Translations under genes and position numbers: made by a program | The notes under the pieces: model-generated | What the model saw: only the letters and a program-made list of their open reading frames with translations | The model's database searches: none | What the model was told of the DNA's origin: nothing | DNA from: an uncultured Schlesneria sp. | GTDB lineage: Bacteria; Planctomycetota; Planctomycetia; Planctomycetales; Planctomycetaceae | Direction: 5' to 3' | DNA: 38,792 bases | Assembly (NCBI GenBank): GCA_903911795.1 | Contig: CAIWEX010001204.1 | Coordinates: 1-38,792 of the forward strand | Part shown: piece after piece, positions 1 to 38,792 of the stretch | Numbering within the stretch: the stretch's first letter is position 1 | How the letters are laid out: every line of letters begins with the position of its first letter

Positions 1-224
1 GAACAATCGAATTTGACATCGAACGAGGCCTGGTTCGATCGTACGTTTCGAACATCAACAAGACCGTCATCAATGCCCTCGGCAACGAAACTCTGCTGCA
101 GGTTGTTGGCGAATCCACTGAGAAGCTGGTCACCGCCGATGGACGCGATTCAGGGGCTGCGATCGCGAAACCGAATTACAAACTGGTCATTCGAACCGAA
201 AACGACGGCAACACGACTCCGTGA
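1..224 (+). CDS. C-terminal part of a hypothetical protein truncated by the window edge
   Basis: Frame 3 is open from the first base to TGA at 222-224: ...TIEFDIERGLVRSYVSNINKTVINALGNETLLQVVGESTEKLVTADGRDSGAAIAKPNYKLVIRTENDGNTTP*. It has protein-like composition but is missing from the ORF track because it has no start codon. Confidence 0.65.
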   Translation, partial: TIEFDIERGLVRSYVSNINKTVINALGNETLLQVVGESTEKLVTADGRDSGAAIAKPNYKLVIRTENDGNTTP

Positions 225-230
225 CGCGCA

Positions 231-296
231 TTCGGCGCGGTCGATCCGTGCCGCCAGTTCGGCGCGGGTCTCCCGACGTCTCCCGACCCCGCCGAA
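231..296. repeat. Copy 1 of a dispersed hairpin repeat (TTCGGCGCGGGTC...GACCCCGCCGAA)
   Basis: Inverted arms at 258-270 and 285-296 with a one-base bulge, an internal TCTCCCGACG duplication, and a flanking TTCGGCGCGG copy at 231-240. The reverse complement matches 17168-17214. Confidence 0.6.
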
Positions 297-553
297 ACGA
301 CCGACCGAAGGTCTCCTTTTCCTCGCGATCTTCCTTATCTATTGCCGCGCCCTGCAAGCGCAAGGCAGAATCGTATGCGGCTCATTGGAACTGGTTGCAA
401 CCGTAGCAGAGTTCCGTGACTTCCTTGTCTTCTGTGTCCATCTTTCGTCGCGTACAAGAAGTATTTCGGACACGGAGTGCGTGGAAGACGCGGCTGAAGC
501 TGAGAAAGTTACGATCAGGTCTGAAGTCGTGACAAAATGTCGTGGCCTTACGA

Positions 554-820
554 TTAGCCTTCCGTTCGTGAGACAACAGCAAGTCGGGGCGTTTCGCCAC
601 GCGGCATCCAGGGGGCAAGGCGAGCTTGCAGTTCAGCGACCTGTTGACGCAGTTCTTCAGTTCGCGTCAGGCAAGTCTCCTGCCATTCTCCATAAACATG
701 ACACAGACGAGATTCGCGATCGATATGCGTCGTCACGGTCTGCTTGAGGGAGCGAAGAGCCAGTTCGGCTCGTGCCACGAACGGAGATTCCGCTCCAGAT
801 TCACTCTGAATAAATGTCAT
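554..820 (-). CDS. Small hypothetical protein, predicted helical
   Basis: 88 aa ORF with a GGAAGG SD-like sequence just upstream and a heptad-like stretch RTEELRQQVAELQARLAPW. Confidence 0.5.
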   Translation of the reverse strand: MTFIQSESGAESPFVARAELALRSLKQTVTTHIDRESRLCHVYGEWQETCLTRTEELRQQVAELQARLAPWMPRGETPRLAVVSRTEG

Positions 821-1097
821 CGGTCAACCTTCCGGTTTTGGTTGTAGGATTGTGTCTATGCAGACTTCGGCAATTCTTGCTCCTGCCATCGACCTGAACG
901 GCTGCACAGCTTGAGGGGATTGCGAAGACACTGTGGTTGCCCGGCGCATCCGGAAAAATACGAACAACCCCATTGTCTGCGCGCCGCGGAATGTCTGGCC
1001 GCTGGTCGCTCGCCGATGCGGGGATACTTGGGCGCGACAACAATCGGTAGTCACGGGAATGCCGTGGGATTTTAAGCTCAATTCAATTGGCTTCCTG

Positions 1098-2160
1098 TCA
1101 GCCAGCATTTCCTGCAGCGATCCGACTCAGCCACTCCTGCGTTTCTGCAGGATTGAGAACCTTTTCAATCCTGACTGTGGCGGGCAACGACGTGAACATG
1201 CGCTGCGACGGCCAGCTTCGTGCATACGAAGATGGCCCGAGAAGTACCACGCGATATCCCTCGAACTGCGGAATATCAGCCGGAATCCCCTCGTTCCAGA
1301 CCCATGCCTCCGTGGCTTCCGTGTGGCTGGGATCGGGTAGCCTTCCATCCGATTGCAGCCCCTGAAACGTGTAAAGATTCCATTTCGACGAGACGGTTTC
1401 GTCGCTGACTTGCGGGCCTTCTCCGCGTGCCACATTTGCAGCGGTCGGCGTGACTCGGCGTCCCACCGTTGATGGGGTCCGTGGAAACACGTCCATCAGA
1501 AGTGTATTCAACTGAAAATTGTCGACGACTCCAGAAATTCTGCCGACGAAACCGATGGATGCCAGCGGTTCAATCACGAGAACCGGTTCGTCATCAAGGA
1601 CCGACAACATCAAGGCCAGCCAGTGGCCTCCTTCGTGTAACTGCGAGATTTTCGAGGCCAGTTCAAACAATGGCTTCGCTGCATTTCGAGCGCGAGAACT
1701 GACGGAATAGACCGCAATCACGGGCCGCCAGTACTGATCGAGAGCTTCCCAGGCTGCGAACTGGTCAGGCATCGTCGCCCCGATTTCCGGAAGAATCGCC
1801 GCAAACACCTCAGCGGGGTTCTCTTCCTGGGTGAGTTGCGGAATTCGTTTCATCCCGGCTCCAGCCAGTTCGACGGCCGCAACCAGCAAAGGGCGAAGAC
1901 CATCGGTCAGGCGGTCGGCGATCAGTTCGGGATCGGCTCCCCGTTCGATCAATGCCCCACAAACGAGTGCCAGCACGGCGGACCGTTGCGGGGGCAGATC
2001 CAGGTGTCGACCGAGTGAACGGAGTGCTGATCCAATATCTTTCGGACTGGCATCGACCGCCGCATTCAAGAATGACTGTGCCGCGTTATTGACTTGAGTT
2101 GCTGTCGCGTGATTGTTTCGAGCGGTAGCAATCAGAACGTTCGTGGTTTCGGCCAGCATG
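1098..2160 (-). CDS. Hypothetical protein
   Basis: Long ORF. The likely start is MLAETTNVLIATARNN (ATG at 2160), because the upstream extension in the ORF track reads like non-coding sequence. Confidence 0.75.
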
Positions 2161-2411
2161 GTGTTCACACGTCGCGTTGGAGGTCGTTTCAATCGAAACT
2201 CAACACAGACGCTGATCTCAACATCCGTGTCAATCGGGCGAACGATATCCCAGCTCACGCCAAAAATGAAGTGACGGTTACTTCTGTCGGGACTTTCCAT
2301 TTCTTGATTCGCGGAATGCCACCAACGGATGCTTGCGAACGTAGAAGAATTTCGATGGTGCGGAGATGCCGGATATTGGAAGATTTCTTTCATTCAACCT
2401 GCTAATCTGAG

Positions 2412-3554
2412 ATGGTCATCATCGCGATATCAATTGTTTTAAATGCGGTTCCAGCCATCAAAAACATGCCAGCTAAAACTCCACAAATCGCCCTCATGTT
2501 GGTTCTGGGAGCAGTTGCGTTTGGGATCTCGTTCGGTCTGAGCCGAATGAACCGCCCCGGCGAAGTTCCGCCTGAACAAGTCAAGAAAGCAGCGCCTTCA
2601 GGTTCAGGCCCGGGCGCGGATCGGCCCGGAATGGTCTGGATTTCTGGGGGCGAATTTCGAATGGGAACAGGCGATAAAGATGCCTGGGATGATGAGAAGC
2701 CAATCCATCGTGTTCGAGTTGACGGCTTCTGGATTGATGTCACGGAAGTGACCAATGCCCAGTTTCAGAAGTTCGTGGATGCGACGAGCTATGTGACAAC
2801 CGCCGAACAGGCACCATCGGCTGAAGAGATCATGGCTCAGGTCCCTCCCGGGACTCCCCCGCCAACGCCGGATATGCTCGTCGCAGGTGCGGTGGTCTTT
2901 ACACCCACCAACGAGAAAGTTCCCCTGAACGATTTTCGACAGTGGTGGAGATGGACCCCAGGCGCGAACTGGAAACATCCTGAAGGTCCCCAAAGCGATC
3001 TGAAGGGGCGCGAAGATCATCCTGTCGTGCAGGTTTCCTGGGACGATGCCAACGCCTATGCAAAATGGGCGGGAAAGCGGTTGCCTACCGAAGCGGAATG
3101 GGAATTTGCTGCACGTGGTCGACTGGACGGCACTCGGTACGTTTGGGGGAGTGAACCGTCGACCACATCAGATCCTAAGGCAAACCTGTGGACGGGTGAG
3201 TTTCCGTTCAACAACACGAAAGAGGATGGCTACGTCAGAACCGCGCCCGTAAAGTCGTTCCCTCCAAACGGGAACGGCCTGTATGACATGTCTGGGAATG
3301 TCTGGGAATGGTGTAGCGACTGGTATGATCGCGAGGCTTATCGGGCTCGGACTGGCGTCACTGTAAATCCGCAAGGCCCGGACCGAAGCAACGACCCCCT
3401 GCGACCGTTTCAACCCCAACGGAGCCAGCGCGGTGGCTCATTCCTGTGCCACGACAGCTACTGCAGTCGATATCGCCCCAGTGCTCGTCATGGCTGTTCA
3501 CCCGATACAGGAATGTCCCACGTCGGTTTCCGATGTGCCGCATCTGCGAATTGA
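2412..3554 (+). CDS. Formylglycine-generating enzyme family protein (FGE-sulfatase/SUMF1 domain), N-terminal membrane anchor
   Basis: GMVWISGGEFRMGT, HPVVQVSWDDANAYAKWAGKRLPTEAEWEFAARG, MSGNVWEWCSDWYD and RGGSFLCHDSYCSRYRPSARHGCSPDTGMSHVGFRC. Alternative start at 2466 (MPAKTPQIAL). Confidence 0.93.
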   Translation: MVIIAISIVLNAVPAIKNMPAKTPQIALMLVLGAVAFGISFGLSRMNRPGEVPPEQVKKAAPSGSGPGADRPGMVWISGGEFRMGTGDKDAWDDEKPIHRVRVDGFWIDVTEVTNAQFQKFVDATSYVTTAEQAPSAEEIMAQVPPGTPPPTPDMLVAGAVVFTPTNEKVPLNDFRQWWRWTPGANWKHPEGPQSDLKGREDHPVVQVSWDDANAYAKWAGKRLPTEAEWEFAARGRLDGTRYVWGSEPSTTSDPKANLWTGEFPFNNTKEDGYVRTAPVKSFPPNGNGLYDMSGNVWEWCSDWYDREAYRARTGVTVNPQGPDRSNDPLRPFQPQRSQRGGSFLCHDSYCSRYRPSARHGCSPDTGMSHVGFRCAASAN

Positions 3555-3603
3555 AGTCGCAGGTGAGCAGGATGGCACTGCTTTCGCGTTTGAACCGACA
3601 TGA

Positions 3604-3756
3604 ATGTGCCACTGCTTCGGAGTCCTCGGAGAAGCAGTGCAGAGGCGGTACAGTGTTATCCAAAATCCCTCAAACCGGCCGTATGAGCCGTTTTCCCAAA
3701 CGATTTCCTCTCGCTCTCCGCACTGCTTGAACAAAAGCGGTCAAGCAGTGGCACAT
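3604..3756. repeat. Nested inverted-repeat element between convergent genes
   Basis: 14-bp outer arms ATGTGCCACTGCTT (3604-3617) and AAGCAGTGGCACAT (3743-3756). Inner hairpins are CACTGCTTC/GAAGCAGTG (3610-3639) and CACTGCTTGA/TCAAGCAGTG (3721-3750). Confidence 0.75.
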
Positions 3757-3818
3757 CAGTTGTTGATTCATCGTTTAAGCCCCCGTATCCGTTGAATGGC
3801 TTCGATCGCGTGGCACCG

Positions 3819-6374
3819 TCACTTCTTCTTAAGGTCTTCGATTTCCCGTTTCAGCAGGTAATGAGGGAACTCCAAATCGAAGTTCAACTTCGTAGCCAGT
3901 TTGAGCAATTTGCTGCGAATCTCTTTCCGTTCACGAGCGAGCGTCACGAGGACGATCGCTTTGGATGTCGGATCCGTGACAATATCTTCGACTTCCTCCC
4001 AACTGACGTCGTTCGATCGACGCAACAGATCGGCAATTGCCCAGTCGTCTTCAGACTGTTGTTCAAGTGCAGCGATTGCCGCGTCGCGTGATATCTGTGC
4101 GGCCTTGTCGTCACCCAATCTGCGGGCCACGATTTCACGACACAGATGCCAGCCTGGCTGTGCCGTTCCTGGGGGATCAGCCAACTGGTTCAATTGCAGC
4201 TTGGCGAAGAACGCAAACTGTCGGGCCTGGTCAGTCGGGGTCGCCGACGCTTCACGATCAATCAGTTCGAAATCTCCCTTCAGAGAGGCGAGTGTCCATT
4301 TGGTATTGAGCACCATCGAGTGAAATTGTGGTGGCGCCATTTGTTTAAACCGAGTGGAATAGGCATCAAATTCCTTGTCTGCTTCGGCCGCACGTTTCGT
4401 CGCGATAAGAATTTTCAGCAGTGTTTCCAACGCGCATGAATCCAGCGGAGCTTTGGCAAGCTGTTCACGCGATGATTTTTCCAGAGTCACGAAATCCCTG
4501 GCAGCGAACTGTGCTAGGAGTCGCTGGTGTTCAAACGTTATTTCACCAGGTTTTGCGTCCGCGGCTTTCGTGAGTAATTCCAAGGCTTCCCGGAATTCTC
4601 CTTTGACCAGGCGACTGTGCCCGATGGCATAGAGTGCGTACGGGAACTGCGGGTCGGCAGCCAGAGCCTTTTCGAAGTAGGGCAACGATTTCGACCCTCG
4701 ATTCTCGATGCGCCCTCGCAGGTAAAGCATTGAAGGGTCGTTCGGCTCCTTGGCCAGCAGCACGTCATATTCTTGCGTAAGTTGCTCATGCAGCTTTCTC
4801 GCTTCGGCGTTCGGTACGCCGCGGAAGCTGACTGCTTGATAGGCCCGGTGCCAATCGACACGCGCGGGGCGATCCGTCAATCGCTTCTTCAGGAAGTCCC
4901 GACACTGATTGAAACGTCCTTCGGTGATTGACCAGGCTGTATAAATGAGCATCAGATCATTTCGTTCTGGAGCAGCCATCAGATGCGTTTCCAGAAACGG
5001 CAGCAGTCCATTAGGGGGAGTTCCCATGAATTGCGAGCGTTGAATTAAGGTCGCCGGGTCATCCCGCAAGATCGACATCCGAGTCTTCACAACACTCGAA
5101 GAATTCTTGACGGTCAGTTGAGCCGGGAATTCCTCGAATCGATAGTCGATATGTTTGAAGTAAGAAAACAACTCGCCAATGCGCATTTCTGATCGATTTT
5201 CCGGCGGTTGTTGACCTGGCCTCACCTTCATGTACGTTGCCTCTTCCCACAGGACCACGGCAGACCTGGTGGGATCGAGAACAAATGCAGGTCTGCGCAT
5301 AAAGCGTTCCCACCAGCTGGTGGTCACATCAAACTTCATCGCGGGAAATTGATCAGCAGGAACCGTTACAGCGACTTCATGTGTCCCTTCCGGCAGGATC
5401 GTCTGATTTTGATCGCCGGGCGACAATTGTAGATCAGGTCGTCCGTCAATTTTTACTGAGATGGGAATTGGAAGACCGTTCACAACGGTGACGCTTCGGT
5501 TGGATGCGAGATAGGAATTGTAGAGTGCCAATGCTGCCAGGACAGTGGTAAACCCCGACACCCAGAGGAAGCCTTTTGAACGATAAAAAGGATCGGCGGG
5601 GATCGTCAATTCTTCCACACCCATCGCTTTTTCTGAAATTGCCAAGGTTTTCCGGAACGTGGGGTCAGACCGAAGACCGGGTGATGCGTCCAGCAGCATT
5701 CGCAATGTTTGCACGGCTTCTTCGTGCCGCTGCTGCTTCTGAAACCCTGCGGCGAGCGCATAGAACATGGCTGGCTGATAGTTTTCCGTTCCCGGCAAAA
5801 AGGGCTGAATCATCGACTTGGCCTGATCGACGTTTCCCTCCTCAACGAATGTCAGCAGGGCTGCCCGGCGATAATTTATGTTATCGGGTTCGAGATCATA
5901 AGCCTTCAGGAACAGGGGATTCGCGGACAGCGGTTTGCCTGTCGTTTCGTACCACGCAGCCAGGTGGTACAGCACTCTTGCTACTTCAGGAAACTTGGAA
6001 CTCATCAACTCGGCAAGTTTCGTCGCATCGTCCTGTTTCTGGAAAGCAGCCAGCGTGGCATGCAACTTGATCGCTGCATCAGGATCGTCAGGTGAGGCTG
6101 AAAACTGAGTTACCGTTTCATCGATGGCAGCGTCCCGGATTTTCACCCATTCGTGAAAGGGAAGCACTCGGTGCCGTGTACACGACGGGCAATAGTCGAG
6201 GATCTGCTTCTTTCCCAAGGGAATCAGAGGAATGAAAAGCACACAGAAACAGTGCCAAGTCTCATAACTTAGAAGCTTGCCGCGGTTATTGCACGAACTG
6301 CAAACTCCATCCTGTGACTGCTGATTCGATTTCCCAAAATAGGTCGTCCCGATTCCATTGATGGTGTACGTCAT
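3819..6374 (-). CDS. Zinc-ribbon, TPR and single-TM protein
   Basis: N-terminal CSSCNNRG...FIPLIPLGKKQILDYCPSC zinc ribbon, TPR-like helical repeats, TM segment GFLWVSGFTTVLAALALYNSYLA, PEGA-like PISVKIDGRPDLQLSPGDQNQTILPEGTHEVAV, and further TPRs. Confidence 0.85.
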   Translation of the reverse strand: MTYTINGIGTTYFGKSNQQSQDGVCSSCNNRGKLLSYETWHCFCVLFIPLIPLGKKQILDYCPSCTRHRVLPFHEWVKIRDAAIDETVTQFSASPDDPDAAIKLHATLAAFQKQDDATKLAELMSSKFPEVARVLYHLAAWYETTGKPLSANPLFLKAYDLEPDNINYRRAALLTFVEEGNVDQAKSMIQPFLPGTENYQPAMFYALAAGFQKQQRHEEAVQTLRMLLDASPGLRSDPTFRKTLAISEKAMGVEELTIPADPFYRSKGFLWVSGFTTVLAALALYNSYLASNRSVTVVNGLPIPISVKIDGRPDLQLSPGDQNQTILPEGTHEVAVTVPADQFPAMKFDVTTSWWERFMRRPAFVLDPTRSAVVLWEEATYMKVRPGQQPPENRSEMRIGELFSYFKHIDYRFEEFPAQLTVKNSSSVVKTRMSILRDDPATLIQRSQFMGTPPNGLLPFLETHLMAAPERNDLMLIYTAWSITEGRFNQCRDFLKKRLTDRPARVDWHRAYQAVSFRGVPNAEARKLHEQLTQEYDVLLAKEPNDPSMLYLRGRIENRGSKSLPYFEKALAADPQFPYALYAIGHSRLVKGEFREALELLTKAADAKPGEITFEHQRLLAQFAARDFVTLEKSSREQLAKAPLDSCALETLLKILIATKRAAEADKEFDAYSTRFKQMAPPQFHSMVLNTKWTLASLKGDFELIDREASATPTDQARQFAFFAKLQLNQLADPPGTAQPGWHLCREIVARRLGDDKAAQISRDAAIAALEQQSEDDWAIADLLRRSNDVSWEEVEDIVTDPTSKAIVLVTLARERKEIRSKLLKLATKLNFDLEFPHYLLKREIEDLKKK

Positions 6375-6607
6375 TTCGAGCTGTCCTTGAAGGGGCTGGG
6401 ACGGTGAGGGTTGTACGGATCACGAAGAGAATGTTGGGAATAGTGACGGTGATTAGCTGGAGCATGATATCGTGCCCTCTTTTGCGAACAAGTGGCACAA
6501 AAAGGCAATCGCCACAGTGACATAACGCTTGACATTCCAAGGGTTGTAACCCTAGCCTGAGCAGGAACATCTCATTCCTCTCTCGTTTCTATTTCTGGAG
6601 GACTCTC

Positions 6608-7531
6608 ATGACTCGCTTACGGCAACGTGGTTTTACACTGATCGAACTGCTGGTGGTCATTGCCATCATCGCAGTGCTGATCGCGCTTTTGCTTCCTGCA
6701 GTTCAGCAGGCGCGCGAAGCCGCGCGTCGAACCCAGTGCAAAAATCAGATGAAGCAATGGGGGTTGGCAATGCACAACTACCATGACATCAGCAACGTTT
6801 TGCCGTTTGCGGCAACTGTGACCCCACGGCACACCTTCGTCGTCAGCCTGTGGCCACAACTCGATCAGGCACCTCTCTTCAATCAATACAATTTCTCGCT
6901 CGGCTTCTGGCAAGCCCCCAATTGTGTGCAGAATGCGATGACGGGACTGATCGCGAAAAAACTGCCAATCTATTCGTGCCCCAGTGATCGTGATGGCTAT
7001 TGGACCGGCGACAGCTACTGGAGATCTCGCGGCGGCTATGTCGTCAACTGGGGAAATGTCACTCGTCCTCAGATCGCAAACCCGACGGCCCTGGCGCCGT
7101 TTGGCTATTTCAGCGACAACCCATCAACACCCCGATCAAGCAAGTTTGCAAACTTTACGGATGGAACGTCGAACACCATGCTGATGTCAGAAATTCTGAT
7201 GTCGCGGGTCGACAATGCGAATCCCTGGGACGTTCGCGGAGATTTTTTCAACGACGATCCGAGCTTCGTGTCATTTCAGTTTATGACAACCAATAACCCC
7301 AACTCCAAGAATCCAGACACCAATAATTTTTGTGGCGCAGCGAATACCGATCCAATGATGCCCTGTCTGGGAGGTGGTAATCAGCAAGCGGCAGCTCGCA
7401 GTCGGCATGTTGGCGGAGTCCATGTCCTGATGGGCGACGGCGCCGTCCGTTTCGTCAGCAACAACATCTTTTTGGGAACCTGGCAGGCTCTGGGGACCAT
7501 GGATGGTGGCGAAACTGTTGGTGACTTCTGA
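6608..7531 (+). CDS. DUF1559 domain-containing protein with prepilin-type N-terminal signal
   Basis: [55 protein letters not shown]-terminal [21 protein letters not shown] is typical of DUF1559. Confidence 0.97.
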
Positions 7532-7564
7532 TTCCAGCCGCCTATTCAGTTTACCTGGCCGACG

Positions 7565-7599
7565 CGTACGGGAAACGACCGTCTTGCATTTCCCGTACG
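7565..7599 (+). terminator. Perfect 11-bp hairpin downstream of the DUF1559 gene
   Basis: CGTACGGGAAA (7565-7575) / TTTCCCGTACG (7589-7599), 13-nt loop, 33 nt after the stop codon. Confidence 0.6.
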
Positions 7600-7662
7600 G
7601 TTGGTGGGTCTTCATTTCATGACGATAATCATCTGAATCGTTCAGTCTTAGGAACAAGATCG

Positions 7663-8073
7663 ATGCTGAAACTCCGTTCGATACTGTGTCTGCTGGGATT
7701 CGTGATTCTGGTGGGTTGTCAAAAGGATGAGGGGCCGGCAAAAGCCCCGGTCAGCGGGCAGGTAACTCTTGACGGAACTCCGCTCGCAGAAGGGCAAATC
7801 AGTTTCATGCCGAGCAACGGTGTCGGGATTTCCACGGGCGGTAAGATCACCAACGGAAGCTATCGAGAAGACGTTCCGCTGGGCGAAATGCGGGTCGAAA
7901 TTCGGGCACGAACCCAAGTTGGTGAAAAACCTGCCTACGACGCCCCCGATAGCCCCAAAATGCCAATTTTTGAGGAGAAAATTCCGGCCAAATACAACTC
8001 CAACAGTGAACTGAAAACAACTGTTGTCAAAGGGACGAACAAAGCGGACTACAAACTGGAAACCCCCAAATAA
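7663..8073 (+). CDS. Lipoprotein with transthyretin/carboxypeptidase-regulatory-like domain
   Basis: Lipobox LVGCQKDEG; VSGQVTLDGTPLAEGQISFMPSNG is typical of small planctomycete lipoproteins found next to DUF1559 genes. Confidence 0.88.
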   Translation: MLKLRSILCLLGFVILVGCQKDEGPAKAPVSGQVTLDGTPLAEGQISFMPSNGVGISTGGKITNGSYREDVPLGEMRVEIRARTQVGEKPAYDAPDSPKMPIFEEKIPAKYNSNSELKTTVVKGTNKADYKLETPK

Positions 8074-8161
8074 TCGAGGCGATGACTGGGCGTCACTCTT
8101 TGCGGGACGCCTCCGCCACGTTACAACGGGTATCCCGAAGTACCTGTTTTTGTGAAGCGGT

Positions 8162-9796
8162 TTGATGCCTCTGCGAGTTTCCAATCTTCAATTGCCCGTT
8201 ACAGTTCCCGAGTCCGAACTGCCGCAGCATCTTGCGCAGCGACTCGGGATCGCTCCAGATCTGCTAACCCGGTGGCGGATCCTGAAAAAGAGCCTCGACG
8301 CTCGGTCTGCACGGGACTTGAAATTCGTATACACCAGTCTGGTCGAAATCCCTGATGAAGTCTTGAACTCGGAAGCGGTTCAGCGACGGCTGAAAAGCGA
8401 TATTCAATCCTTCGCGCCCCCGACATTCGACGACCCCGCGAATGGCCAGTTGCCACTTCAACATCGGCCAGTTGTCATTGGATCAGGTCCTGCCGGGCTT
8501 CTGGCAGGCTACTACCTCGCCTGGAAAGGTTACTGCCCGCTGATTCTGGAGCGAGGTCCTGCCGTCAAAGAACGCGTTCCTGCGGTGCGCGACTTTGATC
8601 GGGGTGGTCGGTTTGATCGCGAAAACAACTACCTTTTCGGTGAAGGGGGAGCGGGCTGTTTCAGCGATGGCAAACTGACCTGTCGGCTGGAAGGCCCGGA
8701 TGTCGAATGGGTCCTTGAACGATTTGTGGAATGCGGTGGGCGGTCCTCGATCGTCTATGAAAATCGACCCCATCTCGGGAGCAACAAGCTCCCGATGATC
8801 TGCCGTAATTTTCGACGAAAGATCGAGGCACTCGGGGGCGAATATCGTTTCGGCTGCCGCCTCGAAGGGCTCGACATTCGTGAGGGACGCGTTTGCGGTC
8901 TGCAGACGTCCAGTGGTTATCTCCCCACGAATCATGCCATCCTGGGGATCGGCCATAGTGCTCGTGACACGTACCAGGCGCTTTATGATCAGGGTGTGCC
9001 GATGATTCAGAAGGCCTTTCAGCTGGGCCTGCGAATTGAACAGCCACAGGACCAGATCAACAAACACAAATATGCACGTTCCGAATACTTATCGCTACTG
9101 GGGGCCGCAGACTACACCCTGCAGGCGCGCGGAGAAAAGGATGTATTTACCTTCTGCATGTGTGCCGGGGGAATCATTATCCCCAGTATCAGCGAGCCCG
9201 AAATGTTTTGCTCAAATGGAATGAGCAATTCCCGGCATGACACACCGTTTGCAAACAGCGGAGTGATGGTCACTTTGGAGCCTCATGAATTTGGCAGCAA
9301 CCACCCGCTTGCTGGAATGCACCTTCAACAGCGGTACGAAGCCGCAGCGTTTAAAATCGGTGACGCCAATTACCATTGCCCAATCCAGACGGCCAAGGAT
9401 TTTCTGAAGCACCGTACACCTGATTCACACGCCAAGCTCGATTGCTCTTACGAGCGTGGAGTGCGCCCAGTAGCGTTGGATCAGGTCATCCCTCCGATTG
9501 TCGCGAATGCCATTCGACAAAGCCTGCCGATCCTGGATCACAAACTACGGGGCGACTTCCTCAAGAATGCGATCCTCGTCGGACCAGAGATGCGAGGAAG
9601 TTCTCCGATCCGAATCGATCGAACGCTTGAGTCACGCCAGTGCCCGAACATTGACGGTCTCTATCCGGTTGGCGAAGGGGCGGGATACGCCGGCGGAATC
9701 GTCAGTGCAGCCGTCGACGGACTGCGAAGTGCGCGTGCCATCGTTCGCGACTTTGCACCGCTCGTCCAACCCCTGTCCCACCTCGTCAACTCTTGA
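8162..9796 (+). CDS. NAD(P)/FAD-dependent oxidoreductase (COG2509-like FAD-dependent dehydrogenase)
   Basis: Rossmann motif PVVIGSGPAGLLAGYYLAWKGYCPLILERG; FGEGGAGCFSDGKLTCR; C-terminal GLYPVGEGAGYAGGIVSAAVDGLRSARAI. ATG at 8165 is preferred over TTG at 8162. Confidence 0.9.
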   Translation: MMPLRVSNLQLPVTVPESELPQHLAQRLGIAPDLLTRWRILKKSLDARSARDLKFVYTSLVEIPDEVLNSEAVQRRLKSDIQSFAPPTFDDPANGQLPLQHRPVVIGSGPAGLLAGYYLAWKGYCPLILERGPAVKERVPAVRDFDRGGRFDRENNYLFGEGGAGCFSDGKLTCRLEGPDVEWVLERFVECGGRSSIVYENRPHLGSNKLPMICRNFRRKIEALGGEYRFGCRLEGLDIREGRVCGLQTSSGYLPTNHAILGIGHSARDTYQALYDQGVPMIQKAFQLGLRIEQPQDQINKHKYARSEYLSLLGAADYTLQARGEKDVFTFCMCAGGIIIPSISEPEMFCSNGMSNSRHDTPFANSGVMVTLEPHEFGSNHPLAGMHLQQRYEAAAFKIGDANYHCPIQTAKDFLKHRTPDSHAKLDCSYERGVRPVALDQVIPPIVANAIRQSLPILDHKLRGDFLKNAILVGPEMRGSSPIRIDRTLESRQCPNIDGLYPVGEGAGYAGGIVSAAVDGLRSARAIVRDFAPLVQPLSHLVNS

Positions 9797-9810
9797 ACGT
9801 TACGTAAACC

Positions 9811-11880
9811 TCAATCCATTACGTCGCCAGTGCGTGGCTGCGTTGCTTCGGCGATGGATGCCAGCAGCGAATGACCACTGGCCAAGCTCAATTGAGGGTC
9901 GCGGTGTTGATTACCCAGTTCACCCAGCAGTTTGCGGATCACTTGTTCAGCTTCCGACTTTTCGTGCATCCAGCGATCACGTGCCGACTGCCATGCGGCA
10001 TCACGCGTGGCGGCATCTGCCGCTGACAGTCGCAGGCGTTCTTCTCCAACGCGCAGCTCCTGATCGCGCGTCGAAATCCATTCCATGAGTTTTTGACGTT
10101 CGTCATGGAATTCCGATCGTAATCGTTCGAACTTTGCCTGAGCATCGAGGTGTTCGCGACGCTGTTCGACCAGTCCTTCGTGCAACTGTCGATAGTATCC
10201 TACCAGCGTATTGCGCACCTGCTCGACGCGCTGGCGAGCCACTTCCTGTCCTGCAGTCTGTGTCAGTTCCACCCAGGCCTCTTCCACAGCCAACCGCATT
10301 TCCAAAGTCGATCGATGGGTGTCTTCCAATTCCGACCGCAGTTTCTCCAGCCGGATTCGTCGACTTTCCAAACTTTCGGCGTGGGAACTGTACAGTTCCT
10401 GTTGTTTCAGAAGCTCTGATTGCTGTGCTTGCCGTTCTGCCTGCCAGGCACTTTGTTCACGCTGCAGGTTCAGTCGATCGACATCGACACTACTGGTAAA
10501 CGCGCGGCGTGACTTTTCGAGCACCTCGCGTTCACGTTCCAGTGATTTCTCACGTTCGTCGATTGAAGCGCGATAGAGATCGATCTGTTGCATCCGGCGG
10601 ATCACTTGCCGACCGTCGTCTTCCACTCGCTGACGTTCAACCTGACGCTCACGACGCTGTTCGTTCTGCGCTCGATCCAGATCCGCTCGTAGCTTTTCCA
10701 GATGTTCCTGCTGGAAGCGAATTCGATTTTCCAGAACCGCTCGTTCCCCGCGGATCTCCGCCAGTTGCGATGAACGAGTTGTATTCCATTCCTCGTGTTC
10801 AGCCTGCCACTGGTTCCGTTCTTCCATCAGAAATTCGGCGTGCTTTGTACGCTCGGCTTCCAGTTCGCTCGCCTGCTGTTCCCGAGCAGCCTGAAGTTCG
10901 GCTCGCTGATCCGCTAACGTCTGTTCCCATTCGGCACGCTCGGCCACGATCTTTTCCAGGAGTTCGGTGCGCTCCATCTGAATGGCGGCGATTTGTTCCT
11001 CACGCATCGCGTGCAGTTCAACATCCTGCGCCAGTCGCGTAGCAGCGAAGTCAGTTTCGGCGTTACGAACCGCTGCTTCGTAGAAGGCTTTTTCCCGTTC
11101 AATCTCCAGTTTTTCGGCCTGAACACTCGCCATCCAGGCATCATGTTCACGCTGAAACTGAGAACGTCGATCTTCCCATTCCGTAATCAAAGCCTGCCAC
11201 AACCGCTCACGCTCGGTCTGAATCAGGCGTTCGGCTTCGACGGTCGCTTCCTGGAGTCGCTGTTCAAGACTCGACGTCAGCGATTTTGCCCGTTCGAATT
11301 CCAGGGTCACCGCCTGACGATCTTCGTCGATCGCCTGACGGTCTGACTTCAATTCTGCGAGCAATTCCTCGCGCAAGGCTTCCCTGCGTTTTTCAATATC
11401 TGCCCGCTCGTGTTCGACAGCCAGTCGTGCCGCATCGATTTGCGCAAGAAGTGACTGAGTCTCCGTCAGGCGATTGGCGAGTTGAATCTCTTCCGCAACG
11501 AGCTTTCGGCGCTGTTCATCGAGTGCAGCTTCGTTCGAAAGCTGGCGAATTTGAAACTGCCGTTTTTCAGCCTCAAATGCGGCGACACGTTCCTCGAGAA
11601 GTGCCTGCCGTTCAGACAGGTCGGCATCTTGAAGCTGGAGCTGTTCCAGGATTCGGCCAGCTTCAAGAAGCAATTGGGAGTTTGGACGGGCTGGCGAATG
11701 TGCAGCAGCTGGCTTAGGGGCAGTACTGGCCGCCGGTGCCACTCCAATCGAATCCGAGATGTGCGGCAAATCGATTCGCAATTCCGTCCCGTTTATCGAA
11801 ACGGTCTTGGAATCGTGATGGGGGTGCTCGACATGCGCACTGCTTCGCTGAGGCGGGGCATCGATCTTCCGCTCGTCCAT
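9811..11880 (-). CDS. Long coiled-coil protein
   Basis: About 690 aa, rich in Glu/Gln/Arg/Ala/Leu with heptad-like periodicity and no recognisable ATPase motif. Likely start is MDERKIDAPPQRSSAH at 11880. Confidence 0.85.
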   Translation of the reverse strand: MDERKIDAPPQRSSAHVEHPHHDSKTVSINGTELRIDLPHISDSIGVAPAASTAPKPAAAHSPARPNSQLLLEAGRILEQLQLQDADLSERQALLEERVAAFEAEKRQFQIRQLSNEAALDEQRRKLVAEEIQLANRLTETQSLLAQIDAARLAVEHERADIEKRREALREELLAELKSDRQAIDEDRQAVTLEFERAKSLTSSLEQRLQEATVEAERLIQTERERLWQALITEWEDRRSQFQREHDAWMASVQAEKLEIEREKAFYEAAVRNAETDFAATRLAQDVELHAMREEQIAAIQMERTELLEKIVAERAEWEQTLADQRAELQAAREQQASELEAERTKHAEFLMEERNQWQAEHEEWNTTRSSQLAEIRGERAVLENRIRFQQEHLEKLRADLDRAQNEQRRERQVERQRVEDDGRQVIRRMQQIDLYRASIDEREKSLEREREVLEKSRRAFTSSVDVDRLNLQREQSAWQAERQAQQSELLKQQELYSSHAESLESRRIRLEKLRSELEDTHRSTLEMRLAVEEAWVELTQTAGQEVARQRVEQVRNTLVGYYRQLHEGLVEQRREHLDAQAKFERLRSEFHDERQKLMEWISTRDQELRVGEERLRLSAADAATRDAAWQSARDRWMHEKSEAEQVIRKLLGELGNQHRDPQLSLASGHSLLASIAEATQPRTGDVMD

Positions 11881-11997
11881 GAGAGGAATCCTTCCCAAAA
11901 AGGCCCGCGAATCCTTGCAGGCCTGGTCGAATTGTCCCGAACATCGTTGGCTCGTCGGAAAATCCGACGAGCTCAATTCCAGTTTCCGAAAACTTGC

Positions 11998-12324
11998 TTA
12001 CAACAGTCCGTCGAGAGCCGCAGAGAGCTTGGACTTCTGGGTCATCCCTACAAATCGCTGCACTTCCCGCCCACCTTTGAACAGAATTACTGTCGGAATT
12101 CCGGTAATTCGATATTCAGAAGGAGTTCCCGGATTGTCATCGGTATTCACTTTTCCGACGCGAACTCGCCCGGAAAACGTGTTCGCCAATTCTTCAATGG
12201 CAGGGGCGAGCATCTTGCACGGACCGCACCACGGAGCCCAGAAGTCGACCAACACAGGGTCTTGGCAGCTAAGCACTTCCGTCGGAAAATTGGCATCCGT
12301 GAATTCAATCACCTTCCCGGCCAT
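11998..12324 (-). CDS. trxA: Thioredoxin
   Basis: MAGKVIEFTDANFPTEVLSCQDPVLVDFWAPWCGPCKMLAPAIEELANTF...VGKVNTDDNPGTPSEYRITGIPTVILFKGG. WCGPCK active site and cis-Pro IPT motif. Confidence 0.96.
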   Translation of the reverse strand: MAGKVIEFTDANFPTEVLSCQDPVLVDFWAPWCGPCKMLAPAIEELANTFSGRVRVGKVNTDDNPGTPSEYRITGIPTVILFKGGREVQRFVGMTQKSKLSAALDGLL

Positions 12325-12727
12325 GTCGTATCCCCTTGCATTCAAACGGCGAATCCCCGATCCCTCGTACCGCAATCTGCGAACGAAGGCGGGGCTCAAA
12401 TAGTGTGGCAAATTATAGGGATACGGCGATTAGTGTCAATTCGGACGGTTTGAGCTGCAACAGATCGGCAGTAGTTGATGGGACGGCGCCAGTCGCAGCA
12501 GGAGGAAAGGGGGGGGGTGGGAGTAATGTGAGGTATGGGTTGATGCATCGACGCAGCCAGCGCCAAAGTAGACGTTTGAAAAGTGGGTGCCCGAACTGCA
12601 TGCGGCTGTGGTTGTCGTCAAATGGCGAAAGACCACAATTCGTCTGGACTTGCGATCACGACTGCGTCAAAGTATTCAGATCGGCCCCGGTACTTTTTGA
12701 GCTCAGTTATTCGAAGAAGATCGACTC

Positions 12728-13552
12728 ATGGATGGTCACGTGTCGGATTCAGGGCAATTCCCGCGTTTTTCGCTGCGACGGTGGTGGCTGCCTGTCGCTG
12801 CCCTCATCGTTGTTGGCGTTGCGTCGTGTCCCATTGCCGCCCAATTCAAGCGGGGCGATCGCGGTATTACACCGTACCGCGTCGTCGCAGATTTCCCACA
12901 CGATCCCGCGGCATTCTCTCAAGGACTCGTGATAGTAGACGGACAGTTATACGAGGGAACCGGAAAGAAAGGGGAATCGACGCTTCGCAAGGTTGACCTG
13001 AAAACGGGACGGGTGGAATTGTTTGTCCCATTGGATCGCAGTTACTTCGGTGAGGGAATTACGATCCTGAACGATCGTATTTACCAACTGACCTGGGAAA
13101 ACCATCTGGGGTTTGTTTACGACCTGAAAACGTTGAAACAACTGAAAACATTTCGTTATTCGGGCGAAGGCTGGGGTCTGACGAATGATGGTAAGCATCT
13201 GATTATGAGCGACGGTACATCCATGCTGAGGTATCTGGATCCTCAATCGTTTGAGGTCGTCAAACGTGTTCGAGTTCGAAACAGTCAGGGTCAGGTCGAC
13301 AAGCTGAATGAACTGGAATACGTGAAAGGAGAAATCCTGGCGAATATCTGGTACGAAGACCGGATCGCTCGAATTTCCCCAGACTCAGGTGAGGTTCTCG
13401 GCTGGATCGATCTGTCGAACCTGTATCCGTCGCGCCAGCGATCCAAGGAAGATGTACTCAACGGTATTGCCTTCGACGAAGCGAGTGGACGGTTGTTCGT
13501 CACCGGAAAGAACTGGCCGAAGTTGTATGAGATTGAACTGTTGAAGAAATAG
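12728..13552 (+). CDS. Glutaminyl-peptide cyclotransferase (glutamine cyclotransferase family)
   Basis: YRVVADFPHDPAAFSQGLVIVDGQLYEGTGKKGESTLRKVDLKTG...LNELEYVKGEILANIWYEDRIARI...NGIAFDEASGRLFVTGKNWPKLYEI; N-terminal hydrophobic anchor. Confidence 0.92.
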   Translation: MDGHVSDSGQFPRFSLRRWWLPVAALIVVGVASCPIAAQFKRGDRGITPYRVVADFPHDPAAFSQGLVIVDGQLYEGTGKKGESTLRKVDLKTGRVELFVPLDRSYFGEGITILNDRIYQLTWENHLGFVYDLKTLKQLKTFRYSGEGWGLTNDGKHLIMSDGTSMLRYLDPQSFEVVKRVRVRNSQGQVDKLNELEYVKGEILANIWYEDRIARISPDSGEVLGWIDLSNLYPSRQRSKEDVLNGIAFDEASGRLFVTGKNWPKLYEIELLKK

Positions 13553-13727
13553 AGGGCATCCCGTTTCAGTGTGGCGCCCCGCGGGCATCAAACTCCAGCG
13601 TCTAACCCATGTTTCGACGCGACACGGAAGTGCGATCCGCACTAGGGCGACTCATCAATCGAGACCGAATTCAAGCTCCCTGATCGTTGCGTGGGAGAAA
13701 CACCATTGGCGCCGATGCCGTTGAAAC

Positions 13728-14975
13728 ATGTCTACAGTCCACCCGATTATCGACGAGATCTACCGCACCGAATCACGTCGGGTCCTGGCGACATTGATCC
13801 GCCTGCTTGGCGATTTTGACCTCGCCGAAGAGGCACTTCATGAAGCGTTCATCGCTGCAACAGAACGCTGGGAAACAGAAGGAATCCCCGACAATCCGCG
13901 AGCCTGGCTGGTCTCGACCGGGCGATTCAAAGCGATCGATGTGCTGCGACGCCGTTCACTGTTCGACACTGTACAGCCAGAAATTGCCCGTAGGATCGAC
14001 GCGATCAGTTCTGCCAACGCATCAAAAGCAGATACGGAAGTCGAAGACGATCGGTTGCGACTGATTTTCACCTGCTGTCACCCCGCATTGTCGTCGGCGA
14101 CTCAGATTGCATTGACGCTCCGTGAAGTCTGCGACCTGACTACCGAAGCAATTGCGGCAGCATTTCTCACTTCCGCCCCAACGATCGCTCAGCGCATTGT
14201 TCGCGGTAAGGCGAAAATCAGGGATGCGGGAATCCCGTATCAAGTCCCTTCAGTCGCCGACCTTCCTGATCGAATCGACTCCGTCTTGTCTGTGATTTAT
14301 CTTGTCTTCAACGAAGGGTACTCGGCATCGTCGGGTGACACGCTGACGCGTCCTGATCTCTCAGGGGAAGCCATCCGACTGGGGCGACTGCTCAGCGAAA
14401 TGTTGCCAGACCCCGAGGTCCTGGGACTGTTGGCGCTCATGATCTTGCATGAATCCCGCAGGACCGCTCGTGTTTCGGAAACGGGTGACCTGATTCTACT
14501 GGAGGATCAGGATCGAAGTCGCTGGAATCAGACATTGATCCAGGAAGGGCGAACTCTAGTTGACCGGGCATTTGCCGGATTGACTGTCGGTGCATATTCG
14601 ATTCAGGCCGCCATTGCTGCCGTTCACGCCGCGTCACGAAGTACCGTTGAAACCGACTGGTCACAGATTGTCACTCTGTATGACCTGCTCGTGGTGGCGG
14701 AATCATCTCCAGTTATTGCCTTGAATCGTGCCGTTGCCATTGCCATGCGTGATGGCCCCGAGGCAGGATTGCAATTGATCGACACGATCCTGGTTGAGGG
14801 GAAGCTATCGGACTACCACCTTGCTCATGCTGCTCGCGCGGATCTCTGCAGGCGGTTGGGAAGGCGAGCCGAAGCGTTGAAGTCTTACCAGCGAGCATTG
14901 CAGTTCGCTCAGCAAATTCCAGAAAAGCGGTTCCTGGAACGGCGGATTAGCGAACTGCAGGAGATCTCTGCCTGA
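13728..14975 (+). CDS. RNA polymerase sigma factor, ECF42-like (sigma-70 region 2/4 plus DUF6596/TPR-like C-terminus)
   Basis: YRTESRRVLATLIRLLGDFDLAEEALHEAFIAATERWETEGIPDNPRAWLVSTGRFKAIDVLRR; LIFTCCHPALS; C-terminal AVAIAMRDGPEAGLQLID. Confidence 0.93.
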   Translation: MSTVHPIIDEIYRTESRRVLATLIRLLGDFDLAEEALHEAFIAATERWETEGIPDNPRAWLVSTGRFKAIDVLRRRSLFDTVQPEIARRIDAISSANASKADTEVEDDRLRLIFTCCHPALSSATQIALTLREVCDLTTEAIAAAFLTSAPTIAQRIVRGKAKIRDAGIPYQVPSVADLPDRIDSVLSVIYLVFNEGYSASSGDTLTRPDLSGEAIRLGRLLSEMLPDPEVLGLLALMILHESRRTARVSETGDLILLEDQDRSRWNQTLIQEGRTLVDRAFAGLTVGAYSIQAAIAAVHAASRSTVETDWSQIVTLYDLLVVAESSPVIALNRAVAIAMRDGPEAGLQLIDTILVEGKLSDYHLAHAARADLCRRLGRRAEALKSYQRALQFAQQIPEKRFLERRISELQEISA

Positions 14976-15754
14976 TGCTGTTTCAATGGATGAAGAACCG
15001 ACGACGTCGAAAACTGGCTGGCGAACCGTTTCCACCGGAGTGGTTGAAGATCGTTCAATCCAATTGCCGTCATTTCGCGACTCTCGATCTCGGCGAACGG
15101 GGACGGTTGCTCCGAGACATTCGCTGGTTCGTGGCAGAAAAGTCGATCGAAGTCTCTGTTGGTCTAGTTCTGACGGATGAAATGCGAGTCACCGTTGCCG
15201 CGCATGCTTCACTGCTGGGACTTGGTTTTCCCGACCCACCATTCGACCGTTTGCAATCCGTGATCCTTCAACCCGAAGTTTATGTCGGAACGAAAATCGT
15301 TCGAGACAAATCAGGGCTCGAATTGCATTCTCAGGACGCCAGGATCGGCGAGACAAGCCGCAATGGACCGGTCCTGCTGTCATGGAAAGATGTTGTGAGA
15401 CAATGCCGCGACGAACCTGATGGACGCAACGTCATTCTCCATGAATTTGCTCATCTGCTGGATATGGTCGATGGCGACGTCGACGGGATTCCGCCGATGG
15501 ATTCGGAAGAAGAGTTTCGCACATGGAAAGACGTGACGCGAAATGAATATCGCCGACTGGTGAATCAGTCCCAACTCGGACGTCGAACGCTGCTCGATCA
15601 ATACGGAGCAACGAGTGAAGTTGAATTCTTTGCAGTCGCGTCGGAAACATTTTTCGAACAACCGTTCGAAATGAAAGTCCTGCATCCACGGCTGTACGAC
15701 GTTCTCAAAAGCTTTTACAAGCAGGACCCGGCTCAGCGTTGGGGAGTTGTTTAG
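14975..15754 (+). CDS. mtfA: MtfA-like zinc-dependent peptidase
   Basis: NVILHEFAHLLDMVDGDVDGIPPM (HExxH), EFFAVASETFFEQP; start overlaps the upstream stop (TGATG). Confidence 0.9.
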   Translation: MLFQWMKNRRRRKLAGEPFPPEWLKIVQSNCRHFATLDLGERGRLLRDIRWFVAEKSIEVSVGLVLTDEMRVTVAAHASLLGLGFPDPPFDRLQSVILQPEVYVGTKIVRDKSGLELHSQDARIGETSRNGPVLLSWKDVVRQCRDEPDGRNVILHEFAHLLDMVDGDVDGIPPMDSEEEFRTWKDVTRNEYRRLVNQSQLGRRTLLDQYGATSEVEFFAVASETFFEQPFEMKVLHPRLYDVLKSFYKQDPAQRWGVV

Positions 15755-15831
15755 TTCGAAAGGGCGCGTTTGCGTGGGCGAAGGCGGTTTTGTCCACTTC
15801 GTATCCATTTTCCGGCACGCATGAAGTGCAT

Positions 15832-16194
15832 TTAATGACGACTTTCAGCGGAAATCAACAACAAATATCCCCAGACCGATACGTTGACCACCCACGCCAT
15901 GACGCTTGACATCAAGTTTGTCGAGACGTTGGTGTTCGATGTCGAAAGGTGGGCCAGCCAACCACTGCAGATTCCAACAAAGAACGTATACATCGATGCC
16001 AGGATCAGACTCCATGTGGCTAGCAAGAATCTCTCTGAAACGTCGTCTTCTTTCATGCCAGCTACCAGTGCCAGCAGGACGACCGGAACGGTACCGATCA
16101 ACGCGTTGATGGCCCCCGCCCTGACGGCGAGGTCGAGGCTCTGCATCCGTTGCCGTTCAGCTTCCCGGGCGAGATCTTCATCTGAGTTTGACAT
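15832..16194 (-). CDS. Small hypothetical membrane protein
   Basis: 120 aa with about three hydrophobic segments (AGAINALIGTVPVVLLALVAG, LLATWSLILASMYTFFVGICSGW, VMAWVVNVSVWGYLLLI). Confidence 0.75.
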   Translation of the reverse strand: MSNSDEDLAREAERQRMQSLDLAVRAGAINALIGTVPVVLLALVAGMKEDDVSERFLLATWSLILASMYTFFVGICSGWLAHLSTSNTNVSTNLMSSVMAWVVNVSVWGYLLLISAESRH

Positions 16195-16270
16195 GATGGG
16201 ATACGATTACCAGACACGGCGAGTAGCGAGCGTACAATCGAGGTAGTTCAGATCGTCGACTCAGCAGAAA

Positions 16271-17110
16271 TCAATAATCCAATGCGACTTTGTGAACAGC
16301 TTCTACGACATTTCGAACGTCGCAACCGTAGAGATTGGCAAAACTGAAACTTCCAATTTCGATCAGGCGATACGATCCGGTTGCGGTAAGTGCAACATCA
16401 ATTGTCCATACCGGGTCAGGTTCCCACCCCGACCGAACGACGCGTTCTGCGAAATCGAAGGCCTCGGGGGAACACGCAACAGTTCGGCAGTAATTACCGT
16501 GATCACGATAGCAACTTCCACAAATGACACGGCCACCTGCAATGACAAATCGCCACTCACTGACGATGGATTGCGTCCGTGAAACGACGACCAGTTCATG
16601 ATCGGGAACATCATAGAATGAAGCGAGTTCGAGGTCTCTGTCAAAGGTCTCGTGGTTGATCACCATCCCCGCAAATACTTTTCGAGTCGTGTTTGGTCGC
16701 ATGAAGAATTGCCCATTGCTGCCAAAACTGCTGAACAATTCATCTTTCATTCTGCGTACGTCACCCAGAGGCAACATGGAATAGCGGTCATTCAAAAGGA
16801 ATTCGCCCAATGCTGGAAAATACGAGGTACACGAGAGACGGTCGAAATTCCCGTAGATTCCTGGTTTCCAAATTGTTCGCTCAGCAATTCGCTCAGCCAG
16901 ACCGATGCAGCCGTGGAAAATGACACGTTCATTATTGGCCACAAGACGAAGATCGGGTTGCCCAGTCTCCTCAAATAAATAACCTGCTTTGACGGCAGTC
17001 AACAAAGTTGCCTTTGCTCCTGTTTCACGGATAGTACGAATGAGTTCGTCCTGATAGTCCGGGAAGACATCGGCTTCAATCAGCCAGCGAATGCCGAAGA
17101 AGTCTGACAT
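16271..17110 (-). CDS. ATP-grasp domain protein (R2K/DUF4343-like)
   Basis: FFMRPNTTRKVFAGMVI...VVVSRTQSIVSEWRFVIAGGRVICGSCYRDHG...WTIDVALTATGSYRLIEIGSFSFANLYGCD resembles ATP-grasp R2K-type proteins. Confidence 0.72.
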   Translation of the reverse strand: MSDFFGIRWLIEADVFPDYQDELIRTIRETGAKATLLTAVKAGYLFEETGQPDLRLVANNERVIFHGCIGLAERIAERTIWKPGIYGNFDRLSCTSYFPALGEFLLNDRYSMLPLGDVRRMKDELFSSFGSNGQFFMRPNTTRKVFAGMVINHETFDRDLELASFYDVPDHELVVVSRTQSIVSEWRFVIAGGRVICGSCYRDHGNYCRTVACSPEAFDFAERVVRSGWEPDPVWTIDVALTATGSYRLIEIGSFSFANLYGCDVRNVVEAVHKVALDY

Positions 17111-17167
17111 GACAGGGCGACCTCAAACTTGCTATTTGATTAGAAGAGGAGACCTGCGGTCAGCCGA

Positions 17168-17214
17168 TTCGGCGGGGTCGGAGACCCGCGCCGAACACGC
17201 GACTCGCGCCGAAC
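17168..17214. repeat. Copy 2 of the dispersed hairpin repeat (TTCGGCGGGGTCGGAGACCCGCGCCGAA)
   Basis: Arms TTCGGCGGGGTC and GACCCGCGCCGAA, followed by a second CGCGCCGAAC. Same arrangement as the reverse complement of 231-296. Confidence 0.6.
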
Positions 17215-17239
17215 TCGCAGGGTATTCTCAAACGAAACA

Positions 17240-18592
17240 TTAACCGACAAGGCCAGCCAGGGTTCCTGTGGCGTCGGCGAATTTTTCGGTCTCCACACCC
17301 ATTTTCTGGGCCATTGTTAACAGTACGTTCGATAGTGGAGGATGTTTGTCGGGATCGAACGCCAGATGTTGCCCGTGCTTCAATCCGAGTTTCTGGCCCC
17401 CTGCAATCAGCGTTGGCAGGTTGCGAGGTGAGTGTTCGCCTCCCTTGCCGGAATTCATGCCGCTGCCGTACAGAACCATGGTGCGATCGAGCATTCGTTC
17501 GTCAGCCTCTTCCGTTGATTTGAGCATCGACAGGAATCGGCCCAGACGTGACAGGTGGAACTTGTCGATCACAGCCAGTTTGGCCAGCATTCCGGCATCG
17601 CCACCGTGATGAGACAACTCGTGATGGTTTTCACCGCCGCCACCATAACCACCAGCCTCGCGCGACCATTCGAACGTGATGACTCGCGTGGTGTCGGTGA
17701 TCATCGCCAGATAGGACAATTCCAGCATCACATCGATCCACATTGGACGGTCATGAGCGTCACCTGGCTTACTACTCAACTGCAAGCCCGTGTTCTTGAC
17801 CTCAGCTTTTGGCCGGTCGATCCACGACTGCAACCGTTCGACCTGCTTTTCTGTCTGGCGGACACTGGAAAGAAATTCGTCGAGTTTACGTCGATCGTTA
17901 ACGCCGAGCTTTCGATTCAACACCGCCGCATCGGCAGCGACGTCGTCCAGAATCGAACGCCGTTCGACGTAACGCTTCTGAGTCAACTCGCGATCGCCGG
18001 CCGACTCCGGCACAAACAATCGTTCAAACAGTCGCTGAGGAGAATTCTCGGACGGGAGCGGCGTCCCGTTAATATCGAACGACAAAGTGTGGCTGTGGCC
18101 TGCCCCGCCTGTTCCTGACATGTCTCCTAACTGAAGTGAAGGATACCGAGTCTCTTTTCCATGAACGTGGGCGACCAACTGGTCGATGGACATGCTGTTT
18201 GTGTAGTCGGCCCCCGGCTTGCTCTTCAGGTTTGCTGCGGTCAGCCAGGTATCGGCACCGCTGTGACCACCAGGTGAAGCGGGATGGCCAAGGCCGGTAA
18301 GAACAGAGAACTCCGTCTGATGTTCTTCCAGAGCTTTCAGCGTAGGTGACAGGGTATACCCCGCACCGGCATCCGTAGGGACCCAATCGAGAATATTCAC
18401 ACCGTTAGGAACGTAACAGCAGATCATTCGTGGTTTGACGACATCTGATTTGCCCCATGATTTGAATGTCGAAGGGGCTGCCAGAGCGTGTGGCAGCATC
18501 GCGTCGAGAAACGGCAATGCAATTGCCGCTCCTGCCGCTCGCAGAACGTGCCGACGTGACAGTGGTTGAGTCTGAATATGAAACATCGTCAA
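17240..18592 (-). CDS. DUF1552 domain-containing protein
   Basis: Tat-like SRRHVLRAAGAAIALPFLDAMLP; MICCYVPNGVNILDWVPTDAGAGYTLSPTLKALEEHQ; VLYGSGMNSGKGGEHSPRNLPTLIAGG. Confidence 0.95.
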   Translation of the reverse strand: MTMFHIQTQPLSRRHVLRAAGAAIALPFLDAMLPHALAAPSTFKSWGKSDVVKPRMICCYVPNGVNILDWVPTDAGAGYTLSPTLKALEEHQTEFSVLTGLGHPASPGGHSGADTWLTAANLKSKPGADYTNSMSIDQLVAHVHGKETRYPSLQLGDMSGTGGAGHSHTLSFDINGTPLPSENSPQRLFERLFVPESAGDRELTQKRYVERRSILDDVAADAAVLNRKLGVNDRRKLDEFLSSVRQTEKQVERLQSWIDRPKAEVKNTGLQLSSKPGDAHDRPMWIDVMLELSYLAMITDTTRVITFEWSREAGGYGGGGENHHELSHHGGDAGMLAKLAVIDKFHLSRLGRFLSMLKSTEEADERMLDRTMVLYGSGMNSGKGGEHSPRNLPTLIAGGQKLGLKHGQHLAFDPDKHPPLSNVLLTMAQKMGVETEKFADATGTLAGLVG

Positions 18593-18721
18593 TCCCTCAA
18601 GAGGGCAGGGCCCTCAACCCAAATGAGCTTTTGCAGACAACGTAATCGTCAAACGACACAAATCCGAATCCGCCAGATGACCAGACTGCGAACCGATCAA
18701 CATCCTATTCTGGCCGAATTG

Positions 18722-21265
18722 CTACTTCACCGAGAACGGCTCACTGCACACAATAAACTTCAGCAGGCTGCGGAGCGAATACTGATTCGACTTCAAATCG
18801 GCAACGGCTCCCTTCACCGTCGGCTGGTCAGCCAGACCGAGTTCTCGACCACAGGCATAGGTCAGCAACTTGTTGGCCAGAGCCCCCAGGAATAGATCTT
18901 CGTTTGCCAGTATCGCTTTCTGTAACCCGGTAACACCATTGATTTCGGTTCCATCCGGCATCTTTGACGAGGCATCGATCTTCGGATCGTTCCGTTCGAT
19001 TCGCCCCTTGTAACCAAATCCTTCCTGATCCCGCCATTCGCCTGCAGCGTTGTAGTTTTCGAGAGCAAATCCCAGGGGGTCGATCTTGTTGTGACAACGG
19101 GCACACTGCGGCAATTCTCGATGAATCTCCAGCCGTTTACGAACCGTCGCCTTGTCGATCCCAGGTACTTTCGGAGCGATTTCACCCGCGTTGGCAACAG
19201 GAAGCCCGGGATCCGTCCCGAGCAATGTCTTCAAGATCCAAGTCCCTCGTTTGACGGGTGACGTTCGCGTCCCGTTGGACGTTGTGGTCAGGATCGACGC
19301 CTGAGTCACGATCCCTCCCCGAAAAACACCCTCGGGAACTGTGACCCGGCGAAACTCATCCCCGCGAACGCCAGGGATTCCATAGAACCTCGCCAGCCGT
19401 TCATTGATGACGACAAAGTCGGAGCGGATCATCTGCCGACAGTCCGTCCCTTTCTTCAGGAACTCGGCGAAGAACGCTTCGGACTCAGCGACCATGGATG
19501 TCTCAAGATGTCGATCGTATTGCGGGTACAGATCTTCTGCAGGTGGATTTGATCCGACATTTCGCAGCCCCAGCCATTGACCAGCAAAGTTTTTCACAAA
19601 TGCTTCCGAACGGGGATCGTCCAGCATGCGATCAACTTGAGCCTGGCGTACTTTGATGTCACGTAGTTTCCCGTCGTCCGCCAGTTTCGAAAGTCCGTCA
19701 TCCGGCATGCTCGACCAGAAGAGATATGACATCCGGCTGGCGAGTTCATATTCTCCGAGGGGACTCGGCTTGGTCGGTTCGTTTGAGTTTTCGGCAGGTT
19801 CGACCAGATAAAGAAAATGCGGACTGGTGAGAATCGAAATCAAGGGAAGTTTGATGGCTTCGACCAGTGATTTTTCTTTGCGGGCGTTCGTGAACATCGC
19901 CAACTTTGACGCGACTTCGGTGACATCCACAGGGCGGCGGTAGGCACGTTCCATGAACCGTTTCAAGACGGCAGCGACATACTTCGACTCATCCGATTTC
20001 GCAGGATTGTCGAACAGGATACGAGTGTGTGTCGATGGTGGCCAGGCATCGTACAGCGGACCTTCGATTTCAAACCAACTCAGTAACAGTTCCGGGCGTG
20101 CGAATTTGTCGTTTCCCTGCATCCAGAAGTTTTCAAGTACCTTGGGAATGGCATACGCATATTCAAAACTGACGCCAGCCGATTCTGTCGTGAATCGGGC
20201 TCGGTATTCGTGAATTCTGGGCGCCTTCTCAGTGGCATCCGCATCGAACTCGGCCAACGTTTTCGGTTGCGGGCCCAGTTGCAATACCAACTTGATCCGT
20301 GGTGCGCCGTAGGTATACATCCGGTCATTACGAAAATGTTCCAGATCCCGTTCAAGTTGCTGCTGGGTATATTTCTTGCCGTTGGGATTCTTGGCATCCT
20401 GCTCATCACGACGATGTTCCAGAAATCGCTGGGCGGATTCGACAACTTCGTCATGCGAAGGAATTCGACCGGCCGCTTTGATCCGAATCGCATAAGTCCC
20501 CGCGGTCGGCACGCGGAAATCGCGGGCTCCGACGCTCTTATCCCACGAGTTGCGATGGACGACGACCCATTCGTCTTCCTGCTGGTTGTTTCCCCCGTTG
20601 ACGATGGGATTGTTCTTCTCATCCAGACGTTTGCGGGTTCGATCGGCGGGGCCGACCTTGGGTTCAAATCGCCACTTGATTGTGGCGGGCCGGTCCCCTT
20701 CCACGAGGGCGCGATTCAGAATCTGCTGAGCAGCCGACAAATACATTTCGACGTGCAGCGGTGATAAAGTCAGGGCTCGACCGTTGTTGTCGAATCCCCC
20801 GGCGGGTGGGTCCTGCGGAAAGCCCGACGTATCAAAATCAATGCCGATCAGATCGCGGATGGTGTTTCGATATTCGTTGTTATTCAACCGTCTGAGAACA
20901 ACACTCTTTTCGCGGAGCACGAGTTCTGCCTGCACTGTCTGAGTCGTGATCCAGTCCACCAGTTTCGCGACCTCATCGGCACTCGGTTGCTTTTCCTTTT
21001 CCGGAGGCATCTCGTGAGAGTTCAGGACGTTGACGATCTCTCCCCAGCGCGATCGGGTGCCGGGATCTGCGAAGTTATTGGGTAAGCGTCGCGCATCGAC
21101 GGCAAAATCCCCTTCAGGCTTTTCGGAGTCATGACATTTCTGACAGTACTTTGTGAAGAAAGGTGCGACGACCTTGGCATACCCTGCCTGATCGGCCGAG
21201 ATATCGGCTGCAGACAAACCAGAAATGAGAGACAAAAAGACTATTGGAATTACAAACAGCTTCAT
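18722..21265 (-). CDS. DUF1592/DUF1588/DUF1585 domain-containing planctomycete cytochrome-type protein (large form)
   Basis: Signal peptide MKLFVIPIVFLSLISGLSA; CxxCH at YCQKCHD and CARCHNKIDPLGFALENYNAAGEW; LRRLNNNEYRNTIRDLIGID. The start at 21265 is preferred over 21472. Confidence 0.95.
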   Translation of the reverse strand: MKLFVIPIVFLSLISGLSAADISADQAGYAKVVAPFFTKYCQKCHDSEKPEGDFAVDARRLPNNFADPGTRSRWGEIVNVLNSHEMPPEKEKQPSADEVAKLVDWITTQTVQAELVLREKSVVLRRLNNNEYRNTIRDLIGIDFDTSGFPQDPPAGGFDNNGRALTLSPLHVEMYLSAAQQILNRALVEGDRPATIKWRFEPKVGPADRTRKRLDEKNNPIVNGGNNQQEDEWVVVHRNSWDKSVGARDFRVPTAGTYAIRIKAAGRIPSHDEVVESAQRFLEHRRDEQDAKNPNGKKYTQQQLERDLEHFRNDRMYTYGAPRIKLVLQLGPQPKTLAEFDADATEKAPRIHEYRARFTTESAGVSFEYAYAIPKVLENFWMQGNDKFARPELLLSWFEIEGPLYDAWPPSTHTRILFDNPAKSDESKYVAAVLKRFMERAYRRPVDVTEVASKLAMFTNARKEKSLVEAIKLPLISILTSPHFLYLVEPAENSNEPTKPSPLGEYELASRMSYLFWSSMPDDGLSKLADDGKLRDIKVRQAQVDRMLDDPRSEAFVKNFAGQWLGLRNVGSNPPAEDLYPQYDRHLETSMVAESEAFFAEFLKKGTDCRQMIRSDFVVINERLARFYGIPGVRGDEFRRVTVPEGVFRGGIVTQASILTTTSNGTRTSPVKRGTWILKTLLGTDPGLPVANAGEIAPKVPGIDKATVRKRLEIHRELPQCARCHNKIDPLGFALENYNAAGEWRDQEGFGYKGRIERNDPKIDASSKMPDGTEINGVTGLQKAILANEDLFLGALANKLLTYACGRELGLADQPTVKGAVADLKSNQYSLRSLLKFIVCSEPFSVK

Positions 21266-21440
21266 TGGATCACCGAATCTTGAAAGCCCGAAAATCGCAG
21301 ACAAGAATCGTAATCGTGAGATGTCATGACAACCAGCCCCGGGGCGTTTTCGCGCAAGCGAGTTTGCGACGGGAGGGTGAGGCGGTGAGAATCCTGCCGA
21401 ACCGGAATTGGAGTCAGACACCAATACTCGATTACGGCTC

Positions 21441-21733
21441 GGCGAGAGCCTCGCCCTGAGTTTCAGTCGCATCTTTTGATCTTTGGTTCACCAGGCTGGT
21501 ATGCAGCGCCCCGTTGGGCGCAAGATTTGTCCCAATGGGACAAGGCATATCAGCCCAGGGCAACGCCCTTGGGGTTCAACGCACCCGATTCCCGCGTTCT
21601 GAAGGAACGCCGCATCGCACTGGACGGCGAACATGTGTACGATCAACCCCGATTCGGCGTTCCTTCAGAACGCGAACGATTCACCATTTCTGTTCCTGGG
21701 GTTGTCGCACCGTGTTGAGTCCTGTCGGACTCA
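21441..21733. repeat. Hairpin-rich intergenic repeat element
   Basis: GGCGAG/CTCGCC (21441-21455), GCGCCC/GGGCGC (21506-21521), TTGTCCCA/TGGGACAA (21527-21543), CCCAGGGC/GCCCTTGGG (21554-21573), a perfect 20-bp IR (21593-21612/21655-21674), TGAGTCC/GGACTCA (21716-21733). Confidence 0.7.
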
Positions 21734-21781
21734 TTGACGAGCCCAGTCTGCTTGATGAATGTAGTCGGCGGAAAAAGTAAA

Positions 21782-21808
21782 ACCACCCCGGTTTGTCACC
21801 GGGGTGGT
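21782..21808 (-). terminator. Rho-independent terminator of the ECF sigma gene
   Basis: Perfect 10-bp stem ACCACCCCGG/CCGGGGTGGT with 7-nt loop. On the minus strand it is followed by TTTTACTTTTT. Confidence 0.85.
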
Positions 21809-21845
21809 CAGTTCACATTAGCGATCTGCGGGGCAACATTACCGG

Positions 21846-22397
21846 TCAAACCAGTTGCAGGTGAGCAAGCTCTTCCCGCAACCGGATTCGTGCCGTGTGC
21901 AATCGCCGCTTGATCGTTCCGACTGGGCTGCGGAACCGATCACTCATTTCGATCAACGATTGGCCGTCAAAGTAGAAGGCAACCAGAGTCGATCGATCGA
22001 GTTCTCGAAGCCGCTTCAATCCGCCCCAGACATGTGCGGCCTGTTCGACAGACAGAACGGCGTCCAGAGGTGAACTCTTTTCGGCATCGATGTTTCCCAG
22101 AACTTCCGGGTCGGTTGCCGAAGCAGGTGGTCGCCGGATCGACCGGTTGATTGCCAGCCGGACCGTGATCCGTCGCAACCAGCCGGGGAACCGTTCGGGT
22201 TCACGCAACTGAGGGAGCTTTCGCAGAGCCTGAATCAAGACGTCCTGAGTCAACTCGGCTGCTTCCGCCTGGTTTCGCAATCGCCGCAAAGCAATAGCGA
22301 AAACCGTTGGTTCGAACAGCACGACCAGTTCACCGAACGCATCTCGATCGCCCGACTGAGCCCGTATCACCAAAGGCAAGAATTCTTCCGTGTCCAT
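21846..22397 (-). CDS. ECF-type RNA polymerase sigma factor
   Basis: MDTEEFLPLVIRAQSGDRDAFGELVVLFEPTVFAIALRRLRNQAEAAELTQDVLIQALRKLPQLREPERFPGWLRRITVRLAINR...VGTIKRRLHTARIRLREEL. Confidence 0.92.
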   Translation of the reverse strand: MDTEEFLPLVIRAQSGDRDAFGELVVLFEPTVFAIALRRLRNQAEAAELTQDVLIQALRKLPQLREPERFPGWLRRITVRLAINRSIRRPPASATDPEVLGNIDAEKSSPLDAVLSVEQAAHVWGGLKRLRELDRSTLVAFYFDGQSLIEMSDRFRSPVGTIKRRLHTARIRLREELAHLQLV

Positions 22398-22638
22398 TTC
22401 GATTCGTTTCCTGGAAAAGCCTGCTCCCGTCGTCATGACAGGTGAGGCGATTTAATGTTGGTTCGGTCGAGCGATGGTTGCGTCAGCCCTGATCAGGAAA
22501 TGCCGAATGGCAATTGATCTGGAATGGCAGAACCGGTCAGCGGCGATACAGGTTGAGACAGCGAGATCACGACGTGACCTTGCAGAGACAACCGCTTGCC
22601 ACCACACTTCGACGAGAAAGCTATCCCGAGCGACGGAC

Positions 22639-22977
22639 CTATCCGCAGAGTGAGCGGCTTAGGACCAGCATGGCCCATGCGGCACCAGGTAGTTGGCGAC
22701 TTTCACTTCGCCATGAACTTCCCTGATCGCAACACACGGTTTTGGGGTCGGTTCCACCTGTCTCGTCCGTAATTGGCAAACCCGGTTTCGAGTCGCTAAT
22801 GTCGGACAAGGGATGGGAACCTATTACCCCAAAATGGGGACGCTTCGAATCCGGGCGAACTCCGCGTTCGAGACGGAGATACGACCGATGTGCATTCGTC
22901 GCTGTCGCGACCATACCTGCCTGGGCGGCGGTGGTGGTGTTGATCATTGCGTTTTGAATGGCATTCATTGCTTGCAT
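22639..22977 (-). CDS. Possible small protein, function unknown
   Basis: ORF MQAMNAIQNAMINTTTAAQAGMVATATNAHRSYLRLERG... with a strong SD (AGGAGG, 22986-22991). The C-terminal half has poor protein-like composition. Confidence 0.3.
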   Translation of the reverse strand: MQAMNAIQNAMINTTTAAQAGMVATATNAHRSYLRLERGVRPDSKRPHFGVIGSHPLSDISDSKPGLPITDETGGTDPKTVCCDQGSSWRSESRQLPGAAWAMLVLSRSLCG

Positions 22978-23091
22978 CGGGGGTACCTCCTGCGGAGACC
23001 GCAGTTTCCTGGATAACGACGTTTGACGAATTTCTTTCGGAAAAAGAATCCACAAGTTTGAGACTTACGCGGCATTCGCTCCGCGATTGCG

Positions 23092-23114
23092 ACGGAAATT
23101 GTGACAACTTCCGT
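23092..23114. promoter_or_regulatory. Operator-like dyad
   Basis: ACGGAAATTGT-G-ACAACTTCCGT: 11-bp arms with a single mismatch, in the divergent region upstream of the 22977 ORF and the 23432 transporter. Confidence 0.45.
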
Positions 23115-23431
23115 ATTACTACGTATAGACAGCATTCCAGACAGAATGGTTCACGGCTTTTTTGCTGAATTTGAGAAAATTTCTCAGATTCCGGCTTGCC
23201 GATCTATCCCGGCTTGGTGGTTTTCGATCAGGAAACGAGCAAGCTCCCCGGTCGTTTTGAATACGTGACCTCTGATTCTGACTGGATTTACGGAATTGGT
23301 GAGCGTGAATCCATTGAGGAATCTGAGCAAAATAAAAACGGCAAGAAAAGGTTGCGGAACAGGCGAATCACAGGGCTGATTGTTATCATCCACCTCCCTT
23401 GATGCCACTACCGAGAAGCCGGGAACACCGC

Positions 23432-24892
23432 ATGAGCGACGAAGTCATTTCTTACGATCCGTACGCACTCCCCCCCGAAGAAATCCAGGAACCCCCGGCG
23501 ACAGCATGGGCGGCCCTCCGGAAAATCGGTCCGGGGATCATTCTCGCCGGGACGATTGTCGGATCGGGTGAACTGATTCTGACCACAACGTTGGGGGCCC
23601 AGCATGGGTTCGTCTTTCTGTGGCTGATTTTATTCAGTTGCGTCATCAAGGTCTTCGTTCAGATCGAAATCGGGCGATATGCCATTTCGTCAGGACGTCC
23701 GACGCTGGGGGCCATCAATGAACTTCCCGGGCCTCGATTCGGGGCGCACTGGATGGTCTGGTGGTGGTTTTTCATGATGATCTGCACCGTCGTGCAGCTT
23801 GGTGGCATGGCAGGAACAGTCGGACAGGCATTGAACCTGGCGTTTCCCGGCGTTTCCAAGGGAACCGCGGCCGCATTCAGCGGCCTTCCTTCCTTGGCGC
23901 AAATGGTCAAGGATCGTCCCGAAGTTCCGTGGGCTGTGGCAACGTGCCTGATCACGATGGCACTGATCTATGGCGGGGGATACAAGCGGATCGAATGGCT
24001 GACGACGATGATCGTCGTCTCGGTCACGTTGATCACCGTTTCTGCGGCGGCGGCACTGGGCTGGACCGATTTTCCGGTTCGGGGCAGCGATCTTTTAACG
24101 GGGCTGGAGTTTCAGGTTCCCTCGCACGGACTGGCCGCGGCTTTTGCAGTATTCGGTGTCACCGGCGTGGGGGCAACGGAACTGTTTTACTACCCGTATT
24201 GGTGTCTGGAGAAGGGATATGCCCGCTATGTCGGCCGAGCCGATGGTTCCGAAGCCTGGGAGCGACGCGCCAAAGGCTGGATTCGCGTCATGCATCTGGA
24301 TGCCTGGGTCAGCATGGTCGTCTTCACTGTTTCCACGGTCGCTTTTTACCTGATGGGTGCCGCGGTCCTGCATCCCCAGAGATTAGTTCCCAAGGGACAG
24401 GAATTGATCGACACGCTTTCAAAAATGTATGTTGGTCCGTTTGGGGAATGGACGCGGATCCTGTTCCTGATCGGTGCCGGGATGGTCCTGTTTAAGACGT
24501 TGTATCTCGCCTGTGCTGCAAACAGTCGCCTGACGGCTGACTTTCTGGTTCTCGCCGGAATGGCTCAAGCGAAATCTGCAGATCACCGTGCTCAACTGAT
24601 TCGCCGATTCTGTCTGTTCTTTCCGACGCTGGCGCTGGTGTTCTTCCTGATCGGAAAAGACCCCAAGTTGATGGTCACCATCGGGGGCGTGGCTCAGGCC
24701 GCGACACTTCCCATGATCGCTGGTGCGACTCTCTATTTCCGGTATCGGAAAGTTCACAGCGCACTCGTGCCGTGGCGGATCACAGACGCCATGCTTTGGC
24801 TTGCCGTCGTCTCGATTTTCATTGTGGCCGCGTACGCTGTCCCTACCCAGATCATCAATGCGTTTCCCGCACCTCCAGTGGCGAAGCCGTAA
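23432..24892 (+). CDS. Nramp-related transporter
   Basis: MSDEVISYDPYALPPEEIQEPPATAWAALRKIGPGIILAGTIVGSGELILTTTLGAQHGF; polytopic; overall Nramp-like TM pattern with divergent TM1/TM6 motifs. Confidence 0.85.
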   Translation: MSDEVISYDPYALPPEEIQEPPATAWAALRKIGPGIILAGTIVGSGELILTTTLGAQHGFVFLWLILFSCVIKVFVQIEIGRYAISSGRPTLGAINELPGPRFGAHWMVWWWFFMMICTVVQLGGMAGTVGQALNLAFPGVSKGTAAAFSGLPSLAQMVKDRPEVPWAVATCLITMALIYGGGYKRIEWLTTMIVVSVTLITVSAAAALGWTDFPVRGSDLLTGLEFQVPSHGLAAAFAVFGVTGVGATELFYYPYWCLEKGYARYVGRADGSEAWERRAKGWIRVMHLDAWVSMVVFTVSTVAFYLMGAAVLHPQRLVPKGQELIDTLSKMYVGPFGEWTRILFLIGAGMVLFKTLYLACAANSRLTADFLVLAGMAQAKSADHRAQLIRRFCLFFPTLALVFFLIGKDPKLMVTIGGVAQAATLPMIAGATLYFRYRKVHSALVPWRITDAMLWLAVVSIFIVAAYAVPTQIINAFPAPPVAKP

Positions 24893-24899
24893 GAAAAAC

Positions 24900-26837
24900 A
24901 TGTCAATCCGGCCTCGCAATTTGGCCAGTGGTCAGTCACGCCCAGTGTGGGTGCTGATCGTTTTGGTCATGACGAATTTGGCGTTCATCCAATCGGTTTT
25001 CACGCAACCGGTGATTGCGCAACAACCAGACATTGGGAATGGCGTCAAGCAACTTCTGCAGGATCGATGCATGGCTTGCCATGGCAACGATCTGCAGAGT
25101 GGCTCTGTCGACTTCGCAAAGATTTCAACCCAGGCGGTCGCCAAGGAAAATTATCCACTCTGGAAAAAGGTTGTCGCGCAAGTCTCGACCGGAAGTATGC
25201 CGCCAGAGACAGAAAAACCGTTAACCGCAGACGAAAAACAACGACTGCTGCAATGGGTGGGTGAGACATTTGATACCCGACAAAATCCTGATCCGGGGCC
25301 TCCGTTGACGCGGCAACTCACGCGGCATGAGTACGGACAGACGCTGCGGGATTTGCTCCGATTCTGGTTTGATCCGACGCACGAAGCGGGTATCCCCGAT
25401 GAAAGCGTTGTGGAAGGTTTCGCCAATCGAGCAGGCGGGCTTGTGCTGGAATCTTCCTTAATGGAGAAGTACTTCACGGCAGCCGATCTGGCTCTGGAAA
25501 AACTGTTCACTGACAACGGAGCTGCGGGAGCACGTAAGCGACTTTTATTCGTGACACCGTCGGAAACCGTTCCTGCCGCCAGTGCCGTTCGGCAAGTGGT
25601 GCAGTCTTTCTTGCGGCGCGCGTTTCGGAGGCCTGTGACCGATGACGAGGTCGAAAAATATTCCGTGATCGCAGATCGCGCTCTGGCAGCAGGCGAGGGC
25701 TTCGAGATTGCGATTCGTAAAACGTTGAAGCCCGCTCTGGTATCACCGCATTTTTTACTGCGAGTCGAATCTCAACCGGGTGAAGCAGCCTCCGTTCATC
25801 GCGTTAATGACCATGAGCTTGCCGTTCGCCTCTCCTATTTTTTGTGGAGTTCGATGCCAGACGATGCATTGTTCGAAGCGGCTGATCGCGGTGATTTATC
25901 CGAACCCGATCTACTGGAGCAACAGGTCCGGCGAATGCTGGCTCACGGAAAGGCCGATGCACTGACGTCGCAATTTCTGACTCACTGGCTACAACTGCCT
26001 CACCTGAGAAAGGCTTTGCCGTCGCAGAACCAGTTTCCTACCTTCACGCGCAGCCTGCGTGACGCGATGGAACGCGAGACATGGTTGTTCTGCGATCATA
26101 TGCGAAAGGAAGACCGCAGCGTCCTGGAATTGCTGGATGCGGACTACACGTTTGTGAACGCGGAACTGGCGCGTCATTACCAACTGGCCGAAGTCCCTCC
26201 GAAGGACAAAGATTTTCAGAAAGTCCAATTGAAGCCTGAAGATCACCGCGGGGGAGTGATCGGAATGAGCAGCATCCTGACGATGACGTCGCATACCGAT
26301 CGCACCAAACCAACGGCTCGTGGAAAATGGATGCTCGAAGTGCTGCTTGGTGAACCTCCGCCACCTCCCCCTGCCAATGCGGGCAGCTTCGCTCCCCCCG
26401 AAAAAGATCGTCCCGAGCCGAAATCGTTTCGCGAAAAACTGGCACAACATGCGACAAACGCCAACTGCATTGGTTGCCATAAGCGTGTTGATCCGTTCGG
26501 ATTCGCCCTGGAAAACTACGATGCCATCGGGAGTTGGCGCGATGGATCGAGCGGGGCGACGATTGACAACGTCGGTCAACTGCCTGGTTTTGGGGAGTTT
26601 CGCGGAGTCGAGGGTCTGCGAAGGGTGCTACGGTCGAAGCAATCACAGATTGTCTCAAACCTGGCCGCTCAAACACTGTCATACGCTCTTGGTCGCGATG
26701 TGAGTTATTACGACGAACCGTCGATCGCAGCGATTACCCGAGCGTTGGAACGCGATGAATACCGGTTTTCAACGCTGATTGTACAGGTCGTCAACAGCCA
26801 CCCGTTCTTACATCGCCGGGCAACGACCACGCCCTGA
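24900..26837 (+). CDS. DUF1592/DUF1588/DUF1585 domain-containing cytochrome-type protein (short form)
   Basis: CMACHGND and CIGCHKRVDPFGFALENYDAIGSW; LTRHEYGQTLRDLLRF; LSYFLWSSMPDDALFEAADRGDL; GVIGMSSILTMTSHTDRTKPTARGKWMLEVLLGEPPPPPPANAG. ATG at 24900 lies 7 nt after the transporter stop. Confidence 0.94.
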   Translation: MSIRPRNLASGQSRPVWVLIVLVMTNLAFIQSVFTQPVIAQQPDIGNGVKQLLQDRCMACHGNDLQSGSVDFAKISTQAVAKENYPLWKKVVAQVSTGSMPPETEKPLTADEKQRLLQWVGETFDTRQNPDPGPPLTRQLTRHEYGQTLRDLLRFWFDPTHEAGIPDESVVEGFANRAGGLVLESSLMEKYFTAADLALEKLFTDNGAAGARKRLLFVTPSETVPAASAVRQVVQSFLRRAFRRPVTDDEVEKYSVIADRALAAGEGFEIAIRKTLKPALVSPHFLLRVESQPGEAASVHRVNDHELAVRLSYFLWSSMPDDALFEAADRGDLSEPDLLEQQVRRMLAHGKADALTSQFLTHWLQLPHLRKALPSQNQFPTFTRSLRDAMERETWLFCDHMRKEDRSVLELLDADYTFVNAELARHYQLAEVPPKDKDFQKVQLKPEDHRGGVIGMSSILTMTSHTDRTKPTARGKWMLEVLLGEPPPPPPANAGSFAPPEKDRPEPKSFREKLAQHATNANCIGCHKRVDPFGFALENYDAIGSWRDGSSGATIDNVGQLPGFGEFRGVEGLRRVLRSKQSQIVSNLAAQTLSYALGRDVSYYDEPSIAAITRALERDEYRFSTLIVQVVNSHPFLHRRATTTP

Positions 26838-26973
26838 TGACATACCACGTCTTCGCTTCCAACCCTGAACGCCTCAAGCGTTTTCGGTTCCCTCCAGCCG
26901 GACGCATCGTTATCCAAACCCGTCTTGTGAATCTTCTTGAAAATTGGCCGTTGCTCGAAGGCTCGTAGCACTT

Positions 26974-27513
26974 TCAGTTGATCTCGGTTCGGCTCACGAT
27001 GACGAGCCTTGCGTCTTCGATCTGCCTGGCGAATTCTTCCGCATCCGAAACTACGGCGTCATTCAGGATCGCGAGCGGATAACTGTCGGACGCTTTGTCC
27101 AGAATGACGAGTGTCGTGCCGTGTGCTGCTAATGCGGTTGCGATACTTTGCATGAAATCATTGATCGGAATTTCCGGGTCTGTTTCCGCCAGCAGATTCC
27201 AGTCAATCTCAAGTTCGCTGCATGGCTTCAGTTCCTGAAGGCCGTCGACAATATCCTGGTATTCCTCGCGCCAATCTGCCTCAAACAAATAGTGATGCAG
27301 ATGCCCGATGTCGATCACAATTTCCCACAACCTGGGATTGTCTCCCCACACTTTCTTCTGCCAATCGAGATCCACATTCAAGGCATCTTCGTTTGCCCGA
27401 TAGAATTCCTCCCAATTTTCAACGGCAGCCCGAAGATCAAGAATCGCGGCTGAATCATTGCAAAACAAAAGGTCCGCGAAGGATTTCAGGTTGTCTTTGG
27501 CCGTCATTATCAC
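26974..27513 (-). CDS. Acidic hypothetical protein, possibly immunity-like (tentative DUF6630 resemblance)
   Basis: 179 aa, acidic, Trp-rich: DLDWQKKVWGDNPRLWEIVIDIGHLHHYLFEADWREEYQDIVDGLQELKPCSELEIDWNLLAETDPE. Confidence 0.7.
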   Translation of the reverse strand: MIMTAKDNLKSFADLLFCNDSAAILDLRAAVENWEEFYRANEDALNVDLDWQKKVWGDNPRLWEIVIDIGHLHHYLFEADWREEYQDIVDGLQELKPCSELEIDWNLLAETDPEIPINDFMQSIATALAAHGTTLVILDKASDSYPLAILNDAVVSDAEEFARQIEDARLVIVSRTEIN

Positions 27514-27587
27514 TCCCCAGGAATTGAGGCAACATTTGCTGAAATGGAATCACTGACGCGCTGGATCAAATGAAGGACATTGGATTG

Positions 27588-28622
27588 TCAAAACTCCTGA
27601 ACGATGTAATCCGTTTCTGGCAAGCGGCGCGGATCGGTCGGGCCAGCGGCCTGGAACTGTTCTTCCCATTCAATTCGTAAATCCGGCAGGTTCTTTCTCC
27701 GGACGGTTTCCATCGATTCGGCAATCCATGGGTCGTAGCCCGACTTGGGGCATGGATATGGCATTTGTGCCAATGGAGATCGCAACATCGGGTGATCTGG
27801 ATTTGGAACGGACAACCCACGATCACACCGTATTCTTTGAATCAACAATACTTCCGTGGGAAGTTCCCTATGAATACCCGCTTTCAAACCGACAATCGAC
27901 GATTCTTCGTCCGTTTCTCGATTTAAGGCCGCTCGGACGTGCATCTCACAGAGTTTCAGCACGGCATTCTCCAAATGCTCTGGATGATCCCATTCATCAA
28001 AGATATCTTGATAAAGGGGCAGCAGCGTAACGCCGCGCGCCGCAAGATCAACAGGGATATCGCACCACATTCCATAAAGCTTCAGGAGGAACGGCGCAAC
28101 AGGCCCCGGTGAGTAGGCCTCCGGAGTGACGTACCATGGCGCATTTAAGAAATGTCCAAGGCATTTCCGGCCAAGCCAGTCTGCCGCTTGATCTTCTCCC
28201 AGGACGGCACTTAGCGCCATCGTCATCAGACATTCCGCAGCCCAAAAGTCGGTAATGAGACCGATTCTCGGCTGTCCACGTGGCTTCTCTGGATACTCTC
28301 GCAGCAATTGCTCCAGTCGCTCGATATACAAGTAGAATCCATATGCGTCGTATCGCCAAATGACATGCAGTCTGTGCCACACATCGTCCGTGACGTTCCC
28401 ACGCGCAAGAAGGTCATTCAATTCGCATTGGCGTTCAACTCCGATGCTACCAGCGATCAGACTTCCCTGGCCCTGAGGTGAACGACGACCGACATCGCTC
28501 TTAAAATATTCAATTTGAGGACTCAATCGGAATACATCGCGCAACGCTTTCCGAGAGTCGTTTACGACACTTTCAAACGACCATCCTGCAGTGCGTTTTT
28601 GCTTCGCCATATTGATAACCAC
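27588..28622 (-). CDS. Hypothetical protein of unknown family
   Basis: 344 aa ORF. Its C-terminal about 95 aa are clearly related to the downstream fragment at 28791-29138. Confidence 0.82.
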   Translation of the reverse strand: MVINMAKQKRTAGWSFESVVNDSRKALRDVFRLSPQIEYFKSDVGRRSPQGQGSLIAGSIGVERQCELNDLLARGNVTDDVWHRLHVIWRYDAYGFYLYIERLEQLLREYPEKPRGQPRIGLITDFWAAECLMTMALSAVLGEDQAADWLGRKCLGHFLNAPWYVTPEAYSPGPVAPFLLKLYGMWCDIPVDLAARGVTLLPLYQDIFDEWDHPEHLENAVLKLCEMHVRAALNRETDEESSIVGLKAGIHRELPTEVLLIQRIRCDRGLSVPNPDHPMLRSPLAQMPYPCPKSGYDPWIAESMETVRRKNLPDLRIEWEEQFQAAGPTDPRRLPETDYIVQEF

Positions 28623-28790
28623 GTCTTAATTATTTCAATCACCGTGCCCGCATGGTGTAGTCCGATTCCGGCGAACGCCGCGGATCGGACGATTGACGAT
28701 GACGATGTAACGCGTCATCCATTGTACGAGAAGATACCGAATTCCCTCCCCGAATCTCCACTCACATCAAAGCGACGTTACTTAACTTCT

Positions 28791-29138
28791 TCAGCTTTTG
28801 ATGGGGAAATCGGTGTCCGGCAAACGATGGGGGTCTGTGGTGCCGAATTTCTGGAATTCGTCTTCCCACTCCATCCGTAAATCGGGCATGTCCTTGCTGA
28901 TCTTAGCCAGTGACTCAGCCAGCCACGGATCATAGCCCGATTTCGGGCACGGAAACGGCATTCGTACCAACGGGGATCGGAGCAACGGATGTTCAGGATC
29001 GGGAACGGACAGGCCTAAATCGTGCCGGATTTTTCGGATGAACAAAATCTCTGAGGGAAAACTACTATGAAGCCCGGATTGCAACCCGAAGATCATGTCA
29101 AGTCGTAGTTCACAGCCTTTCTCGCGTGCAACCTCACG
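28791..29138 (-). pseudogene. N-terminally truncated, diverged copy of the 27588-28622 gene
   Basis: GLSVPDPEHPLLRSPLVRMPFPCPKSGYDPWLAESLAKISKDMPDLRMEWEDEFQKFGTTDPHRLPDTDF aligns with GLSVPNPDHPMLRSPLAQMPYPCPKSGYDPWIAESMETVRRKNLPDLRIEWEEQFQAAGPTDPRRLPETDY. The open frame ends at an upstream TGA near 29138. Confidence 0.75.
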
Positions 29139-29392
29139 TCAGTTCGGGCTGTGATGCGATGCCGGAAACTGTCAACCGATAGTCGTCTGACTCGCTGGGG
29201 AGGATTACGACCATTCAGCGTATATCCCAGTCCTCAAGATCATGCTCCAAGCACTGACAGGCAAATATGTTCCGTTCGACTGCAAGATTCCTCTTTCCGT
29301 GGTTGACGAGTTGAGCTAAAAGTTCGGGCTGGGACAAGGATCGTCCATCCGTGCGGTCGTTGCGCGGACCAAATACATCCAGGGAGGGCACT

Positions 29393-30481
29393 GTGACGCA
29401 TACTGTCGGTTCGCTGGCTTCACTCGTACAAGGAGAGGTTCGCGGGGATTCAGATCGAGTGATCTGTAATGCTGCGGCCATCGAATCTGCCGGCCCTGAT
29501 GCCGTGACGTTCGTTCTCGACGAAAGCCACGTGAGTCGACTGCAAAGTTGCCGGGCCGGTGCTGTCATATTGAATGCGAAGATCGCTGCGGGACTGGCGT
29601 CCGTGCCAAATACGTCACTGATCATCGTCAGTGACCCTCACGCAGCCTTTCAACAGATTCTGCCGCAGTTTCGCAAGATTCGCGGTCGGCCTACCCGCGG
29701 GATTTCGCCTCACGCCCACATCAGTCCGACTGCCATAGTTGGCGAAAACTGCTATGTCGGTCCGGGGGCCTGCATCGGCGATGAAGCCGAAATCGGGCCT
29801 GGCTGCGACATCTATCCCGGTGTGGTCATCGGTGCGGGCTGCAAACTTGGACAGGATGTCATCGTGCATCCGAATGCCGTGCTGTACGAGGATATTTCGC
29901 TGGGTGATCGAGTCATCATTCATAGTGGTGCGGTGATTGGGGCGGATGGATTCGGATATCGCTTTGCGGAAGGGCGATTCATCAAGATTCCGCAACTGGG
30001 GACCGTCGAGATCCACGAAGACGCCGAAATTGGTGCGTGTGCGACAATTGATCGCGGTGCCATTGGTCCAACAATTGTGGGTGCCGGCACCAAGCTCGAC
30101 AACCTGGTCATGATTGCTCACAACTGCGAACTGGGAAAACACAACGTTTTTGCCTCGCAAGTCGGTCTGGCTGGTTCCTGCACGACGGGCGACTATGTGC
30201 GACTTGGTGGCCAGGTCGGCATCCGAGATCACGTTCGCTTGAATTCTGGATGTATGGTGGGAGCCAAGGGAGGGGTCCACAAGGACATTCCTGAAGGCGA
30301 AATCTGGATCGGTTATCCCGCAACGCCGGAAGCCGAACAAAAACGGCTGGTATTCTCATTGAAGCGAGTTCCCGAAATGCGGGATCAGGTTCGGACCATG
30401 TCCAACCAGATCGCCACATTGATGAAGCAGGTCGAAGAACTCCGTGGTCAGTCCCCCGAAGAATTGCGGAAAGCAGGCTGA
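29393..30481 (+). CDS. lpxD: UDP-3-O-(3-hydroxyacyl)glucosamine N-acyltransferase
   Basis: Left-handed beta-helix hexapeptide repeats; GVVIGAGCKLGQDVIVHPNAVLYEDISLGDRVIIHSGAVIGADGFGYRFAEGRFIKIPQLGTVEIHEDAEIGACATIDRGAIGPTIVGAGTKLDNLVMIAHNCELG. GTG start with AGGGAGGG SD. Confidence 0.96.
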   Translation: MTHTVGSLASLVQGEVRGDSDRVICNAAAIESAGPDAVTFVLDESHVSRLQSCRAGAVILNAKIAAGLASVPNTSLIIVSDPHAAFQQILPQFRKIRGRPTRGISPHAHISPTAIVGENCYVGPGACIGDEAEIGPGCDIYPGVVIGAGCKLGQDVIVHPNAVLYEDISLGDRVIIHSGAVIGADGFGYRFAEGRFIKIPQLGTVEIHEDAEIGACATIDRGAIGPTIVGAGTKLDNLVMIAHNCELGKHNVFASQVGLAGSCTTGDYVRLGGQVGIRDHVRLNSGCMVGAKGGVHKDIPEGEIWIGYPATPEAEQKRLVFSLKRVPEMRDQVRTMSNQIATLMKQVEELRGQSPEELRKAG

Positions 30482-30518
30482 TTGACAGCCGTTCCAGAGT
30501 GATTGGTCTTTAATTCTG

Positions 30519-31436
30519 GTGATTGATTTCGACATCCAAATGGAAGAGACGGACCCTAACATTCTGAAGATGCCTCCCCGCCGCGTCGGCTTGCTGGCCG
30601 GAGCGGGGCGGTTTCCACTCGCGTTCGCTGAAGCCGCGCGAGACCAGGGATTGCACGTCTACTGTGTCGGTGTTTCCGGGATGGCAGACGAAGAGCAGCT
30701 TCGAGCGGTCTGTCATTCGTATGCGGAGACACCACTGGCTCGGCTGGGGCGCACGATTCGTCTCTTCAAGCGTGCTCGAATCGACCGTGTTGTCATGGCC
30801 GGGAAGATTGAGAAGACGGTCCTGTTTCAGCCTTTCCGGATTCTGCGTCTGCTGCCGGACTGGCGGACGATTCACATGTGGTATCACTACGCCACTCGAG
30901 ATCGCAAGGATGACACGCTGCTATTGGCGGTCATTCGCGAGTTCGAGCGGGATCAGATTTATTTTGATTCAGCCCTCGATTACTGTCCGGAGTTACTCGT
31001 GAAACACGGATTTCTGACCCGGCGCAAGCCAACCGACGCACAATGGCGGGATATTCGCTTTGGTTGGGATCTCGCCAAAGAAATGGGACGCCTGGATGTG
31101 GGCCAGTCCGTTGTCGTCAACGACATGGCTGTGATTGCTGTGGAAGCGATCGAAGGAACCGATCGTACGATTCGGCGTGCCGGTGAACTCTGTCGCCGAG
31201 GTGGCTTCACTGTCGTCAAGGTTGCGAAGCCTCAGCAGGATATGCGGTTCGACGTTCCGACAATTGGGGCTCAAACCATCAAGACACTGCAGGAAGCAGG
31301 CGGGCGCGTTCTGGCCATTGAGAGCAACAAGACAATCGTGCTGGATCAGCCTGATGTGATTGAGCTGGCAGATCGGTTGGGGATTGCCATCGTCGCGATT
31401 AACGCGGAAGAACTGGAATTGCGAATGGTCGGCTGA
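30519..31436 (+). CDS. lpxI: UDP-2,3-diacylglucosamine diphosphatase LpxI (DUF1009)
   Basis: VGLLAGAGRFPLAFAEAARDQGLHVYCVGVSG; VVMAGKIEKTVLFQ; RKDDTLLLAVIREFE; FTVVKVAKPQQDMRFDVPTIGAQTI. The start could be 30519, 30540 or 30570. Confidence 0.95.
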   Translation: MIDFDIQMEETDPNILKMPPRRVGLLAGAGRFPLAFAEAARDQGLHVYCVGVSGMADEEQLRAVCHSYAETPLARLGRTIRLFKRARIDRVVMAGKIEKTVLFQPFRILRLLPDWRTIHMWYHYATRDRKDDTLLLAVIREFERDQIYFDSALDYCPELLVKHGFLTRRKPTDAQWRDIRFGWDLAKEMGRLDVGQSVVVNDMAVIAVEAIEGTDRTIRRAGELCRRGGFTVVKVAKPQQDMRFDVPTIGAQTIKTLQEAGGRVLAIESNKTIVLDQPDVIELADRLGIAIVAINAEELELRMVG

Positions 31437-31448
31437 CTGCAAAGTCGG

Positions 31449-31886
31449 TCATTCGTCGAGCATGCGGACGTCGCTGTCACTGGCGGTCTGCAGTGGAGCA
31501 TCACCCGGCGCGAAGAATTCGTTGGCCGACGCGCGATGGCCGACTTCGATTACTTCGGTATGTGCCCCGTGGATATCAACCGGTTCGGGATCTGGTTCGC
31601 CTGGTCCCATTTCGACTCGGTACTTTTCACCAGCGAACGCCAGTTCATCACCAGGAAGCAATGCCCCGCGAATCACTCGCTGGCCGTTAACTTTCGTGCC
31701 GTTTGTGCTTCCGAGGTCGCGGATAAACAGCAAGCCATCGGTGCGGACAATCACACAGTGCAGTTTGGATATGCTGCTTTGGTCAATGCAGACATCACAC
31801 AAGTCGTCCTGACGGCCGACGAGAGTCACATCGCGCAGTATTTGTATTGGGCGTCCACCACGTAGTGGAACGAGTTGAGCGCGCAT
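31449..31886 (-). CDS. FHA domain-containing protein
   Basis: VTLVGRQDDLCDVCIDQSSISKLHCVIVRTDGLLFIRDLGSTNGTKVNGQRVIRGALLPGDELAFAGEKYRVE. Confidence 0.95.
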   Translation of the reverse strand: MRAQLVPLRGGRPIQILRDVTLVGRQDDLCDVCIDQSSISKLHCVIVRTDGLLFIRDLGSTNGTKVNGQRVIRGALLPGDELAFAGEKYRVEMGPGEPDPEPVDIHGAHTEVIEVGHRASANEFFAPGDAPLQTASDSDVRMLDE

Positions 31887-32001
31887 GAGGCAAACACCTT
31901 ACCAGGCCCGCACCGGCTGATTTTACTAGATTTCATTTTCCGCAGTATGGACGTGCTGTCAAGGTGGGGCCGTCAGGTTCGTCGAATTCCTGTCGCAATT
32001 G

Positions 32002-32110
32002 TCACCGCCACGCTGAGTGCAGTTTTTCCAGTGGGTTGAGTATCGGACAGTAATCCAGCGGGTACAGATGTACGATTCCCGAACACCTCAGTTCGTTGGT
32101 AATGCTGGCC
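32002..32110 (-). pseudogene. IS630-like transposase C-terminal remnant
   Basis: Minus-strand translation TNELRCSGIVHLYPLDYCPILNPLEKLHSAWR* resembles the DDE-domain end LPPYSPDLNPIEKVW of IS630/Tc1-type transposases. Confidence 0.6.
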
Positions 32111-32313
32111 GATGATGCCGAATCTTCTTCTTGTTCTGATTGTACGGAGACGTCATAGTATGCAGTGTCTGATGTTTCCATCAAATGGTACCCGTGTGGA
32201 ATGGCGGTAGCGAGACATTCCGGGGGCGTTGATGGCTGGAATCTCGGGCTTCAAGCAAGGGGATTGGGAATATCGTACCGCGATTCCCTCTGCTAACTTC
32301 AATGGAGAGGTTT

Positions 32314-33843
32314 ATGTTCAGGCGGGCTTTTGTCGGTGCAGTTGTCGTCACGTTCATCTCGTTCGTCGCAACGCATGTAATGGCAGCAACAGTTAACGGA
32401 ACCGTCGAATCTGTGTCGACGGATGACAACACCGTCTCAGTGAAGGTGAACGGAAAAGGTGACGAACCGAAGGTATTTACTGTCGGTCCTGCGGTCATCA
32501 TCATGATCGATGGCAAGAAGGGAACCCTGGAAGACGTGGTTGCCGGGCAAACGGTGACCGTGACGGCGAATGCGACAAATACCGCCACAAAACTGCTGTT
32601 GAAGTCTCCCAAGACGCCTCCTGCGTCTCGCAAGCCGGGCAAGAAGCCGAACTCCAACGACGCCGGCGCTGCCGATGCTGGAAACTGGCCGCAGTTCCGT
32701 GGTCCCAATCGCGACAATATTTCGAAAGAAACGGGACTTCTGGATCAGTGGCCGGAAGAAGGTTTGAAGGTTGCATGGGAGCAGAAGAAACTCGGTGAAG
32801 CCTTTTCCGCTGTTTCCATTTCTGAAGGGAAACTCTTCACGATGGGAAACCAGGGCAACATCGAAATGCTGCTGGCGATGGATGCATCAACGGGCAAACC
32901 GTTGTGGGCGACCAAAACGGGTGGTGCCGCTTATAAGAACGGGATGGGAAACGGTCCCCGCGGTACTCCGACAGTTGATGCGGACCGTGTTTATGCACTC
33001 GGTGCCAACGGAGACCTGATTTGTGCCGGAGTCGACAATGGCGAAGTTGTCTGGCAGAAGAATATTCTCAAAGAGTATGGCGGCAATAACATCACGTGGG
33101 GGATCAGCGAATCAGTCCTGATCGATGGCAAGCAGTTGATTTGCTGCCCCGGTGGGAAGGATGCGACGATTGTCAGCCTGGACAAGATGACAGGTCGAGG
33201 GATCTGGCGGGCGACGATCAACGGAACGCCACAAGCTTCGTACGCGTCGCCTGTGATCGTGGAATATGGTGGAGAGCGAATGATCGTCAATTACACTCAC
33301 ACTGCCGTGGTTGCGGTCAAAGCCCAGAACGGAAACTTCTGCTGGGGCTTTCCGTCATCGGCAAACGGCACCGCAAATTGTTCATCCCCGCTTTACGAGG
33401 ATGGCAAGGTCTTCACGGCCTCGGGGTACGGAAAAGGCTGTGCCATGTTCGAACTCGGACCCAAGGGAACCGCGACCGTGGCGTACGATGACAACAAGCA
33501 GATGAAGAATCATCACGGCGGGATGGTTGTCTTGGACGGCCACGTCTACGGATTTGATGAAGGGGTGCTTCGCTGCCTGGATCTAAAAACCGGAGCAAGC
33601 GTCTGGCAGGATCGGTCGGTCGGTAAGGGATCACTGACTTATGCTGACGGACACCTGTATCTTCGCAGTGAAAATGGTCCGATGGCACTTTGTACGGCCA
33701 CGACGAAGGGATACGAGGAAAAGGGGCGATTTGAGCCGAAGAATCGCAGCGACAAACCCGCGTGGGCGCATCCGGTCGTCTGCGGTGGACGATTGTTTGT
33801 CCGAGACATGGATTCGCTGATCGTCTACGACATCAAGAAGTAG
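32314..33843 (+). CDS. PQQ-binding-like beta-propeller repeat protein
   Basis: Signal peptide MFRRAFVGAVVVTFISFVATHVMA; NWPQFRGPNRDNISKETGLLDQWPEEGLKVAWEQK; LLAMDASTGKPLWATKTGG; LRCLDLKTGASVWQDRSVGKGSLTYADGHLYL. Confidence 0.94.
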   Translation: MFRRAFVGAVVVTFISFVATHVMAATVNGTVESVSTDDNTVSVKVNGKGDEPKVFTVGPAVIIMIDGKKGTLEDVVAGQTVTVTANATNTATKLLLKSPKTPPASRKPGKKPNSNDAGAADAGNWPQFRGPNRDNISKETGLLDQWPEEGLKVAWEQKKLGEAFSAVSISEGKLFTMGNQGNIEMLLAMDASTGKPLWATKTGGAAYKNGMGNGPRGTPTVDADRVYALGANGDLICAGVDNGEVVWQKNILKEYGGNNITWGISESVLIDGKQLICCPGGKDATIVSLDKMTGRGIWRATINGTPQASYASPVIVEYGGERMIVNYTHTAVVAVKAQNGNFCWGFPSSANGTANCSSPLYEDGKVFTASGYGKGCAMFELGPKGTATVAYDDNKQMKNHHGGMVVLDGHVYGFDEGVLRCLDLKTGASVWQDRSVGKGSLTYADGHLYLRSENGPMALCTATTKGYEEKGRFEPKNRSDKPAWAHPVVCGGRLFVRDMDSLIVYDIKK

Positions 33844-33875
33844 CTCGTCACTGCTCTTGTCTTGATATGCAATGA

Positions 33876-33909
33876 AGTGAGCCCGGTCGATGATTCGACC
33901 GGGCTCACT
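33876..33909. terminator. Perfect 15-bp hairpin between convergent genes (bidirectional terminator candidate)
   Basis: AGTGAGCCCGGTCGA-TGAT-TCGACCGGGCTCACT, 33 nt after the PQQ-protein stop. Confidence 0.8.
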
Positions 33910-33936
33910 GATTTCACTATTCATCAATTTTGGGGA

Positions 33937-34296
33937 TTAAACCACCGTTGCGGCAGGTTCAACGTCCCAGGTGAAGATACGAGATTGCAGGTCAGTGATG
34001 ACCACAAATCCCTTGCGTCCGCTGGCAGGTTCCAGTTCGATTCCAACGCTCTTCAATTGTGCAGCGTGTGGAGAATCATGCGCAATGAATCCGTCATCGG
34101 GGATCGCTCGCCACCATTGCAGGTGAGGCCAATCACGTTGTACGGTTGCCAGACAGGTCAGCATGGTTCGCCCGCCGGCGCCTGGTTTGAATCCGGCTCG
34201 GCCAGCGACTTCCGTGAAAGTTGCGACCTTGTCGATTCGCTTCAATTCCCACAGCACCTCTGCCACATTTTCGGCACGAACTGATGCCATCGCCAA
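33937..34296 (-). CDS. MGMT/alkyltransferase-like (ATL) family protein
   Basis: VATFTEVAGRAGFKPGAGGRTMLTCLATVQRDWPHLQWWRAIPDDGFIAHDSPHAAQLKSVGIEL resembles the MGMT DNA-binding domain, with the PCHR region replaced by QWWR. Confidence 0.65.
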   Translation of the reverse strand: MAMASVRAENVAEVLWELKRIDKVATFTEVAGRAGFKPGAGGRTMLTCLATVQRDWPHLQWWRAIPDDGFIAHDSPHAAQLKSVGIELEPASGRKGFVVITDLQSRIFTWDVEPAATVV

Positions 34297-34568
34297 CTCC
34301 TTCCTCTACGCCATACAGCTTGACAATTCTGGTAACGCAATCTGCGATTACCAAACGACAGGGGCTATCTGGCAGGTAATAAAACAACTGGCGGCGATTG
34401 TCGGTCATCCTGACTTCGGCAATGCCGCGTTACGGTTTGATTAAGTTAGTGTGTAGACTACACGAATCGACATGTCGGAACAACCCTCTCATGCCCAGAC
34501 TGCCATGTTCCAACGGACAAACAATCGCATATGCGTTTACGTTTCTCGCTTTAATCGCTTGACAGCAT

Positions 34569-35729
34569 TCACCAGGCTTCTTCGTAAAGTGCAATGATCT
34601 GATCCACCGTTGGCACACGTGGATTATTCTGCGGGCTCCCTGACGCCAGCGCGTCGCTGGCCATTTTTATCAAGTTCTCTCGAAAGCGAACTTCATCGAC
34701 GCCGCGACAATCTCGCAGTCGTGGCAGGTTCAAGTCGCTGTTCAACTGTTCCAGAAACGCCACCAGTGATTCCGCCGCAGTCATGTCATCTGCGGCGTGC
34801 GAACATGCTCCGAGAATTCGAGCGACAGTAGCGTATCGACCCGTTGCGGATTGCCATGAGAATCGCGTTATCGAAGGTAACAGCACGGCATTCGACAAGC
34901 CATGTGGTACATGAAACAGTGCACCGATCGGACGACTCATCCCGTGGACCAGGCAGACGCTGCTGTTGGCGAATGCCATCCCGCCTTGGCAAGCTGCCAC
35001 CATCATTCCCGCTCGCGCCTCGTGATTTCCAGGTTCGGCATACGCTGTCTTCAAATGACGCGCGACATGCTCAATGCAAGAAAGAGCCAATGGGTTGGTT
35101 GTCGCGTGGGCCTTGCGTGAGACATACGCTTCAATGCCATGGGTCAGCGTGTCGACTCCGACTGCGGCCGTCAAATCTGGCGGCATCGACAATGTTAACT
35201 CGTAGTCGACCAGGGCCACCTGTGGCAACAGGTTGACACTGAGAATCATCATTTTCACATCGCGGTCTGTATCCGTGATGATTGTCACCTTGGTAACTTC
35301 GCTTCCCGTTCCAGCAGTTGTCGGAATCGCAATCAGCGGAACTCCCGGGAAGGGGAGCTTGTGATAGCCTGCATAATGGCTGAGCGGTGCAGGATTTCTC
35401 GCAAGTGCACTGATCGCTTTGGCCGCATCGATCGGTGACCCGCCACCCACAGCGACCAATCCCTGGCAATCTCTTTCCTGGTACAGGTTCAGGCCTGCAA
35501 GAACATTTTTGTCAGTGGGATCGGCCTGGACACCGTCAAAAATTGTGACGTCCAGTCCCGCTTCTTCGAGTTCGCTGGAAATTTCTCTCGCAGGGCCAAG
35601 CCGCATCATCTCGGTGTCGGTCACCAGCAATACTCGATGAATGCCGAGTCGCTTCAATTGTGCTGCAGCTTCATGTCGAACACCGCCGCCGATGAGGATG
35701 ACCGAAGGAACATTGAATTGATCAGGCAT
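34569..35729 (-). CDS. Iron-containing alcohol dehydrogenase
   Basis: VGGGSPIDAAKAIS; IPTTAGTGSEVTKVTIITD; GVDTLTHGIEAYVS; VHGMSRPIGALFHVPHGLSNAVLLP. Confidence 0.95.
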   Translation of the reverse strand: MPDQFNVPSVILIGGGVRHEAAAQLKRLGIHRVLLVTDTEMMRLGPAREISSELEEAGLDVTIFDGVQADPTDKNVLAGLNLYQERDCQGLVAVGGGSPIDAAKAISALARNPAPLSHYAGYHKLPFPGVPLIAIPTTAGTGSEVTKVTIITDTDRDVKMMILSVNLLPQVALVDYELTLSMPPDLTAAVGVDTLTHGIEAYVSRKAHATTNPLALSCIEHVARHLKTAYAEPGNHEARAGMMVAACQGGMAFANSSVCLVHGMSRPIGALFHVPHGLSNAVLLPSITRFSWQSATGRYATVARILGACSHAADDMTAAESLVAFLEQLNSDLNLPRLRDCRGVDEVRFRENLIKMASDALASGSPQNNPRVPTVDQIIALYEEAW

Positions 35730-35731
35730 GC

Positions 35732-37219
35732 TCACCACCCCTCGACCCGCTTGTACGTATTGTCCCATCGTGACAGGACGATCTTCTGACGTGTATAGAA
35801 CAGAATTCCTTCCATCCCCTGGACGTGCAGGTCACCGAAGAAAGATCGGTTCCAGCCCGAGAATGCAAACACCGCCATTGGGGCAGGAACTCCGACATTG
35901 ATCCCTACCATTCCACAGCGAATGTCACGAGTGAATTGTCGCGCGGCTGCACCACTGCTGGTGAAGAGGACGGCACCGTTGCCAAATGTGCCACGATTTG
36001 TCCAGGCAATTGCCTCTTCAAGATCGCGCGGATGCAGCATCGTCAGGACAGGCCCGAAGATCTCTTCCTTTGCAATCGCCATCTCAGGATGCGCCTGATC
36101 GAACAGCGTCGGGGCCACAAAATGTCCCAGATCACGGATCGACGCTGAACCTCCGCGGACGAGCCGGGCGCCTGCTTCGGCACCACGATCAATCAACTGC
36201 CGAATGCGGGACCGAGCCTGTGCATCGATAACAGGTCCCATTTCGGTACGAGGATTGGCAGAGGAATCGTCGATGGTCAACTGATCGATTGCATTCGCGA
36301 CACGGTCGCGCACGCGGGAAGCAGCTTCACCAATCCCCATCAGGATGGAGCCTGCCATACAGCGTTGCCCCGCACAGCCGTATGCGGCACCCATGATTGC
36401 CCGAACGGTAGGCGTCGGGTCAGCGTCAGGCATGACAATCATGACGTTCTTGGCCCCACCAGCGGCCTGAACTCGCTTGCCGTGACGACAGCCATTCACA
36501 TACACATGCTCGGCCACACGGGTCGAGCCGACGAAGCTGATTGCAGCAACATCGGGATGTTCCAGCAGAGCATCGACGACGGCCGCACCGCCATGAATCA
36601 CGTTCAAGACACCGGGAGGAATTCCGGCCGCCAATGCCAACTCGGCCATTTTGACCGCCGTGAGGGGGACTTTTTCGCTCGGCTTCAGGATAAAGGAATT
36701 CCCACAGGCGATTGCGAGTGGAAACATCCAGAGAGGGACCATCGCCGGAAAATTGAAAGGGGTGATTCCGACACAGACGCCGATCGGTTCACGCATGGTC
36801 AAGCCGTCGATGTTTTCGGCCAGTTGCGGAAGTGATTCTCCTTTGCTGAGGTGCGCGATGCCGCAGGCAAAGTCGACAACTTCGATCCCGCGCCGGACGT
36901 CACCACGAGCTTCCTCGAGCGTCTTTCCATTCTCTTGAGTGATCAGACGAGCGAGTTCGTCAAAATGGGACTCGAGTTGTGCCTTGAATGCAAACAGTTT
37001 TGACGCTCGTACGGGAGCGGGAACTTTTGACCACGATTCATATGCAAGCCGCGCCGCACTGACGACAGCATCGACTTCCCGGGCGCCGCACAGCGGAACG
37101 CGACCAAGGATTTCGGTCGTTGAGGGATTCTGAACTTCACCCCAGGAATCGGTTACCGGGGTCAACCATTGATCACCCACCAGGATTGGCACAACAGCAG
37201 GATCAGAGGAAATTGACAT
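35732..37219 (-). CDS. mmsA: CoA-acylating methylmalonate-semialdehyde dehydrogenase
   Basis: ITQENGKTLEEARGDVRRGIEVVDFACGIAHL; GVCVGITPFNFPAMVPLWMFPLAIACGNSFILKPSEKVPLT; GQRCMAGS catalytic Cys; KEEIFGPVL. ATG at 37219 is preferred over the longer ORF. Confidence 0.93.
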   Translation of the reverse strand: MSISSDPAVVPILVGDQWLTPVTDSWGEVQNPSTTEILGRVPLCGAREVDAVVSAARLAYESWSKVPAPVRASKLFAFKAQLESHFDELARLITQENGKTLEEARGDVRRGIEVVDFACGIAHLSKGESLPQLAENIDGLTMREPIGVCVGITPFNFPAMVPLWMFPLAIACGNSFILKPSEKVPLTAVKMAELALAAGIPPGVLNVIHGGAAVVDALLEHPDVAAISFVGSTRVAEHVYVNGCRHGKRVQAAGGAKNVMIVMPDADPTPTVRAIMGAAYGCAGQRCMAGSILMGIGEAASRVRDRVANAIDQLTIDDSSANPRTEMGPVIDAQARSRIRQLIDRGAEAGARLVRGGSASIRDLGHFVAPTLFDQAHPEMAIAKEEIFGPVLTMLHPRDLEEAIAWTNRGTFGNGAVLFTSSGAAARQFTRDIRCGMVGINVGVPAPMAVFAFSGWNRSFFGDLHVQGMEGILFYTRQKIVLSRWDNTYKRVEGW

Positions 37220-37402
37220 GGATCGCTTCACACTCCAGATGGCCGAATCAAAGCGGTGAATCGTTTTGGATATTGTTAACTGACGGGGGCTTCGTGCGAT
37301 CACGCTGCCAAACAGATGTCGCATTGCATCCAACAAATTCGTAGTATCTCGCACACCAAAGATGGCTGTCGATGATTAGACTCGAAATGAAAGGCCGCGC
37401 GA

Positions 37403-38521
37403 ATGAAGCCGTCATGCACTTTTGTACTCGCCGCAGTACTGGTCGCCTGTCGGACGGCCGAGGCACTGGCGCAACTTTCCCCTGCCAATCGCCCTGAAAA
37501 CGGAATCTCGGCCGCGTCCTCCAAGCCGCGCAATACGTTTGTCGAAATCAAGCTGCTGGCCAATAACGACGGTGGTGGATTGCATGCTCAGCAGTGGAGC
37601 AAGGTGATGGAACCCCTGGATGTTTCCATTCAAATCCAGCGGCAGCAGGATGAGAAAATCGAAGTTCGTGAACGAACCGTCGGGACTCTGCGATATGTGA
37701 CCGCCGTTGGGACTCTTGATCGCTCAGGAAGAATCAGCTTTCCGACCCGTAGTTTTGATCTGGGTGAAGGAGCCAAACTGCGGGAATGGATCAATGAACT
37801 CAAGACTTACGGGGCGCAGGGAACGCCTGACGGACAACCGATGTGGGGGCTTTCAAAAGAGCAGTTCACCACGATGTATGATGCGCTCGTAAAACCAGCT
37901 GACGCAGAATACCGCGATTTGCTTTTGACGGACGCGATCGCAAAGCTGCCAATTCCCAAACAGTATCCGGTTCGATTGAGTCAGGCCGCGTTGACCTTGC
38001 TTAAGCAGCCGGGAGCAAAAAACCGCGTGCGTCAGGAAGTGAAGGGGTTCAGTGTTGGTACAGCGCTCGCCATCATGCTTAATGACTGCAAACTGGGGTT
38101 TCGCCCCAATCGAACCCCCGCTGATGGGCTGGAACTTTTGGTCGAGCCGCTCGGTCAGAAGCAACCTCTCTGGGCGATTGGCTGGCCGTTGCAGAAGCAG
38201 CGATTCAAAGCTGCTCCCAAATTTTTTGCGATGACACAAATTGAACTCGATAACGTCGCGTTGTCCCACCTGCTGCCGACAGTTGCAGAGCTGACGGAAA
38301 CACCTGTCATGCTCGACTATTACGAGATCGAAGAAAAGAACATCGACTTCCCAAGCCTGAAAGTCTCAGTCAAGCGAACACAAACGTCATGGAGTGTCGC
38401 GCTGAAATCGGCCGTAGTCACCAAGAAGTTATCACGCGAGATCTGGCAGGATGAAGCAGGCCGTGCATTCGTCTGGATCACGACAGTTCGACCTGGTCGC
38501 TCAGGCGTTTCAGGCGAATAG
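37403..38521 (+). CDS. Hypothetical secreted protein
   Basis: 372 aa with N-terminal signal peptide (MKPSCTFVLAAVLVACRTAEALA) and protein-like composition throughout. Confidence 0.85.
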   Translation: MKPSCTFVLAAVLVACRTAEALAQLSPANRPENGISAASSKPRNTFVEIKLLANNDGGGLHAQQWSKVMEPLDVSIQIQRQQDEKIEVRERTVGTLRYVTAVGTLDRSGRISFPTRSFDLGEGAKLREWINELKTYGAQGTPDGQPMWGLSKEQFTTMYDALVKPADAEYRDLLLTDAIAKLPIPKQYPVRLSQAALTLLKQPGAKNRVRQEVKGFSVGTALAIMLNDCKLGFRPNRTPADGLELLVEPLGQKQPLWAIGWPLQKQRFKAAPKFFAMTQIELDNVALSHLLPTVAELTETPVMLDYYEIEEKNIDFPSLKVSVKRTQTSWSVALKSAVVTKKLSREIWQDEAGRAFVWITTVRPGRSGVSGE

Positions 38522-38792
38522 AAGCTGAGTGGCACCGGGGCATGAGCACTGTCGCGCAAGTCTGGTTCTCTGCCGGCACTCACAGCCTGGATGACGTTAT
38601 AGTTTTCAGCCTTGGTGTACAAATCGCGTTGCGTTCCGGGTGGACTGGGGTGCACGGCGCAGCTGATTCGGGGGGCCTGCGAAAATGCGTCAGAGAGAAA
38701 GAGGATCCCGCGATCTTGGTGCATCGGTATCTACACATCGCAGAATTCAATTTTCGGTAGGTTCAGCGGCCCAAAGGGTCGGTAGTTCAACC

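Follow-up and report, generated by a model that had tools for sequence, protein, structure and literature searches.

A probable orphan immunity gene and its decayed partial copies in a planctomycete genome

This locus raises the question of what an intact gene of no recognised family does beside pieces of itself, in a stretch of DNA in which no toxin can be seen. The stretch analysed (the window) is the whole of contig C1204 (38.8 kb), part of an 8.39-Mb planctomycete draft genome (G000; 1338 contigs, about 92% complete). We consider the 344-aa gene to be, most probably, an orphan polymorphic-toxin immunity gene, and its two partial copies the remains of a tandem immunity array. Immunity genes of polymorphic toxins lie just downstream of their toxin and usually act by cytoplasmic binding (PMC3482391), and orphan immunity arrays arise when toxin genes are displaced and the antidotes stay (PMC5361080).

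Gene anatomy, paralogy and decay

As described in the first-pass annotation, the minus strand carries open reading frames of 101, 344 and 179 aa; a DUF1592-type cytochrome gene flanks them on one side and lpxD-lpxI on the other. The intact gene (27588..28622, minus strand) starts with GTG, a likelier start being the ATG at 28610, which would give a protein of 340 aa. The earlier remark that its product belongs to no recognised family was borne out: no credible match was obtained with the Pfam, NCBIfam or PADLOC models searched, and nine members of the family gave zero Pfam matches even at E 10 (hmmscan). Structure prediction, which had been suggested as a check, returned an all-helical, moderately confident AlphaFold model (pLDDT 74, pTM 0.79) and nothing significant in a Foldseek search of the PDB.

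The 101-aa frame (28791..29096, minus strand) is the 3' piece of a second copy, with its frame still open and its 5' part missing. It aligns to residues 243-342 of the 344-aa protein alone and similarity is lost abruptly before residue 243, in agreement with the 95-100 terminal residues first estimated; no credible match to Pfam or NCBIfam was found for the piece itself. The match is not due to chance (tblastn E 3e-46). Identity amounts to 59.6% at the amino acid level and, close to the two-thirds judged by eye, to 67.7% at the nucleotide level over 99 codons, with 74, 85 and 44% at codon positions 1, 2 and 3, respectively. Substitution rates were estimated at dN 0.26 and dS 1.83 by NG86, the latter near saturation, and at dN 0.29 and dS 1.0 by YN00, which places omega between about 0.14 (NG86, dS near saturation) and 0.3 (YN00). 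Taken together, these values indicate that the intact copy and the fragment separated long ago and have since evolved mainly under constraint on the protein; the copy had been thought either old or under selection.

The gap between these copies contains a third relic (28647..28691, minus strand), an extreme 3' end of about 14-27 codons. There, tblastn with the intact protein recovered the last 14 residues (about 28648-28689), and the relic 'SDPRRSPESDYTMRAR' has its stop at the same position as the intact end 'TDPRRLPETDYIVQEF'. The relic is 76% identical to the end of the intact gene over 45 nt, ungapped, and belongs to an ungapped DNA repeat family (D2) with three members, at 27596-27640, 28647-28691 (76%) and 28796-28840 (60%). 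Among 2000 dinucleotide shuffles, none scored as high in a comparison with the last 105 aa; with the entire protein as target, 1 in 1000 did. Thus, the repeat set, the tblastn match and the shuffle test together show that the locus formerly held at least three copies of the 3' end of the 344-aa gene, and three 3' ends of the family lie within 1.5 kb. Other repeats in the window (D4, D5 and inverted repeats) are two-copy matches at chance level. Nothing related to the 344-aa gene was found upstream of 29096, and the end first given to the island (29340) overshoots.

The array is interior to the contig, with flanks of 26.9 kb and 9.7 kb. Its left neighbour encodes a DUF1592/1588/1585 planctomycete cytochrome protein (24987..26837, plus strand; Pfam), and on the right lpxD (29351..30481, plus strand; PF04613) forms a conserved boundary: its best matches are 62-85% identical, it is present in 14 of 14 congeners, and lpxI adjoins it in 7 of 7 checked. 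Synteny with close relatives had also been proposed as a check. In the seven congeners checked, the array and the DUF1592 gene were both absent from the region upstream of lpxD, which puts the array on the variable side of this boundary, and profile searches detected the 344-aa family in 0 of 14 other species of the genus.

The 179-aa protein (26974..27513, minus strand) had been called acidic and immunity-like. It is indeed acidic (pI 4.2), but none of the neighbourhoods examined shows an immunity role and the family is a known one, DUF6630 (PF20335, E 2.5e-21, 77.1 bits against a cut-off of 27). In three other genomes (G052, G027, G029) DUF6630 proteins are found among ordinary genes, without HINT toxins, and two of the three are fused to an N-terminal part of no assigned family. 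The gene is best regarded as a neighbour of the array, for which an immunity role is possible.

Toxin linkage in other genera

In the window itself, six-frame HMM searches with the HINT domain and the toxin tips described below returned nothing, consistent with the initial impression that no toxin is visible. Matches to RHS/HINT regular expressions were chance-level YDxxG pieces. No secretion genes were found near the array. A contact-dependent (CdiBA/CdiI) locus, as first considered, was rejected: the window has no CdiA- or CdiB-sized frame (longest, 916 aa), and its largest frame encodes a DUF1592-type cytochrome protein (Pfam). An anti-phage system was likewise rejected, there being no PADLOC match. 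The genome as a whole gave no toxin match; a single PT-HINT protein was found (contig C411, L011, 3-1520; 505 aa), which ends shortly after HINT and has no toxin tip.

Profile searches found the 344-aa family in 11 genomes, spread thinly across the sampled Planctomycetota. In a check for mobile or plasmid-borne copies, plasmids gave no credible match, nor did viral contigs in a search that reached close relatives only, and contig scans with two single-protein queries had the G046 record itself as their sole match. Examination of the homolog neighbourhoods, recommended in the first-pass annotation, revealed toxin linkage in G046 and G538, which represent two further genera of this taxonomic family; in both, the homolog begins where the toxin gene ends and the toxin C-terminus consists of PT-HINT/intein-like remains followed by a putative PD-(D/E)xK-type nuclease domain. 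In G046, a toxin frame with a PT-HINT domain (PF07591, E 5e-21) carries GHGLD-x(15)-VEVK at its C-terminus, and the homolog (298 aa) begins where this frame ends. The G538 homolog (333 aa) overlaps the end of its toxin frame by 10 nt; this frame contains the intein C-terminal motif TIGR01443 (22.2 bits against a cut-off of 15.6), and its tip carries GHGID-x(12)-AEVK and matches weakly to Mrr_cat (E 0.003) and UPF0102/YraN, both PD-(D/E)xK families. Both tips share NxSGHG[IL]D...EVK. A low-confidence tip model (pLDDT 56) has the element order alpha-beta-beta-beta-alpha-beta and, too poor to use, gave no match in the PDB. On these sequences the tips are candidate PD-(D/E)xK-type domains with a predicted nuclease activity. 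The window protein is only about 20-25% identical to the two toxin-linked homologs.

In G046 the homolog lies within four tandem PT-HINT cassettes (contig C122, L004, 1-10930) with different nuclease tips and different immunity-like partners: a 270-aa protein of no assigned family, SUKH-1 (with a WHH nuclease), the 344-aa homolog with DUF7691, and an ankyrin-repeat protein. WHH nuclease and SUKH-1 immunity form one of the pairs catalogued in Zhang et al. 2012 (PMC3482391). DUF7691 directly follows the homolog in two genera (G046, L004:8192-8710; G495, L022:172-735) and may supply the cassette with a second immunity gene; the G495 pair lies on a contig of 3.3 kb in which no toxin was recognised.

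A recognisable HINT/REase toxin lies within 4 kb of the homolog at 2 of the 10 loci examined outside the window and at none of the other eight, several of which are on short contigs or at contig ends, while G532 (contig C76) and G219 have long flanks. The earlier proposal of an orphan immunity array gains strong support from the two homologs behind HINT-nuclease toxins, together with the empty toxin searches of the window, and none from most homologs, which lack an adjacent toxin. A toxin-tip profile search of 170 genomes of the same taxonomic family returned only the G046 and G538 loci; the profile was built from these two tips, and the result shows only that close copies are rare. Two HINT adjacencies by chance are very unlikely, since the loci belong to different genera and HINT domains are infrequent (a single one was found in G000). 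At one locus (G555, contig C267, L024, 7927-9467) a cadherin-like/RHS-repeat protein lies about 2.7 kb from a truncated homolog, and the contig ends before its C-terminus.

The orphan-immunity reading and its rivals

Members of an immunity family for polymorphic toxins are expected immediately after a toxin gene whose C-terminal tip can be released, which is the arrangement of the G046 and G538 homologs and not of the window copy; an orphan immunity array consists of tandem paralogs without an adjacent toxin, which is the arrangement in the window. The function of the family is suggested by the toxin-linked homologs in the two other genera. Its members would bind a PD-(D/E)xK-type nuclease tip in the cytoplasm and block it, after release of the tip by the HINT (intein-like) pretoxin domain, and the 344-aa protein would protect its cell in this way. 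The toxin gene would have been lost from the window genome or never acquired, and the intact antidote would be retained, presumably under present-day selection, since the toxin may still arrive from neighbouring cells. Recombination or displacement of older copies would have left the 3' pieces behind.

Among the alternatives, the one that survives best, although we think it doubtful, is that the 344-aa proteins have diverged from within Imm49 or PoNi (DUF1910/DUF1911), in which case nothing would be new at the family level; on function it is compatible with the orphan-immunity reading. All-alpha Imm49 and Imm-PA2201 are paired with restriction-endonuclease-fold toxins (PMC3482391), the same toxin class and the same all-alpha nature as are predicted here. 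Imm49 (PF15575) in particular pairs with Tox-REase-1/-6 and occurs in planctomycetes. In a single hhalign comparison (E 0.005) the C-terminal FPxEILAVxRVRxxxGL of the family stands in register with LDALALxRLARxRGL of Imm49, a suggestive correspondence that came with a probability of only 6.8%. PoNi resembles the proposed antidote in being encoded next to the PD-(D/E)xK DNase toxin PoNe that it counters (PMC6688995). Against both stand the empty Pfam searches with nine members and the Foldseek result: PA2201 (2FEF) was absent from the 50 best matches listed, and hmmscan found neither PoNi_C (PF08929) nor DUF1910. PoNi_C was also not found in 59 relatives, in a search that lacked a functioning positive control and whose empty result carries no weight. 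We therefore claim membership of neither family. As a side observation, planctomycete Imm49 proteins (G266, contig C27, L065; G160, contig C195, L066) follow a small protein of 190-193 aa, and the former is also preceded by an HNH-like frame and PAAR-like/DUF2169-like genes; the sequence context suggests T6SS-type toxin cassettes.

It is unlikely that the 344-aa gene belongs to a broader all-alpha cellular family of which the toxin-linked members were recruited, the window copy having another function. No toxin lies near most homologs, and distant homologs of about 273 aa in two genera (G219, L008; G150, L009) have a neighbourhood in common, the next gene being kinase-like, which possibly indicates a non-toxin role there. 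However, the patchy distribution described above, the tandem decaying copies and the fast divergence are unlike those of a housekeeping gene.

A toxin that is present but was missed in an incomplete draft is a quite unlikely explanation. The assembly is fragmented, as given above, but the array lies mid-contig with long flanks lacking HINT or toxin homology, the genome holds no toxin match, and its sole PT-HINT protein stops soon after HINT. A cognate toxin elsewhere in the genome, or one of divergent type, is possible.

Finally, a joint function of the 344-aa and DUF6630 genes as a two-gene operon instead of a spare-antidote array is highly improbable. The two genes do share a strand, with DUF6630 second after a gap of 74 nt and no clear promoter between, but in G052, G027 and G029 DUF6630 is found apart from the 344-aa family, and DUF7691, not DUF6630, follows the homolog in both genera with a small partner (G046, G495), which also argues against the fixed two-gene unit first envisaged.

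Relation to known immunity systems

The orphan-immunity reading leaves the question of novelty. The 344-aa immunity family appears to be uncatalogued, though this type of locus is known. Tentatively, and with nearly as much to be said for as against it, the family could be a new immunity family, largely restricted to planctomycetes, whose members counter HINT-released PD-(D/E)xK nuclease toxins of a clade not described so far. If so, Planctomycetota would possess a nuclease-toxin competition system, complete with a separate lineage of antidotes and with orphan arrays, in a phylum in which toxin-immunity competition is little documented (a brief literature search found no paper). The two toxin-linked relatives are ready for cloning and testing, and the locus supplies an annotation for genes currently labelled hypothetical. 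It is also a visible record of immunity genes piling up and decaying, a principle that is already known.

A close parallel is provided by the immunity genes of HINT-pretoxin polymorphic toxins (PMC3482391). Like these, the 344-aa homologs lie directly downstream of PT-HINT proteins with nuclease tips and in tandem cassette arrays, and are patchy, fast-evolving and duplicated; unlike these, the family had no counterpart among the Pfam, NCBIfam and PADLOC models searched, and its copy in the window stands without a toxin. Toxin-less sets of tandem and incomplete immunity paralogs are on record for Staphylococcus and Vibrio cholerae (PMC5361080, PMC9484751), and recombination among tandem immunity paralogs leads to losses and mosaics (PMC9484751). 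Although the V. cholerae T6SS and S. aureus esaG orphan arrays involve other families and secretion systems, and the window has three copies of which two are decayed, they share with the locus described here the tandem paralogs, the partial copies and the displaced or absent toxin (PMC5361080, PMC9484751).
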